Source of the DNA: Thermosynechococcaceae cyanobacterium MS004
GTDB lineage: Bacteria > Cyanobacteriota > Cyanobacteriia > Thermosynechococcales > Thermosynechococcaceae
DNA length: 64,000 nucleotides
Direction of reading: 5' to 3'
Assembly (NCBI GenBank): GCA_022402525.1
Contig: JAKRSB010000085.1
Coordinates: 1 to 64,000 of the forward strand
The notes under the pieces were generated by a model that saw only the letters and a program-made list of their open reading frames with translations, was not told the origin of the DNA and did no database searches. A program made the translations under genes and the position numbers. Shown piece by piece: positions 1 to 64,000 of this stretch; the first letter of the stretch is position 1, and each line of letters starts with the position of its first letter.

Positions 1-478
1 CTGGAGTTGGCATGATATTGCGATTTACCCCACTATTCTTTGATGCACAATCGATAGCTGATTCAATTGGCGGGATTAACGCATCTTCTTCATGTGGAAT
101 TATGATGAATCTACAGTGAAAATCAGCCAGATCGAGATTTTCAACAGATTGGATACTTTTCGAATGTTCGCCTAGACGCCTATATAAACTGATACCTTCT
201 CTACCACCTTGCCCACGGCGTGAGCCGATTGGAATGGCCTTGCCAACATAGATAAGTAAGTCGTACCGAATTCGGTTGACTGCGGTGAGAGGAGCGTAAA
301 GCTCGAAACTTCCTGTGTAGTAAATAGCGTATATACCTGAGCCAATAAAGCTTCCAGGGGGCGGCAATTCATAAACTGGAGTGCCATTGAAAAAACGAAT
401 TGCGTCTTTTAATAGGTTTTCCAGCTCAGGAGAGCGGAAGATATGCTCTTCCCGATTGAAGGGCTGTTTCGCAATCAT
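1..478 (-). CDS. Eco29kI-family type II restriction endonuclease (GIY-YIG), N-terminal part, cut by window edge
   Basis: Reading the minus strand from ATG at 478 gives 159 codons with no stop before the window ends. A TAG lies immediately upstream in frame, so this ATG is the natural start. The protein has a D-A-I-R-F-F-N-G-T-P segment (25-34), a GIY-type motif GIYAIYY (48-54), the second half IYVGKA (76-81), an R-R-L-x-E-H helix (100-105), N-L-D-L-A-D-F (114-120) and a Glu near 139. From memory this follows the order of Eco29kI, a GIY-YIG restriction enzyme for CCGCGG in which the equivalent Tyr, Arg, His and Glu are catalytic. Family assignment is strong; the specificity here is only inferred. 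A cytosine methyltransferase would be expected just beyond the left edge. The first 600 bases are visibly more AT-rich than the neighbours, as expected of a transferred restriction gene. Confidence 0.85.
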   Translation of the reverse strand, partial: MIAKQPFNREEHIFRSPELENLLKDAIRFFNGTPVYELPPPGSFIGSGIYAIYYTGSFELYAPLTAVNRIRYDLLIYVGKAIPIGSRRGQGGREGISLYRRLGEHSKSIQSVENLDLADFHCRFIIIPHEEDALIPPIESAIDCASKNSGVNRNIMPTP

Positions 479-815
479 CTAAGACAGTTTCCAAAGAGCA
501 TAATCTTACATGCATAATACGATTTCGTAAGCTACGCCAATAGTATATAGGTATGTAGATTCTTCAGTACTTCCGAGAAATTGTACTAAATTGTTGATTG
601 TGTCCTCGGTGGGGTAAGGGTTTTAGTCCTATTGGGTAGGGCAGACTCTCGACAAAATGATGGGCGATCGCTTCGTATCCAGAATCCGCAAACATTTGAC
701 GAGCATTGAAGTGGCGCGGCCGATCGCAGCCATCAAAGACAGCAATAGCGAGCAGTGCGATTTCCTCACCTCAAAGGAATCATCACCCCCAACCCGGCAG
801 GAGGCAAAAGTGCCT
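479..815. other. Intergenic region, no convincing gene
   Basis: This stretch separates the restriction gene from the PBP gene. On the minus strand a readable frame of about 60 codons runs roughly 770 to 590 with protein-like composition (segment F-A-D-S-G-Y-E-A-I-A-H-H-F). It is preceded by an in-frame TGA with no ATG or GTG start nearby, so it could be the tail of a degraded gene. I do not recognise it. Confidence 0.4.
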
Positions 816-2729
816 CTATTGAGCCGTTGGGCGCGGAAATTTAGAAGCGGGCGTAAACTGCTGAACGGGGAGATCCTGAACAGCACGACTCATGAAATCT
901 CGCCAGATGGGTGCCATAATGCCGCCCCCCGTCACGCCCTGCCCCAGAGGCGTATAGTTATCGTTGCCTGCCCATACCGCTGCCGTTAGCTGAGGGACAG
1001 AGCCCACAAACCAAATATCCCGCTCTGAAGAAGTGGTTCCGGTTTTACCAATTGCGGGTCTACCAAAATAAGCCGCCTTTCCAGTTCCGTTATTGACCAC
1101 ATCCTGCATGGCATCATTGAGCGCGGCTGTTGCCCAGGGGTCTAGCACCAGCCTAGGCTTAGGCGTGTTATCGAGAATAAGCTGCCCCGCGCTGTCTGTG
1201 ACCTGGGCAATAATGGTAGGGTCAGACTGCCATCCATTATTGGCAAAAGTGGCGTAGGCTGACGCCATCTCCAGAGGGGTCAAGTCCACAGAGCCGAGGG
1301 GGAGAGAAATGACTGGCGGGATGGGACTTTTAATGCCCAGCACTCGACAAACATCAATCACTTTTTCAAGCCCGATCTTTTGCCCCAAAGTAATGGCTGG
1401 AATGTTTCGGGACTGGGCCAGCGCACTCCGGACACTCATGGGGCCTGCAAAGGTGCGATCGTAGTTTTGGGGGATGTAGCGATCTGCACTGCCGTCATCG
1501 TAGCTGACGGGCGAGTCATTAACGCTGGAGTCGGGGGTGTATTTACCTGAAGCAAAGGCAGCATAAAACACAAAGGGCTTAAAGGCCGATCCGGGCTGGC
1601 GCTGTGCCTGGGTGACGCGATTAAAAGACGTTTTGCGGCTATCGACCCCGCCCACGATCGCCTTAATAAAGTGAGTGCGTGGGTCAACAGCCACCAGCGC
1701 CAGTTGATCTGCCTGCCCCCCCAGCAAGCCGCTGCCGTAGCGAATCGTATCTTCTCCCAACTGCTGAAGTTTCCAGTCCACCGTGGTTTGAACCCTCATG
1801 CCGCCCCGCTCTACAGCAGCCTTACCAAAGCGCTCCGATAGCTCCGTAACCACCGTGTTGGTGACAAAGGGTGAAAGGCTCTGCTGAAAGGAGGTGATTC
1901 GGCCAAATTTTAGAGGCTGTGCCTTGGCGGCTTCGGCCTCTTCCGGCGTGATCCAGTTGAGTAGCGCCATCCGGTCAATGACCAGCTCCTGCTGGCGCTT
2001 GGCCGCTCTAAAATCAGAAAATGGGCTGTACTCTTCAGGCGCTTTAATAATACCCGCCATCAGAGCGGCTTCGGCCAGGGTCAGGTCAGCCGCAGATTTA
2101 CTAAAGTAGCTGCGAGCTGCCGTCTCCGCGCCGTAGGTATTGTGTCCCCAATAGATTTGGTTGAGGTACATCTCTAAGATTTCGTCTTTCTTAAAGAGTT
2201 TCTCAACCCGCATGGCAAGAACCGCTTCCGTCACTTTGCGGCTAATGGCTTCACGGGGGGTTAGAAATAAATTCTTGACAAGCTGCTGCGTGAGGGTTGA
2301 AGCGCCTTCAACGGTGCGGCCTTTTTGCAGGTTAACGAGGGTTGCCCGCAAAATCCCCACGGGATTGACGCCCTGGTGCTGGTAAAAGTTGCTGTCTTCG
2401 ATCGCAATGACGGCTAGTTTCAGGTTAGGCGAAATTCGGTCGAGGGGAATCACTTCGCGGTTTTCTTCCCCGTGGAGGGTGGCTAGAACCTTCCCATTGA
2501 TGTCGTAGATAAAGGTCGTCTCGCTGGGGACATAACCCTTGAGCGATCGCACATCGGGCAGGTTGCGGTAGCTGATGGCGAGCCCCACCAATCCTCCTGC
2601 GATCGCTGTCATCCCAATCATGGAGGTGATCAGCATCGTCGACCCCGTCGTTTTGAAGGTGGCAGACCAAAAACCTGGCTTGGGCAGAGCAACCGGCAGA
2701 GGTTCGGAATGAAAAACTTTTGTGGACAC
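816..2729 (-). CDS. Class A penicillin-binding protein (bifunctional PBP1A-type)
   Basis: Polymerises and cross-links peptidoglycan at the outer face of the cytoplasmic membrane. One membrane anchor (I-A-G-G-L-V-G-L-A) near the N-terminus is followed by a GT51 glycosyltransferase domain with E-D-S-N-F-Y, T-L-T-Q-Q-L-V-K-N and the E-M-Y-L-N-Q-I-Y-W-G helix. The C-terminal transpeptidase domain has S-A-F-K (SxxK), S-R-N (SxN) and K-T-G-T. I prefer a GTG start at 2729 (about 637 residues, A-A-G-G-A upstream at -10) over the longer ATG frame from 2852. The extra segment would translate a 14-bp tandem repeat (2765-2796), whose unit is not a multiple of three and looks non-coding. The domain assignment is secure, the start is not. 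The gene is divergent from tyrS. Confidence 0.9.
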   Translation of the reverse strand: MSTKVFHSEPLPVALPKPGFWSATFKTTGSTMLITSMIGMTAIAGGLVGLAISYRNLPDVRSLKGYVPSETTFIYDINGKVLATLHGEENREVIPLDRISPNLKLAVIAIEDSNFYQHQGVNPVGILRATLVNLQKGRTVEGASTLTQQLVKNLFLTPREAISRKVTEAVLAMRVEKLFKKDEILEMYLNQIYWGHNTYGAETAARSYFSKSAADLTLAEAALMAGIIKAPEEYSPFSDFRAAKRQQELVIDRMALLNWITPEEAEAAKAQPLKFGRITSFQQSLSPFVTNTVVTELSERFGKAAVERGGMRVQTTVDWKLQQLGEDTIRYGSGLLGGQADQLALVAVDPRTHFIKAIVGGVDSRKTSFNRVTQAQRQPGSAFKPFVFYAAFASGKYTPDSSVNDSPVSYDDGSADRYIPQNYDRTFAGPMSVRSALAQSRNIPAITLGQKIGLEKVIDVCRVLGIKSPIPPVISLPLGSVDLTPLEMASAYATFANNGWQSDPTIIAQVTDSAGQLILDNTPKPRLVLDPWATAALNDAMQDVVNNGTGKAAYFGRPAIGKTGTTSSERDIWFVGSVPQLTAAVWAGNDNYTPLGQGVTGGGIMAPIWRDFMSRAVQDLPVQQFTPASKFPRPTAQ

Positions 2730-2764
2730 CGCGACTGAAATCCTTTTGGCAATCCTGATTAGAG

Positions 2765-2796
2765 AATCTTGGTTTGAAAATCTTGGTTTGAAAATC
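2765..2796. repeat. 14-bp tandem repeat upstream of the PBP gene
   Basis: AATCTTGGTTTGAA occurs twice head to tail and is followed by AATC. The unit length is not divisible by three, which argues that the region is 5' untranslated rather than part of the PBP reading frame. Confidence 0.8.
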
Positions 2797-3117
2797 AACT
2801 CTATTGATAATTCTATTGAGAGAATTAAGAGTGAGCCGTCCCCGTAGGTCAAGGCGATCGCTCAATTAAACCATATCCTACAGATCATACAGTGGAAAGA
2901 AACGGGGAAAGGCCCTCCGCTTTTTCTAGAGAAAGGTATCTGTCCTGCTGTTTTTATAGAGATCAGAAATAAATTTAGACATAGATTCCGAAATTCCGAG
3001 ATTCAGACCCAATCCCTGACAGGGCTGATATCGGCTGGTATGAAGGCTTATAAAGGGCTTATAGTAAGATGCACAAAAGCAGCGTCCAAGTGCTGCCGTT
3101 TCGTCCGGCTTTATCCT

Positions 3118-4350
3118 ATGGCTCACCCGTTGCCGCTTACCCTGCCGCCCACCCTAGAGAGAGGGGTGAGCGATATTTTCCCAAACGTCCCTGACTCCGC
3201 TGACCCTGCTGAGAATCTAGCAGCCAAGCTCGCCCAGGCAAACCGCCCCCTCAGAATTAAGTTTGGCATTGACCCCACGGGGGCTGAAGTCCATTTGGGG
3301 CACAGTATCCCAATTCGTAAGCTGCGGGCCTTTCAGGATTTAGGCCATACAGCGGTCTTGATTTTTGGCGACTTTACCGCCCGCATTGGCGACCCCACGG
3401 GCAAGTCCGAAGTGCGGAAACAGCTCACAGAAGCCGATGTGTCGGCCAATGTGACCACCTACATTGAGCAAATTCGACCCATTCTAGACTTCGAGACTCC
3501 AGGGCGTCTTGAAATCCGCTACAACTCCGAATGGCTTTCCCACCTCAGCCTGCCCAAGATCCTCCAGCTATTGTCCACCATGACCGTTGGGCAAATGCTG
3601 GCCAAGGAAGGCTTCGCCGATCGCTACAGCCAAGGCAATCCAATCTATCTCCATGAGTTTCTTTACCCGCTGATGCAGGGGTATGATTCCGTTGCAGTGC
3701 AGGCCGATGTGGAGCTAGGGGGCACCGACCAAAAGTTTAATATCGCCGTGGGGAGAGACCTTCAGCGCATGTTTGACCAGACCCCCCAGTTTGGGATGCT
3801 CATGCCTATCCTGCCGGGGACGGACGGCATTCAAAAAATGTCTAAGTCCTTGAACAATTATGTAGGATTGGCTGAAGATCCCATCAGTCTTTACTCTAAA
3901 CTAGAAAAAGTTCCCGACTCGGTCATTGACCAGTACTTTGAGCTACTGAGCAACCTCAACCTTGATCAGCTTCCCGAAAACCCCCGCGATCGCCAAAAAC
4001 TTTTGGCCCTAGAGGTCGTTCGACAACTGCACGGCGAAAGCATCGCACAACAAACGCAAAAGTCGGTCATTGGGATGATTCAGCATGGAGCCGTCACCGA
4101 CATCGACCTCGTGCCGGAGTTTTCTTTGGCGCAGGTTCAGTTCCCGGTCAAGCTGTTTTATCTGCTCAATGTCAGCGGACTCTGCAGCAGTAGTGGAGAT
4201 GCAAGGCGGCAAATTCAAGGCGGAGCCGTCAAGCTAGGTGGACAAAAAATTTCTCAGGTGGACTGGACAGCAGACTCCGTCGAGGCACTGGATGGGCAGC
4301 TCCTTCAGGTGGGCAAAAAAAAGTTTGTGCGGTTTAAGGGAGTGAGATAA
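3118..4350 (+). CDS. tyrS: Tyrosyl-tRNA synthetase
   Basis: Charges tRNA-Tyr in the cytosol. The class I signature HIGH appears as H-L-G-H-S about 60 residues in, and KMSKS is exact (Q-K-M-S-K-S). The C-terminal 60 residues form an S4-like RNA-binding domain ([13 protein letters not shown]). Length 410 residues, normal for bacterial TyrRS. I start at ATG 3118 (M-A-H-P-L-P), because an upstream in-frame start at 3040 would add a Cys/Lys-rich segment not seen in the family. A TATAGT hexamer at 3060-3065 is a possible -10 element, but I see no clear -35. The gene is monocistronic as far as can be seen. Confidence 0.95.
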
Positions 4351-4684
4351 ATTGGTTCAGAGAATTAAATTTACCCAGAGCATTAAATTGATGCAGGGGA
4401 AATAGTGAGGCAGGAGAGCGAAGGTCGATGCAGGCGGAAAGGGCGCTAGTTGGCGCTTAACCGCTTTAATCGGATGGGTCTAACGGGAGTACAGCTAAAG
4501 CTCGCGCAAAAGATCCGTATATTTCAGGATGCCAAATGTTTGAATAGGCCTCAAAATTTATTTTTGGCTTAGTGTCTCTTAAGTCTCTAGTAAGTCTCTA
4601 GAAGAACCGTAAAAAAAGCGTAGTCGCACTCAGTTTTTGGGCACACTCTCGTTGGAGGGGCATACCTCAACAAGGAAATGAAAG
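4351..4684. other. Intergenic region between tyrS and a response regulator
   Basis: No gene is supported in either direction. It holds a small inverted repeat around 4448-4460 (GGGCGCTAGTTGGCGCTT) with no T-run, and AAGTCTCTAGTAAGTCTCTAGAAG, a short direct repeat, near 4578-4602. The region is probably the leader of the downstream regulator gene. Confidence 0.5.
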
Positions 4685-5059
4685 ATGACAACTGTGATGG
4701 TCGTGGATGACAGCTCAACAATTCGGGCCATGCTGACTGAGCTGCTCAGACAGAACGGCTTTGAAGTGATGGAAGCTGAAAATGGGGAGGAAGCGCAGAA
4801 GCTGATGAAGGGGGTTCGCCCTGACTTGGTGATTACGGATATCGTAATGCCCAAGATGAACGGCTATGAACTCTGTCGTTGGGTTAAAAATGAGCTGCCC
4901 GGCGGCAGTGCACCCGTCATTTTATGCTCAACCAAAGGGGAAGCCTTTGATCGCCACTGGGGCATGAAGCAGGGCGGAGATGCCTATCTCATCAAGCCCT
5001 TCAATCCGGCTGAAATGATGACGACGGTTAAGGGATTGCTCCAAAATGTAGCCCCCTAA
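4685..5059 (+). CDS. Single-domain response regulator (CheY/PilH-like)
   Basis: A stand-alone receiver domain of 124 residues that would be phosphorylated by a histidine kinase and signal by protein contact, since no output domain is present. The acidic pair D-D (V-V-D-D-S-S), the phospho-acceptor Asp in V-I-T-D-I-V-M-P-K-M-N-G, the conserved Ser/Thr (C-S-T-K-G) and the Lys in L-I-K-P-F are all present. It is closely similar to the regulator at 44227 in the chemotaxis cluster (shared F-D-R-x-W-G-M-K-Q-G and N-G-Y-E). It may be a paralogue serving the same or a related motility pathway; its kinase partner is not adjacent. AAGGAAATGAAAG precedes the ATG. Confidence 0.9.
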   Translation: MTTVMVVDDSSTIRAMLTELLRQNGFEVMEAENGEEAQKLMKGVRPDLVITDIVMPKMNGYELCRWVKNELPGGSAPVILCSTKGEAFDRHWGMKQGGDAYLIKPFNPAEMMTTVKGLLQNVAP

Positions 5060-5108
5060 TTCACCACTAGTCCATCATCGGTCGACCATAACCGATAGAA
5101 TCTCTGGT

Positions 5109-5591
5109 ATGGGGATTGAGATTGAACGTAAGTTTTTAGTCATTAACGATGGCTGGCGATCGCAGGCCAGCGGCGTTTTCTACTGCCAAGGCTACGTGGC
5201 GAAGACGGAAGGGGTCACGGTACGCATTAGAGTGATTGGCAATCAGGGCTTTGTCACCCTGAAGGGAAAAACCAAAAACTACAGTAGACCTGAGTTTGAG
5301 TACCCCATCCCTTTAGAAGACGCCCAGGAAATGATGCGGCTTTGGTGTGACTATGTGGTTGAGAAGAACCGCTACCGCATTCCGATGGGGAACCTAGTGT
5401 GGGAAGTGGATGAATTTAAAGGGCTGAATGAGGGGTTGGTGATTGCTGAAGTGGAGCTAGAGCATCCAGATCAGCCCGTCCCTTTGCCCGACTGGGTGGG
5501 GACTGAGGTGTCCCATCAGTCGCAGTATTTTAACTCCAGCTTGGCGCAAAGTCCCTACCGTGAATGGCGCGGCAGGAGTGAGCAGGGGTGA
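5109..5591 (+). CDS. CYTH domain protein (triphosphate tunnel metalloenzyme family)
   Basis: The protein starts M-G-I-E-I-E-R-K-F-L-V, giving the ExExK signature of CYTH proteins. Charged beta-strand residues follow in the expected order (R-I-R-V, T-L-K-G-K-T, E-F-E-Y-P-I, E-K-N-R-Y, W-E-V-D-E-F, E-V-E-L-E). Length 160 residues is typical of short bacterial CYTH enzymes. Family members hydrolyse inorganic triphosphate or nucleoside triphosphates in a beta-barrel tunnel with divalent metal; which substrate applies here cannot be told. The stop codon lies inside a 10-bp tandem repeat that extends the C-terminus (G-R-S-E-Q-G). The gene is 49 nt downstream of the response regulator, so co-transcription is possible. 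Confidence 0.9.
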   Translation: MGIEIERKFLVINDGWRSQASGVFYCQGYVAKTEGVTVRIRVIGNQGFVTLKGKTKNYSRPEFEYPIPLEDAQEMMRLWCDYVVEKNRYRIPMGNLVWEVDEFKGLNEGLVIAEVELEHPDQPVPLPDWVGTEVSHQSQYFNSSLAQSPYREWRGRSEQG

Positions 5592-5616
5592 GCAGGAGTG
5601 GGCAGGAGTGAGCAGC
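5571..5616. repeat. 10-bp tandem repeat spanning the CYTH gene stop codon
   Basis: Four full copies of (G/A)GCAGG(A/G)GTG in a row plus a partial fifth. The TGA of the CYTH gene (5589-5591) falls within the second to third unit, so the end of the protein is made of repeat sequence. Confidence 0.8.
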
Positions 5617-5776
5617 GGGCGTGGCTAGGCTGACTAGGCGACGCTTTGATAGCTGACTTTTATGGACTGAATGGGTTCCGGGCCAACATTCCCCCACGCA
5701 TCTTCAGAGTCTGTTTAGACTATTCGTCCTGACAGTTCGCTAAGATGGCTGGGTACTCCTTTGGGTGTATTTTGCG

Positions 5777-7276
5777 ATGTCAGGGTCGTTGTCAGGATTT
5801 CGCTTGTGTCATCAAGGGCATTCCAATGCGCTGAGCAGTCGCTTCTGTAATCAATGCGGTGCGTCGCTGACGGACGCCAAGGAGATGATTGAGCGCATTG
5901 TGGGCGATCGCTACCGGATTCTGCGCAATATTGGCTACGGCGGCTTTGGCCAAACCTACCTGGCAGAAGATAGCAATCGATTCAATGAAATTTGTGTCTT
6001 AAAAGAGCTGGCACCCGCAGCCGAAAATCAGGATGGATTAGAGAAAGCAAAAGAGCTCTTTGCCCGTGAGGCGGAGGTGCTCTACAAACTCCAGCATCCG
6101 CAAATTCCGCGCTTTCGGGAGTGGTTTATTGAGTCAACCCGCCAGTCGCTATTTTTGGTGCAGGACTATGTAGAGGGGCCCACCTATTTAGATATCTTGC
6201 GCGATCGCAAACCCCAGACTTTCTCTGAGTCGGAGATTGTGACCCTCTTTACCCAGCTTCTACCTGTCCTCAGCTATCTTCACGGGCGCGGGGTCGTCCA
6301 CCGTGATTTATCACCAGACAACCTCATTTGCCGCAATAGCGATCGCCTGCCGGTGCTGATTGATTTTGGGGGAGTCAAGGCGGGAACCGCCAGCATTTCC
6401 CAGTCGGCCCAGCGTGCCCAGACCGATGCAGTCAAGCAAAACGTGACGCTCATTGGGAAGCCTGGATATTCTCCAGAGGAGCAGATGCGTCAGGGACAGG
6501 TTTCAGCGGCTAGCGACCTCTATGCCCTTGGCGTGACGGCTCTGGTGCTGCTGACGGGCCAGGAGCCCGCAGATCTCTACGATGCGTTTAATCTTAAGTT
6601 TGACTGGCAGCGGAAGGCTTTAGTGAGCCCCGGCATGACCGCTATTTTGGAAAAACTGGTGGCCTATAAGGTGAGCGATCGCTACACCGATGCCCGACAG
6701 GTGCTTCAGGATCTTCAGCAGCTCAACCGGACGCCACAGATTCGTAACCCTGCCTCCGTAAGCGATCCCCAACCTGTTGCGGGAGCCAGAGGAGTCCCGG
6801 CCAATCTATATGCGGCAAATCCACCTGCGACTCATCCCAATGCTTCAGAAACTAATTTTGGAAGCGCAAGTGCCGGAGGCGCAAATCCTGGAGGTGCAAA
6901 TTCTGGAGGCGTGAACGACCTGGGAACAAACTCCCTTGGCTCTACAAAAACCCTGGTTGTAGCACCAGCGCCTTTGGGCACAGCGATCGCCTCGGAGGTG
7001 CTGACCACTGAGATCGCGCCATCCTCCAAACGCAAAAAGAGTTCTCCCTCTCCCGCCCCATCCCATGCAGGTGTAGAGCGGGTGTCAGGGCCGATTAGCA
7101 AAGGGCTGAGTGGGCTTGCACGATCGCTTCTTGTCATTATGCTGCTGTTGGGGTCTGGCACATTGGGATGGGTTGCCGTGCGAAGCTGGCTGGATGTCCA
7201 GCAGCGCAATTTGTTTAGATCCCCTTCCGGCTCACCCCAGTCTTACTCTATTGAGGAAAAGCAGCCCTTCGTCTAG
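5777..7276 (+). CDS. Serine/threonine protein kinase with N-terminal zinc ribbon and C-terminal membrane anchor
   Basis: A Hanks-type kinase. Residues 11-28 form a C-x-x-G-H...F-C-x-x-C-G zinc ribbon typical of cyanobacterial kinases. The kinase domain (about 42-320) has the glycine loop G-Y-G-G-F-G-Q-T-Y, the Lys in C-V-L-K-E-L, catalytic H-R-D-L-S-P-D-N and D-F-G-G-V. A low-complexity linker rich in Gly/Asn follows, including 5-residue repeats of the G-G-A-N-(P/S) kind. Near the C-terminus is one hydrophobic segment (L-L-V-I-M-L-L-L-G-S-G-T-L-G-W). The catalytic domain should therefore face the cytoplasm with a short tail outside. ATG 5777 is chosen over an in-frame GTG at 5765 because it directly precedes the conserved ribbon. 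Substrates are unknown. Confidence 0.9.
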   Translation: MSGSLSGFRLCHQGHSNALSSRFCNQCGASLTDAKEMIERIVGDRYRILRNIGYGGFGQTYLAEDSNRFNEICVLKELAPAAENQDGLEKAKELFAREAEVLYKLQHPQIPRFREWFIESTRQSLFLVQDYVEGPTYLDILRDRKPQTFSESEIVTLFTQLLPVLSYLHGRGVVHRDLSPDNLICRNSDRLPVLIDFGGVKAGTASISQSAQRAQTDAVKQNVTLIGKPGYSPEEQMRQGQVSAASDLYALGVTALVLLTGQEPADLYDAFNLKFDWQRKALVSPGMTAILEKLVAYKVSDRYTDARQVLQDLQQLNRTPQIRNPASVSDPQPVAGARGVPANLYAANPPATHPNASETNFGSASAGGANPGGANSGGVNDLGTNSLGSTKTLVVAPAPLGTAIASEVLTTEIAPSSKRKKSSPSPAPSHAGVERVSGPISKGLSGLARSLLVIMLLLGSGTLGWVAVRSWLDVQQRNLFRSPSGSPQSYSIEEKQPFV

Positions 7277-7350
7277 AGACTGAGAGCGCTGGCTTGAATA
7301 TTGGCGGTGTAGCCGCATTGAGCTTGTTTATCGGAGTGAGTTTTTCCCTG

Positions 7351-8148
7351 ATGGTTTCCCCGATCCTGCGGTATGTTCAGGTTTTACGTTTGTTTTGGAC
7401 AACGGCGATCGCGGCTGAAATGGAATATCGCGCCAACTTTTTCCTCGCGGCTTTTAGCAGCCTCGGAAATTTGGTGGGCAGTCTCTTTGGGCTTTCCCTG
7501 TTCTATAACCGGACAGGCTACACCTTTAAAGGCTGGTCGTGGCAGGAAGCGCTGGTTGTGCTGGGCATTTTTACACTCTTGCAGGGGCTATCTACCTCCC
7601 TGCTAGTGCCAAACCTTAACCGCATCGTCAAACATGTGGAGCAGGGCACCCTAGACTTTATTTTACTCAAGCCCATCAGCAGCCAGTTTTGGCTCTCTAC
7701 CTATACCGTGTCCCCTTGGGGACTGCCCGATATGCTGTTTGGGGTCGCGGTGATTCTCTATGCTGGCATCCAGCTAAACATCCGCCCAGCAGACTACCTG
7801 TGGAGCCTGATCCCCCTAGGGTTTGGCTTTATCATCCTCTATAGCCTGTGGTTCATATTGGGGGCTACCAGCATCTGGTTTGTCAAAATCTACAACGTCA
7901 CGGAGGTGCTGCGCGGGTTTGTGGAAGCAGGTCGATACCCCATCGTGGCCTACCCCGCCAGCTATCGCTTTTTCTTCACGTTCATTATTCCTGTCTCGTT
8001 TTTGACCACGGTTCCCGCTCAGACAATGCTGAACCGAGTGGAGTGGCCTTGGCTGGCTGGTGCTGGGCTGCTTGCCCTTGGGTTACTGCTGTGCACCCAC
8101 TATTTTTGGCGGTTCGCGCTGCGGTTTTATACCAGCGCTTCCAGCTAG
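7351..8148 (+). CDS. ABC-2 family transporter permease
   Basis: An integral membrane protein of about 265 residues with roughly six hydrophobic segments. The segments A-A-E-M-E-Y-R-A-N-F and E-Q-G-T-L-D-F-I-L-L-K-P are hallmarks of the ABC-2 (DUF990-like) permeases found in pairs in many cyanobacteria. I start at ATG 7351, since the family usually begins a few residues before V-L-R-L-F-W-T-T; an upstream TTG at 7294 would only add a hydrophobic leader. No ATPase or second permease is adjacent, so the partner subunits must be encoded elsewhere. The transported substrate is unknown. Confidence 0.85.
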   Translation: MVSPILRYVQVLRLFWTTAIAAEMEYRANFFLAAFSSLGNLVGSLFGLSLFYNRTGYTFKGWSWQEALVVLGIFTLLQGLSTSLLVPNLNRIVKHVEQGTLDFILLKPISSQFWLSTYTVSPWGLPDMLFGVAVILYAGIQLNIRPADYLWSLIPLGFGFIILYSLWFILGATSIWFVKIYNVTEVLRGFVEAGRYPIVAYPASYRFFFTFIIPVSFLTTVPAQTMLNRVEWPWLAGAGLLALGLLLCTHYFWRFALRFYTSASS

Positions 8149-8190
8149 CGGGCTTAGCGGAGAAGACTAATGGGGTTAATGCACTGATTT

Positions 8191-9042
8191 TTAATGCACT
8201 GATTTGTGGATGTTCACCAAGAGACCATGCTTGGGCGCACAAATCATGGTGATGACAAAGAGGATGGTCTGGAGCAGCACGATACATCCTCCTGTGGAGG
8301 CGTCAAGGTAGTAACTAACGTAGGTGCCCATAACGCTGGAAAACACCCCGGAAAATACCGCTAGCCCCAGCATGTGATCAAAGCGATCGCTCAGCAGATA
8401 GGCGATCGCGCCTGGCGTGATCAGCATTGCCACGACCAAAATAATGCCAACGGATTGCAGCGCAACCACAATGGTTAAGGACAGCAGCGTTAGCAATGTG
8501 TAGTAAAGCGCCGTGGTGTTTAGGCCAATGGAGCGGGCGTGGGTGGGATCAAAGCAAAAGAGTAAGAGATCTTTGCGCAGCAGCAAGAGCGCCGCGAGGG
8601 TGAACGTACCAATCACCAGGGTTTGAATGATGTCTGCAGTTGAGATGCCCAGCACATTGCCAAATAAAATGTGCATCAGGTCAATGTTGCTGGGGTTTTT
8701 AGAAATCAGCACCAGCCCTAGGGCAAAAAATCCCGTAAATACCAGCCCAATGACCGTATCTTCCTTAATGCGGGTCCTGGACTGGATAAAGCCGATCGCT
8801 AAGACAGAGCCGACACCAAAGACAAAGGCACCTAGGGCAAAGGGCAGGTTAAAAATGTAGGCCAGCACAATTCCGGGCGTGACGGAGTGGGACACCGCAT
8901 CTCCCATCAGCGCCCAGCCTTTGAGGGTCATATAGCAAGACAAGACGGCACAGACCATGCCGACAAATCCACTCATCAAAACCGCCTTGAGCATGAATTC
9001 ATACTGAAGCGGCGCTAAAAACCATTGCAGCACTGTATCCAT
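8191..9042 (-). CDS. mntB: Manganese ABC transporter permease MntB
   Basis: A polytopic inner-membrane permease of the ABC-3 (Mn/Zn/Fe) family, 283 residues, about eight hydrophobic helices. Family segments visible are L-K-G-W-A-L-M-G-D-A-V-S-H-S-V and the late G-I-I-L-V-V-A-M-L-I-T-P-G-A. It is the last gene of mntC-mntA-mntB, 8 nt after mntA. By analogy with Synechocystis MntCAB the substrate is Mn2+, needed for the photosystem II oxygen-evolving cluster. Zn2+ cannot be excluded from the permease alone, but the whole operon matches the manganese type. Confidence 0.9.
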   Translation of the reverse strand: MDTVLQWFLAPLQYEFMLKAVLMSGFVGMVCAVLSCYMTLKGWALMGDAVSHSVTPGIVLAYIFNLPFALGAFVFGVGSVLAIGFIQSRTRIKEDTVIGLVFTGFFALGLVLISKNPSNIDLMHILFGNVLGISTADIIQTLVIGTFTLAALLLLRKDLLLFCFDPTHARSIGLNTTALYYTLLTLLSLTIVVALQSVGIILVVAMLITPGAIAYLLSDRFDHMLGLAVFSGVFSSVMGTYVSYYLDASTGGCIVLLQTILFVITMICAPKHGLLVNIHKSVH

Positions 9043-9050
9043 CGGTCAAC

Positions 9051-9962
9051 CTATTGTTCCGGATTAAGGGGGTCTGGCTTAAGGGGATCTGGCTTAAGGG
9101 GATCCGGCCCAAGGGGGACTAGCTGAGATGGATTGGACTCAGATTGGTTTGGGCGATCAGGGCGGCCGGCCTGAGCCTGCCCGTGATGCGCCTGCACATG
9201 GGGCATCACGCCGCCAAAGGTGCGGGTTAGATTCTCTGGGGTGAAGACATCCTGGGTGGCACCGTAGGCCAAAATGGTCTGGTTAATAAACACCACCTGA
9301 TCACAGAAGGTTGAGACGGAGGTTAGGTCATGGGTAGACACTAAAATGGTGTGTCCCTGCTGACGAAGCTCCATCAATAGCTCCACGATCGCTTTTTCGG
9401 TTTTGATATCTACGCCAGTAAATGGCTCATCCAGCAGCAGAACAGTGCCCTGCTGAGCCAGCGCCCGCGCCAGGAATGCCCGCTTTTTTTGCCCGCCAGA
9501 CAGTTCCCCAATCTGGCGATCGCGAAAGGCCGTCATCTGGACGCGCTCTAGACAATTGGCCACAATTTGCCGATCTTGCTTGCTTGGAATCCGCAGGAAA
9601 TTCATGTGGCCGTAGCGGCCCATCATCACCACCTCCGCCACGCTGATCGGGAAATTCCAGTCCACTTCCTCAGACTGGGGCACATAGGCCACTAGCCCCC
9701 GCTTTTGCGCCTGCCTGGTGGGCAAGCCGTTGATCAGCACCCGCCCCGTGGTTGGCGGCACAAAGCCCATGATGGCCTTAAACAGCGTTGACTTCCCGCT
9801 GCCGTTCATCCCTACCAGCCCAGCGATCGCCCCCGTCTGGAGCGAGAGTGTCGCACCGTGGAGCGCCACCTTGCCGTTGTAGTTCACCGTGACGTTTTCG
9901 ACCTGGATAGCAGACGACCTGCCCACTGGAGAACTGCCCATTGGAAAAGATGAATGCAGCAT
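9051..9962 (-). CDS. mntA: Manganese ABC transporter ATP-binding protein MntA
   Basis: The ATPase of the Mn transporter. Walker A is G-M-N-G-S-G-K-S, the Q-loop is [10 protein letters not shown] (the E-V-D-W form is common in Mn/Zn importers), the signature is L-S-G-G-Q-K-K-R, and Walker B is V-L-L-L-D-E-P-F with H-D switch (S-T-H-D-L). The start at 9962 is well supported by AAGGAGG six bases upstream, which overlaps the end of mntC. The C-terminus is extended by a Pro-rich tail of 5-residue repeats (P-D-P-L-K) encoded by a 15-bp tandem repeat. Confidence 0.93.
9062..9118. repeat. 15-bp tandem repeat at the 3' end of mntA
   Basis: Units of the form TCTGGCTTAAGGGGA, two nearly exact and two degenerate, encode the P-D-P-L-K repeats ending MntA. 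The core TCTGGCTTAAGG is repeated again 2.2 kb away at the 3' end of sqdX. Confidence 0.8.
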
Positions 9963-9964
9963 CT

Positions 9965-10924
9965 CTAGCCTCCTTTTAGACCCGTGATTAAGGTATTAAT
10001 GTTGTACTTCAAGAGCTTGAGATAGGTCGGTGCGACCCCATCCACCGCAGAGAGGGAATCGACATAGAGTACACCCCCAAACCGAGCGCCAGTTTGACGA
10101 GCGATCTGCTTTTGCGCCTCGCTGTTGACCGTACTCTCACAAAACACCGCCGGAACCTGATTGGCTTTCACCTGATCCGTAACCCGTCGCAACTGTTGAG
10201 GTGTGCCCTGCTGCTCGGCATTGACGGGCCAAAGGTACAGCTCTTTGAGTCCATAGTCCCTGGCAAGGTAGGAAAATGCGCCTTCACAGGTAACAAGGTA
10301 GCGCTGAGGGGCAGGAACTGCTGCGATCGCCTGGCGCAGCTTTTGATCCAGCGATCGAATTTGCTGGGCGTAGGCTTGGGCATTGGCTTTGTAAGCTGCC
10401 GCATTAGCGGGATCTATCTTGGCGATCGCCTTCCGAATGTTTTCAACATAGACTAGGGCATTTTGCGGCGACATCCAGGCGTGGGGGTTTGGCTGGCCAG
10501 CGTAGGCATCTTCTGCAATCAGTACGGGAGTCACCCCTTCCGAGAGCGTTGCGCGAGGCACCCCTTTGAGGCTGCTGTAAAATCGATCCGCCCAGCGCTC
10601 TAGCCCAAACCCGTTGTCTAAAATTAGCGTTGCGTTAGAGGCTCTGACCAAATCGCTAGGGGTGGGTTGATAACCGTGAACCTCTGCTCCTGGTCTTGTC
10701 AAGGACTCGACTTTGATCCGCTCTCCCGCAACGTTCTGAGCCATATCGGCCAGCACTGTAAAGGTGGTGAGAACGACGGGCTGTGGCGACGCGCCAGACT
10801 CCTGGCTCACATCCGGCTGTGTATCTCCCTGGCGACAGCTCCCCAAAGCAGTGCCCAGGAGCAAAACTGCTCCCAGCAAACATAGTGCCTCAACAGGTTT
10901 AAGCCATCCCAGAAAACGGATCAC
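9965..10924 (-). CDS. mntC: Manganese-binding lipoprotein MntC
   Basis: The solute-binding component of the Mn importer, 319 residues, cluster A-I (ZnuA/TroA/MntC) fold. A signal peptide ends in a lipobox, L-G-S-C, with Cys about residue 30, so the protein should be lipid-anchored on the periplasmic side. Metal-ligand motifs are visible: His in E-V-H-G-Y-Q-P-T-P, His in N-P-H-A-W-M-S-P, a Glu in T-C-E-G-A-F-S-Y, and D-S in L-Y-V-D-S-L-S. The spacing of two His, a Glu and an Asp fits Mn-binding proteins, and there is no His-rich loop as in ZnuA. It is the first gene of the operon, 2 nt before mntA. In Synechocystis this operon is repressed by the ManS/ManR system; no operator is visible to me here. 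Confidence 0.92.
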
Positions 10925-11045
10925 AGCGACTTTTCATATTCTTTTCATATTCTTGAAATCTAGCACAGCAGAGGCCGTGATGCACGGCCTTACGGGGAGA
11001 ATCTACCAAAAGGAGTTCAGCCTTTTGACATCAGCCTTTTGACAG

Positions 11046-11198
11046 CGTGAGTTCGATAATGCAGTTGAAGCCCCTCCCCCCAAACCCCTCTTCCAAAGGC
11101 GAGGAACTTAAAAAACTTGATTTTTAATTGCCCCTCCTTCTCACGAGGAAAAAGGAGGACGGGAGGATGAGGGGCAGTTGTTTTTTGTCGAACTCACG
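11046..11198. mobile_element. MITE-like element, copy A (153 bp)
   Basis: Ends are CGTGAGTTCG and CGAACTCACG, exact inverted repeats. The interior carries complementary C-rich and G-rich arms and no coding capacity. It matches copies at 33713 and 62757 in the same orientation with scattered differences. Flanks CTTTTGACAG (left) and TCTTGGCAAG (right) are only loosely alike, so any target duplication has decayed. It lies between mntC and the 3' end of sqdX. Confidence 0.8.
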
Positions 11199-11283
11199 TC
11201 TTGGCAAGTTCTCCAGCTCTCGCAACGCAGTCCTAGACGGATCACTTTTGATCAAAGCCTTGAAATGCTTGCTTAAAGCAAGG

Positions 11284-11344
11284 TCTGGCTTAAGGAAAAT
11301 TCTGGCTTAAGGCAATTCTGACTTAAGGCAAGGGACGGCTTAAG
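11284..11344. repeat. Spaced TCTGGCTTAAGG repeats at the 3' end of sqdX
   Basis: Four copies of TCTGGCTTAAGG or close variants begin every 16-17 bases (11284, 11301, 11317, 11333). The last copy contains the sqdX stop codon. The same core makes up the repeat at the 3' end of mntA. Confidence 0.75.
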
Positions 11345-12461
11345 TCGCCGCCTGCGCCAGCACACCCTGATAATACTGCTGGAGCTGCTGGGTTGCCGCA
11401 GACCAACTCCAGCGTTCTGCTTCAGTTCGGGCATTGCGGCGGAAGGCTTCGCGTTCTTCAGAGTGGTTGAGCAGCCGCTGGGTTGCCAAGACTGCCCCCG
11501 TTTTGTCTTGGGGGTCAAAGAGGTAGCCGTTCACGCCGTTTTGGACAATATCTGGAATTCCACCAGAGGCCGCCGCCACCACAGGGCATCCAGCAGCCAT
11601 GGCCTCCAGCAAAACCAGCCCTAGGGTCTCGGTACGGGATGGGAACACAAAGGCATCGGCGGAGGCATAGGCAGCGCCGAGGGTTGTGCCGCTCATATAT
11701 CCGGCAAAGTATGTATTGGTCTGGGCAAAGTGGCGCTCTAGATCACCCCGATGGGGGCCGTTGCCAATCAGGGCAAGCCTTGCTCTAGGAATAGCTTCCA
11801 GAACAGGCTTAATTTCGTGAATTGCTTTTTCCGCCGAGAGGCGACCCACATACAGCAGCAGCGGATCTTCTGGGTGCCCTTGGGTGAGCTGCGATCGCAT
11901 TTCTGGGCTGGCTCGCTGAGGCTGAAAGGTCTCAATATCCACGCCGCGCTGCCAGAGGGCAAGCCTTTGAATGCCGTGGCTGGCCAGTTCCTCTACCATC
12001 ACGCTGGAGGTGCAGAGGTTAAGCTGTGCCTGATTGTGCACCAGCTTCAGCAGCTCCCACAAAAAGCCCTCCAGCAGTCCAAAGCCGTAATACTGAAGGT
12101 ATTGAGGTAAATGGGTATGGTAGGACGCCACCAGTGGCACATTTCGCAACTTGGCGTAAAACACCCCCGATAGCCCCAAGACCGCCGGGTTGACCACATG
12201 CACCAAGTCGGGACGAAAGCGATCAAGAGCCTGAGAAATGGAGGGGCGGGGTAGCGCCATCTTTAGCTCTGGGTAAAGCGGCAGCGGAAAAGCAGACACC
12301 CCATGCACCTGCGCTCCCTTATAGGTGGCGGGTGCACCCTCTGGACAAACCACCAAAACCTGATGCCCATCGCTTTGAAGATGGGCAATCGTGTGACAGA
12401 GGCGGGTCACAATTCCGTCAATTTTGGGCAGGAAGGTTTCGCTGAACAGGGCAATTCGCAT
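11340..12461 (-). CDS. sqdX: Sulfoquinovosyldiacylglycerol synthase SqdX
   Basis: A GT4 (GT-B fold) glycosyltransferase of 373 residues that transfers sulfoquinovose from UDP-sulfoquinovose to diacylglycerol, the last step of thylakoid sulfolipid synthesis. It starts M-R-I-A-L-F-S-E-T-F-L-P-K-I-D-G, the typical SqdX N-terminus. Other family segments are S-Y-H-T-H-L-P-Q-Y, V-G-R-L-S-A-E-K and the donor-site motif F-P-S-R-T-E-T-L-G-L-V-L-L-E-A-M-A-A-G. It lies 99 nt downstream of sqdB in the same direction, the arrangement common in cyanobacteria, so the assignment is supported by both sequence and context. Confidence 0.95.
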   Translation of the reverse strand: MRIALFSETFLPKIDGIVTRLCHTIAHLQSDGHQVLVVCPEGAPATYKGAQVHGVSAFPLPLYPELKMALPRPSISQALDRFRPDLVHVVNPAVLGLSGVFYAKLRNVPLVASYHTHLPQYLQYYGFGLLEGFLWELLKLVHNQAQLNLCTSSVMVEELASHGIQRLALWQRGVDIETFQPQRASPEMRSQLTQGHPEDPLLLYVGRLSAEKAIHEIKPVLEAIPRARLALIGNGPHRGDLERHFAQTNTYFAGYMSGTTLGAAYASADAFVFPSRTETLGLVLLEAMAAGCPVVAAASGGIPDIVQNGVNGYLFDPQDKTGAVLATQRLLNHSEEREAFRRNARTEAERWSWSAATQQLQQYYQGVLAQAAT

Positions 12462-12560
12462 AGATTCAATGCTATCCCATGCATGCTATCTCATTCGATT
12501 TGCGAGGGATTGGGAGGGTGCAGAGGCCGTGAACTTGACCAGCGTGTAACATGTTCCAGC

Positions 12561-13733
<1,173 letters not shown>

Positions 13734-13910
13734 TTATTTTGTAGACTTCATAGCCTTCTACCCAAAGTAGCAGGAATTAGGAGCGGTTGAGATCCAAGCC
13801 CTAGAATCTGAGTTTAAGGTAGCTTTAAGGTCGGTTTTGAGGTTGGTTTTTTGAGGTGAGTTTCTGGAGGTGAGGTTCTATATTTTGAATCTTTATGCTT
13901 GAAGACTTCA

Positions 13911-14501
13911 TTAAAGACTGACTTCTTCGGCAAAACTGGTGCGCTGGACAAAGTGAAATGGCCCTGCAATCGACCCCCATACACGCTCTTCCGTAACGGG
14001 ATCTCGCCCCCGATCTAGGCTCATCAGAGTCCCTTCACTAATCTCAAATTCGTTATCTAGATAGGTATCTTGACCTTTCCAGTTCACCCGACAGCCTTTT
14101 CCGGGCTCAATGCTGCCAATAAAGCTATGGCCTGTCCAATTCACCCACATGCTGCATCCCGGCATGGTAATGATGTCACTGGCCTGTACCGTTTTCAGTA
14201 AGTTTGGGTCCCGGGCTGCACCGTGGTATTTTTCACCATTGGCGATGGAGTGATTATGGAGCAGAATCCGATCATCAACCGTCAGGAACTCCAGCACCCT
14301 GAGGCGATAGGGCTGGTTTAGGGCATAGTCATAGGCCTGCTCTAGAAACAGACAGGTGCCTTTTAGAAAATTGGCGGGAAGCGGCCGCATACAGACCCGA
14401 ATATGGGCAAAGAAGGGCGGGTTTTCGACGGCTTGTGCCTGATTGCTGAAGTCCCCAGCCATCCAGCGCACGAGGGTAGCAAGGTCAGTGGAATGGGTCA
14501 T
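13911..14501 (-). CDS. cpcT: CpcT/CpeT family phycobiliprotein lyase
   Basis: A 196-residue protein of the CpcT/CpeT family, which attaches phycocyanobilin to Cys-153 of the phycocyanin beta subunit. Family features visible: an N-terminal L-x-R-W-M-A-G-D-F-S-N motif, I-R-V-C-M-R-P-L-P, the E-Q-A-Y-D-Y-x-L-N-x-P-Y-R segment, P-G-C-S-M-W-V-N-W and D-R-G-R-D-P near the C-terminus. No phycobilisome structural gene is adjacent, which is usual for this lyase. The sequence does not exclude the phycoerythrin-acting CpeT subgroup. Confidence 0.88.
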   Translation of the reverse strand: MTHSTDLATLVRWMAGDFSNQAQAVENPPFFAHIRVCMRPLPANFLKGTCLFLEQAYDYALNQPYRLRVLEFLTVDDRILLHNHSIANGEKYHGAARDPNLLKTVQASDIITMPGCSMWVNWTGHSFIGSIEPGKGCRVNWKGQDTYLDNEFEISEGTLMSLDRGRDPVTEERVWGSIAGPFHFVQRTSFAEEVSL

Positions 14502-14672
14502 GAATACTTCTGAATCAAAGGTCTGTGCGGGTCAGCAGTGGGTTAGCGTGCTTTTGAGCGCACGGGCCAGGAAATCTACAGCCAGTGCTGACCCACAAAG
14601 ATATTTTAAGATGCTTAAGCACCCCAGAGCTAAAAGCTGGTTTTGACCGATGGTCAAGTTCTGTTCCGCTGG

Positions 14673-15386
14673 CTAATCGTCCAGCCCAATAACCTGATGA
14701 TAAGCAGCTGTAATGGCGCAAAAATAGAGCGGCGTTGTAAGCAGCAAGCCTAGTCCGCACAGGAGCGCCCCTGCAAAGTTGAGAAGCTGTAGCAGAATAA
14801 ACAGGCCTAAAAAAGACCCCCAGCGCTGACTGGCGATCTTACGGCTGAGCTCCATCGCGGGCCAAAATTCGAGTCTTTGATCCAAAATGAGCGGAACCGC
14901 AAACACATAAATGATGCTGATGGCAATCACCGCAACCCACCCCACCAAAGTTGCTAGCCCGTATATTGCGAGGAGTTTAGGGTCATTGAGAGAATCTGAA
15001 CTCAGGTTGATAAACAGTTGAATGGCATACACTGGAATATAGACAACGGTTGTAATTGCGCCAATGACAAGGGTTGTCAGCAAAATTTGCGGAAAATTTG
15101 AGTTCCTGAATCCGTCAAAAAAGTTTTCAAAGGTCACAGGCTGTCGCTTCAAAATTTTCATGGAAACGCTATAGGGCCCTGCAAATAGGTTTCCAGCAAA
15201 AATAAAGGGGATAAAGCAGAAACAGAGGGAGACAAAGCTCAATAAGACCGTCAGCAGCGTAAACCCAATAAAGCTGCCTAAATTTTGCTTGAGAATTTCC
15301 CAACCTTCTTGGATGCAGCGCACGGCATCTAGGCTATAGCCCTGCTGGAGCAGCGCGTCAATTTTCCTTTGTTTTTGTGGGTTCAT
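14673..15386 (-). CDS. Polytopic membrane protein, unknown function
   Basis: 237 residues with a charged N-terminus (about 20 residues, K-Q-R-K-I-D) and about five or six hydrophobic segments. The layout, with a G-P-Y-S-V-S-M-K motif and amphipathic stretches between helices, resembles DUF975-like membrane proteins, but I cannot assign a family firmly. Its start overlaps the end of the small membrane gene at 15358 by 29 nt, suggesting translational coupling. It is the last of a same-strand set with DUF2752 and TM2 proteins. Confidence 0.75.
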   Translation of the reverse strand: MNPQKQRKIDALLQQGYSLDAVRCIQEGWEILKQNLGSFIGFTLLTVLLSFVSLCFCFIPFIFAGNLFAGPYSVSMKILKRQPVTFENFFDGFRNSNFPQILLTTLVIGAITTVVYIPVYAIQLFINLSSDSLNDPKLLAIYGLATLVGWVAVIAISIIYVFAVPLILDQRLEFWPAMELSRKIASQRWGSFLGLFILLQLLNFAGALLCGLGLLLTTPLYFCAITAAYHQVIGLDD

Positions 15387-15573
15387 GGGTGTTGAAGCGA
15401 ATACGACTTAAAAAAAATAATAAGAAGCCAAGCTGGAATACAAATAGTACGCCATAGGCCTTGACCAAGGGCGTCATTTCAATAGAGTTAATTACCCCAA
15501 ATCCACCTAGACTAATTGCGGCAATACCGCTGAGCAGAATCGCTTTTTTACGCTTGATAGACAGGGTTCTCAC
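15358..15573 (-). CDS. Small two-helix membrane protein
   Basis: 71 residues from a GTG start: a basic N-terminus (I-K-R-K-K) followed by two hydrophobic stretches (I-L-L-S-G-I-A-A-I-S-L-G-G-F-G-V-I and V-L-F-V-F-Q-L-G-F-L-L-F-F-L) and a polar tail. No ribosome-binding site is obvious. The 29-nt overlap with the downstream membrane gene and the protein-like composition support it as real. No family recognised. Confidence 0.6.
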   Translation of the reverse strand: MRTLSIKRKKAILLSGIAAISLGGFGVINSIEMTPLVKAYGVLFVFQLGFLLFFLSRIRFNTHEPTKTKEN

Positions 15574-15608
15574 AATAAATAGACCTGATGAAACATAGAC
15601 CTGGTGAG

Positions 15609-15698
15609 TTCGGATGCAGTGAGTCTGGATGCAATAAGTCTGGATGCAATAAGTCCAGATGCAGTGAGTCTGGATGCAATGAGTCCAGATGCAAAAAA
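15609..15698. repeat. 15-bp tandem repeat, six copies
   Basis: Six units of TCYRGATGCARTRAG lie head to tail between the small membrane gene (15573) and the DUF2752 stop codon (15701). Plus-strand translation gives a meaningless S-L-D-A-(I/V/M) repeat frame that runs into the DUF2752 gene, so I treat it as non-coding. Confidence 0.85.
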
Positions 15699-15700
15699 TC

Positions 15701-16222
15701 CTAAAGATGCCCCTGACTTATCCAAACTCCTGCCGGAGAAGCCCAAAATGCAGGCAGTAGCTCGCCTGTGTTTCCTAGATGAATCAGTCGGGTGAGGTAG
15801 TAGCCACCGTAAGGAATCAAAGCGCCAACATAAACGGAGGGTTTAGTCATCCAGGCTGAGTAGAAGCTGCTGCACGCTTTGTTTGTTTTTAGCTCCCACA
15901 GCAGGTGTAGAAGGATGACTAAAAACGCCAAAAAGACAGCAGGCCCAAACAGGTGATAGTGAAAGGCTTGACCTAGATTGCCCTGGGCGATCGCCACAAA
16001 GGAGCGGGTCATGCCGCAGGTGGGGCAAGGAATGCCCGTGAGCGATCGCAAGGGACAGCCCCATAACGGCAACCGATAGCCATAGCGATAGAAAAAAGAC
16101 CCAATCAAGGGAGCAGCACAGAGCCCGACAGTCACCCAGCGCCGACGGCGACTCCGTTGGGACAGGCCAGAGGCTGTGGGAGATTGAGCCTGAGTCCGCT
16201 CCCAATCAGGCTTTAGAACCAT
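15701..16222 (-). CDS. DUF2752 domain membrane protein
   Basis: 173 residues. The conserved core C-P-L-R-S-L-T-G-I-P-C-P-T-C-G-M-T-R-S is the DUF2752 signature, with Cys residues clustered near the membrane face. Further hydrophobic helices follow. Function is unknown; the family often sits next to TM2 or similar small membrane genes, as here. Its start overlaps the TM2 gene end by 10 nt, indicating one operon. Confidence 0.88.
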   Translation of the reverse strand: MVLKPDWERTQAQSPTASGLSQRSRRRRWVTVGLCAAPLIGSFFYRYGYRLPLWGCPLRSLTGIPCPTCGMTRSFVAIAQGNLGQAFHYHLFGPAVFLAFLVILLHLLWELKTNKACSSFYSAWMTKPSVYVGALIPYGGYYLTRLIHLGNTGELLPAFWASPAGVWISQGHL

Positions 16223-16476
16223 GCCTTCTTTCCTGAAATGTAAAGGCTTTCAAATTCAGCATCAGTTTTGGTGAGGTAAATAATGCCCTCCACTAGACCC
16301 AGAATGCCCGTAAAAAAACCGCCAATGCCACAGGTAACCAGCGTGACGGCCAGTAGAATGATCCCTTCCGTGGTGTAGCCCAGGATGAATTTGTGAACAC
16401 CAAAGGAACCGAGTAAAATCCCGCAGATTCCAGCGACAAGCTTCTTACTGCTGACTTCAGAATTAGGACTGGTCAT
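16213..16476 (-). CDS. TM2 domain protein
   Basis: 87 residues, two hydrophobic helices with the TM2 pattern (K-K-L-V-A-G-I-C-G-I-L-L-G-S-F-G-V-H-K-F then Y-x-x-G-I-I-L-L, ending C-G-I-G-G-F-F). TM2 proteins are small inner-membrane proteins of unknown role. The ATG at 16476 is preceded by GGAGA at a proper distance. Upstream in-frame sequence to 16557 looks untranslated. It is the first gene of the TM2-DUF2752 pair. Confidence 0.88.
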   Translation of the reverse strand: MTSPNSEVSSKKLVAGICGILLGSFGVHKFILGYTTEGIILLAVTLVTCGIGGFFTGILGLVEGIIYLTKTDAEFESLYISGKKAWF

Positions 16477-16769
16477 AGTTTCTCCAAAACTTAAGGATGT
16501 AAAGTCAAAATTGACAAGATTGATCTCTATGCAGCGCTTTCCATCGGAAAACTGCACTAAAAAGCTGCACCAAGAACTGGCTGCCCAGGGAAACGCTCTC
16601 CTAAATTAAGGCCAAAGCGAACCCATTTGCTGAATCTTTCGCCATTCTTTACAAGGTATTCACGGGAAGCATTCACGGAAGCATTCACGAAAAATGCCTT
16701 GATACTGCGGGGAAGAAGCCGAAGCGGTTCAATATGCAATATCCTTCCCAAAATATCCTTCCCAAAAGC

Positions 16770-17231
16770 TCAGGGCTTCAGCGCACTGACTAAGTCGTGA
16801 CGGGTCACAATTCCCACCAGGCGATCGCCCTCTACCACTGGCAATCGATTCACCTTCTTATCAAGCATGAGCTGAGCGGCTTGCGGGAGAGAAACATCCG
16901 GCGCGATCGTGACTGGGTGTGGCGTCATAATGTCCTGCACCAGCATCCCCAGAGACTTTTTCATGTGCTGGTGAAACTGGGCGGGGGACTCAAAATAAAT
17001 GATGCTGCCCAGCAAGGTCATGTAGAGCGGGGCTTGAAAGGGCGCTTCCCGCACCAGCAAGTCCCCCTCTGAGAGAATACCCACAAGGGTTCCGGTATCA
17101 TCCACAACAGGTAGTCCGCTGATCTGGCGCGTCTCCATCAGCTTGACCGCAGCCTCGACGGTTTCTGTTGGCTGAATGGTCACCGGATCCGGCGTCATAA
17201 AATCCTTCACGATCGCAGTTGTGACGGACAT
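16770..17231 (-). CDS. Tandem CBS-domain protein
   Basis: 153 residues made of two CBS motifs (about 9-65 and 95-150): M-T-P-D-P-V-T-I-Q-P with G-L-P-V-V-D-D, and M-T-P-H-P-V-T-I-A-P with R-L-P-V-V-E-G-D. CBS pairs bind adenine nucleotides and act as sensors. With no fused enzyme or channel, this one probably regulates a partner; the partner is unknown. GAGGTAAGTT precedes the ATG. The gene is flanked by unrelated genes on both sides. Confidence 0.9.
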   Translation of the reverse strand: MSVTTAIVKDFMTPDPVTIQPTETVEAAVKLMETRQISGLPVVDDTGTLVGILSEGDLLVREAPFQAPLYMTLLGSIIYFESPAQFHQHMKKSLGMLVQDIMTPHPVTIAPDVSLPQAAQLMLDKKVNRLPVVEGDRLVGIVTRHDLVSALKP

Positions 17232-17408
17232 AACTTACCTCTGATAGAAAATGCTGGGGTCTTCGCCACTTAATTCCACACGGCCTAACTCAGATCGGGT
17301 GCAGATGATCACTTCCATGAAGCTTGAGCATCAAGGATTTAGAGCCAAACTTCTAGGCACAAACTCCAAGACCCAAGCTTCTAGGCACAAACTTCTAGAC
17401 CCAAACTT

Positions 17409-17819
17409 TTAGGAAAACACTGTACTGGGCTGTCGTTCTGCTTCAGGAAAGCTCCAGTCTGGCCGCAGGGTTTTGGCTTGCTGAAGATACACATGGTGTA
17501 CCTGGATCTGTGGATCTGGGGTATTGAACTGAATGAGACACCGAATACAGTAGGGCAGGTCAGTCTGGACGGCCATCTGCTGCACGTCTAGAAGAGGGAC
17601 GGTCTGCCAGTTGGGCCGCTGTCGCGCGATCGCTGCCGGAAACACTACATTCAAGTCTGCCGTTACCGAAAAAATAACGCTGACCACTTCTTCAAAATCG
17701 AGCACATTCCGGGATTCAATCTCATCCAGCAGTTCATGGACTGCCTGTTGAATCGCTGCGATCGAATTTTCAGATGCCGTTGTTGCGCCACGAATGGCCT
17801 TAACTCTCCAGTTCACCAC
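17409..17819 (-). CDS. aroH: Monofunctional chorismate mutase, AroH type
   Basis: Converts chorismate to prephenate for Phe/Tyr synthesis. It shows the AroH opening V-N-W-R-V-K-A-I-R-G-A-T-T, the E-N-S-x-x-A-I segment, the F-S-V-T-A-D-L segment, and the C-terminal V-H-H-V-Y-L-Q-Q-A-x-x-L-R-P-D motif. Length about 136 residues fits. The start is one of two consecutive GTG codons (17819 or 17816), because AAGGAGG lies 5-8 bases upstream; a longer ATG frame from 17849 would include that Shine-Dalgarno sequence inside the gene. Confidence 0.92.
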   Translation of the reverse strand: MVNWRVKAIRGATTASENSIAAIQQAVHELLDEIESRNVLDFEEVVSVIFSVTADLNVVFPAAIARQRPNWQTVPLLDVQQMAVQTDLPYCIRCLIQFNTPDPQIQVHHVYLQQAKTLRPDWSFPEAERQPSTVFS

Positions 17820-17949
17820 AATGCCCTCCTTAGCTTCATCATGCCCCAAATAGAGGCTTCAATCCTCCCCCTGTTAGCAAACTTGACATGTTAACTTGAC
17901 AGATTGAGTCATGGCCTGAACACAGTCCAATACCCATTAAAAATCAGCG

Positions 17950-18786
17950 CTAGTGCAGCTTAGAACCGCCATACATCCATAGGGGCAGCCCATTGGTTGC
18001 CACTTCAAAGCTCAGCCAGGACTGTAAATCACTCGGCAGCGCGAAGCCAGAGCCTTGACTCCCAGGCACAAATCGATTCCAGAAGGGCTTAGGGTCTTCA
18101 ATGGTGATACATTTCGTCTTATCGGGGTCTAGCCCCACAAGCTCCGTGGCCCAGCGACGGGCTTCTTCTTCCGTGCCTAGGCGATCCACTAGCCCCAGCT
18201 CAACGGCCTGCTGTCCCGTAAACACGCGGCCATCCGCAAAGCTTCGCACAGTTTCAAGATCAAGCTTTCTGGCATCTGCCACGGTTTGAATGAACTGACC
18301 GTAGCTGGTATCAATAAGCGCTTGCAGAATCTGCTGCTCTGGCTCCGTTAGCTCACGGTCAAAGGCCAAAATATCTTTGTAAGGGCCAGATTTAATGACC
18401 TTAAAGGAGACGCCCACCTTCTCTAAAAGGCGCTCTAAATTGTTGCCGCGCAGAATCACCCCAATGCTGCCAGTGATGGTGCCGGGGTTTGCCATGATGT
18501 GGGTGGCACCCATGCCGATATAGACACCGCCAGAGGCTGAAATATTGCCAAAGCTCGCTACAATCTTGATTTTTTCGCCCAGGCGCTTAAGGGCGCTATA
18601 GATTTCTTGAGAGTCGCCCACGGTGCCACCCGGACTGTCAATGCGCAGCAGTAAGGCTGGGTAGCCCTTTTCTTCAATGGTTTTGATGGCCTCTAAGACA
18701 GACTTACGGGTTCCCCCCGCGATCGCTCCTTTAACTTCAATTTTGGCGATTTGTTTACGAGCAGTAGACTTGAACGGCCAGATCAT
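17950..18786 (-). CDS. sppA: Signal peptide peptidase SppA (short form)
   Basis: A serine protease of the S49 family, about 278 residues. The Ser nucleophile is in N-I-S-A-S-G-G-V-Y, the Lys base in S-G-P-Y-K-D, with the upstream R-I-D-S-P-G-G-T-V-G motif and the tail G-R-V-F-T-G-x-x-A-x-x-L-G-L-V-D. This is the half-length form that works as an oligomer. There is no clear N-terminal membrane anchor (the protein begins M-I-W-P-F-K-S), so it may be membrane-peripheral. Start: the second of two Met codons is preferred, since related proteins begin M-I-W-P. Confidence 0.93.
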   Translation of the reverse strand: MIWPFKSTARKQIAKIEVKGAIAGGTRKSVLEAIKTIEEKGYPALLLRIDSPGGTVGDSQEIYSALKRLGEKIKIVASFGNISASGGVYIGMGATHIMANPGTITGSIGVILRGNNLERLLEKVGVSFKVIKSGPYKDILAFDRELTEPEQQILQALIDTSYGQFIQTVADARKLDLETVRSFADGRVFTGQQAVELGLVDRLGTEEEARRWATELVGLDPDKTKCITIEDPKPFWNRFVPGSQGSGFALPSDLQSWLSFEVATNGLPLWMYGGSKLH

Positions 18787-19217
18787 GAGCAATGGTTTCT
18801 ATAGCGGGATAGTTGAGAAGGCTGAAGCATTAGACAAGCTGTCCAGACCTGATTGTAGCGCGGACAAGGGACTCGACGGCTGAGATAGGGTTTCAGATGC
18901 CTTGTCTCAAGCAAGATTCAAGCGTCAGATCCAAAAGTCAGATTCAAGAATCAGATTCTTTAGAGGTGAGTTTGCATGAGGTGCAAAAACATAAGGTGCA
19001 AAAAATGTTTCACACCGCCCAAGACATAGACTTTATAATTAATTGAAGAACTATTGTTAAGAAAGATGTAGCGCCGAGCTTGCTAGCAAAATTCCTGCCC
19101 AGCAAAGGTTTTCAGGAGCATCCCTTGACATAGCGGTATTTTTGCGCGCCATTTATTTCTGTGCGCCATTAATTAATCTATCCACATCTATGCACAACAA
19201 TTTATAGCCAACAGTTC
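18787..19217. other. Intergenic region with short repeats, no gene
   Basis: A 430-base region between divergent sppA and the DMT transporter. It holds degenerate direct repeats (CAGATTCAAGAATCAGATTC and ATAAGGTGCAAAAA with GAGGTGCAAAAAC, near 18900-19010). No reading frame is convincing. Promoters for both genes should lie here but I cannot point to consensus boxes. Confidence 0.5.
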
Positions 19218-20369
19218 ATGCACAACATTCTCGGCAGTGGTGCCAAGCTTCCGATTCATCGACTATTGCTGATCGCGCCCTTTTTTCTGTGGGGCACGGC
19301 AATGGTGGCCATGAAGGGGGTGATGGCGGAGACGAGTCCCTTCTTTGTCGGGGCGCTGCGGATTATGCCAGCAGGAATTTTGGTCATTCTGGCGGCGCTC
19401 TGGTTGGGGCGATCGCAGCCGAGGGGTTGGCTGGCCTGGTTCTGGATCACTTTGTTTGCCCTGGTAGACGGCACGCTGTTTCAGGGCTTTTTGGTGACGG
19501 GACTCTCCCGGACGGGCGCTGGGCTGGGTTCTGTCATGATTGACTCGCAGCCCTTGGCGGTGGCGCTGTTGGCGTGGCTGCTCTACGGCGAGCAGGTCAG
19601 GGTTTGGGGCTGGATCGGCCTTTTGGTGGGAATTGCGGGCATTAGCTGTATTGGCCTGCCGGACGAGCTAATCCTAGGGCTGTTCAGTGGCGACGGGGCG
19701 GCGCTGTCCCTAGTCAATTTTGCTGGGGTGGGTAAGCTCGGGTTCGGTGAATTCGGGACTCTCGTGCAGTCCTGGTTTAGTCGTGGCGAAAGCTGGATGC
19801 TGCTGGCCGCACTCTCGATGGCGATCGGGACAGTGATGATTCAGCGCGTCAGCCGCTATGTGGATCCGCTGATGGCGACGGGCTGGCACATGCTGTTGGG
19901 TGGGCTGCCCCTGGTGATTTCCTCTGCAATCTGGGAGCAAAACCAGTGGCAGGACTTGAGCCTGAATAGCTGGCTGGCGATGGGCTACTCGACGGTCTTT
20001 GGCAGCGCGATCGCCTATGGGTTATTTTTCTATTTTGCCTCTCAGGGCAACCTGACCAGCCTGAGCGCGCTGACGTTTCTGACGCCCGTATTTGCGCTGA
20101 TCTTTGGGAACTGGTTTTTGGCAGAGGTCTTAAGTCCCATTCAGTTTGGTGGGGTATGCCTCACGCTCGTGAGTATTTATCTGGTGAACCAGCGCGATCG
20201 CCTACCTATGCTGTGGGGCACCAGAAAGCCTCCGACAGCCCCCGAAGCGAAAGACTCAGCCCTGAACCCTGAGTTCGCCCCAGAATTTACTCCAGAATTT
20301 ACCCCAGAATTTATTCCAGACCTCGCTGCACCCGCCAACCCAGCGCAAGCTAGCACCCTAGACCCATAG
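19218..20369 (+). CDS. DMT superfamily (EamA) transporter
   Basis: 383 residues with ten hydrophobic helices arranged as two EamA halves: the first includes W-G-T-A-M-V-A-M-K-G, the second begins around S-W-M-L-L-A-A-L-S-M-A and ends Q-F-G-G-V-C-L-T-L-V-S-I-Y. Such proteins export or exchange metabolites across the inner membrane; the substrate is not predictable. The C-terminus carries an additional tail with 4-residue repeats P-E-F-(A/T), coded by a 12-bp tandem repeat (about 20269-20318). The start at ATG 19218 leaves a short N-terminus before the first helix. Confidence 0.9.
   Translation: MHNILGSGAKLPIHRLLLIAPFFLWGTAMVAMKGVMAETSPFFVGALRIMPAGILVILAALWLGRSQPRGWLAWFWITLFALVDGTLFQGFLVTGLSRTGAGLGSVMIDSQPLAVALLAWLLYGEQVRVWGWIGLLVGIAGISCIGLPDELILGLFSGDGAALSLVNFAGVGKLGFGEFGTLVQSWFSRGESWMLLAALSMAIGTVMIQRVSRYVDPLMATGWHMLLGGLPLVISSAIWEQNQWQDLSLNSWLAMGYSTVFGSAIAYGLFFYFASQGNLTSLSALTFLTPVFALIFGNWFLAEVLSPIQFGGVCLTLVSIYLVNQRDRLPMLWGTRKPPTAPEAKDSALNPEFAPEFTPEFTPEFIPDLAAPANPAQASTLDP
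20269..20318. repeat. 12-bp in-frame tandem repeat at the end of the DMT gene
   Basis: Units of GAATTTACTCCA type are repeated about four times and encode P-E-F-T repeats. The unit length keeps the reading frame. Confidence 0.8.
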
Positions 20370-20499
20370 GGAGGCTGTTTTAGTTTGTTATTCTCATACA
20401 AAAGAGCGCTCTAGACCAAGACGTTAGAAATTAGATTCTAGAGAATTAGACAGTTAGAACAATTAGACATTAAAGATAAATCAAAGGTTAAGAGCGACA

Positions 20500-21330
20500 A
20501 TGAGTGAAATGACTCGCCGTCAGTTTGTGACAACGGCTACCCTAGCCGCCGGATTTGCGATCGCAGTGCGACCCGTTTCAGCTTCAGTCATACGGACCAG
20601 TGCGGAAGGGCTATTGGCTGGCCCCGTCAAGATTCCAGTGGGCAGCACCGAGATTCCGGCCTATCGCGCCCAGCCTGCCACGGGCAGCAATTTCCCCATT
20701 ATTTTGGTGATTCAAGAAATTTTTGGGGTACATGAGCATATCCAAGACGTTGCACGGCGCCTTGCAAAGCTGGGCTACTTGGCGATCGCACCGGAGCTTT
20801 TTGTCCGTCAAGGGGATGTCTCAAAGCTCACCAGCATTCGGAAAATTCGTCCCATTGTAGCCAAGGTGCCCGATTCTCAAGTCTTTGCAGACCTGGACGC
20901 AACCATTGCCTGGGCGGTCAAATCTTCCGGCGGCAACCCAGACCGCATTGGCATCACCGGATTTTGCTGGGGAGGACGTATCACCTGGCTCTATGCCGCC
21001 CACAACCCTAAGGTTAAGGCTGGCGTTGCTTGGTATGGGAGGCTGGTGGACAAAGTGACCGCTACAACACCTAAACATCCGGTGGATATTGCCCCCACCC
21101 TCAAGGTGCCAGTTCTAGGGCTGTATGCCAGTGAAGACTCGGGAATTCCGGTGAGCACCGTCGAAATCATGCGTGATCGCCTCAAGCAAGGGTCTAGTCC
21201 TTCTAAAATCCTGGTGTATTCCGGCATGCCCCATGCGTTTTTTGCAGACTATCGCTCTACCTATCGGGAAGCAGCGGCCAAGGATGGCTGGAAGCAACTT
21301 CAGGCTTGGTTTAAAACTTATGGGGTTTAG
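20500..21330 (+). CDS. Dienelactone hydrolase family protein with Tat-type signal
   Basis: An alpha/beta hydrolase of 276 residues. The N-terminus has a twin-arginine motif (T-R-R-Q-F-V-T-T) followed by a hydrophobic stretch ([11 protein letters not shown]), suggesting export through the Tat system. The catalytic triad of the family can be read: Cys in G-F-C-W-G-G, Asp in A-S-E-D-S-G, His in [17 protein letters not shown] is the conserved loop near the oxyanion hole. The natural substrate is unknown; most cyanobacterial homologues are annotated only as carboxymethylenebutenolidase-like. No linked catabolic genes are present. Confidence 0.9.
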
Positions 21331-21338
21331 GGATTCGC

Positions 21339-21405
21339 GCTTTTGAGCGTGAGCTTAAACGTTAGTTTGAGCATTTACTAGGCTGCGCTTTTAACGCTCA
21401 AAAGC
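21339..21405. repeat. 12-bp perfect inverted repeat between convergent genes
   Basis: GCTTTTGAGCGT at 21339-21350 and its exact complement ACGCTCAAAAGC at 21394-21405, with about 43 bases between. It sits between the 3' ends of the hydrolase gene and the gene at 21415, where a bidirectional terminator is expected. The long loop and lack of a T-run make that role uncertain. Confidence 0.6.
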
Positions 21406-21414
21406 TTACCAAGC

Positions 21415-21735
21415 CTAAAGCGCTTCAAAAGTGCCGATGAATCCGCTGAGCGCCATAGAGCGCTCGATAAATTCTTCAGCATCGTTGACGTTTTCAAGCT
21501 CGTATTCCATGATGCGGCGCTCATCTCCCTTCATTTTTTTTGAAGATAGAGTGGTGGCTGCATACTGGGCGGCGATCGCCTTAAACGCCACGGCATGATT
21601 GCCCCAGCTTTCAGCGGAGCACTGAATCGTCACTTTCCACATGGGCTTATTGTCTACGTAGGGATCTTCAAGGTCTTCTTCAACTATTGTCTCATTGCAG
21701 ATGTGCCACTGCAGAGAACGCTGCAAGTCATTCAT
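21415..21735 (-). CDS. Conserved hypothetical protein
   Basis: 106 residues, acidic, no membrane segment or signal. The sequence is protein-like throughout (aromatic and charged residues spaced as in a small alpha/beta domain, with E-E-D-L-E-D-P-Y and M-E-Y-E-L-E-N-V-N). I do not recognise a named family. ATG at 21735 is preferred over the TTG just before it. It is upstream of and divergent from the initiator tRNA. Confidence 0.7.
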   Translation of the reverse strand: MNDLQRSLQWHICNETIVEEDLEDPYVDNKPMWKVTIQCSAESWGNHAVAFKAIAAQYAATTLSSKKMKGDERRIMEYELENVNDAEEFIERSMALSGFIGTFEAL

Positions 21736-21771
21736 CAACAGATCTTCGAGCCAATCATTTCAAATAGTGGG

Positions 21772-21800
21772 TTGCTATTTCAAAACTCTTGAGTTATGCT
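21772..21800 (+). promoter_or_regulatory. Sigma70-type promoter of the initiator tRNA gene
   Basis: TTGCTA (21772-21777), 17-base spacer, TATGCT (21795-21800). Transcription would begin about 21807, a few bases before the mature tRNA 5' end. Confidence 0.6.
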
Positions 21801-21812
21801 AGGAAAGCGCAA

Positions 21813-21889
<77 letters not shown>

Positions 21890-21920
21890 CTCAACGATGC
21901 AGAAGCATAAAACAATGTTC

Positions 21921-21957
21921 AAAGCACTCTCTAAATTAGAGGGTGCTTTGTTTTTTA
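21921..21957 (+). terminator. Rho-independent terminator of the tRNA gene
   Basis: A stem AAAGCACTCTCTAA / TTAGAGGGTGCTTT (one G-T pair, tiny loop) is followed by GTTTTTT. Confidence 0.85.
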
Positions 21958-22010
21958 AGGTCTTATGGACTCGGTTAGCCCTGGATGCATGCGTTCGCTC
22001 ATTGGGTTGA

Positions 22011-22078
22011 AACCTCTTGCCCCAAAAAACTTGCCCGAAGGCGAGAAACTTCAACGGTTGGATTCTTCCTTGCGCCTG
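22011..22078. repeat. Possible degraded copy of the MITE-like element
   Basis: CCCCAAA...CCCGAAGGCGAGAAACTT...GGTTGGATTCTT follows the same order as the interior of the three intact elements (CCCCAAA...CCCAAAGGCGAGGGGCTT...GGTTGATTTTT) over about 65 bases. The inverted ends are not recognisable. Judged by eye only. Confidence 0.4.
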
Positions 22079-22154
22079 TGCGCTCTTATATTGTTGCCTT
22101 TGCCGCGTTTGTATCGTTATGGCATCGGTTCTGACAGAGAATTCGGTATTCTGA

Positions 22155-24601
<2,447 letters not shown>

Positions 24602-24669
24602 GAATACTCCAAGGTCAGTTCAACGAAAGCAGCACCGCTTCGTATTTTGCCATGAAAAAACTTGCCATG

Positions 24670-24693
24670 AAAAAACCCGGCAAAGACCGGGTC
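24670..24693 (-). terminator. Rho-independent terminator for the gene at 24734
   Basis: On the minus strand, CCCGG-TCTTTG-CCGGG followed by TTTTTT, located about 40 bases after the stop of the membrane-protein gene. Confidence 0.8.
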
Positions 24694-24733
24694 TTGAATC
24701 TATCCATGAATGATCTCTCAACGGAGGGATGCC

Positions 24734-25111
24734 CTAGACGGAAGGGCGATCGCAGGTGAGGGGGCAAGCTGCGTAAACCGATTTTTGTCTCGGCGCGCCT
24801 TGGCCACTATGCCATCTCAACCATGAAACTTGGTGAGGATGAATCCCCTTAACCGTCAGCATGCCGGCCCCAAACAAAATAGCGAGGACGTTGGCACAGA
24901 GGATACCACCCGCCACAATAAAGACCGCACTCATCGGCAAAATCGCCTGGAGTGAAATCGCAAACAGTGACCCGATGGTCAAAATCAAGAACACAACTGG
25001 AAAACCGACAACCAACCAGCACACCGTTAAGACAAACGTCCAAATCAAGAAACTCTTTACAGTCATCAGCAACTGTTGTTCTTGAAGTCTTTCAGCTTTT
25101 GCTAATGTCAT
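24734..25111 (-). CDS. Small conserved membrane protein, unknown function
   Basis: 125 residues. Two or three hydrophobic helices (F-L-I-W-T-F-V-L-T-V-C-W-L-V-V-G-F-P, A-V-F-I-V-A-G-G-I-L-C-A-N-V-L-A-I) between a short charged N-terminus and a polar C-terminal tail with two Cys. A strong Shine-Dalgarno (GGGAGGG) precedes the ATG and a terminator follows, so the gene is very likely expressed. Family not recognised. Confidence 0.75.
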   Translation of the reverse strand: MTLAKAERLQEQQLLMTVKSFLIWTFVLTVCWLVVGFPVVFLILTIGSLFAISLQAILPMSAVFIVAGGILCANVLAILFGAGMLTVKGIHPHQVSWLRWHSGQGAPRQKSVYAACPLTCDRPSV

Positions 25112-25776
25112 TTGTTCAGCCCTCCCGCTAAAGGTGTTACTTAAAATCTTGAAACCGCTAAATCTGGAGCTGTCTCTAAACCAATAATCTTTTGAATCAA
25201 TTTTTCTCAGTATATGAATACTTCACTGAAAATGAATAGTTTGTTATCAATGTTTACATGGGGCCTAAAGTGAAGTCCTGTAGCCCACCCCATTTGCTTC
25301 GTTGAGCTATGTCGCTGAGCGATGAAAAGTAGGCCCAATCAAGGATTGATTTACTATACTCCGCCTCTACTTCTTGAATTTTAAGGCTGAAATACTCCGT
25401 ATTTATACTTATTTTGGCTGTCTCTAAAATGAGCAGCATTTAGTTACAAAACTTCGTTAAAGCCTCTCAGAATTTTCCTGTCAAAGAATAATGTTGTGGG
25501 TCAGAGATTCAGGCTGAGCGATCAAAACAGTTCGGTTCAAAAAAGAGAATACTCTCGTCTGGGCGTTCGTTTAGGGCTGATCAAGGTGCCTCCTCGCTCT
25601 GAGCAAACTAAAAACAAGCAGACTGAAGATTCGTTAAAAAAACTTGATATGGATCGAGGTATCCGACTTTTGCCCGTTAAGGTGTTCTTCAAAGCCCGAC
25701 TTTTGCCGACTGACAATCCGATCTGCCGTTATTTAAGCTATGGGCGCAGAGGCAAAGGAAGGAGTAGTCTGCGCCC
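25112..25776. other. Long intergenic region, no gene recognised
   Basis: 665 bases, AT-richer than the flanks. Short frames on both strands (for example 61 codons at 25254-25439 minus and 131 codons from 25496 plus) have no ribosome-binding site, no family features and, for the latter, overlap the start of a better gene. It may contain decayed sequence. Confidence 0.5.
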
Positions 25777-26793
25777 ATGGTCAACATCATTCAAATGGTT
25801 TCTCGGTCGGGCTCTCAGGGAGGGCTGTTTAAGGACGATTCCACCATCAATCCCGGCTTTAGGCAAACCCATCAGCAGCTCCAAAGACTGATTCAGCAGT
25901 ATCTCAATCAGCGTGTACTTTGCGATCGACTAGAAGACTTACCCCGTCAGTTCCAGGTCGCCCAGCCTCGCCCTTGGCGGCCCATCCACTGGAAAAGTAT
26001 TGATGCCTCTCAGATTGTGGGCATTGACCCCCTGATTTTTATTGCCATCCTTGCGGGAGCTGCCGATACAGAACACCCCATTCGGGACTATACCCAAACC
26101 AGCCGCCAGTATCTTGCGCCCCTGCATCCGGCTATGGCGAAGTTTGTCGGCGGCACCACAGATGCCCAGGGCACCTTATTAGAGCCAGGACTATGGGAAA
26201 AAGAGGAGCGTCAGCACTCCCCTGCCCTGCAAAAGCTCTATACCCAGTTCACCGGACTCAAGCTGCGCGTCGTCCCCCATGAGGCGCGGTCCTATCAGCC
26301 CTTCGCCAACCCAGAGCTTGATCTCTACCACCACGGACTGCATCGCATTGCCACAGAATATGGCGCAACCTGTCTCTACCTCTGGCTGACTGCTCATAGC
26401 GTTGGCCAACTGCGTGCCGTTTTTGAAGAGCTGCTCATTGATGAAATTAACCACATGACCAAGTTTTGGGGCTATGGACGGTGGGCGTACCCCAGCGTCT
26501 CTTGCTTCAACCTGCTCAACGCTCTACTCTCTAAAGCCCTCACTAAAATCTGGCACAGAGAGGCCAGCAGCCTCCTGCATACCCTGAGGCGCATGACACA
26601 AGTGCTGCACTGGGAAGCTTGGTCTTTCAAGCACAAAGCAACCTTCCTCTGGACGCTCATCCTGTCCCTACAGCAGATGTATCAGTGGAGTCACAGTCTA
26701 TCCCCTGAATACTTAGAGTCCCTCTTTGGTCGGCCTCATCAGTCTGAAGCCCAAGCCCCTTCTGAAGCCCAAGACCCTAAGTTCAGATCCTAA
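25777..26793 (+). CDS. Ferritin-like diiron-type protein, unknown function
   Basis: 338 residues, mainly helical. Two E-x-x-H motifs are visible: E-E-R-Q-H (about 147-151, in W-E-K-E-E-R-Q-H) and D-E-I-N-H (about 226-230, preceded by F-E-E-L-L-I), in the arrangement of a four-helix diiron carboxylate site. The domain is flanked by a Gln/Arg-rich N-terminal part and a helical, Trp-rich C-terminal part with F-W-G-Y-G-R-W. I recognise the ferritin-like type but not a characterised family, so it could be an oxidase, oxygenase or storage-type protein. The C-terminus ends in S-E-A-Q repeats. It lies 45 nt before uppS in the same direction. The exact start is uncertain (25777 or 25795). Confidence 0.75.
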   Translation: MVNIIQMVSRSGSQGGLFKDDSTINPGFRQTHQQLQRLIQQYLNQRVLCDRLEDLPRQFQVAQPRPWRPIHWKSIDASQIVGIDPLIFIAILAGAADTEHPIRDYTQTSRQYLAPLHPAMAKFVGGTTDAQGTLLEPGLWEKEERQHSPALQKLYTQFTGLKLRVVPHEARSYQPFANPELDLYHHGLHRIATEYGATCLYLWLTAHSVGQLRAVFEELLIDEINHMTKFWGYGRWAYPSVSCFNLLNALLSKALTKIWHREASSLLHTLRRMTQVLHWEAWSFKHKATFLWTLILSLQQMYQWSHSLSPEYLESLFGRPHQSEAQAPSEAQDPKFRS

Positions 26794-26838
26794 AGCCATC
26801 CTTAACCGCCCATACCCCTAATCAAATTACCAACCGCC

Positions 26839-27603
26839 ATGATCGAGACTTATTCTTTAGCACAACTGCCTGCTGACCTTAGCCCTCACACATTGCCGAA
26901 ACATATCGCAGTCATTATGGATGGAAACGGTCGCTGGGCGAAGTCGCGGGGGTTTCCGCGCATTGCGGGGCATCGTCAGGGAGCCAAGACCCTCAAGGCG
27001 CTTTTGCGCTGCTGTAAAGATTGGGGGATTCCAGCCCTCACGGCCTACGCTTTTTCCACAGAAAACTGGCAGCGCCCGCTTCAGGAAGTTGAATTTCTAA
27101 TGCGGCTCTTTGAGCGTCTACTCCAGCGAGAGCTAGACGAAATGATTCGAGAAGGGGTGAAAATTTCTTTTGTGGGCAATCTGTCCGCATTGAGCGAGTC
27201 TTTGCAGCATCAGATCGAGCGTGCCGTCAACACCACCGCTCACAACCAAGCGGTTCACCTGACGATCGCCATGAACTACGGGAGCCGAGCTGAGCTAACC
27301 CAGGTCTGTCGGCGCATTGCGGAACAGGTGCAGCAGGGACAGCTCCAGGTGCAGGCCGTGAATGAGGCGCTGATTGAGGAGCACCTTTATACCGCTGGCA
27401 GCCCTGACCCCGATCTGTTAATTCGCACCAGCGGGGAACAGCGCGTGAGCAATTACTTACTCTGGCAGTTGGCCTATACAGAGCTTTATTTTACCGATAC
27501 CCTCTGGCCAGACTTTGACCGCGCTGCCCTGCATCAGGCTCTGATATATTTCCAAGGCCGCGATCGCCGTTTTGGCAAAATTCCGTCCTCTCTCTCTGCC
27601 TAG
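26839..27603 (+). CDS. uppS: Isoprenyl transferase (undecaprenyl diphosphate synthase)
   Basis: Cis-prenyltransferase making the C55 lipid carrier for peptidoglycan and other polymers. Motifs: [10 protein letters not shown] (Asp for the pyrophosphate/Mg), F-S-T-E-N-W-x-R-P, and the C-terminal [15 protein letters not shown]. 254 residues, typical. Possibly co-transcribed with the ferritin-like gene upstream. Confidence 0.96.
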
Positions 27604-27616
27604 CCCCAAATTTAGC

Positions 27617-28297
27617 TTAGGACTGCTCTAAAGCTGTGTCTGTGAGAGTAGCGCCTGTGAGAGTAGTGTCCGTAAGAGTAGTGCCTGTGAGACAAGCTCC
27701 CGTCAACTCAGTGCCACTTAGGTTTGCTCCCTCTAGTTCGGCACAGAGTAAATTGGTGCGTACTAGGGTTGCTCCGGCAAGGTTGGCCCCGCGCAGGTCA
27801 GCTTCTTCTAGGTTTGCCTCCGTAAGCACCGCGCCTTGGAGATTCGCCATCCGCAGATCCGCACCGCGCAGATTCACGCCGCTGAGGTTGGCCCCGCGCA
27901 GGTCAGCTTGGCGTAGGTCTACACCCTGAAAATTCACGCTCATTGCGTTTGCGCCGCACAGAGAGGCTCCCGCAAAATTTGCCTGGTGGGGATTAACACC
28001 CATTAGGTTCGCACCCCGCAGATTAGCGCCCCGCAGATCCGCCTTGACCAAAACGGCCTGCATCAAGTTTGCGCCCCAGAGGTTTGCACGCAGGTCAGCG
28101 CCCGTTAGCTGTGCGCCCATGAGATTAGCGCCTTCCAGATAGGCTCTTTCTAAATTGGTGCCTTCAAGATTTGCGCCCACGAGCTTCGCGCCTGCGAGGT
28201 TTGCCCCCGCAAGGTTGATCCCCGCCAAGTCCGCTTCTTCCAGGTTGGCTCCTGCGAGTGCCTTTAGCTCACCTTTGCGAATCAACTCAAGCTCCAT
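27617..28297 (-). CDS. Pentapeptide repeat protein
   Basis: 226 residues built almost wholly from A-(N/D)-L-x-x pentapeptides (about 40 units), which should fold as a right-handed quadrilateral beta-helix. Function is unknown; some relatives mimic DNA or bind partner proteins. The start is preceded by TAGGAG and overlaps the last 11 nt of the DICT gene, so the two are translationally coupled. The 15-bp periodicity of the gene also creates a long meaningless frame on the opposite strand. Confidence 0.93.
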   Translation of the reverse strand: MELELIRKGELKALAGANLEEADLAGINLAGANLAGAKLVGANLEGTNLERAYLEGANLMGAQLTGADLRANLWGANLMQAVLVKADLRGANLRGANLMGVNPHQANFAGASLCGANAMSVNFQGVDLRQADLRGANLSGVNLRGADLRMANLQGAVLTEANLEEADLRGANLAGATLVRTNLLCAELEGANLSGTELTGACLTGTTLTDTTLTGATLTDTALEQS

Positions 28298-29720
28298 GGG
28301 TGGCTCCTATTGATTGCAAGGGTAGGGGCTGATCTTCCGTGGGCAATGCATCCAGCAGCCACAGGCCGTTGGTCAACTTAGGAGCCTGAACGACCAGTCC
28401 CATGCCCTGACTCAGCCCCGACACCAGGAGGGTCAATACCTCAACCAGTTTTGGATCCCAGCGATCGCCTGATTCCTGCTGACAGGTAGCCAAAGCCGAC
28501 TCCAGCCGAGCCAGCCATTTTTCCTTGAGGGTGACATCATGGCCGTAGGGCGGCTCCACGGAGCCGATGAGCCCCTGAAAATAAGCGGCCAACCCTAAAA
28601 TTCTGGACTCCAGGGGGATATCATCCGCCGCAAGCCCCGCAGGCCCACCCATGCCATTCCACCATTCCGTTTGGTGGGTCATAATTTGCGCCACGGCCCG
28701 CAGCCTTGGCATGGTTCGCAGCGCTTGCGCCCCCGGCAGGAGGGCACAGCTCAGGGGACAGGCTGGATAGGCGCCTTGGGCATCCGGCTTAGACGGCTCC
28801 AGAATACTTTCAGCACCCTGCAATGGCCCTAGTCGATGCAGTAAACCCGTCAAATGCAAGCGCTTAAGCTGCCAAGCCGGAAGATCGAGGAGCTGCCCTA
28901 TCATTTCGGCGAGGGCGGCAACCTCTACGGGGGCTTTTTCATGCTCTGGCGACATTAGGTCAATAATTTGCGCCATGCGCAGAAAAGCCTGAAGTTCGTT
29001 GGAGAGCAAATTATGATCTAGAAAATCATTTTGACTAGACACTCGGCCCAGGTTTTTCTGGCCTTCCTGAAGGTAGGTCACAACCTTAGAGACAACCTCC
29101 TCCAAAAGCTGGGGGGGAACCTGCGATCGCGCAGAGTCGATCTGGTTGAGCTGCTGTCGAAGACGGATCTGTAGCGGAAGGTCGTAGCTGCCAATATGAT
29201 CAATGGCGAGATGCATCACCTCTTTGACGAGATCTGCCTCAAAAGTCCAAAACCCATAAAACTTGCGCTGGAGGTCATCTTGGGGGAGACCATCCCTCCC
29301 GTAGTCGGCCTCAGACAACTCCTGGCAAAGTACCATCGCAGAATAAGTAGGAGCCAGAATCATGAGATGCCACTCTTGCGCCACCGGATCTTCCGGCGTT
29401 AGCTCAACCAGCGCCACATTGTCGCACTGGCTGGTAGGGTGCTCCCCAAACCCTGTATCCCCAGACGCCAGAATCACAATCTGCTGAGCAGCGTTGGCCA
29501 TTTCACGGTAGCGATCGGCTTCCTGTAGATACCATTTCCCGCGCTGGAACGCCGTAATAATCAGAGGCTGACTGTCACAGGCCAGAGTGTAGTCTTCTAG
29601 GGCATGACAGAGCGCGACCAGAGTATTTTTGTAGTAGACACCCAAGCTCAGGGGACGCTGAGAAGATTGGCTAGGATGGTGCGCTGCCGAGAGCTTTTGG
29701 AGAATGGAGCCGTCTAGCAT
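28287..29720 (-). CDS. DICT sensory domain protein with degenerate HD-GYP-like C-terminus
   Basis: 477 residues. Residues about 15-160 match the DICT domain, a sensory domain found next to GGDEF, HD-GYP and two-component modules (segments S-L-G-V-Y-Y-K-N-T-L, I-T-A-F-Q-R-G-K-W-Y). The C-terminal half resembles an HD-GYP domain, with L-L-H-R-L-G in place of the HD pair and H-Q-T-E-W-W-N-G-M-G-G-P-A-G-L in place of H-H-E-x-W-D-G-x-G-Y-P. Since the HD and GYP residues are altered, phosphodiesterase activity is doubtful and a binding role is more likely. Coupled to the downstream pentapeptide gene. Confidence 0.8.
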   Translation of the reverse strand: MLDGSILQKLSAAHHPSQSSQRPLSLGVYYKNTLVALCHALEDYTLACDSQPLIITAFQRGKWYLQEADRYREMANAAQQIVILASGDTGFGEHPTSQCDNVALVELTPEDPVAQEWHLMILAPTYSAMVLCQELSEADYGRDGLPQDDLQRKFYGFWTFEADLVKEVMHLAIDHIGSYDLPLQIRLRQQLNQIDSARSQVPPQLLEEVVSKVVTYLQEGQKNLGRVSSQNDFLDHNLLSNELQAFLRMAQIIDLMSPEHEKAPVEVAALAEMIGQLLDLPAWQLKRLHLTGLLHRLGPLQGAESILEPSKPDAQGAYPACPLSCALLPGAQALRTMPRLRAVAQIMTHQTEWWNGMGGPAGLAADDIPLESRILGLAAYFQGLIGSVEPPYGHDVTLKEKWLARLESALATCQQESGDRWDPKLVEVLTLLVSGLSQGMGLVVQAPKLTNGLWLLDALPTEDQPLPLQSIGATHGA

Positions 29721-29882
29721 GATGGAGCTGAGTTGCCATAACGTGGGTTTACTAAAGCAGAGTTAAAAAGTGCATTTATAAAGATTTCAGACAAGATTCA
29801 GAGAAGATGCAGACAACGTTTAATACTCGTCCAAAATACATCGGACTAAAACTAAACTACCCAGGCTGGGAATGCGCCATCT

Positions 29883-31451
29883 CTATAAAGCAACGAGTTC
29901 TCGCCCTTTTGGCTCAATAGGCGCAGTCAGGGCAGATTCTAAATCGGCACATCCAAACCGCTGCTCTAAGATATTCATCACTTCACGGCCAAAGTCATCG
30001 GGGTTTTGCCGCCAAGCCTGAAGGCAAACAGAGCCAAACACCGAACCCATCGGCTCTGGGTTCCACAGCAGCTTTTTAGCCGTCCAGGGCATGAGACTCA
30101 TGGGGTTATAGCCCGGTTTAAAAACGCCCTCTTTGAAGGCATGTTCTTCAAGGTGGGTGTGGGGCTGGAGGCCGATAAAGAAGATCGCTGGCTCTACTTT
30201 CTCCGCGCCAAAGATGTGCTCTAGCTCGCGGTGGTAGGCCACGGTTTGACGAATGGTTTCAGGGCGCTCGTCAATCACATTAAAGGAGTAGTTGACCGAT
30301 ACAAGGTCATTAAAACCAGCTCGCTTGAGGTCACGGCAGTTTTGCAGCACCGTGCGCAGGTTGTAGCCCATCCGCATTTTGCGCACCAGTTCCTGAGATC
30401 CGCTGGTAATACCAATCTCAAAGTAGTTCATGCCGGTTTTGACCATCAGGTCGCACAGTTCCGGTGTCAGGTTATCGGCTCTGATGTAGGCCGCCCAGTG
30501 GATGTCGGTCATGCCTGCATCCAGAATTTTTTGAAGCAGCTCAATGGCGTCTGGGATATAGCGTCGCGCCGGAATAAACTGCGCGTCCGTAAACCAAAAG
30601 TTGCGGATGCCTTTTTGGTAAAGCTGCTGCATTTCAACCACGACTTCATCAGCGGGGTTAATGCGGACTTTTTTGCCTTCGATGACGGTGTAAATACAGT
30701 AACAGCAGTTGTGAGGACAGCCCCGCTTGGTCTGCACGCCGACATAAAAGTCATCTTCTTGAAGGTAGTATTCAAACTCCGGCCAGATTTGGGCAATGTA
30801 GTCGTAGTTGCAGGCAGTCTTTTCGATTTCCGTGGGCCATTCGTGAATCATGCGATCGCGGGGAGCCTCTTCGCCCACGACATAGCAGCGCTCGTCTCGG
30901 AAGTCTTGTCCCCCCACAAGCTTTTGAAGCAGTACTTCCCCTTCTCCAACGGAGACAATGGTGCCCTTGGGTAAACTTTTGCCAAGCTGCTCGTAGAAGA
31001 CGCTCACTGCACCGCCACCGACCACCGCCCGCACGTCCGACCGACAGCGCTTTGCCCTAGACAATCCCCGACGAATCAGGCGTAAATTGCGCCAGAGCTC
31101 TGCATAATAGGTCAAAAAGACCCGTAGCCCGCCCAAAGCGCCCCTGAGCTTCACGAAGGGATTAAGGGCGTAGTAAAACTCAAAGGCATTTTGGAGCGGA
31201 TTGCCGCCCCGTCCATCCACAAGGGCATAAATCTGAATGTCTCGCCAGGAAAACACCAGCACGCTGGGCTGAAAGTCATCAATACAGCGATCCAGCGCCG
31301 AGGCAAAGTCCAGGGAGGGCACCGTGCCTAAATCAAAAATTCTTTGTTCAGCCTGCGGGAACTGTTTATGGATGTGATCCGACAGGTACACAACCCCAAT
31401 CGGAAAAATCGGATTGCACGGAAGTCGAACGTAGAGGATGCGATCGCCCAT
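29883..31451 (-). CDS. B12-binding-type radical SAM protein
   Basis: 522 residues. The radical SAM cluster motif is C-P-H-N-C-C-Y-C (C-x3-C-x2-C, near residue 243), within T-K-R-G-C-P-H-N. The N-terminal 190 residues have the look of a Rossmann-like cobalamin-binding domain (V-G-G-G-A-V-S-V, S-V-G-E-G-E-V-L-L). The downstream core shows G-I-R-N-F-W-F-T-D and E-I-G-I-T-S-G-S. Family members typically perform methyl transfer or ring rearrangements (BchE-like enzymes among them), but the substrate here is unknown. It is a single gene with no partner in the window. Confidence 0.88.
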   Translation of the reverse strand: MGDRILYVRLPCNPIFPIGVVYLSDHIHKQFPQAEQRIFDLGTVPSLDFASALDRCIDDFQPSVLVFSWRDIQIYALVDGRGGNPLQNAFEFYYALNPFVKLRGALGGLRVFLTYYAELWRNLRLIRRGLSRAKRCRSDVRAVVGGGAVSVFYEQLGKSLPKGTIVSVGEGEVLLQKLVGGQDFRDERCYVVGEEAPRDRMIHEWPTEIEKTACNYDYIAQIWPEFEYYLQEDDFYVGVQTKRGCPHNCCYCIYTVIEGKKVRINPADEVVVEMQQLYQKGIRNFWFTDAQFIPARRYIPDAIELLQKILDAGMTDIHWAAYIRADNLTPELCDLMVKTGMNYFEIGITSGSQELVRKMRMGYNLRTVLQNCRDLKRAGFNDLVSVNYSFNVIDERPETIRQTVAYHRELEHIFGAEKVEPAIFFIGLQPHTHLEEHAFKEGVFKPGYNPMSLMPWTAKKLLWNPEPMGSVFGSVCLQAWRQNPDDFGREVMNILEQRFGCADLESALTAPIEPKGRELVAL

Positions 31452-31761
31452 GACGGTTACTCAGGCCCACAATGAATCGAAAGTCTAAATTCTGCCTAGG
31501 TTTTATCCTGCTCAGAATCAACAACATTTCTTAACACCTCTCATTTTACACATGCTCTTTCAAAGATGTGTAAGGCTTGGTGGGTTTATTTTTGAAACCT
31601 CTTGCACCGTCAGGCCAGAATTTTGTTTGTTTTCTCATAAACAAAACTTGATATTCCCTAAGCAGAAAGAATTCAGATGGTAGTCCGCTTTACAGCAGAT
31701 GGGGATCGAGAGTGTTAGATTTTGAAAGTCAAATATATTATCACAAAGATGTAGTTAAATC
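31452..31761. other. Intergenic region between radical SAM and DUF1830 genes
   Basis: 310 bases, AT-rich, divergent promoters expected. A hairpin TTTTGTTT...AAACAAAA lies around 31622-31648. No gene supported. Confidence 0.5.
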
Positions 31762-32235
31762 ATGGCTCAGCTCATTGATCCCGTACCTTCCAATAGTTCT
31801 GACCTCATTTGCTGTTGCTACATCAATGGGACTGGCAAAATTCAGGTCGCTCGCATCACCAATATTCCCAACTGGTATTTTGAGCGGGTTGTGTTTCCAG
31901 GGCAGCGCCTCTTATTTGAAGCCTTGCCGGAAAGTCAGCTTGAGATTCATACGGGCATGATGGCGAGCGCAATTTTGTCAGATACAATTCCCTGCACCCG
32001 CCTTCAGATTTCAGAGGACGACATTGTGGAGACACCCTATTCTCCTGAAGACGAGCAGCAACGTGAAGCCAAAAATGAAGTCGCTTCGCTCTTTCGCTCT
32101 TCTGAAGTGTGTCCTGCTGAGGAGCTTCCCGCTGAAGTGCGCTCATCCAGCCCAGTGCAGTTTGAGATGCGCTCTACGGATTCTCTAAGGCTTCCCTTTG
32201 GTCAAGTCGACCCAGTACCGCTGATGAGCCTCTGA
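31762..32235 (+). CDS. DUF1830 domain protein
   Basis: 157 residues. The N-terminal 65 residues match DUF1830 (C-C-C-Y-I-N-G-T-G-K-I-Q-V-A-R-I, N-I-P-N-W-Y-F-E-R-V-V-F-P-G-Q). The remainder is a longer, Glu/Ser-rich, low-complexity tail without further family. Function unknown; the family is largely restricted to cyanobacteria. Sequence 3' of the gene contains direct repeats (TGAGCCAATCC) and a terminator hairpin before the next gene. Confidence 0.88.
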   Translation: MAQLIDPVPSNSSDLICCCYINGTGKIQVARITNIPNWYFERVVFPGQRLLFEALPESQLEIHTGMMASAILSDTIPCTRLQISEDDIVETPYSPEDEQQREAKNEVASLFRSSEVCPAEELPAEVRSSSPVQFEMRSTDSLRLPFGQVDPVPLMSL

Positions 32236-32485
32236 GTGAGTCTTGATATCTGAATATCTGAGCCAGCTCTGAGGGTTTGAGCCAATCCTGTATTTGAGCC
32301 AATCCGGATATCTGAGTCTTTAGATTCATCTCCTCTAAGGGACTCAGGGTTTCTAGCGGTTGTCATTAAGATAGTGATCTCCCCGTTTTATCTAAAATTT
32401 AAATCTTTTTTTGTATTCCTCCTTTTGATTCGGTGTTTCGTCAGGCGAGCCTTTACAGGGTTCGAGCATTTACAAGGTTCGGTCT

Positions 32486-32533
32486 CAACCTCTAAGGTGG
32501 GTTGGAGCATTCTAGCTCCGGCCCACTTTTTTT
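32486..32533 (+). terminator. Terminator/attenuator-like structure immediately before DUF4079
   Basis: Stem GTGGGTTGGAG (32497-32507) pairs with CTCCGGCCCAC (32516-32526), with two G-T pairs, followed by seven T (32527-32533) and then ATG. An alternative hairpin CAACC (32486-32490) with GGTTG (32500-32504) would break this stem. It could simply be the terminator of the DUF1830 gene or a leader attenuator. Confidence 0.6.
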
Positions 32534-32545
32534 ATGGAATGTCTG

Positions 32546-32989
32546 ATGGATCTCCCTTCCTTTTTGTGGCTCTGGAGAATTGCGGCCTGGTCGATGGGGT
32601 TGTCGCTGACGGCCTACAGTATCCTTGCACTGACGGGATTTGCCATCGCGCACTACCGGAAGTCACAGCAGATTTCTCCAGGCTGGTGGCGCACGGTACA
32701 TCTTGGGGTTGGGGTCGTTTTGGTAGCGCTGGTGGTGGGGCTATTTGCCATCGGCATTGTGGGGACTTTGGGGGAGTACGGCAATCTAGGCCATTCGATT
32801 CATGGCCTGGTAGGTGCGCTGGTGGTGGGGTTGACGCTATCCACTGGAGCGATCGCCCTCCAAATTAAGACCGGTAAACCCTGGGCGCGATCGCTCCATG
32901 TGCGGCTGAACCTGCTCTTGGGTGCAGGGTTTCTATGGGTGCTGTGGACAGGCTGGATCGTAGTGCAGCAGTATTTACCCGATGCCTAA
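32546..32989 (+). CDS. DUF4079 family membrane protein
   Basis: 147 residues, four hydrophobic helices with a conserved W-x-W-x-I-A-A-W opening, a central H-S-I-H-G-L-V-G-A-L motif and a final W-V-L-W-T-G-W-I. The His residues suggest a possible haem-binding membrane core like that of cytochrome b561-type proteins, but this is inference. Start: ATG 32546 (M-D-L-P) is preferred; ATG 32534 directly follows the T-run of a terminator hairpin. Confidence 0.75.
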   Translation: MDLPSFLWLWRIAAWSMGLSLTAYSILALTGFAIAHYRKSQQISPGWWRTVHLGVGVVLVALVVGLFAIGIVGTLGEYGNLGHSIHGLVGALVVGLTLSTGAIALQIKTGKPWARSLHVRLNLLLGAGFLWVLWTGWIVVQQYLPDA

Positions 32990-33020
32990 TGGATTTGCTT
33001 TAACCCTCGAATTGAGGCGA

Positions 33021-33530
33021 CTACTGGGACTGTAGCGCTATCTCTTTAGCCCCTCGTAGCCTTAAAAGTCTGAGTAGGCTCAGCCAAGATCGGGCAGGCT
33101 GATCAAAGACGGTAAAAATATCGCCGTAGCCAATCGTCGTCTTTCGGTGGTGGAGCCAGTGTTGCTCTGGAGTGGTGATGTAGAGCATCTGGCAGAGCGA
33201 TTTCCCCCAGTGTGGGGTTTCCCATCCTAGGGCACCAGTATGCCTCCACCAGACATGACACTGGCCCAGCGCCCAGCCAACCAAAACGCCTGTGGGAGAC
33301 ACGGCCCAAAAAGCAGCACCAAGCAAGATGTAGGGCAATGCGCCAAGGATGCCGTCTAGCAAGACTGATCGGTGGAGCGAAAGCACTGCGTAATGCCGAA
33401 ATGTTTTTCTTGCTGCATGGTGACTTTGGAGATGAAGGCGACCAAACACATGCTCTGGAACGTGGTAACAAAAGGTGGACAGGAAATCTCCCATAAACAA
33501 CAGGAGCCAAGCCGTCAATAGTTCAATCAT
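33021..33530 (-). CDS. Fatty acid hydroxylase/sterol desaturase-like membrane protein
   Basis: 169 residues with His clusters of the diiron membrane hydroxylase type: H-x-x-x-H (H-V-P-E-H), H-L-Q-S-H-H, W-W-R-H-T-G and Q-H-W-L-H-H. Two or three membrane segments. It is shorter than classic sterol desaturases (about 250 residues). Enzymes of this fold use molecular oxygen on lipid substrates. The substrate is unknown. Confidence 0.82.
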   Translation of the reverse strand: MIELLTAWLLLFMGDFLSTFCYHVPEHVFGRLHLQSHHAARKTFRHYAVLSLHRSVLLDGILGALPYILLGAAFWAVSPTGVLVGWALGQCHVWWRHTGALGWETPHWGKSLCQMLYITTPEQHWLHHRKTTIGYGDIFTVFDQPARSWLSLLRLLRLRGAKEIALQSQ

Positions 33531-33712
33531 CGAACACCCTAAATCACAGCAAAAAAATCACGGTAAAACCCTCAACTGACACATTCGGGCTAATGCTCTT
33601 AGCCCAGTCGTTGAGGCGCACCCTATCAAATCTGGGGGCATCCTGCGTGTCGTCTAGATTACGTGCCCCCTAAATAGATCTCAATAGGGCTGATTAGGGT
33701 TATTAAAACTGA

Positions 33713-33865
33713 CGTGAGTTCGATAACGAACTCGACGCCCCTCACCCCAAACCCCTCTCCCAAAGGCGAGGGGCTTAAGAAGCTTGATTTTTAATTGCCC
33801 CTCCTTCTCCCTAGGGAGAAGGAAGATGGGAGGATGAGGGGCGGTTGTTGCTTGCCGAACTCACG
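33713..33865. mobile_element. MITE-like element, copy B (153 bp), with target duplication
   Basis: Ends CGTGAGTTCG/CGAACTCACG. Immediately outside are TTAAAACTGA (33703-33712) and TTAAAACGGA (33866-33875): seven identical bases, or ten with one mismatch, as expected of a target duplication. The right flank touches the menD stop codon (33876-33878). Confidence 0.9.
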
Positions 33866-33875
33866 TTAAAACGGA

Positions 33876-35771
33876 CTAGAACTGCTTAGGGGAAACTAGG
33901 ACTGAGAGCCGAGTCAGGGTATCTTTTCGCCACTGGGCATCTGCTTTGCGATCGCACCTGACCTCCAGCACCCGAATGCCATTGGCTGGCAGCGGGTTGA
34001 GCCGTGCGGCTAAGTCTGCCCAGGACTGAATCATGACGTGCTCCACCTGGTAGGCCGCACAGAGTTTGGTAAAATCAGCCCGTTGAGGTGTCGCAAAAAA
34101 GGTTTCAAAGGGTGGGTCAAAGCTCGCTATGGGCAGCATCTCAAAAATGCCGCCGCCGTTGTTGTTGACCAGCACAATGGTGAGATGCCCTTGCCAGTGG
34201 GGCTGAATCAAAAAGCCGTTGGTATCGTGGAGCAGCGCCAAATCCCCTGTGAGCAGCACGCCCTGCTGCTGATGGGTAACGCCCAAGGCGCTCGATAAGA
34301 TGCCTTCAATGCCGTTGGCACCTCGGTTGAAATAGGGCTGAATGTCAAGCTGTCCCGGCTGCCAAAATAGCTCAATATCTCGCACGGGCATACTGTTGGA
34401 AATAAACAGGGGCGTCTGGGGCGGCAGCGATTGGGACAGCATCCAGGCAATCTTACTTTCGCCCAAACCCCTTTCACTCAAACCCCCTTCGCTCAACCCC
34501 CTTTCACTCAAGCCCCTTACAGATTGAATTTCCGGCTGCTGAAAGGTGTGAGCGATCGCCTGACGCAGACTTAGCTCTAGATTGAGCCAATGCTGGGTAT
34601 AGGCATTGGGTGCAGGATAGTCGGGTAGCGCGGGACGCTGAGAAAGACCTTGGGCGATCGCCTCAATCGTCGTGCGCAGATGGATGGCTGGGCTGTGGAG
34701 TGGGTCAACATTATGATGAGACGGTTCAATAATCCACTGGGGCACGTTTAACCCCTGAAGCCAAAGCCGGAGCGTCTTACTGGTAGGCAGCTCTCCCAGA
34801 CGCAGAATAAAAGTCGGCTTGAGCTGTTCTGCTAGCCCAGGGTTGCGGAGCGCAATGTCGTAGGTGGAAATCAGATAGGGGTTAAGGCTGGCGCTGTTGC
34901 GGAGGGGGGACAGCCCTTCGGCAAGCACAGGCCACCCCAAGCGCTGCGACAATTCTCCAACGGCACGACAGTAGGTTGGGGCACAGGCTGGAATGGCAGG
35001 GCCAGCAATAATCAGGCCGCGATCGCACCCTTGCCACTCCTCCCAAAGCGCACTGTCCAGAAAGTTTCTTGATTCAGGGTGTTCAGCAGCATGAGGCTGA
35101 ACCTTTTGGAAAAAAAGCCCCTCATCAAAAGATTCCGCAAGGTCAGCAATCTGCGGATCAACCATTGAACCAACCATTGGCGCGAGGGGCTCACGGAAGG
35201 GCAGGTTGAAATGAACGGGGCCTGGGGTGCCGTGAAGCGATCGCTCCCATCCCTGGATAACCGTCTGCCGCAGATAGGCCAGCATTTGCGACTCGGCGGC
35301 AGGCAGGGCTAGCTCTACCTGCCAGTTGGGATAGCGCCCGTAGAGACTAACCTGATCGATGGCCTGTCCTGCATGACAGTGACGCAGTTCAGGCGGGCGA
35401 TCGGCGGTGAGGAGCAATAGCGACACGCGGCTTTCGTGGGCTTCAATCACCGCAGGGTAAAAGTTAGCGCCAGCGGTGCCGGAGGTGCAAATTAGGGCCA
35501 CCGGCAACCCTGTGCGACGGGCAAGACCCAGAGCAAAAAAAGACGCCGACCGCTCATCCAGAATGGGAATGGCTTCTAGGGTTGGGTGCTGGGCAAAGGC
35601 GATCGCCAAGGGCGCTGAGCGAGAGCCGGGGCAGATGATGGCTGTCTGCAAACCCAGTCGCGCCAAGGTTTCCACCAAGACGGATGCCCACAGCGTATTC
35701 ACGTTCCGAAAGTCCAGGGTCGTACCGGTTCTCTCTTGATTTGGAGCAACCGCCCCCCAATCCTCACCCAT
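33876..35771 (-). CDS. menD: 2-succinyl-5-enolpyruvyl-6-hydroxy-3-cyclohexene-1-carboxylate synthase MenD
   Basis: ThDP-dependent enzyme joining isochorismate and 2-oxoglutarate in phylloquinone synthesis (photosystem I cofactor). N-terminal motif C-P-G-S-R-S-A-P-L-A, D-E-R-S-A-S-F-F-A-L-G, S-G-T-A-G-A-N-F-Y-P, and the C-terminal ThDP core T-G-D-L-A-L-L-H-D-T-N-G with V-N-N-N-G-G-G-I-F. About 631 residues, longer than the usual 550-600, partly because of an inserted G-L-S-E-R repeat (about 34465-34515). Start ATG 35771 overlaps the menF stop by 8 nt, indicating coupling; an upstream in-frame start at 35885 would lie inside menF. Confidence 0.94.
   Translation of the reverse strand: MGEDWGAVAPNQERTGTTLDFRNVNTLWASVLVETLARLGLQTAIICPGSRSAPLAIAFAQHPTLEAIPILDERSASFFALGLARRTGLPVALICTSGTAGANFYPAVIEAHESRVSLLLLTADRPPELRHCHAGQAIDQVSLYGRYPNWQVELALPAAESQMLAYLRQTVIQGWERSLHGTPGPVHFNLPFREPLAPMVGSMVDPQIADLAESFDEGLFFQKVQPHAAEHPESRNFLDSALWEEWQGCDRGLIIAGPAIPACAPTYCRAVGELSQRLGWPVLAEGLSPLRNSASLNPYLISTYDIALRNPGLAEQLKPTFILRLGELPTSKTLRLWLQGLNVPQWIIEPSHHNVDPLHSPAIHLRTTIEAIAQGLSQRPALPDYPAPNAYTQHWLNLELSLRQAIAHTFQQPEIQSVRGLSERGLSEGGLSERGLGESKIAWMLSQSLPPQTPLFISNSMPVRDIELFWQPGQLDIQPYFNRGANGIEGILSSALGVTHQQQGVLLTGDLALLHDTNGFLIQPHWQGHLTIVLVNNNGGGIFEMLPIASFDPPFETFFATPQRADFTKLCAAYQVEHVMIQSWADLAARLNPLPANGIRVLEVRCDRKADAQWRKDTLTRLSVLVSPKQF
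34465..34520. repeat. 15-bp in-frame tandem repeat inside menD
   Basis: Plus-strand units CCCCTTTCACTCAA and variants are repeated three to four times, giving G-L-S-E-R/G pentapeptides in a presumably exposed loop of MenD. Confidence 0.8.
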
Positions 35772-37272
35772 GACGCAGGGCGCGATCAGAACTGACCAGA
35801 GCTTGCCGTAGGGTTTGGAGCTTGAGCTGCACTTCGGCCCATTCTTTTTGCGGATTTGAGCCAGCCACAATGCCCGCTCCTGCATAGAGGCGCACCTGGT
35901 TTCCCTGGACTAAGGCAGAGCGAATCCCCACGGTAAAATGTCCGTTACCCTGGGCATCTACCCAGCCCAAGGGTGCTGCATAGAGATGGCGGTCGAAGGG
36001 TTCATAGCCTCGCAGGTAGTCTTCCACGCGCCCTTGGGGGGTGCCGGCCACGGCTGGGGTGGGATGCAGTGCGGCCAAAACTTCGAGAACGGGAAGCGTC
36101 GCGGGCAGCTTGGCGCTCACTAGGGTTCTAAGGTGCTGAATGTTGGGAAGCTGAAAGAGGTGCGCCGGAGAGATGGACTGAGGATTAACGCCGAGCTGCT
36201 GAAGCCGCTTTTGAATAAAAGACCGCACGACTTCATGCTCGTGAATATCCTTGGTGCTTTCTAAAAGCTGCTGTCCGAGGCGAGCATCTTCTGGAAGGGT
36301 TTTGCCCCTGGGTGCAGAGCCTGCCAATGCATCTGCCGTCAGCCAGCGCTCTTGAACCTGAAGGAGCCGTTCTGGACTCGCCCCAATAAAGCTCTGGCCT
36401 TGATTATCTTGCATTGAAAAGGTTTGGCAATCTGCATAGCGCGATCGCAGTTTATGGAGGGTTGCAGCGCGGGACAAGGGTTGAAGGGTGGTGACTTCTA
36501 GGGTCTCTGCCAGGACGAGTTTTTCTAAGTGACCCCGACGAATTTCTTCCAGAATGGCTGAGGCCGACCTTAAAAATCGATTCTGATGCTGGGATTCAGA
36601 CCCCAAAGCCAGGGTGAGGGCAGACGCTTCAGCAATAGAATTATTGCCAAAGTCATTCCCAGAACCATTCCCAGAACCATTGCCAAAATCATTTCCAGAA
36701 TCAGCGGACTGCACATCCCAAGGGTGATGGAGGCGCTGCCAGGTCTGCCAAGCGAGATCTGTAAGCTGCTGAAAGTTGGATACAGCATCAACCCTAAGAT
36801 TAGCGACAAACACCCCTTGTCCCCGCACACAGGCAACCTGCCACTGCGGCAAAAAGACCGTTGCTGCTGGGAAGCGCTGCGCCTCTGCATGAGGACGCTC
36901 AAAAAAGGTGAATCCGCAAAAAAAGTGAGGTCCCGCTAAGGGCAGGCTGGTTTCTCCGACCGAGATCGTGTGCCGAAGGGTTTTGGCAATAAACCGCTGC
37001 GCCTCGGTAAAGCGATCGCGGCCATTGAACCGAAGCTCGGCCACGGGCTGCACCGCCATCACCGCCGTTTCGGCAGTGGGGTGCTCCCAATAAAAATGGG
37101 CTTTTTCAGACCCTAACGCCTCCAGTGCTGCGAGGGGGTCAACCTTGGGCAAGGGCAGCGATAGACTGACGAAGCTAGGTCGATCCGAAGCAGTGCCGTG
37201 ACAGGCCACCAAGCAATCGTAGAGTGCCTTGGGGTCTGAAATCAGCGGAACTCGAAACGGCGTAACGGTCAT
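35764..37272 (-). CDS. menF: Isochorismate synthase MenF
   Basis: Converts chorismate to isochorismate, the entry step to phylloquinone. The C-terminal half is the chorismate-binding domain (E-K-L-V-L-A-E-T-L, S-F-I-G-A-S-P-E-R-L, A-L-A-G-S-A-P-R-G, L-H-P-T-P-A-V-A-G-T-P, Y-A-G-A-G-I-V). 502 residues. A Gly/Asn/Ser/Phe-rich insert of 4-residue repeats (G-N-D-F, G-N-G-S), coded by a 12-bp tandem repeat, lies about residue 200. First gene of menF-menD. Confidence 0.94.
   Translation of the reverse strand: MTVTPFRVPLISDPKALYDCLVACHGTASDRPSFVSLSLPLPKVDPLAALEALGSEKAHFYWEHPTAETAVMAVQPVAELRFNGRDRFTEAQRFIAKTLRHTISVGETSLPLAGPHFFCGFTFFERPHAEAQRFPAATVFLPQWQVACVRGQGVFVANLRVDAVSNFQQLTDLAWQTWQRLHHPWDVQSADSGNDFGNGSGNGSGNDFGNNSIAEASALTLALGSESQHQNRFLRSASAILEEIRRGHLEKLVLAETLEVTTLQPLSRAATLHKLRSRYADCQTFSMQDNQGQSFIGASPERLLQVQERWLTADALAGSAPRGKTLPEDARLGQQLLESTKDIHEHEVVRSFIQKRLQQLGVNPQSISPAHLFQLPNIQHLRTLVSAKLPATLPVLEVLAALHPTPAVAGTPQGRVEDYLRGYEPFDRHLYAAPLGWVDAQGNGHFTVGIRSALVQGNQVRLYAGAGIVAGSNPQKEWAEVQLKLQTLRQALVSSDRALRHG
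36645..36706. repeat. 12-bp in-frame tandem repeat inside menF
   Basis: CATTCCCAGAAC-type units repeated about five times encode the G-N-x-x tetrapeptides of MenF. Confidence 0.8.
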
Positions 37273-37306
37273 AGACGAATGCTGCGGTATGCTGAACTCC
37301 CCATAA

Positions 37307-37362
37307 GTGCGTCTAGATGGGCACGTCTAGATAAGCGCGTCTAGATAAGCGCGTCTAGCCTG
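37307..37362. repeat. 14-bp tandem repeat between menF and hemF
   Basis: Four head-to-tail units of GCGCGTCTAGATAA and variants fill most of the gap and stop three bases before the hemF stop codon. The unit is not a multiple of three and the array is non-coding. Confidence 0.88.
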
Positions 37363-37365
37363 CCC

Positions 37366-38403
37366 CTAAGCTAGAGAAACATTCTCGGACAGCCAGTCTT
37401 GGGGTTTAAGAAAGGTGTCATACAGCGCCGCTTCGCGGGTTCCGGGCTGCGGCTGGTAGCCATATTCCCAGCGCACCAATGGCGGCAAAGACATCAAAAT
37501 CGACTCGGTACGGCCATTGGTCTGAAGGCCAAAGATTGTGCCTCGGTCGTACACAAGGTTAAATTCCACGTACCGTCCGCGCCGATAGAGCTGGAAGTTG
37601 CGCTCAGCTTCTGTGTAGGCTTGACTCCGCCGCTTTTCAATGATGGGGACATAGGCGGGCAAAAAGGCGTTGCCGCAGCTCTGCATAAACCCAAACAAAT
37701 CTTCCCAAGAGCGCCGAGGAGGGGTCTCAAGCTGGGCGCTATAGCGTCCGGCAGGGCCTTCTGGGTCTGAGCCTTGGTAAAGGGCACCTGTCCCGTCCTG
37801 GTAGTCGTAGAAAATACCGCCCACCCCACGGGTTTCATTGCGGTGCTTGAGATAAAAATATTCGTCGCACCACCGCTTAAAGGTTGGGTAGTATTCTGGG
37901 TTGTGGCGATCGCAGGCGTCTTTGAGGGTGCTGTGAAAATGCACCACGTCTTCTAGGAAGGGATAGTAGGGCGTTAGATCAATGCCGCCACCAAACCACC
38001 AGACCGGCCCTGCTTCAAAATAGCGATAGTTGAGATGCACTGTAGGAATGAAGGGATTGCGCGGGTGCAGCACCATGGAAGTTCCGGTGGCAAACCACTT
38101 GTGACCTGCGGCCTCAGGGCGCTGATTTAGAATCGAAGGAGGAAGATGCTCACCCCACACTTCCGAGAACCCCACGCCACCTTGCTCTAAGACATCGCCT
38201 TCCCGCATCACCCGCGATCGCCCACCGCCCCCTTCGGGCCGCTCCCACTCATCCTGCTGAAAGGTTCCAATCCCGTCTACTGCCGTCAGCGTTTGGCTGA
38301 TGTCATCCTGGAACGATCTCAAAAAAGCGACCACCCGCTCTTTGGAGTCAGCGGGAGGACGATTGAGCGCAAGGGTCGATTCAGGAGGGGTCGAAACAGT
38401 CAT
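37366..38403 (-). CDS. hemF: Oxygen-dependent coproporphyrinogen III oxidase
   Basis: Converts coproporphyrinogen III to protoporphyrinogen IX with O2, for haem and chlorophyll. Motifs: G-G-G-G-R-S-R-V, the H-x-x-N-x-R-Y-F (V-H-L-N-Y-R-Y-F) metal/substrate region, W-W-F-G-G-G-x-D-L-T-P-Y, H-R-N-E[11 protein letters not shown], and [16 protein letters not shown]. About 345 residues. I start at ATG 38403 (M-T-V-S-T); longer translation would read through a 12-bp tandem repeat. Confidence 0.96.
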
Positions 38404-38415
38404 AGGGGTTAGGGG

Positions 38416-38447
38416 CTGGAAGTATTTCTGGAAGTATTTCTGGAAGG
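38416..38447. repeat. 12-bp tandem repeat upstream of hemF
   Basis: CTGGAAGTATTT occurs twice and is followed by CTGGAAGG, ending about a dozen bases before the hemF start codon. A similar CTTCTGGAAATG repeat lies near 44010. Confidence 0.8.
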
Positions 38448-38589
38448 ATGTGAGGAGAGCAACGCAGTGCAGACTATCCTCCATTCAGCCACAGGATGGT
38501 TGAACAGATGGGGGTTTCAGCAGATTTTTAACAAATCTTTGGCATCTGTTGGGGGTTGTTGCCAAGAAGGGAAAATCAGCCCCAAACCC

Positions 38590-38637
38590 CTGAATCGACA
38601 AAGAGCTGAATCGACAAAGGGCTGAATCAACAAAGAG
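38590..38637. repeat. 16-bp tandem repeat downstream of the DUF3352 gene
   Basis: Three units of CTGAATCGACAAAGAG with small changes, ending 15 bases from the stop codon of the DUF3352 gene. Confidence 0.8.
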
Positions 38638-38652
38638 CTAAACCGCGATCGC

Positions 38653-40305
38653 CTAGCGCTTGAGCTTCACGACCATGTCGTAGCGGGTACTCCACTCATT
38701 TTGCACCGCTGAAGTGATGCCGATGCCTTCAATGCCCTGGGTGAATTTCAGGGCGTCCGGCGAGAGTTTTGGCAACAGCGGACTGTTTTGCATCAGCGCC
38801 GTGGTGCGCGTAAGGTCAGCAAAAAACTTGCCATCATTGGGGTTGAGGCTGGTTTGGGTGGTTGCCCGAAACAGGGCCGTACTCGGCAGGGACGCGCTAA
38901 CGGCTCCCGTCACGCGATCCGCGATCGCGCCACCAAAGGTAAAGAAGGCCACATTATCATCCAGCCAGCCGTGACTGGCCAAGGGCAGATTGGGGGGCAC
39001 TTTCCAGGTCGTTACGGTGCGGTTATTGACCTTTGACTTAGCGACCAAAAAACTATAGCGATCGCGCATGGCGGCATCGAGCTTTTGAAAAGAGGCCTCT
39101 GCCTGAGTGCGGTCTCTTGCCTTGGCGAGCAGCAGCAGCCCCACACCCTGCTTTTCCTGATCCGCCGTGGGCACCACCGCCGCCACAAACTCGCCACTCA
39201 TCCAGCTTACAAATTCTTTCTCAAAGTCCATGCCCGTTGATTTTTGGACATCTGACTGAATTTTGCGGGGGTTAAAGGGCACCACAAGCTGAGCTTCTGT
39301 CCCCGTCGAATAGTCTTGCCAAGCCTGCTGAAAACTTGCACCAGCGGTCATTAAGACCGTATCTTCCGGCAACAGCCGCGCTAAGGACTGAGGGGCATTC
39401 AATGTCTTAAGCTTGGCCTTTGCGTCCGGCTTGAGCCAAGAAATACTGTTTAGCTTCAGTCCATCTCCCGTGATGGAAATCGTCGCGCCCAACCCCTGAA
39501 TAGCCTGAAGCCGCTCTAGATTTGATGCCGAAAAATTCCGTCCCGCATTTTGCAAAATGCCCGCAGTGGCGATCGGCAGGTTGATGTAGAGATGTCCAAA
39601 GGCAGAATTATCTTGAATGGTGCCCAGCGCCTCTTGAAACCGTGGGGTCTGAGCGAGAGATGGGCCACCCCGGTAGGTATCAATGACTTGATTGAGCGTT
39701 ATATCGCCATTGCTGACCACCAGCAGCTTATCTTCAATCACTGCGGTTGAGAGGGTCTTGCCCCCTTCGCCCTTAAACACTTGAATCACAACATCCTTAT
39801 AGGTGCGCGCTACGGGCGGCGGCGTAATCTGATTCAGGACAGCTTTTGCCCTTTGCGGGTCGCGGATGGGCAGCAGCCACACCGTAGCGTTAGCCCCCAC
39901 CTGCGCCACATCTTCCGGGGCTGGGGAAAGCAGAGTTAAGGTCGCTTGAGAGCCTAGCCAGGGGCGAATATCTTTCTCGTAGGTCAGCTTAAAGGGCGTT
40001 AGAAAGTCGGCCTCAAAAGCGCTCAGCCGATCTTTCCAGCTTTTTTGCAGCTCTGAAGTCCCCAGTTCCTCTAGCTGACGCCAAGGATCGCTGTCTGTGG
40101 ATGTTGTGAAGCTCAGTAGCACATTCTGAGGCGTCACATTGACTCCAAAAATGCTTTCGACACCAGGCTGCCTACCCCTCAAGAGCAGAAAGGCCAGAGT
40201 GCCCCCAGCAACCAGCAGGGCAGCGCCCCCTAGGGTAAAGGTCAGCGATCGCTTTTGATTTTGCTGCCGTCGCTTTTCGAGCGCTGCACGCCGAGCCGTA
40301 TGCAT
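38653..40305 (-). CDS. DUF3352 domain protein
   Basis: 550 residues, strongly basic N-terminus (R-R-A-A-L-E-K-R-R), one membrane helix (L-L-V-A-G-G-T-L-A-F-L-L-L) and a large periplasmic or lumenal part. The DUF3352 family shows repeated A-x-x-P-P-V-x-x-T-Y-K and T-G-M-D-F-E-K-E-F-V-S-W-M-S-G-E-F-V-A-A type segments as here. Function unknown; it is common in cyanobacteria and presumably a membrane-anchored extracytoplasmic protein. Confidence 0.85.
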   Translation of the reverse strand: MHTARRAALEKRRQQNQKRSLTFTLGGAALLVAGGTLAFLLLRGRQPGVESIFGVNVTPQNVLLSFTTSTDSDPWRQLEELGTSELQKSWKDRLSAFEADFLTPFKLTYEKDIRPWLGSQATLTLLSPAPEDVAQVGANATVWLLPIRDPQRAKAVLNQITPPPVARTYKDVVIQVFKGEGGKTLSTAVIEDKLLVVSNGDITLNQVIDTYRGGPSLAQTPRFQEALGTIQDNSAFGHLYINLPIATAGILQNAGRNFSASNLERLQAIQGLGATISITGDGLKLNSISWLKPDAKAKLKTLNAPQSLARLLPEDTVLMTAGASFQQAWQDYSTGTEAQLVVPFNPRKIQSDVQKSTGMDFEKEFVSWMSGEFVAAVVPTADQEKQGVGLLLLAKARDRTQAEASFQKLDAAMRDRYSFLVAKSKVNNRTVTTWKVPPNLPLASHGWLDDNVAFFTFGGAIADRVTGAVSASLPSTALFRATTQTSLNPNDGKFFADLTRTTALMQNSPLLPKLSPDALKFTQGIEGIGITSAVQNEWSTRYDMVVKLKR

Positions 40306-40873
40306 AAATCTTGAAGAATGAATGGAGAAGGGCGGACTTCAGGGATAACTTAGATAATTTAAGGCTGAATTCATAAGACTGAATTCAAGACTCAAGACTG
40401 AAAGATAATTCAAGACTGAATTTAAGATTCAAGACTGAAATCTAGGAAAACGAGCTGGCTAGATTTTTCCCAACCCGTTTCTCCCAATCCCCCATCAAAG
40501 ATGGCGCTTGAGAGATTTGGGATAACTGACTGCCCAGTATAGCGCGTTCTGAATCCTTGTCCTCAATAAGACAATCGTTGTTGGAGCTTTACATTGGCGA
40601 GGCTGCGGCCAGAATGAGTAGAGAAGTTAGCTCAGATGAGACGCGATCGCCCTAAAGGTAATAGAATGCTTTCCCATGAACTGCATGATGACGGGCCTAG
40701 TGTTTTGAAGTATTGTTCGGTGGACAAGGGATAAATGTGATCGGCTCGTTCTTTATAGCTTTCACGATCTTTCTAGCTTTATAGATCAGCAATAGACTCA
40801 GCATGATTTTTTTTAGATCCTGTCGATCCTGTTCTTGACAATATATTTAATATTTTTTGCGTGAGGCGTTTTC
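40306..40873. other. Long intergenic region with repeats
   Basis: 568 bases between divergent genes. Around 40368-40442 a CAAGACTGAA unit recurs about five times with variable spacing (13-20 bases). Further right is AT-rich sequence with no convincing gene, which should include the promoter of the binding-protein gene. No riboswitch recognised. Confidence 0.55.
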
Positions 40874-42208
40874 ATGGAGAAGCTTAAAGGGATGAGACAG
40901 CAGGTTAAACAGTGGCAATCCGGTCAACGAACCGGAAATCTAGTCCAGAAGTCTTTGCAAACTATGGATGGTCGCCGCCTGACAGCGTTCCTATCCATGG
41001 CTTTGTTGCTGGGGGCTTGCAATACGGGTGGGTCATCCAGTGGTGGCCTGAAAATTGGCTCCTTGCTGCCTTCCACGGGAGATCTGGCACCCGTAGGACA
41101 GCCGATGATCGATGCCGTACCCCTCTTGGTTGAAACCGTTAACCAGTGCGGCGGCGTCAATGGGGCACCCGTCACGTTAATTGCAGAGGACGACCAAACC
41201 GACCCCACGGCGGGCAATGCAGCGATGACAAAGCTGACTGAAGTAGACAAGGTTGCTGGAGTGGTCGGATCTTTTGCCAGCAGCGTGTCGCAATCTGCGG
41301 TGGATGTGGGGGTGCGCAATAAGGTGATCTTGGTTTCTCCGGGCAGCACCAGCCCAGTCTTTACGGAGCGTGCCAAAAAAGGAGACTTCAAGGGTTACTG
41401 GTCGCGCACTGCTCCCCCTGATACCTACCAGGCTAGAGCACTGGCCAAGCTGGCGGTGGACAAGGGGCTCAAGCGCGTCTCGACAGTAGTTATCAATAAC
41501 GACTACGGCGTAGGGTTTGAAAAAGAGTTCGTGGAAGCCTTTAAGAAGCTAGGCGGCACGATTGTGAACGAAAAGAACCCGACTCGTTATGACCCCAAGG
41601 CCGCAACTCTCGATAGTGAAGCAGCAGCGGCTTTTGCTGGAAAGCCCGACGGGGTGGCCGGAGTGCTCTATGCCGAAACGGGCAGTCAGCTTTTGAAAGC
41701 CGCCTACCAGGCCGGACTCACCGAAGGGGTTCAGCTGTTGCTGACGGACGGGGTGAAGTCTGATGACTTTGCAGCCCAAGTTGGCAAAACCAGGGAGGGC
41801 AAGTTCATTATTGAAGGGGCGATCGGTACCGTGCCCGGTGCGGATGGCAAGGCGTTAGCCGCACTTTCAACGCTTTGGGAATCCAAAAAAGGAGGTGTAC
41901 CACCCGCCTATGTTCCCCAAGCCTGGGATGCGGCAGCCCTTTTGGTGCTCTCGGCTCAGGCCGCTAAAGCCAACACTGGAGAAGCGATCGCCAGTAAAAT
42001 CCGTGAGGTTGCAGGCGGCCCTGGGGAAGAAGTGACGGATGTCTGCAAAGGTCTAGAGCTGCTGAAGGAGGGTAAAACCATCAACTACCAAGGGGCCAGC
42101 GGCAACGTAGATATTGATGAGAACGGGGACGTGGTCGGTGTCTACGACGTTTGGCAGGTGCAGGCCGATGGCAAAACGACCGTTACAGGCAAGGTGCTGC
42201 CTGAATAA
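40874..42208 (+). CDS. ABC transporter amino-acid-type substrate-binding lipoprotein (NatB-like)
   Basis: 444 residues. A long N-terminus ends in a lipobox L-L-G-A-C, so the mature protein is a periplasmic lipoprotein. The fold is the type I periplasmic (LivJ/LivK-like) family: I-G-S-L-L-P-x-T-G-D-L-A, D-D-Q-T-D-P, S-P-G-S-T-S-P, and N-D-Y-G-V-G-F. This is close to cyanobacterial NatB, the neutral amino acid binding protein. No permease or ATPase is linked. The substrate is inferred, not shown. A strong terminator follows. Confidence 0.85.
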   Translation: MEKLKGMRQQVKQWQSGQRTGNLVQKSLQTMDGRRLTAFLSMALLLGACNTGGSSSGGLKIGSLLPSTGDLAPVGQPMIDAVPLLVETVNQCGGVNGAPVTLIAEDDQTDPTAGNAAMTKLTEVDKVAGVVGSFASSVSQSAVDVGVRNKVILVSPGSTSPVFTERAKKGDFKGYWSRTAPPDTYQARALAKLAVDKGLKRVSTVVINNDYGVGFEKEFVEAFKKLGGTIVNEKNPTRYDPKAATLDSEAAAAFAGKPDGVAGVLYAETGSQLLKAAYQAGLTEGVQLLLTDGVKSDDFAAQVGKTREGKFIIEGAIGTVPGADGKALAALSTLWESKKGGVPPAYVPQAWDAAALLVLSAQAAKANTGEAIASKIREVAGGPGEEVTDVCKGLELLKEGKTINYQGASGNVDIDENGDVVGVYDVWQVQADGKTTVTGKVLPE

Positions 42209-42271
42209 AGCAACAGGCGCTAACGAAAAGCCGCACATCTTTCAATAGGAGTTCCAATAGGAGCATCTAAA

Positions 42272-42324
42272 GACCAGAAGGCATGAGGAGCATACTCTTC
42301 ATGCCTTCTGGTTTCATTTTTTGA
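42272..42324 (+). terminator. Rho-independent terminator after the binding-protein gene
   Basis: A long stem GACCAGAAGGCATGA / TCATGCCTTCTGGTT with one G-T pair, followed by TTTCATTTTTT. It separates the gene from the small zinc-ribbon gene downstream. Confidence 0.9.
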
Positions 42325-42423
42325 GTTCCTTTGGGGAGATTGTTAACACAAACACAGCCGAAATCAGGACGTTCTAGTAACGTACAAAAATAGAGATGAC
42401 CACACAATCGGGGGGCTTTCGCC

Positions 42424-42594
42424 ATGAATAAACAGTGCAGCCGCTGTAAAAGCATTAATGTCCGGCGATCGCGGCGGCGGAACGGCATTGAATACCTGCT
42501 GGCCAGCATCGGCATTAGTCCCTATCGATGCAGAGACTGCGGCAAGCGGTTTTTTAAGCTGTTCTCCAAGCAAGCCCTAGGAAGCAATCCCTAA
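42424..42594 (+). CDS. Small zinc-ribbon protein (56 residues)
   Basis: Reads M-N-K-Q-C-S-R-C-K-S then a highly basic R-R-S-R-R-R-N-G and a second C-x-x-C in Y-R-C-R-D-C-G-K-R-F-F. Two CxxC pairs spaced 30 residues form a likely zinc ribbon, and the R-x-R-R region would suit nucleic acid or membrane contact. It resembles small cyanobacterial proteins with a P-Y-R-C-R-D-C-x-x-R-F-F ending. GGGGGG lies ten bases before the ATG. The 3' end overlaps convergent purB by 18 nt. Confidence 0.75.
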   Translation: MNKQCSRCKSINVRRSRRRNGIEYLLASIGISPYRCRDCGKRFFKLFSKQALGSNP

Positions 42595-43878
42595 ACGCTG
42601 ATAGATCACCTCCAGATTTTGTAAATGGTGCTGAGGGTTAAAGCATTCCGCAATATCCTCCGCCGTGAGATGAGCCTGCACCTGGGGGTCTTGGGCAATG
42701 AGCTGACGGAAATCTCCGCCCTCTTGATTCCAGGCTTGATGGGCGTTCCCCTGCACGATCGCGTAGGCCTCTTCTCGGCTGATTCCTTTGTCCACCAAAT
42801 TGAGCAGCACCCGCTGGCTAAAAATGACCCCGCCGTAGAGGTTCATATTGCGCTGCATGTTGTCAGGATAGACCAGCAGATTTTCCACCAAATCCGTCGT
42901 TTCTACCAGCATAAAGTGCATCAAAATCAGCGCGTCGGGCAGCATGACCCGCTCTGCGGAGCTGTGGGAAATATCTCGCTCATGCCAGAGCGCGACGTTT
43001 TCAAGGGCGGTCATGGCATAGCCCCGAATCAGCCGTGCTAAACCCGTGAGCCGCTCTGAGCGAATCGGGTTGCGCTTGTGGGGCATGGCAGAAGATCCCT
43101 TTTGCCCCTTGGAGAAAAACTCTTCAACTTCTAAAACATCTGTGCGCTGTAGGTTGCGGATTTCCACCGCAAACCGCTCAATGCTGGCAGCCACCAGGGC
43201 GAGCACCTGAAGGTAGTGGGCATGGCGATCGCGGGAGATAACTTGGGTGGAGGCTGTATCGGGGTTTAGCCCTAGCTTTTGGCAGGCGATCGCCTCAACC
43301 TGGGGGTCAATATTGGCATAGGTGCCCACCGCCCCCGAAAACTTGCCTACTGAAATATCTTCTTTGACCTGGAGCAGTCGCGCTTCATGGCGCAGCATTT
43401 CCGCCAGCCAGCCCGCCAGCTTAAAGCCAAAGGTAATAGGTTCGGCATGGATGCCGTGGCTGCGGCCCACCATGACCGTGTATCGATGTTGGGTTGCTTG
43501 GGTGCGAATGGCGGCAATGAGCGCACCCACATGCTTCAAAATAATGTCTAGGCTATCTCGCAACTGAAGCGCTAGGGCAGTATCCAGCACATCCGAGCTG
43601 GTCATCCCCACATGAATATAGCGCCCCGCATCCCCCACGTACTCGTTGACGTTGGTCAAAAATGCAATGACATCATGCTTGACCGTGGCCTCAATTTCTA
43701 AAATGCGCTGGGGGTCAAAGCTGGCCTTTTCCTTGATGGTGGCGATCGCCTCAGGGGGCACCTTACCTAATTCAGCCTGAGCCTCACAGACCGCAACCTC
43801 GACCTGTAGCCATGTCTTGTACTTATAGGACTCCGTCCAAAGTCCCCCCATTTCGGGCAGCGTATATCGTTCTAGCAA
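42577..43878 (-). CDS. purB: Adenylosuccinate lyase
   Basis: Acts twice in purine synthesis (SAICAR to AICAR, adenylosuccinate to AMP). The fumarase-superfamily signature is G-S-S-A-M-P-H-K-R-N-P. Other segments: T-S-S-D-V-L-D-T-A, G-R-S-H-G-I-H-A-E-P. 433 residues, full length. The stop is inside the convergent zinc-ribbon gene. Confidence 0.97.
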   Translation of the reverse strand: MLERYTLPEMGGLWTESYKYKTWLQVEVAVCEAQAELGKVPPEAIATIKEKASFDPQRILEIEATVKHDVIAFLTNVNEYVGDAGRYIHVGMTSSDVLDTALALQLRDSLDIILKHVGALIAAIRTQATQHRYTVMVGRSHGIHAEPITFGFKLAGWLAEMLRHEARLLQVKEDISVGKFSGAVGTYANIDPQVEAIACQKLGLNPDTASTQVISRDRHAHYLQVLALVAASIERFAVEIRNLQRTDVLEVEEFFSKGQKGSSAMPHKRNPIRSERLTGLARLIRGYAMTALENVALWHERDISHSSAERVMLPDALILMHFMLVETTDLVENLLVYPDNMQRNMNLYGGVIFSQRVLLNLVDKGISREEAYAIVQGNAHQAWNQEGGDFRQLIAQDPQVQAHLTAEDIAECFNPQHHLQNLEVIYQRLGIAS

Positions 43879-44226
43879 ATTGCGTCAGCAGGTTACAACT
43901 GAATCATTGTAAGCTGCTGGCCTTCAAATTGCACTTGCCATTGTCCCCATTATCACACTCGTCAAGCATGGCTGTGAGTCAAGCACGGCTGTGAAATAAC
44001 TATAGGCATACTTCTGGAAATGCTTCTGGAAATGTCTCAGGGATATCCCTGCAAGATCTCTAAAACTGTTATCCATAGAGATAGAGATTTTGCTGTATCC
44101 AGACAAGCGTCTTAAAGTAAGTTAAAGCAAATGCGGGGGTACTCTAAAAAAGCAGCCGTCTGAAGGCTGTCGCTGCACGGATCTTAAGCTGGGTCGCAGC
44201 GCGTCCAGGAATTGGGTGTTTGAAAC
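43879..44226. other. Intergenic region with tandem repeats upstream of the chemotaxis cluster
   Basis: 348 bases. CAAGCATGGCTGTGAGT/CAAGCACGGCTGTGA is repeated twice (about 43963-43995) and CTTCTGGAAATG twice (about 44010-44034). No gene is supported. The promoter of the cluster is probably here. Confidence 0.55.
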
Positions 44227-44592
44227 ATGACTACGGTGCTGATTGTTGATGACAGTATGACTCAGCGTCAACTGATAAGCAAAATTTTAGAGCAGTATGG
44301 GCTGACGATTCTTGTCGCAACAGACGGCGTTGAAGCTTGGGATCAGCTCCAGCATACTCTTCCAGACATTGTTGTCCTAGACATCATCATGCCCCGGATG
44401 AATGGATATGAGGTTTGTCGAAAAATCAAGACTGACCCGGCCATGCAAAAGGTTCCGGTGGTTCTGTGCTCATCGAAGGCTGAAGAATTTGACCGCTACT
44501 GGGGCATGAAGCAAGGCGCAGATGCCTATGTATCAAAGCCTTTTCAGCCCAAAGAGTTACTGTCTATAATCCAAAAGTTACTGCAAGGTTAG
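44227..44592 (+). CDS. CheY-like response regulator (PilH type) of the chemotaxis cluster
   Basis: A receiver-only protein of 121 residues: D-D in I-V-D-D-S-M-T, phospho-acceptor Asp in V-V-L-D-I-I-M-P-R-M-N-G, C-S-S-K-A and V-S-K-P-F. First gene of four in the order CheY, CheW, MCP, CheA, matching the pil/tax3 loci of Synechocystis that control phototaxis and type IV pili. It would be phosphorylated by the CheA at 48367. Very similar to the regulator at 4685. Confidence 0.92.
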   Translation: MTTVLIVDDSMTQRQLISKILEQYGLTILVATDGVEAWDQLQHTLPDIVVLDIIMPRMNGYEVCRKIKTDPAMQKVPVVLCSSKAEEFDRYWGMKQGADAYVSKPFQPKELLSIIQKLLQG

Positions 44593-44597
44593 GCGTT

Positions 44598-45209
44598 ATG
44601 GGGACAGGTTTATCGGATCTTGATGCTTCCGATTTTGAGACTTCAAATTTTGAGACTTCAAATTTTGAGATTTCAAATTCTGATACTTCAAATTCAAATG
44701 TGGATACCAATAATTCCCAGGACAACCTAGGGAGTTTCCAGGCGCTACAAAACCCAGAAGGAGACTTGTACCTTCAGTTTTTTGTGGAGTCAGGTGATGA
44801 ATTTGCGCTGCCAGCCATGGGCATTCGTGAGGTTTTATCCCTGGCACCCGGTCAGATTACCCCTATACCCAATGTGTCTCCCCTACTCATGGGGGTCTTC
44901 AACTTTCGGGGACAGGTCATTTGGGTGTCGGATGTGGGGCAGTTTTTGGGCAGCACCAAACTGCTCAACGCTGAGCGCACAGAGCTGTCCATTATCGTGA
45001 TTGAAGCCCAGGACATTATGGTGGGTCTTGCCGTCGAAAAGGTAAAGGGGATGAACTGGTTTAACCCGGATCATTTGGTTCCCCCTTCCAGCAGCATTGC
45101 CGATAGCGTTTCCCCATTCCTCAGGGGGGAGTGGCAGGGGATTTCAGAGCAGCCCCTCCGGCTTCTAGATCCTCTGGCAATCTTGAGGTCCGCACGATGG
45201 GCGACTTAA
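44598..45209 (+). CDS. CheW-like adaptor (PilI type)
   Basis: 203 residues. An N-terminal region of about 45 residues is made of 5-residue repeats (S-N-F-E-T) from a 15-bp tandem repeat, then a CheW domain (F-F-V-E-S-G-D-E-F-A-L-P, V-L-S-L-A-P-G-Q-I-T-P-I-P-N-V, M-G-V-F-N-F-R-G-Q-V-I-W-V, V-K-G-M). CheW couples receptors to the kinase. It starts 5 nt after the CheY stop. Confidence 0.92.
   Translation: MGTGLSDLDASDFETSNFETSNFEISNSDTSNSNVDTNNSQDNLGSFQALQNPEGDLYLQFFVESGDEFALPAMGIREVLSLAPGQITPIPNVSPLLMGVFNFRGQVIWVSDVGQFLGSTKLLNAERTELSIIVIEAQDIMVGLAVEKVKGMNWFNPDHLVPPSSSIADSVSPFLRGEWQGISEQPLRLLDPLAILRSARWAT
44629..44698. repeat. 15-bp in-frame tandem repeat at the start of the CheW gene
   Basis: TTTTGAGACTTCAAA units repeated four to five times encode the S-N-F-E-T pentapeptides. 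Confidence 0.85.
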
Positions 45210-45621
45210 CGAATGAGCGGTTGATTGAACCCCGCTTTGCCGAGGATTTAATCCAATCAAGCCAATCCATCAATTCAATCAATGCAATCCAATCAATCTG
45301 CTACATTGACAACAAATTCAGCCGTTTTTAGGCGCATTAATCCGTCGATTAATCTGCCAACCCAAAGATACCAAGCATTGAGCAATTAATTCGTCATCAA
45401 GTTCGTCATCAAGTTTGTCATCTAATAATTCGTCATCTTAATGCGTCTTTTAATGGACGGCAATGCTACTAAACCTCTAGGCCCTATTCTCGTTTACCCG
45501 CTCTCGCTTTGCCCGTTCTTCTCTAACCCGTCCTCCTCTGCCTCGCTTCCCCCATTCGCCTCACCCACCCTTGGGTTAGCCAGCCCCAACCTTCCCCTCA
45601 ATCACCGTCAGGAGCACTTCA
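45210..45621. other. Intergenic gap inside the chemotaxis cluster, repeat-rich
   Basis: 412 bases. Contains (CAATC)AATC-type repeats (about 45250-45300) and four TTCGTCATC units with spacing 12-20 bases (about 45389-45440). No gene is supported. The gap may carry a second promoter for the receptor gene. Confidence 0.6.
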
Positions 45622-48261
45622 ATGGCATCTAGTACTCAATATGCACAGCGCTACCAACAAGCAGTGAGTGCTTATATGCAGGGACACTACGAAAATGCTG
45701 CGACTTGGACTGATGCACTGCTCTCAGAACATCCTGAAGACCCAAATCTCCAGTTGTTGTGTGGTCACATTTATGGTGGTCTGAAGCAGTATGACCTGGC
45801 TCAAAAACACTATCAACAGGTGATTGTGTCCACTGATGATACTGAACTGATCGACTGTGCACAGACTAGTTTGTCTGATATTGCCCAGCTTCTAGGCGAT
45901 CGCTCAGGTTATCAGCCAGCGCAGCATGGGGGTTGGGCGGATAGCGACTTAGGGTTTGAGGGAGATGACGACAACACACAGATTCAGATTGGGCGGGAGC
46001 CATCGTCTAGTCGCCCTCCAGTAAGCGATCGCCGCCCAGAGCCTAGCCTAGACCGAGGCTGGCCTCAACCTTCCTCCACAGCTAGAGCCATTGAATATTC
46101 AAAAGAAGCCCATTCAGGAGAAACCCATTCAAAAGAAGCCCATTCAGGAGAAACCTATTCAAGAGAAGCCCATTCAGGGTTAAACTCCACGGCCTTACGG
46201 TACTCAGGGGGAGAAAGCGCTGATGTGGATGAGGAAATCCTGAACGCCGCATCAGACTTATTTGATGATGATGATGAAATTACTTTGCTGATGGGAAAGA
46301 AAAGTTCACAAAAGTTAGAGGGTGAGATGCCAGACGAACAGTTCTCTGGGGAGCTAACCAACCCAGGCCATCATCCCACGGTGGATGAGTCCGAAGCCGA
46401 CTTCGGTGCACCGTTTGCAGAAGCCCAAGAGAATTCAAGAGACGAGATCCGCCCCGATCCTTTCTTTTTAGATTCAGGAGCAGATTCAGCGCCCCAATCA
46501 ATTTCCCAAGACAATGGATTTGGGACGCTGTTGCCCCAAGACAAAAATTCTGAAGAACTCGACCTGCTCAACAATCTAGAGATTTCTGACCACTTTCAGA
46601 ATTCTGAAGACCTTGATTTAGACACAGGATTTGGCGATGGCGGTTGGGTAACAGATGACGCTAACAACCCGATCGAAAATTCTATGGGGTTTCCTCAGTC
46701 TGAGCCATCAGGGGGTTTAGCCTCACCCCCCAGCAGCAGCCTAGAGCAGTCCCTTAGCTCAAAGGGCAAAGACTCAGCAGCTCTTGCAGGCGCGGGTCGA
46801 CAGTTTGATCGAGCGGATCGAGCAGCGCTCAACATTTCCTCTCAGCGACTGCCGCTTTTAGCCCCTTTTGAAGATGCGCCACTCCAGAAAAAACAGCTCA
46901 TTATGGCAGTCTCAACTGGAGCCGTCTCCGGGCTTGCCGTTTTGTTAGTGAGTCAAGCAACGGGGAGCGCAGCAGGGGGCGCAAAATTCGGTCTAGGGCT
47001 AGCCGCCGGTCTAGCTGGTGGCGTAACAACCCTGGCCTTAAGTCAAGTCATCACCCGTCAACTCAAAGCCTCTACCAGCGACCTGCAAACCAAGCTAGCC
47101 GCCGTAGGAAAGGGTGACTGGAGCGTCAAGGCCATTGAATTCTCTGAGGATGAATTTGGCCAGCTTGCCAAAAGCTTCAACCAAATGACCCATTTCATTG
47201 AATCCACCACCAGCGATGCGCAGCGAAAAGCCATTGAGCAAGAAAAAGCCAAAGAAGACCTCCAGCGTCAGGTGATTCGGCTGCTGGATGATGTGGAAGG
47301 CGCAGCCAGAGGAGACTTAACCGTTCAGGCTGAGGTGACAGCCGATATCCTTGGGGCTGTTGCGGACTCCTTCAACCTCACGATTTATAACCTGCAAAAA
47401 ATTGTGAAACAGGTGAAAGTTGCTGCCCGTGAAGTGAACCGGGGGGCCGCAGACAACCAAGAGTTTGCGCGGGGCCTCTCTTCAGACGCGCTGCGTCAGG
47501 CAGAAGAACTGGCGGCAACGCTTAACTCCGTGCAGATGATGACGGCTTCTATTCAGGAGGTGGCCGATAGCGCCAGAGCCGCCGACCGCGTGGCACAGCA
47601 GGCTTCTGAGGCTGCTCTGCGGGGGGGTGAGTCGGTGGAAAGCACCGTTGCCGGGATTTTGCAAATCCGCGAAACGGTAGCTGAGACAACGCGAAAGGTG
47701 AAGCGTCTGGCCGAGTCTTCTCAAGAAATTTCTAAAATTGTGGGCTTAATTTCGCAGATTGCATCACGTACCAACCTACTCGCACTGAACGCCAGTATTG
47801 AGGCTGCGAGAGCAGGAGAGTCAGGTCGGGGATTTGCGGTGGTGGCCGATGAGGTGCGTCAGCTCGCAGATAGAGCCGCGAAGGCATCCAAAGAAATTGA
47901 GCAGATCGTGCTGCAAATTCAGGGGGAAACCAGCTCTGTGATGACCGCCATGGAAGAGGGCACCCAGCAGGTGATTGAGGGGACGCAGCGGGCGGAGCAA
48001 GCAAAGCACTCCCTAGACGACATTATTCAGGTGTCTGACCAAATCAAAAAGCTGGTGGGCTCTATTACTAAAGCGACTTCCGAGCAAACTGAAACCTCTC
48101 GCTATGTGGCCCAGGTGATGCAGTCCGTCGAGCTGACGGCGCAGGAAACCTCTCAAGAAGCACAGCGGGTGTCAGATTCCCTACGAAATCTAGTGGGTGT
48201 GGCGCGTGACCTACAGTCTTCTGTGGAGCGCTTTAAGGTCGAAGGAACTGAGTTTAACTAA
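45622..48261 (+). CDS. Methyl-accepting chemotaxis protein (PilJ/Tax3 type) with TPR-like N-terminus
   Basis: 879 residues. N-terminal TPR-like region (about 1-80: [24 protein letters not shown]), a long acidic disordered region with [10 protein letters not shown] repeats (about 165-190), two hydrophobic segments close together (about 430-475), a HAMP domain, then the MA signalling domain with its hairpin tip [20 protein letters not shown]. The two membrane helices are separated by only a short loop, so there is no periplasmic sensor domain; sensing must be through the cytoplasmic side or a partner. CAGGAG precedes the ATG. Confidence 0.92.
46102..46184. repeat. 15-bp in-frame tandem repeat inside the receptor gene
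   Basis: Alternating units TCAAAAGAAGCCCAT and TCAGGAGAAACCCAT, about five copies, encode S-K-E-A-H and S-G-E-T-H pentapeptides. Confidence 0.88.
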
Positions 48262-48366
48262 CCTCTATGAATCAAGCCGTTGTAAGCATTGTTTATGCGT
48301 TAGACATCAGATCAACCATCAGGCCAGACATCAGCGACAAGTCGGACATCAGAGGGGCAGAGATCC

Positions 48367-51300
48367 ATGCAGCCTGAACAGCAGAGAATACTCGGTTACT
48401 TTATTGAAGAAGCCAAAGAGCACTTGGTCACCCTCGAAAGTGGGCTATTGAATCTCCAGGCAGTGGTGGACGATACGGAACTGATGAATGAGGTGTTCCG
48501 GGCGGCTCACTCCATTAAGGGGGGCGCAGCAATGCTGGGTATTCACAGCATGCAGCATGTGGCCCACCGCCTTGAAGATTACTTTAAGGTTTTAAAAGAG
48601 CATCCGGTGAACGTTGACCCGCGCCTTGAGTCGCTTTTCCTTCAGGGGTTTGATGCTCTAAATCTGTTGACGGATGAGCTCGAAACGACGCTGTCTTTAT
48701 CTGATGAGCTGTCTCACCAGACTTTAGAGAAGGTGGAGCCTGCATTCACTGAGCTTCAGGCGCACTTGGCTCTGTTGACTGGGGTTGAGGTGAAATCCGA
48801 AGACGTCGCCTCGCCCATGGAGGTGCCTGCTGTCCATCAGGAAGAAGAAATCGACACGCTCTTTAAGGTCGATGTGATGGAGCAGTTGCGGATCATGCTG
48901 GGGCTGTTTCAGTCGGAGGAGGATGGCGCAGTCCGCGAATCGCTGCAGGAGGCTTGTGCCACTCTGGGTGAGTTGGGTGCAATACCCAATCTCTCGTCTT
49001 GGCAGGGGCTGATTGCCACAGTGAGTGATGCGATCGCCGATCCTAAAAATGCCCTCGGCACCCTGGCGGCAGTGACGTTACCAAACCTCAAGACGGCCCG
49101 TGACCTGGTGTTGGCGAGGGATTTTGATGGGGTCAAGCCTTCTGACACTCTTTTAACTTTAGTGCCAAAACCCCAGGGCAGTCAGGCCCTAGAGTCTATG
49201 GACTGGCTGAGCCTATTTAGCAATGAGCCGGCCCAGAATGGCGGCGCGGAGACGGTGGATTCCTTTTTGGATGAACTGCTCCAGGAACCTATTTCTGAGC
49301 CAGTATTAGCGTCCGGGGAAGCCGCCGCTGAGGTTGAGCCTATTCTCGTGGACTTCCATCAGCTTGCCGCTCTGCTAGCAGAAGACACGCTAGAGACGAC
49401 CCAAGACCTAGCCCCCTTGAAGGCTGAAACCCTCCCAGAAGCCCTGGCTGAAGCGGATTCAGAAGCATTTAGCGATCTGGAGCAGATGCTAGAGGAGGCT
49501 CAGCGCGGCAGTGCTGCACTCCAAAGCGCTCCGGCTCCAGCAGAAGCGGCCCGCAGCAATCGTCGCGCTGGGGTAGCCCAGACCATGAAGGTGGCGGTTA
49601 AGCAGCTTGATAGCTTGAGTAACCTGATTGGGGAGCTGGTCATCAACCGCAATACCCTAGAAGATAACCAAGAACGCCTGCGCCAGTTTCTGGATAATCT
49701 ACTCTTTCAGGTGCAGCAGTTGGGCGACCTGGGACAGCAAATGCAGGATTTATACGAACGTTCTTTGCTAGAGCGATCGCTATTGGGTGCCAGCAAGCGT
49801 GCAAATTCCCCCAGCGTCGAGAGTCCGGGACATGCCTCTGGGTTTGTCCTAGACGATCTAGAGATGGACAGCTTTACGGGCTTCCACAGTCTGGCCCAAG
49901 AAACCATTGAGCGTATTGTGCGGGTGCGGGAAGCCGCTGCCGATATTGAGTTTGTGGTGGACTCCACCGAGCAGGTGACGCGGATGTTCCGCCAAGTCAC
50001 CACCAAGGTTCAGGAAGGCCTCACAAAGTCGCGGATGATTCCGTTCTCCCAAACCGCAGAGCGACTGCCCCGTGCCGTCCGAGATGTGTCGCTCCAGTGC
50101 GGCAAGCAGGCGCGCTTGGAGCTAGATGGCCGTGAGACACTCATTGACAAGGGCATTTTAGAGCGGATCTATGATCCCCTGACTCACTTGGTCAATAACG
50201 CCATTTACCACGGCATCGAAACGCCAGAAGTGCGTCAGGCCCTAGGGAAACCCCCTGAGGGCGTGATTAAAATTCGGGTCTTTTACCAAGGGAACCAGAC
50301 CATTATTTCCGTCTCCGACGATGGGGCGGGCATTAATCTGGATCGGGTAAAGGCCAAGGCGATCGAAAAGGGAATCATTTCGGCTCAAGAAGCTGAAGCG
50401 CTCTCAAAACAAGAAGCCTATGGACTCCTGTTTCAGTCTGGCTTCTCGACCAATGACCAGGCCGATCAGCTTGCGGGACGCGGCGTGGGCATGGATGTGG
50501 TGCGTAGCTCCATCAGCGAACTGCGCGGCGTCATTAACACCGACTCCACACCAAACCAAGGCACCACCTTTACCATTCGGCTACCGTTGACCCTGAGCAT
50601 TACCAAAGCGCTCTGCTGCGTTCACCAGAACTACAGCATTGCTTTTCCGATGGATGGGGTTGAAGATGTGATTGACCTTGCCCCAGAGCAGCTCATTCAG
50701 AATGACGGCGACCAGCCTTTTATTCTATGGCGCGATCGCAAACTTCCCTGTAAGCCCTTAGTCGAGCTTCTCGCCTATAACCGCACCATCAAGCGCGGCG
50801 GCAACTATCTCAGCGCAACTGGGGAAAAGGTTTCCGTCATTATTTTACGGAGTGGTGACGATCTCATTGGTCTTCAGGTAGACGAAGTGCTGGGTGAGCA
50901 AGAAATCGTGATTAAGCAGCTTGCCGGGCCTGTCCCCAAGCCCCTCGGCATTTCAGGCGTGACGGTGCAGGGGGATGGAAGAGTGATGCCCATTGCCGAC
51001 GTAATTGAGCTGGTGGAGCTGTCCCTAGACCGACTGGAAGTCAACCATCAGTTCTGGAAGAGTCTCGCAGAAACGCCCGTGAGCGAGGTTCAGAGTGAGC
51101 CGATGGTGCTGATTGTGGACGACTCCATTACGGTGCGTGAGCTGCTTTCGATCACGTTTAGTAAGGCGGGCTATCGAGTTGAGCAGGCTAGAGACGGCAT
51201 GGAAGCTTGGGAAAAGCTGCGTTCTGGGCTACCCTGCGACCTCATTTTCTGCGATGTGGAAATGCCTCGAATGGATGGACTGGAGCTGCTCTCCCGCCTT

Positions 51301-51480
51301 CAGCAAGACCCTGACCTCCAGGATTTACCGATCGCCATGTTGACCTCTAGAGGGGCCTCGAAGCACAAGAAGATGGCGGCAGATCTGGGGGCAAAGGGTT
51401 ATTTCACCAAGCCATATCTAGAAGAAGTGTTGCTGGATGCCGCCCAGCGCATGATCAATGGAGAGGTGCTGGTGCGGTAG
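48367..51480 (+). CDS. Hybrid CheA histidine kinase with receiver (PilL type)
   Basis: 1037 residues. Hpt domain at the N-terminus with phospho-acceptor His48 in R-A-A-H-S-I-K-G-G; a variable linker; dimerisation region (about 400-560); HATPase core with N-box L-V-N-N-A-I-Y-H-G-I-E, D-D-G-A-G-I and G-R-G-V-G-M-D-V-V; CheW-like domain; and a C-terminal receiver with D-D (I-V-D-D-S), phospho-Asp in F-C-D-V-E-M-P-R-M-D-G and T-K-P. It is the kinase for the CheY at 44227 and drives the cluster; a strong terminator follows. Confidence 0.94.
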   Translation: MQPEQQRILGYFIEEAKEHLVTLESGLLNLQAVVDDTELMNEVFRAAHSIKGGAAMLGIHSMQHVAHRLEDYFKVLKEHPVNVDPRLESLFLQGFDALNLLTDELETTLSLSDELSHQTLEKVEPAFTELQAHLALLTGVEVKSEDVASPMEVPAVHQEEEIDTLFKVDVMEQLRIMLGLFQSEEDGAVRESLQEACATLGELGAIPNLSSWQGLIATVSDAIADPKNALGTLAAVTLPNLKTARDLVLARDFDGVKPSDTLLTLVPKPQGSQALESMDWLSLFSNEPAQNGGAETVDSFLDELLQEPISEPVLASGEAAAEVEPILVDFHQLAALLAEDTLETTQDLAPLKAETLPEALAEADSEAFSDLEQMLEEAQRGSAALQSAPAPAEAARSNRRAGVAQTMKVAVKQLDSLSNLIGELVINRNTLEDNQERLRQFLDNLLFQVQQLGDLGQQMQDLYERSLLERSLLGASKRANSPSVESPGHASGFVLDDLEMDSFTGFHSLAQETIERIVRVREAAADIEFVVDSTEQVTRMFRQVTTKVQEGLTKSRMIPFSQTAERLPRAVRDVSLQCGKQARLELDGRETLIDKGILERIYDPLTHLVNNAIYHGIETPEVRQALGKPPEGVIKIRVFYQGNQTIISVSDDGAGINLDRVKAKAIEKGIISAQEAEALSKQEAYGLLFQSGFSTNDQADQLAGRGVGMDVVRSSISELRGVINTDSTPNQGTTFTIRLPLTLSITKALCCVHQNYSIAFPMDGVEDVIDLAPEQLIQNDGDQPFILWRDRKLPCKPLVELLAYNRTIKRGGNYLSATGEKVSVIILRSGDDLIGLQVDEVLGEQEIVIKQLAGPVPKPLGISGVTVQGDGRVMPIADVIELVELSLDRLEVNHQFWKSLAETPVSEVQSEPMVLIVDDSITVRELLSITFSKAGYRVEQARDGMEAWEKLRSGLPCDLIFCDVEMPRMDGLELLSRLQQDPDLQDLPIAMLTSRGASKHKKMAADLGAKGYFTKPYLEEVLLDAAQRMINGEVLVR

Positions 51481-51509
51481 TGGTTCCGGCTGAATTTTCT
51501 TATTAAGTG

Positions 51510-51542
51510 AGCGCAGATCTCTAGAGGTCTGCGCTTTTTTTT
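51510..51542 (+). terminator. Rho-independent terminator of the chemotaxis cluster
   Basis: Stem AGCGCAGATCT/AGGTCTGCGCT with a CTAG loop (one G-T pair), followed by a run of eight T. Confidence 0.88.
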
Positions 51543-51779
51543 GTCGTTGAGAGGATGTCGTTAGGATCATGCAGGAGAACACTGTGAAGGGGGGCGATCG
51601 CAGTGCCACCCCATTCTTCCAAACTGCTGGAGCCGCTTGACTTTGGGTGAGGGCTATATAGTAGCCTTAGACCATAGCCCTCAGAAGCGTGCAAGGTTTT
51701 GGCCAGTCTTCCCCTATTAGGGCTGTTCTGATGCAATCCAGCCCTTCTAAGCGGTGGCGACGTTTCGGCAAGGACGGTT

Positions 51780-52208
51780 ATGAGTCGAGGATCTAACGGT
51801 TCTAACCCGAATCGTCAGCGTGACCATCAGGCAAATGAACGTACTTTTTTGGCTTGGCTACGCACGGCGATCGCCCTGATTGGGTTTGGCTTTGCGATCG
51901 CTCGATTTGGCCTTTTCACCCGCGAGATTCAGTCTGCATTAGCCTCTAGACCCTTTCAAGAACATGTTCTCCTGGACTCAGAACGCCTAGGCATTGGGCT
52001 AGTGGTGTTAGGAGTGCTGTCGATTGCCATTGCGGCATGGCGTTACCAGCGGGTTTTTTCCCAGATTGAGCGCCAAGATTATCGACCTAGCTCAACCTTG
52101 ATTTGGCTCGTGACGGCGATCGTAATGGGATTAGGCACCTTAAGTATTCCGCTGATTATCGGGCGGGTTGAAACTCCTGCTAAAACAAATCCGCCTCAAT
52201 CCAAGTGA
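51780..52208 (+). CDS. DUF202 (YidH-like) membrane protein
   Basis: 142 residues. A polar N-terminus with N-E-R-T-F-L-A-W-L-R-T-A-I-A-L-I-G-F-G is the DUF202 signature, followed by three membrane helices. Function unknown. AAGGA precedes the ATG at a proper distance. Confidence 0.9.
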   Translation: MSRGSNGSNPNRQRDHQANERTFLAWLRTAIALIGFGFAIARFGLFTREIQSALASRPFQEHVLLDSERLGIGLVVLGVLSIAIAAWRYQRVFSQIERQDYRPSSTLIWLVTAIVMGLGTLSIPLIIGRVETPAKTNPPQSK

Positions 52209-52232
52209 AATGCTGAAAGCATTCAAGGGCGA

Positions 52233-52274
52233 ATTTAGAGCGGTTGATTTAGAGCGGTTGATTTAGAGCGGTTG
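52233..52274. repeat. 14-bp tandem repeat between DUF202 and helicase genes
   Basis: ATTTAGAGCGGTTG three times without a break, then a degenerate ATTCAGAGCGATTA further on. Confidence 0.9.
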
Positions 52275-52340
52275 ATCTTGCGCAATGTTGACAAGCCAGC
52301 GTTGATTCAGAGCGATTAAAACTCAGATGCTTCATACGCT

Positions 52341-53825
52341 ATGGCTCGTCTATCCAAGCTCTCCTACGATCGCGGTACGTTAATTCTGCATCCGCCGCCG
52401 AGGGGCAAAGACTGGCTCGACCATGCGGTTTGGGACGATCGCATTGAAAAGTTTCGCATTCCTGCGATTCAGTATCGGGCGCTAATCAGCAGCCTGCATC
52501 GCGCTCAAACAGAAATCGTTGATTCAGCGCGGGCCTACCAAGAACTCACCCTTACTGCTGGACTAGAGATGGTGCCCTATCTGCACCAGCAGGAGGCGTT
52601 AGCGGCTTGGCAAAAAGCTGGAAAGAACGGGGTGGTGGTGCTACCCACGGCGGCGGGCAAAACCTACCTTGCCCAGATGGTTATGCAGGTGGTACAGCGC
52701 AGCACGCTGATCCTGGTGCCGACGCTGGACTTGATGCATCAGTGGTATGCCCATTTACTCGCGGCCTTTCCCGATGCAGATATTGGGCTACTGGGAGGCG
52801 GATCGAAGGATCGCAGCGCCATTTTAGTCTCCACTTACGACAGCGCCGCAATCCATGCCGAAACCCTCGGCAATCTCTACGGCCTCTTGATTTTTGATGA
52901 GTGCCATCATTTACCCAGCGACTTTAACCGCGTCATTGCAGAATATGCGATCGCCCCCTATCGTCTCGGATTGACCGCTACCCCAGAGCGCACGGATGGC
53001 AAACATGAGGATTTAGCCTACCTCATTGGGACAGAAGTCTACCGCAAGTCACCCGAAGAACTGTCTGGTATTGCTCTCGCCCAGCATCGCACCACCCAAA
53101 TTCGCGTCAAGCTTTCCGAGCAAGAGCGCGATCGCTACGACGAGCTGATTCAGATCCGCAATGGCTTTCTGCGCGACCAAAATATATTCTTAGGCACCCT
53201 CCAAGGCTGGCAGCAGTTTGTACGCGAAAGTGCACGGTCTAAGGCAGGGCGACGTGCGATGCTAGCCCACCGCGAAGCCAAGGCGATCGCCTTTGGTACG
53301 GACGGCAAGCTCCGCGTCCTTAGCGATCTGCTCACCCAGCATCATCCAGAGCGAACCCTCATTTTTACGGACGACAACGCCACGGTGTATCAAATCTCCC
53401 AGCGTTTTTTAATTCCCGCCATTACCCACCAAACCGCCGTCAAAGAGCGCCACGAAATTCTGCAAAAATTTCGGTCTGGCGAGTACCCTACCCTCGTCGC
53501 GTCGCGTGTCTTAAATGAAGGCGTAGATGTGCCAGAGGCCAGCATTGCGATCGTCCTCTCCGGCACTGGCTCAACGCGGGAGTATATTCAGCGGCTAGGG
53601 CGCGTATTGCGCAAGGGCAAAGACCCCCACAAGCTGGCGCTGCTCTACGAAGTGATTGCAGAAGATACTTCCGAAGAAGGCACTGCAAAACGACGACAGC
53701 CGATCAGCCTAGCCCAGAAGCGACAGCTTGAGCTATTGCCCACAGTCTATCCAAAGCCTGCCCCAGACCTACCCCTAGCGGCTGAGCCTGACTCAGAATG
53801 GGATGATAGTAAGCCCAGCCCATAA
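52341..53825 (+). CDS. SF2 DNA helicase, XPB-like
   Basis: 494 residues. N-terminal domain of about 75 residues followed by two RecA folds: Walker A P-T-A-A-G-K-T, DEAH box variant D-E-C-H-H, motif III L-T-A-T-P-E-R, motif V/VI with G-V-D-V-P-E-A and Y-I-Q-R-L-G-R-V-L-R-K-G. The order and spacing, and the inserted helical region between the folds (L-R-D-Q-N-I-F-L-G-T-L-Q-G-W), resemble XPB/ERCC3-type helicases common in cyanobacteria and archaea. These act in DNA repair, often with the nuclease Bax1 (DUF790), which is not present next to it here. Confidence 0.88.
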   Translation: MARLSKLSYDRGTLILHPPPRGKDWLDHAVWDDRIEKFRIPAIQYRALISSLHRAQTEIVDSARAYQELTLTAGLEMVPYLHQQEALAAWQKAGKNGVVVLPTAAGKTYLAQMVMQVVQRSTLILVPTLDLMHQWYAHLLAAFPDADIGLLGGGSKDRSAILVSTYDSAAIHAETLGNLYGLLIFDECHHLPSDFNRVIAEYAIAPYRLGLTATPERTDGKHEDLAYLIGTEVYRKSPEELSGIALAQHRTTQIRVKLSEQERDRYDELIQIRNGFLRDQNIFLGTLQGWQQFVRESARSKAGRRAMLAHREAKAIAFGTDGKLRVLSDLLTQHHPERTLIFTDDNATVYQISQRFLIPAITHQTAVKERHEILQKFRSGEYPTLVASRVLNEGVDVPEASIAIVLSGTGSTREYIQRLGRVLRKGKDPHKLALLYEVIAEDTSEEGTAKRRQPISLAQKRQLELLPTVYPKPAPDLPLAAEPDSEWDDSKPSP

Positions 53826-53920
53826 ATGATGCAAGAGATCATCATTGGATGCAAAAACTTATAAATGGGAATACTTAAGTTTAATCTTTCGTAGATTATC
53901 CGAAATCAGGAGAAAAAAGG

Positions 53921-54631
53921 ATGTCGAATAGGTTTGATGCGTCTGTTATTTTTCAACATGACAGCCGTACTCCAAGGGTTAAGCTTACAGATCTTTCTAA
54001 GAACGACCTTATCAAACTGCCAGAAAAAATGATTATTCGACTATCTGAAATTCGAGATTTTCGGAATACAGAATATCTTTCTTGGATGGATGGCACTCAG
54101 ATTCAGCGGCACACCACCTTTATTGATCGAACCAGTTTGATCAGGCTAATAGAGAATCCTAAGCATCGGCCTCCCATACCTGTTGATCAGGAAGAAATAG
54201 AAGAGGAGAGTGATGGCCCAGGATGGATTTATGCCTATACATATTCTCCTCAAGTGCAAATTGCTGGCGAGCCAACATATTTTCTATGTTTCCAGACAGG
54301 TATAAGCTTTGACCGTCCGATGGCTATCAAGATTGGACGTACAAAAAACTGTCCTTTACAAAGGATTGCCCAACAAATAAAGCTTGCAAAAGTTGCACTT
54401 CCAAATTCTCCTGTCCCTGTTTTACTTTCCTGGACTTCCGGCGGTCATAAAGCCGTCGAGAAAAGAATTCATAAGGCATTACATTCTGAAGGCAAGAAAA
54501 AAGCTGGTGCGCCAGGTGCAGAATGGTTTGACGTTTCCCCTAGCAAGGTTGTGAGTATGATTGTCTCCTTTACTGAAGAAGCGCGGAAACAAAGCCCCAT
54601 CCCCAAAACCACTGAATCCTATCCAGCTTAA
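53921..54631 (+). CDS. T5orf172 (GIY-YIG superfamily) protein
   Basis: 236 residues. The C-terminal half carries the T5orf172 pattern: G-W-I-Y-A-Y-T (the GIY half), A-I-K-I-G-R-T (the YIG half), L-Q-R-I-A-Q, then an E-K-R-I-H-K-A-L helix with the catalytic-type Glu and G-A-E-W-F-D-V. All positions expected for nuclease activity are filled. The N-terminal 80 residues are not assigned. The gene is clearly more AT-rich than the helicase upstream and lacks HIP1 sites, consistent with recent acquisition. CAGGAG precedes the ATG. Confidence 0.82.
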   Translation: MSNRFDASVIFQHDSRTPRVKLTDLSKNDLIKLPEKMIIRLSEIRDFRNTEYLSWMDGTQIQRHTTFIDRTSLIRLIENPKHRPPIPVDQEEIEEESDGPGWIYAYTYSPQVQIAGEPTYFLCFQTGISFDRPMAIKIGRTKNCPLQRIAQQIKLAKVALPNSPVPVLLSWTSGGHKAVEKRIHKALHSEGKKKAGAPGAEWFDVSPSKVVSMIVSFTEEARKQSPIPKTTESYPA

Positions 54632-54691
54632 TCAGTTTTTTTAGAAAAATAGAATCTTTCAGTTCTCAAGTAGTTCTACAGTAATTTATCT

Positions 54692-54895
54692 TTACCAAAC
54701 TTTAGCCATCTGGAGTGTGAATCCAAGAAATTCTGGGTCGCATCTCAGGAATTCGCGGTGTTCCAGAGTTTTAGGCGATCGCCCCGAAGGATAGACCTGT
54801 ACCGTAAGATTTTTATGGTCAATCAACAGTCCTAACCGTGTCCCATTGTCGATAAACTCCTGCATCTTTTCTTGTAAGCCATCAACGGCATCGGT
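54692..54895 (-). pseudogene. Remnant of a Uma2-family gene (C-terminal part)
   Basis: 67 readable codons (stop TAA at 54692-54694) give L-Q-E-K-M-Q-E-F-I-D-N-G-T-R-L-G-L-L-I-D followed by a tail ending F-L-G-F-T-L-Q-M-A-K-V-W, the C-terminal pattern of Uma2 (PD-(D/E)XK-like) proteins. Upstream in frame is a TGA. It has no start codon and so is a truncated relic. It points toward the intact Uma2 gene at 55020 but is on the other strand. Confidence 0.75.
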
Positions 54896-55019
54896 TCAGG
54901 CTTTAACAGCAGACTTGTCATTGTGGGTTAGGCTCCACCCCAACAAATACCCTGATTCCATCAAAGGCAATCTCCACTGCACTTCCAGTACACTAAAAGC
55001 AAGCACAACGGTACTCCCT

Positions 55020-55583
55020 ATGATCGCTAACAGCCTTCGCTGGACGACCAGAGATCTTGAAGTCATGCCTGACGACGGCGGATGGAAACGCCGCGAAATT
55101 ATTGATGGAGAACTACTTGTGACCCGCGCCCCCCACATTCGCCATCAAGGCGCTAGCGGCAACATTCACTTTGAGCTGGAATGCTGGTCTAGAGAAACAA
55201 ACCTAGGGAAGCCTTTTCAGACCCCTGGCGTCATTTTTACCCCCACGGATGCCGTCATTCCCGATGTTGTCTGGATTAGCCGCGATCGCCTCGCCAACGG
55301 CACAGACGAAGCAGGCTATCTCACGACAGCGCCAGAACTGATAATTGAAGTGCTGTCCCCAGGCGAACTCAACGAGCAGCGAGATAAAGAACTCAAGCTC
55401 AAGCTCTATTCCCTACACGGCGTTCAGGAATACTGGATTGCCAACTGGCAGCTCAAAACCCTAGAAATCTACCGCCGCACAAACGCTCAGCTTAAGCTAG
55501 CCGCTACCCTGCTAAACGAAGACTCCATCACCTCACCGCTGCTGCCAGGGTTCAGTGCGCCCCTCGTGCAGATTTTTCAGTGA
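55020..55583 (+). CDS. Uma2 family endonuclease-like protein
   Basis: 187 residues. Uma2 (DUF820) core visible: Y/E-I-I-D-G-E-L-L-V, A-P-H-x-x-H-Q, V-I-P-D-V-V-W-I, E-V-L-S-P-G, K-L-K-L-Y, V-x-E-Y-W-I. The P-D...E-V-L-S...K-x-x-x-Y pattern is a PD-(D/E)XK-like nuclease site. Very common in cyanobacteria with many paralogues; role unknown. Start at ATG 55020 (M-I-A-N), since further upstream sequence overlaps a Uma2 remnant. Confidence 0.88.
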   Translation: MIANSLRWTTRDLEVMPDDGGWKRREIIDGELLVTRAPHIRHQGASGNIHFELECWSRETNLGKPFQTPGVIFTPTDAVIPDVVWISRDRLANGTDEAGYLTTAPELIIEVLSPGELNEQRDKELKLKLYSLHGVQEYWIANWQLKTLEIYRRTNAQLKLAATLLNEDSITSPLLPGFSAPLVQIFQ

Positions 55584-55624
55584 CGCACCCGCTTAACCCG
55601 CTCTCGCTCAAACGCTCCAAACGA

Positions 55625-55966
55625 CTACATGCCCTCAGCTTCTAAGCGAAACTCTTCCACCTCATTCGTATAGCCAATGGGCAGCACCCGCTCCACGTTT
55701 TGGTGCGGACGGGGAATAATGACCCAGGTTTCTAAAGCGCCGCCATAGACCTTATTCACTACATCCACACCCGCCTCCATCGCCCGCTTCACCTCAGACA
55801 CATCCCCGCGAATATTCACCGTAAATCGAGCGCTTCCGGCTCGAATGTAGCCCACAAGCGTCACTCGTCCCGCCTTCAGCATGGCATCCGCAGCAGCCAA
55901 GACTGCCGGAAACCCTTTTGTTTCTAGGGAACCAACAGCTTGTTGAGACGGCATCGATGAGGTCAT
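55625..55966 (-). CDS. ccmK4: Carboxysome shell protein CcmK4
   Basis: A BMC-domain hexamer-forming shell protein, 113 residues. The segments [27 protein letters not shown] and I-I-P-R-P-H-Q-N-V are those of CcmK4, whose pore and outer face affect shell permeability. It lies just downstream of ccmK3, the usual satellite arrangement away from the main ccm operon. TTGGAG precedes the ATG. Confidence 0.93.
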
Positions 55967-56064
55967 TACGTTTTACTCCAAGAGGGATATAAATAGATAA
56001 ATTGAAAGCTTTGCCTGACAGCATGCTGGCGGATCTTTGCCCTAGCTGATCTTTTGATCAATAT

Positions 56065-56379
56065 CTAAAGCAGAAACCGAAAGTCTTCCACCGCTTCGGT
56101 AAAGTGAATGGGCATCACGCTCTCTAGATTTTCCGGTGGATTTGGAATCAGATAGTGACTCGAAACCGAGCCACCGGGGGTTTCGTCTGCCGCCTTAATG
56201 CCAGCCGCCATCGACTGCTTCACTTCCGCCACATTGCCCCGGATCGCCACCAAGAACTCTGCACGTTCCGCCAAACCGTAATAGACCAGCGTAACTGCCC
56301 CTGATTTCACCATGGCATCCGCAGCAGCCAAGACTGGCGGAAACCCAATGGTTTGTATCACTCCAACGGCCTGTGGCAT
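56065..56379 (-). CDS. ccmK3: Carboxysome shell protein CcmK3
   Basis: 104 residues, BMC fold. It opens M-P-Q-A-V-G-V-I-Q-T-I-G-F-P and has Y-Y-G-L-A-E-R-A-E-F in place of the usual pore region, as known for CcmK3, which does not form homohexamers but joins CcmK4 in mixed hexamers. I chose ATG 56379 over an upstream TTG because known CcmK3 starts M-P-Q-A. First gene of ccmK3-ccmK4. Confidence 0.92.
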   Translation of the reverse strand: MPQAVGVIQTIGFPPVLAAADAMVKSGAVTLVYYGLAERAEFLVAIRGNVAEVKQSMAAGIKAADETPGGSVSSHYLIPNPPENLESVMPIHFTEAVEDFRFLL

Positions 56380-56580
56380 ACCCGTTTGTTTCAACCCTTA
56401 AGTGGCTACCGCCGCTAATTATAGGGTGTTTTAGAGCAAGATTAAGGAAAGTTGACGAGATGCGTTTGGGAAATGGAACCCCTTTGTTAAACTGGATACA
56501 GCAATGGGATACTCTAGCATCCGTGAGATTATCCGCTAGCCGTTTTGCGATCGCCGTTCTTTAGGAAGCGCCTGAAAGCC

Positions 56581-57282
56581 ATGACCCTCTCCACCTCAAC
56601 CAAAAAAACCGTCATTTCGCCGTCCATCCTGTCAGCCAACTTTAGCCGCCTTGGGGATGATGTGCGGGCAGTCGATGAGGCAGGGGCAGACTGGATTCAT
56701 GTGGACGTCATGGATGGGCGATTTGTCCCCAACATCACCATTGGCCCGTTGATTGTGGAAGCGCTGCGTCCAGTCACGAAAAAGCCTCTAGATGTTCACC
56801 TGATGATTGTAGAACCAGAGCGCTACGTGGCCGATTTTGCCAAAGCTGGGGCAGATATTATTTCAGTCCATGCCGAAACGAGCGCCACCACTCACCTGCA
56901 TCGCACCTTAGGCCAAATTAAAGAGCTAGGCAAACTGGCGGGGGTTGTCCTGAACCCTGGCACATCCTTAGACAGCATTGAGTATGTCTTAGAACTATGC
57001 GACCTCGTGCTGATCATGAGCGTCAACCCCGGCTTCGGCGGTCAGAGCTTTATTCCGGAAGTAGTGCCCAAAATTCGTAAGCTTCGCCAAATGTGCGATG
57101 AGCGTGGCCTTGATCCCTGGATTGAGGTTGACGGTGGACTTAAGGGTAACAATACCTGGCAAGTATTAGAGGCAGGCGCTAATGCGATCGTGGCCGGATC
57201 TGCGGTGTTTAATTCACCCAACTACGCTGAAGCCATTACCAGCATCCGCAACAGCAAGCGCCCAGAATTAGCGGCTGTATAA
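56581..57282 (+). CDS. rpe: Ribulose-phosphate 3-epimerase
   Basis: Interconverts ribulose- and xylulose-5-phosphate in the Calvin and pentose phosphate cycles. TIM-barrel motifs: [43 protein letters not shown]. 233 residues. Start M-T-L-S-T at 56581; longer frames add nothing known. Divergent from ccmK3, which is metabolically consistent (carbon fixation) but unlinked in transcription. Confidence 0.95.
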
Positions 57283-57314
57283 TACCCGTCGGACTAACTT
57301 TAATTAAAACAATT

Positions 57315-57357
57315 AAATAGTCATGATTTTATTTTTAAAATCATGACTATTTTTGTT
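57315..57357. terminator. Bidirectional terminator between rpe and Uma2 gene
   Basis: A 16-bp perfect stem AATAGTCATGATTTTA / TAAAATCATGACTATT with a short T loop, A-run on the left and T-run on the right, between convergent genes. Confidence 0.9.
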
Positions 57358-57439
57358 TATTCATCCTTAATCGTGAGTGAATACCCGAATGAATATTGAA
57401 CGGCTCTAGGCACTGTAGATCTCTATACACCATAGAAAA

Positions 57440-58006
57440 TTAGGCAAATAGGTCACTTACCGCGCAGTCAAAACCTGGCAGCAAAGGTGATGTTAAATTA
57501 TCTTCATCAAATAGTGTTGCGGCCAGCTTAAGAACAGCCTGTTCACGCCGATAGACTTCAACCTGCCGAAGCTGCCAGTCTACAATCCAATATTCCTGTA
57601 CCCCACGGAATGCGTAGAGCTTTCGTTTAGCCTCTCTGTCGCGGCGCTCGTTTTCTACGCCGGGAGATAATACCTCAACCACGAGATCCGGTGCTCCCGT
57701 CAGATGTCCTGACTCATCCAGTAAAATTGCTAAGCGCTCCTTGAAAATCCAGACCACATCGGGAATCACGTTGTCTGCGTCTGAGAAAATAATGCCAGGG
57801 GTTGCAACCGCTTCACCGAGACCTGTTTTGAGAGACCAAGCCCTAAGTTCTGCATTGATATTGCCGCTGACCCGCTGATGTCCCCAGTGTGGTGCCCTGG
57901 TCACGAATAAATCTCCGTCAATAATTTCATAGCGGCATCCGTTATCTGGCAACAACACTAAGTCGTTGGCAGACCAGCGCACGCTTTCATCGGTGGTTTG
58001 ACTCAT
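57440..58006 (-). CDS. Uma2 family endonuclease-like protein
   Basis: 188 residues, clearly paralogous to the Uma2 protein at 55020 (both share P-D-V-V-W-I, E-V-L-S-P-G, G-V-Q-E-Y-W-I, L-T-S-P-L-L-P-G-F). PD-(D/E)XK-like core intact. I start at ATG 58006 (M-S-Q-T-T). Function unknown. Confidence 0.9.
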   Translation of the reverse strand: MSQTTDESVRWSANDLVLLPDNGCRYEIIDGDLFVTRAPHWGHQRVSGNINAELRAWSLKTGLGEAVATPGIIFSDADNVIPDVVWIFKERLAILLDESGHLTGAPDLVVEVLSPGVENERRDREAKRKLYAFRGVQEYWIVDWQLRQVEVYRREQAVLKLAATLFDEDNLTSPLLPGFDCAVSDLFA

Positions 58007-58200
58007 GAAAACTAAAATCGGGTTAAAAAGCCCAATCAGTAAGGTTGAACGGAACATTTGACGGGACTAATCTACTTATCCTCCTCCTCAGGATTACCAG
58101 GTTGCTGCATAGTGTTATTGTGCCGTAAATCTTCCTAACCTGTGGGTTCTATAGCACTGACGGTAAAACCTCGTTAGCCTCCATTTCCTGAAACAAACTC

Positions 58201-59739
58201 ATGTCCTCTGATTCCGATCGCGCTCAGCCTGCCTCGACCCTTGAAGAAATTCGTGCCAACCGTTTGCAGAAGGTTGAGCAGATCAAACAGTTGGGGATCA
58301 ATCCCTACGCCTATCGCTGGGAGTCAACCCACGCCACCCAGGTTTTGCAAGAAGAATATAAAGACCTGCCCAACGGGGAAGAAGTCGAAGTTGAAGTGGC
58401 GATCGCAGGTCGTATCCTAGCGCGTCGAGTGTTTGGCAAGCTGGCCTTCTTTACCCTTCAGGATGAGACAGGCACCATTCAGCTCTACCTGGAAAAAGCG
58501 CGGATTCAGTCCGCCATGGAGAGCAGCGATCCCCAAGCCTTTGATCACCTCAAACAGTTGACGGATGCTGGCGACTTCATTGGCGTCAGAGGCACCCTCA
58601 AGCGCACCGATAAAGGCGAGCTATCCGTCTACGTCAGCGAGTACACCTTTCTCACAAAATCTTTGCTGCCCCTTCCTGATAAGTGGCATGGACTCACCGA
58701 TGTCGCCAAGCGCTACCGTCAGCGCTACGTTGACCTCATCGTAAACCCCACCGTCCGCGAAACCTTTCGCCGTCGCGCCCTCATTACGGCCTCCATTCGT
58801 CGTTATTTGGATCAGCAAGGCTTCATTGAAATTGAAACCCCTGTTCTCCAGTCTGAAGCAGGCGGAGCCGATGCCCGACCCTTCACCACTTACCACAACA
58901 CACTAGAGATGGATCTGTTTCTGCGGATCGCCACCGAACTCCATCTCAAGCGGCTAATTGTCGGCGGTTTTGAAAAAGTCTTTGAAATGGGGCGTATCTT
59001 CCGCAATGAAGGCATCTCCACAAGACATAACCCAGAATTTACCTCCATTGAGGTCTACCAAGCCTATGCCGACTACCACGACATGATGGCGCTCACGGAA
59101 ACACTGATTACCCAAGCCGCGCAGACCGTTTTAGGGACGCTCCAGCTCACTTATCAAGGAGAAGCGATCGACCTGACTCCACCCTGGCGGCGCGTCACCA
59201 TGCATGAACTCGTCCAAGAAGTGACGGGACTAGATTTGACGGGACATAGCAGCCTAGAGACTGCTCAAGCTGCCGCTAGTGATGTGGGCATTATCGGCAC
59301 CGAGGACTGCGAAAGCATCGGACATCTGTTGAATGCAGCCTTCGAGCAGAAGGTCGAGGCAAGTCTTATCCAGCCGACCTTTGTGCTGGACTATCCTGTT
59401 GAAATTTCTCCCCTCGCCAAACCCCATCGCTCTAAGCCAGGGCTTGTGGAGCGGTTTGAGCTGTTCATGGTAGGTCGTGAAACCGCCAATAGCTTCTCAG
59501 AGCTAACCGATCCCATCGACCAGCGTCAGCGAATGGAAGCCCAAGCTGCCCGCAAAAGTGCCGGAGACTTAGAAGCGCAAGGGGTTGATGAAGACTTTCT
59601 CACGGCGCTAGAGTTTGGAATGCCGCCCACTGGCGGGCTAGGCATTGGAATAGATCGGCTCGTGATGCTCTTGACCGATTCTCCGAGTATTCGAGATGTA
59701 ATTGCCTTTCCACTCTTAAAACCAGAGCAAAGCGACTAA
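58201..59739 (+). CDS. lysS: Lysyl-tRNA synthetase (class II)
   Basis: 512 residues. An N-terminal OB-fold anticodon-binding domain ([14 protein letters not shown]) and the class II core: motif 2 [15 protein letters not shown] and motif 3 [12 protein letters not shown]. Charges tRNA-Lys. Confidence 0.97.
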
Positions 59740-59910
59740 ATGTAAGACTGTCATCGCGCTGAATTGCTAAGTTGCGGATGCACAAAACCTCTCATTTCCT
59801 TGACGCTTTATCTATTCCGAAGACATGATGGGGTGTAAATTCTCTGAGCCAGTAAAAAACGAGTTGTGTTGAATTCCGGTCGGGGTCAGGTCGTAATCGA
59901 AAGAATAGAC

Positions 59911-59916
59911 TATAAT
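59911..59916 (+). promoter_or_regulatory. -10 box upstream of coaD
   Basis: An exact TATAAT 24 bases before the coaD start codon. No good -35 is visible at 17 bases. Transcript leader would be short. Confidence 0.5.
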
Positions 59917-59939
59917 CGCCTCCATAAGTTGTCTGAATC

Positions 59940-60509
59940 ATGATTGCCATCTACCCTGGTAGCTTTGATCCGATTACCTTTGGGCATCTCGATATCATTG
60001 AACGAGCCTCTCGGATCTTTGAACGAGTCGTGGTGGCTGTAGCCTGCAATCCAAATAAGAAATCCTTATTTACGGTGCAGCAGCGAATGCAGCAAATTCG
60101 TGAATGTACTCAGCATATTGTCAATTTAGAAATTGACGATTTTGACACATTGACGGTAACCTATGCCCAAAGGCGTCATGCTCAAGTCCTGATTCGTGGC
60201 TTGCGCGTTCTATCAGATTTTGAATATGAACTCCAGATGGCGCATACCAATGAGAGTCTGTCTCACGGTATCGAAACGGTGTTCTTAGCGACCGCCCATG
60301 AATTTAGCTTTCTCAGCAGCAGCCTCGTTAAAGAGATTGCTAGGTTTGGTGGTTCAGTGACTCATCTTGTCCCAGAAAACGTTGCCATTGAGTTAGAGAG
60401 ATGTTACGACAAGAATCCTCCTTCAGCATTGAAACCCACACCAACGGAAATGGACAGGATATCGAAAATGGATATTCAAGTCACTCCGCAAAAGCAAATC
60501 AAGGGCTAG
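59940..60509 (+). CDS. coaD: Phosphopantetheine adenylyltransferase
   Basis: Makes dephospho-CoA from phosphopantetheine and ATP. Nucleotidyltransferase motifs [10 protein letters not shown] and S-S-S-L-V-K-E-I-A. 189 residues, about 25 longer than usual; the extra C-terminal tail shares its DNA with the start of the next gene in another frame. Confidence 0.94.
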
Positions 60510-61081
60510 AGCTTCAGCAGCAGCTTCAGCGCCTAGAAGAAATTATTGTTCTAGATGGCTTTAAGGTGCCGCTCTCTGGCAAGACGTTCATTGATGAAGA
60601 GCTGCTGTTAACTCAGCTTTTGGCCGTAGAGCGCAGTATTCCTGAGACGATTCATGCCGCTGAGAAGATTCTGCACCAGCGGGATGAGATTATTGCGAGG
60701 GCAAAACAGTATGCCCAGGAGTTAGTGAAGTCTGCTGAGCAGCGCGCGGCTCAGATTGCGGATGAGCAAACAATTATTCAGCAGGCGGAGGCGGAAGCCC
60801 AGCAGCTTAGAAATCAAATTCAGCAAGAAATTGAAGAAATTCGCCGCCGCAATATTTCTGAGGTGGAGCGGGTGCGCCGCCAAACTCAGCAGGAGGTTGA
60901 TGGGATGCGCCAGAATGCGCTGAAGGAGCGCGACCAGATTCAGCGAGAATCTGACCAGTACGCAGATCGTGTGCTGGGTGATTTGGAGCGACAGCTCGGT
61001 GAAATGGTGCGCGTGATTAAGAACGGACGGGTGCAGCTAAAGCCGAGTCAAGCCCAGGCGCAGCATCAAAAGGAAAGATAA
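60401..61081 (+). CDS. DivIVA-like coiled-coil protein
   Basis: 226 residues. After a polar N-terminus (about 35 residues) comes a long coiled coil rich in Gln/Glu/Arg ([23 protein letters not shown]). Similar coiled-coil proteins with an M-L-R-Q start follow coaD in other cyanobacteria, as I recall them. The start overlaps coaD by 109 nt and no later ATG or GTG would avoid this. It may act in cell shape or division; function not shown. Confidence 0.75.
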
Positions 61082-61175
61082 GGGTTAAGGGTTATAAGAT
61101 GGCATGGGGTTGGCTAGATCGAGGGAGTTTTTATCCAAGGCTCGGTCTGAGTTCAGTGACTAAGGAGAATGCTCT

Positions 61176-61508
61176 ATGGTTAATCCAATCCAGCCGATTA
61201 CGCTGCCTGTAGCTTCAGATCCTCAACAGGAGTCTGAGTGGCTTCAGCGATCGCTGCAAGTCTGGCTCGATCAAGAATACCTGCCGGAGCCTGTTAATAC
61301 GGTCATTGCGGAGCGAGCGTCTAGCATTTATTTTCGTCAGCGACTTGAAGGCGAAAATGATCTTGGCTCGCTGGTGATGGCAATTTTGACCGAGATGAAG
61401 GGCTTTGACTTTTCTAAAAGCTTCTACAGTGAATTTGCGATCGCCAATGCGGTGAGTGACTTACTGCTTCAGCAATTTTTAGATATTAATCCTTGTTGCC
61501 CTGGATAG
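61176..61508 (+). CDS. Conserved cyanobacterial hypothetical protein
   Basis: 110 residues, acidic, helical, no membrane segment. Segments such as W-L-Q-R-S-L-Q-V-W-L-D-Q-E-Y and S-S-I-Y-F-R-Q-R-L-E-G-E-N-D are protein-like. AAGGAGA lies seven bases before the ATG and a terminator follows. No named family recognised. Confidence 0.8.
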   Translation: MVNPIQPITLPVASDPQQESEWLQRSLQVWLDQEYLPEPVNTVIAERASSIYFRQRLEGENDLGSLVMAILTEMKGFDFSKSFYSEFAIANAVSDLLLQQFLDINPCCPG

Positions 61509-61522
61509 GGCTTGTTCACAGC

Positions 61523-61557
61523 CAAAAAGCTGCCGCACTAAGTGCGGCAGCTTTTTG
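61523..61557. terminator. Terminator between the hypothetical gene and rpsN
   Basis: A 15-bp perfect stem with a short loop (AAAAAGCTGCCGCAC / GTGCGGCAGCTTTTT), A-run on one side and T-run on the other, suited to both directions between convergent genes. Confidence 0.9.
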
Positions 61558-61602
61558 CTAAACATTAATTGTGAATGCAATTGCGACTAAAAGGCTGGAA
61601 GT

Positions 61603-61905
61603 CTACCAGCTAGATTTAGTGACGCCAGGAAGTAGCCCTTCATGGGCCATCTCGCGGAGAACGTGGCGGGATAGACCGAAGTCTCGGAAGTAGCCTCTAG
61701 AGCGGCCAGTCACCCAGCAACGATTCCGAACGCGGTTTGGAGCGCTGCTGCGCGGTAGGCGCTGAAGCTGGCGGTGCAGATCCATTCGTTCTTGCTGAGT
61801 TGCTGCACCAGCAATCTGCTCTTTTAGGGCCGCTCTCTTTTCAGCGTACTTTGCAACTAGACCTTGGCGCTTTTTCTCGCGCTCAATCATGCTCTTCTTA
61901 GCCAT
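61603..61905 (-). CDS. rpsN: 30S ribosomal protein S14
   Basis: 100 residues, basic. [13 protein letters not shown] at the start, [21 protein letters not shown] and [12 protein letters not shown] are typical of the long, zinc-free form. Stands alone, as usual in cyanobacteria. Confidence 0.97.
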
Positions 61906-61992
61906 GCGATTTCTTTTTAGTAACGGAACCAGTATCAGACAATATTTGCAGCGTCTTAAAGTATAGCTAACTTTAGGCGAGTTGGTAAAGGA

Positions 61993-62715
61993 TTAATTTG
62001 GAGCGGCAAGTTTAGGTTGGCTAGGGCGGCGTCTTTTTGGCGGCTGTGGTGGGCCGCTTAGTGCGTTCCCAGCGGAGGTGCAGAGGTCTGCAAGGGTACA
62101 GCGATCGCAGTCTGGTTTGCGGGAATTACAGACGGCGCGGCCATGATAGATCAGCCGGATCGACCAGTTTTCCCAGTCCGGCTGCGGCAGGAGGCGCATG
62201 AGGTCGCGCTCTACCTTGACAGGGTCGGTTTCTTTGGTGAGTCCGAGGCGATAGGTGAGGCGCTTGACGTGGGTGTCTACGGTGACGCCTGCATTAATGC
62301 CGTAGGCATGAGCCAGCACAACATTGGCGGTTTTTCGCGCCACCCCTGGCAGGGTCAGCAACTGCTCCATCTGCTGCGGCACAATACCCCCATAATCCGC
62401 CATGATTTTTTGGCAGGCTCCCTGAATATTGCGCGCCTTATTGCGGTAGAAACCCGTGGAATGAATGAGCTGCTCTAGAATTTCGGGCGGGGCAGTGGCG
62501 ATCGCGGCTGCATCGGGGAACTGCTGAAACAGGGCAGGCGTAACCTGATTGACGCGCTCATCGGTACATTGGGCCGAGAGAATGGTGGCAACTAGAAGCT
62601 GAACTGGGGTTTCATAGTCTAAGCTGCACTTCGCATCTGGATAGAGCCGCTTCAGGCGAATCAGAATTTCGAGGGCGCGCTGCTTCTTGGCAGACAGTTT
62701 GCGGGTAATGGCCAC
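61993..62715 (-). CDS. nth: Endonuclease III
   Basis: A DNA glycosylase/AP lyase for oxidised pyrimidines. Helix-hairpin-helix L-P-G-V-A-R-K-T-A-N-V, catalytic Lys and Asp in V-D-T-H-V-K-R and a 4Fe-4S ligand set C-x6-C-x2-C-x5-C at the C-terminus. About 240 residues from GTG 62715, the last plausible start before the conserved region; an ATG frame from 62808 would begin inside the MITE-like element. No Shine-Dalgarno is visible, so the start is uncertain. Confidence 0.93.
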   Translation of the reverse strand: MAITRKLSAKKQRALEILIRLKRLYPDAKCSLDYETPVQLLVATILSAQCTDERVNQVTPALFQQFPDAAAIATAPPEILEQLIHSTGFYRNKARNIQGACQKIMADYGGIVPQQMEQLLTLPGVARKTANVVLAHAYGINAGVTVDTHVKRLTYRLGLTKETDPVKVERDLMRLLPQPDWENWSIRLIYHGRAVCNSRKPDCDRCTLADLCTSAGNALSGPPQPPKRRRPSQPKLAAPN

Positions 62716-62756
62716 AGCTTGATTTGAGCTTGTTATTGCAAGTTTATTGGTTGGGA

Positions 62757-62910
62757 CGTAAGTTCGATAAATGCATTTAAAGCCCCTCACCCCAAACCCC
62801 TCTCCCAAAGGCGAGGGGCTTAAGAAGGTTGATTTTTCATTGCCCCTCCTTCTCCCTAGGGAGAAGGAAGATGGGCGGATGAGGGGCGGTTGTTTTTTGT
62901 CGAACTCACG
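62757..62910. mobile_element. MITE-like element, copy C (154 bp), with target duplication
   Basis: Ends CGTAAGTTCG (one change) and CGAACTCACG. Outside are TTGGTTGGGA (62747-62756) and TTGGTTGCGA (62911-62920): seven identical bases. The insertion lies upstream of nth, in a degenerate GCGAGCTTATTGGTT repeat, so the flank match could partly reflect that repeat. Confidence 0.88.
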
Positions 62911-62970
62911 TTGGTTGCGAGCTTATTGGTTGTGATCTTATTGACTGCGAGCTTGCTATTGCGAGCGTAT
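62911..62970. repeat. Degenerate tandem repeat flanking MITE copy C
   Basis: GCGAGCTTATTGGTTG and related units (GATCTTATTGACTG, GCGAGCTTGCTATT, GCGAGCGTATTGATT) are repeated about four times. Confidence 0.7.
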
Positions 62971-63020
62971 TGATTGCCTAAGTTTGTGATGGAAATAATC
63001 CAGACAAGGCAAATCCACCT

Positions 63021-64000
63021 CTATTGCGAGAGCAGGTTCTGCACCCATGGGAGGTTTGTAGTATCGCGCACGATCAAAAACATCCCTAAACCCAGCAAAA
63101 GAAAGAGTCCAGTCTGCATCACGCCCTGCTGCACTTCATTGGGGAGGGGCTTGCCGCGAAAGGCTTCAACCAGCAAAAAGGCAAGCTGACCGCCATCTAG
63201 GGCGGGGAGCGGCAAGATATTAATCACAGCAAGGTTGATGCTAATGAGTGCCCCAAACTGGAGCAATCGGCTGAGGTCAGAGCGGGCAATATCCGCACCG
63301 ATCGCCACGATCGCCACGGGGCCAGAGACTTGGTTCGCGGTTTCTTGAAAATTGCTAATGAGCTGACCAAAGCCCTGCACCGTCAGTAATACAACCCGCT
63401 GAAATTCTGTGGCGGCTGCGCCAAAGAGGTTAGAAATGGAGGTAGCTTTTTTGCGAACTACCGTGCCGTTGGGCGCAAGGCGGACGCCAATACGCGGCAC
63501 CTGGTCGGCTTCGACCTGGGGCGTCACAGACAGCGAAAGGGTCTGAGACTCTCGCAGAACTTCTAAGCGGATGGGCTGATTGGGGCTATTTTTAATGGCC
63601 GACATCAGGGACTGAATGGCGACATCTCCCGTTGCGAGGGTTTCTCCATTGACCCCAATCACCACGTCCCCGGACTGGAGTCCCGCTTGGGCTGCGGCAG
63701 AACTCACGTCTGCGGCAATCTGGGGCACCAAGACACCGGGCTGCGGCTGAAGCTCTGGCAGTCCCACCCAGCCGATCTGAGTCACCATCAGGAAGTAGGC
63801 AAAAATGAGATTGGCAATCACGCCTGCACTAATGACGATCGCACGGTCTAGGATCGGGCGGTTTTTGAGCAGGCCAGGATCGTCGGATTCGATCTCTTCG
63901 TCCAGCTCATCATCAGGGAAAGCCACATACCCACCCAAGGGGATCGCTCTGAGGGCATATTCTGTGACGGCACCTTGGTGCTTCCACAGCACGGGGCCAA
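63021..64000 (-). CDS. rseP: RseP/site-2 metalloprotease, C-terminal part, cut by window edge
   Basis: An intramembrane zinc protease of the M50 family. The reading frame is open to position 64000, continuing G-P-V-L-W-K-H upstream of the first in-frame GTG, so the N-terminal H-E-x-x-H motif lies outside. Visible: A-L-R-A-I-P-L-G-G-Y-V-A, a PDZ domain (about 100-180 in the visible part: Q-A-G-L-Q-S-G-D-V-V-I-G-V-N-G), and the second zinc motif N-L-A-V-I-N-I-L-P-L-P-A-L-D-G-G. It would cleave membrane-bound anti-sigma factors or signal-peptide remnants. Confidence 0.94.
   Translation of the reverse strand, partial: GPVLWKHQGAVTEYALRAIPLGGYVAFPDDELDEEIESDDPGLLKNRPILDRAIVISAGVIANLIFAYFLMVTQIGWVGLPELQPQPGVLVPQIAADVSSAAAQAGLQSGDVVIGVNGETLATGDVAIQSLMSAIKNSPNQPIRLEVLRESQTLSLSVTPQVEADQVPRIGVRLAPNGTVVRKKATSISNLFGAAATEFQRVVLLTVQGFGQLISNFQETANQVSGPVAIVAIGADIARSDLSRLLQFGALISINLAVINILPLPALDGGQLAFLLVEAFRGKPLPNEVQQGVMQTGLFLLLGLGMFLIVRDTTNLPWVQNLLSQ

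Follow-up and report, generated by a model that had tools for sequence, protein, structure and literature searches.

Probable inactivation of an Eco29kI-type restriction-modification system by IS1-family transposition in Thermosynechococcaceae cyanobacterium MS004

A stretch of 64,000 nucleotides of the Thermosynechococcaceae cyanobacterium MS004 genome (contig JAKRSB010000085.1, positions 1 to 64,000; referred to here as the window) very probably preserves at its left edge one part of an inactivated Eco29kI-type Type II restriction-modification (R-M) system, the endonuclease gene of which was split by IS1-family transposition while an intact-looking methyltransferase gene is retained on another contig, C52. 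Such transposition would have left codons 1–142 of the nuclease at the edge of contig C135, which starts at window position 1, and the last 44 codons at the end of C52, where they lie directly upstream of the start of a C5-cytosine methyltransferase gene and overlap it. The two nuclease parts most probably derive from one gene, with two copies of the insertion sequence (IS), or the result of an IS-driven inversion or deletion, between them.

The nuclease frame begins with an ATG at positions 478–476 of the minus strand and runs to the window edge, giving 159 amino acids; its 5′ limit is set by an in-frame TAG (479–481, minus strand) directly before the ATG, in agreement with the initial annotation, which had fixed the start in this way. 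The 5′ part of the gene (53–478, minus strand; codons 1–142) was assigned to the Eco29kI-type GIY-YIG restriction endonucleases, as had been proposed, by its match to PF09517 (RE_Eco29kI; E 2.5e-28, 99.4 bits at a family cut-off of 30.8, covering family positions 2–100) and by the Eco29kI chains in the PDB, which match residues 5–142 (E 3.4e-38). The motifs GIY (48–50), IYVGK (76–80), RLGEH (101–105), and NLDLADF are all present, so that the GIY and YIG halves and the R-L-x-E-H and N-L-D-L-A-D-F signatures reported earlier were found again. All 159 residues had been said to follow Eco29kI, and this is correct up to residue 142 only: the PDB alignment of the 159-residue frame ends there, the same frame used as query gives matches that stop at exactly this residue in 73 of 83 homologous loci, before it in the other 10, and past it in no case, and the last 17 residues (143–159) are IS-derived, being read from the right end of the element. 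The region had further been called AT-rich and its family small; the first holds to a moderate degree (53–478 has 44.4% GC and the whole window 52.4%, which puts the segment near the 7th percentile for stretches of its size) and the second in a relative sense, with 166 relatives confirmed in one scan (80 loci kept) and the PF09517 cut-off passed by 5 of 386 genomes of the phylum.

According to one study (PMC1952068), the Eco29kI active site comprises Y49, Y76, R104, H108, E142, and N154, and mutation N154L alone leaves about 10% of the activity while E142A leaves none. Five of the six residues are kept here, since Y49, Y76, R104, H108, and E142 have their aligned counterparts in Y50, Y77, R101, H105, and E139 of the window protein (a 214-aa plasmid protein of the Eco29kI family, which bears all six residues at these numbers, served to check the numbering), and the N154 region falls in a missing stretch. 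The fragment ends three residues past the metal-binding Glu and is without the Asn154 region, the conserved DGFGNHDPG..GRYxQAKS stretch, and the C-terminus. Because the whole stretch with the N154 equivalent is lost, the activity should be abolished, and the fragment, judged from its sequence, should not cut DNA.

Window positions 1–52 (plus strand) form the right end of an IS1-family element that is present in multiple copies; this end cuts the nuclease gene and coincides with the end of the contig. The plus-strand reading of these bases is the 3′ end of a transposase gene (..AWSWHDIAIYPTIL-stop), the terminal sequence of the right end is ..GATGCACAATC, the left end is GGTAGTGCATC.., and the inverted ends are imperfect. 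The copy at the window displays the last transposase residues only, and the family was assigned with a 145-aa C-terminal transposase piece of the copy on C73, which matches DDE_Tnp_IS1 (PF03400; E 1.4e-9, 38.8 bits, cut-off 24.1), an IS1-type DDE domain. Target duplications of 8–9 bp are typical of the IS1 family, and perfect 8-bp duplications at three other insertions of this element (C78/C85, C33/C42, and C140/C13) confirm its ends. The element shares with the family the transposase domain, the imperfect inverted ends, and the short target duplication, while differing in that its full length is not assembled here and in that both gene halves touch the same element end. The other copies also include a 261-bp piece with both IS ends on C73 (8502–8762 of stretch L017), which is a short, internally deleted, MITE-like derivative.

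The remaining nuclease part was located by a PF09517 search of the own genome with E up to 10, which returned two matches, the window and C52:79812–79913, and no intact second copy of the nuclease. The C52 match corresponds to PF09517 positions 132–163 and belongs to a C part of 44 codons that begins immediately at a further copy of this IS right end; it is short and reaches 20 bits alone (E 7e-4), which is under the family cut-off of 30.8. A C-terminal part of the expected kind does exist, though on C52 instead of just beyond the window and with about 95 nt missing before it. No single uninterrupted nuclease frame was found: one part is on C135 and the other on C52, and each adjoins an IS right end at its break.

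The stop codon of the C part overlaps the ATG of a 387-aa C5-cytosine methyltransferase (PF00145, E 2.6e-61), the frame of which is open and looks intact. A methyltransferase partner had been predicted beyond the left edge of the window, and a cognate enzyme of the predicted type does adjoin the nuclease gene in the order R then M, but on C52, the window contig ending at position 1. The protein contains GPPCQPFS, ENVKG, QKRERIF, and GNAVP, which we take to fill the corresponding methyltransferase motif roles, and it aligns end to end with the enzymes of Eco29kI-type loci (13 of 83 loci used) except for a shorter variable loop. The genome has six C5 methyltransferase genes, only one of them of Eco29kI type; the next best by score, on C18, is 29% identical, with 105 versus 902 bits. 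The 387-aa enzyme is probably still able to act as an orphan, in which case it would go on marking its site harmlessly.

The extent of the loss was estimated by comparison of 83 loci, that is, the 80 kept from the 166 relatives and 3 from the phylum genome search. A match to the C part was obtained in 25 of them and in none of the other 58. Codon 142 and the second retained C-part codon are 96 nt apart in 24 of the 25; 20 of these gave the value directly, and the other 4 did so once an N match that ended at residue 136 or 140 had been corrected for. The exception is the frameshifted L083, with 89 nt. The N and C parts do not overlap, and the first C-part codon retains one base; therefore about 95 nt, or about 31 codons, are gone, including the Asn154 equivalent and the DGFGNHDPG..GRYxQAKS stretch. 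The corresponding 40 residues of the Hymenobacter psychrophilus locus L066, a 40-aa query used without a positive control, gave no match to the missing middle in the own genome.

Both nuclease halves abut an IS right end, and their 8-bp flanks, GATAGCTG in the window (53–60) and GGACTTAA on C52, are not duplicates of each other, which rules out a single clean IS insertion. A partner flank at a left end was found for neither half among the 7 left ends (versus 12 right ends) of the assembly, nor at a further, more diverged left end on C17; since 7 of the other 10 right ends are likewise without a left-end partner, this absence is not specific to the nuclease gene. The insertion of two IS copies in opposite orientation would place right ends at both outer junctions and the middle piece between two left ends. 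Alternatively, an IS-driven adjacent inversion would produce the same arrangement, and a deletion may have been added. The middle piece would form a contig of only about 200 bases, which may have dropped out of the assembly. If the opposed copies still held a short inverted nuclease piece, recombination or excision between them could restore the nuclease, and the IS copies would then switch restriction on and off while the methyltransferase stayed on throughout; this version is considered hardly credible.

The joint between C52 and the window is not spanned by any contig, and conserved gene order was sought in 10 relatives with two synteny queries: the window gene at 816–2852, which neighbours the system and looks by eye like a penicillin-binding protein, and the gene that opens the C52 stretch (26–1321 of L011), by eye a cation antiporter. 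Both occur on one contig in three relatives (G280, G386, and G400), far apart in each, and the genes that face the system in the relatives read have no match in the window or in the last 20 kb of C52. Synteny in relatives lends no support to the adjacency of C52 and the window, though the two may still adjoin. The idea of a mobile R-M unit was not borne out either; the differing genes on both sides of the system in the relatives read only suggest a variable site.

According to these data it is conceivable, if improbable, that the N and C parts belong to two different Eco29kI-type systems, each cut independently by the IS, and never formed one gene, an explanation that would account for the junction of both parts with the same IS end, for the lack of a shared target duplication, and for chromosomal neighbours that are not close in the three relatives where they are visible. 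Against it stand the detection of just one N part and one C part in the genome, the presence of a single methyltransferase of Eco29kI type, and the complementarity of the two parts across a gap the size of which is constant in 24 of the 25 homologs measured.

The initial annotation had assumed an intact gene continuing for about 60 residues past the left edge and had named a frame ending just outside the window as the observation that would speak against it. In favour of such a gene, with an active restriction system, are the good conservation of the N-terminal 142 residues with most of the active site and the fact that only 52 IS bases are visible before the contig stops. Yet the contig starts inside the IS end, the same 52 bases recur at 11 other places in the genome (12 with the window; most at or near contig ends), the nuclease frame stops after four more codons in all four other IS copies with enough sequence to be read, which is the very observation named, and PF09517 has no match outside the window except the C-terminal part on C52, so an intact gene is very unlikely. 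An assembly artefact, that is, a mis-join at the repeat with the nuclease gene whole in the cell, deserves still less credence, for although the 4.93-Mb genome is assembled into 150 contigs and the break falls at contig ends that have about 55 bases in common, as is typical of short-read graphs, the gene–IS junctions lie inside contigs at both breaks, the same IS is flanked by target duplications elsewhere, and a mis-join alone is insufficient to remove about 95 nt of the gene.

The scarcity of the Eco29kI site gives a further view of the system, the predicted specificity of which would be CCGCGG. The whole 4.93-Mb genome contains 3 CCGCGG sites, the fewest of 29 family genomes (25–1018 in the others); the two genus mates (76% and 82% complete) have 32 and 25, and the 26 other family genomes 59–1018. 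The control word GGCGCC, which is also rare, occurs 37 times here, and the genus mates have 23 and 10 copies of it. The scarcity is in part a feature of the lineage, because both genus mates are low too, and the further drop relative to them is read here as a sign that the genome was long exposed to a CCGCGG-specific system. The 29-genome comparison is a stronger test than the word counts in the own sequence, in which CCGCGG is absent both from the window (13.1 expected) and from 141,517 bases comprising the window and 12 other own-genome stretches (24 expected); in these bases alone the avoidance is not specific, because other palindromes are absent there too. Among the products of methyl-cytosine mutation, CTGCGG and CCGCAG are not raised in the same bases, while TCGCGG (42 versus 34.9 expected) and CCGCGA (45 versus 25.8) are slightly raised. 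Taken together, the scarcity suggests past restriction, or methylation-driven loss, at CCGCGG, and m5C mutation or a further system with this specificity may have added to it. In the 141,517 bases CTCGAG (0 versus 19.9 expected) and CACGTG (0 versus 6.0 expected) are absent as well, hinting at past restriction with other specificities.

Compared with the described representative, Eco29kI of plasmid pECO29 (R.Eco29kI and M.Eco29kI, CCGC^GG), the system shares the PF09517 nuclease family, the C5-cytosine methyltransferase partner, most of the active-site residues, and the placement of R before M with overlapping stop and start, the layout given for Eco29kI in PMC3039593. It differs in the IS1-cut nuclease gene without its middle codons and in its location on contigs of 194 and 80 kb, and the R part is 44% identical to the best 10 E. 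coli and Salmonella plasmid copies listed. The closest of the 80 loci kept is that of H. psychrophilus (L066), with 55% identity in the N part of R and 60% in M and with the same R–M overlap, where R, unlike the split gene here, has an unbroken frame of 228 codons from stop to stop.

Orphan methyltransferases are generally known to remain after loss of the restriction gene, and the present locus resembles them in its whole M frame and broken nuclease, while both nuclease fragments are still recognisable here, for which reason a fairly recent loss of the nuclease is suggested. The locus would show an R-M system in the course of a decay that follows the expected order, with cutting lost first and protection kept. 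Its former specificity is apparently still legible in the genome from how few CCGCGG sites remain, so that the time for which avoidance persists after nuclease loss could be estimated. A search of the literature for IS-interrupted restriction genes in cyanobacteria retrieved no paper. The splitting of a nuclease by an IS with the methyltransferase spared is a fairly ordinary route of loss for such a defence, and as a window finding this new, decayed example of the already known Eco29kI type is modest.

Among the 80 related loci the gene order is R then M in 21 and M then R in 55, with another order in 1 and no M in the examined flank in 3. Uncurated flags were raised for 10 of the 80 R frames and for 3 of the 77 M frames, at most a hint of nuclease decay in relatives. 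The M flags at L075 and L119 seem to reflect a second methyltransferase at a distance of kilobases, and L111 is cut by a contig end. R frames ending early were seen in other organisms at L070, L083, L091, L097, and L102, the methyltransferase match being kept without stops in 4 of the 5; L091 is from a cyanobacterial MAG. In the present genome a further C5 methyltransferase gene (381 aa; L062 on C78, 1–1263, and the start of L014 on C85) has the same IS1-type element about 63 bp upstream of it, where the 8-bp duplication TTAAGAAC pairs C78 and C85.
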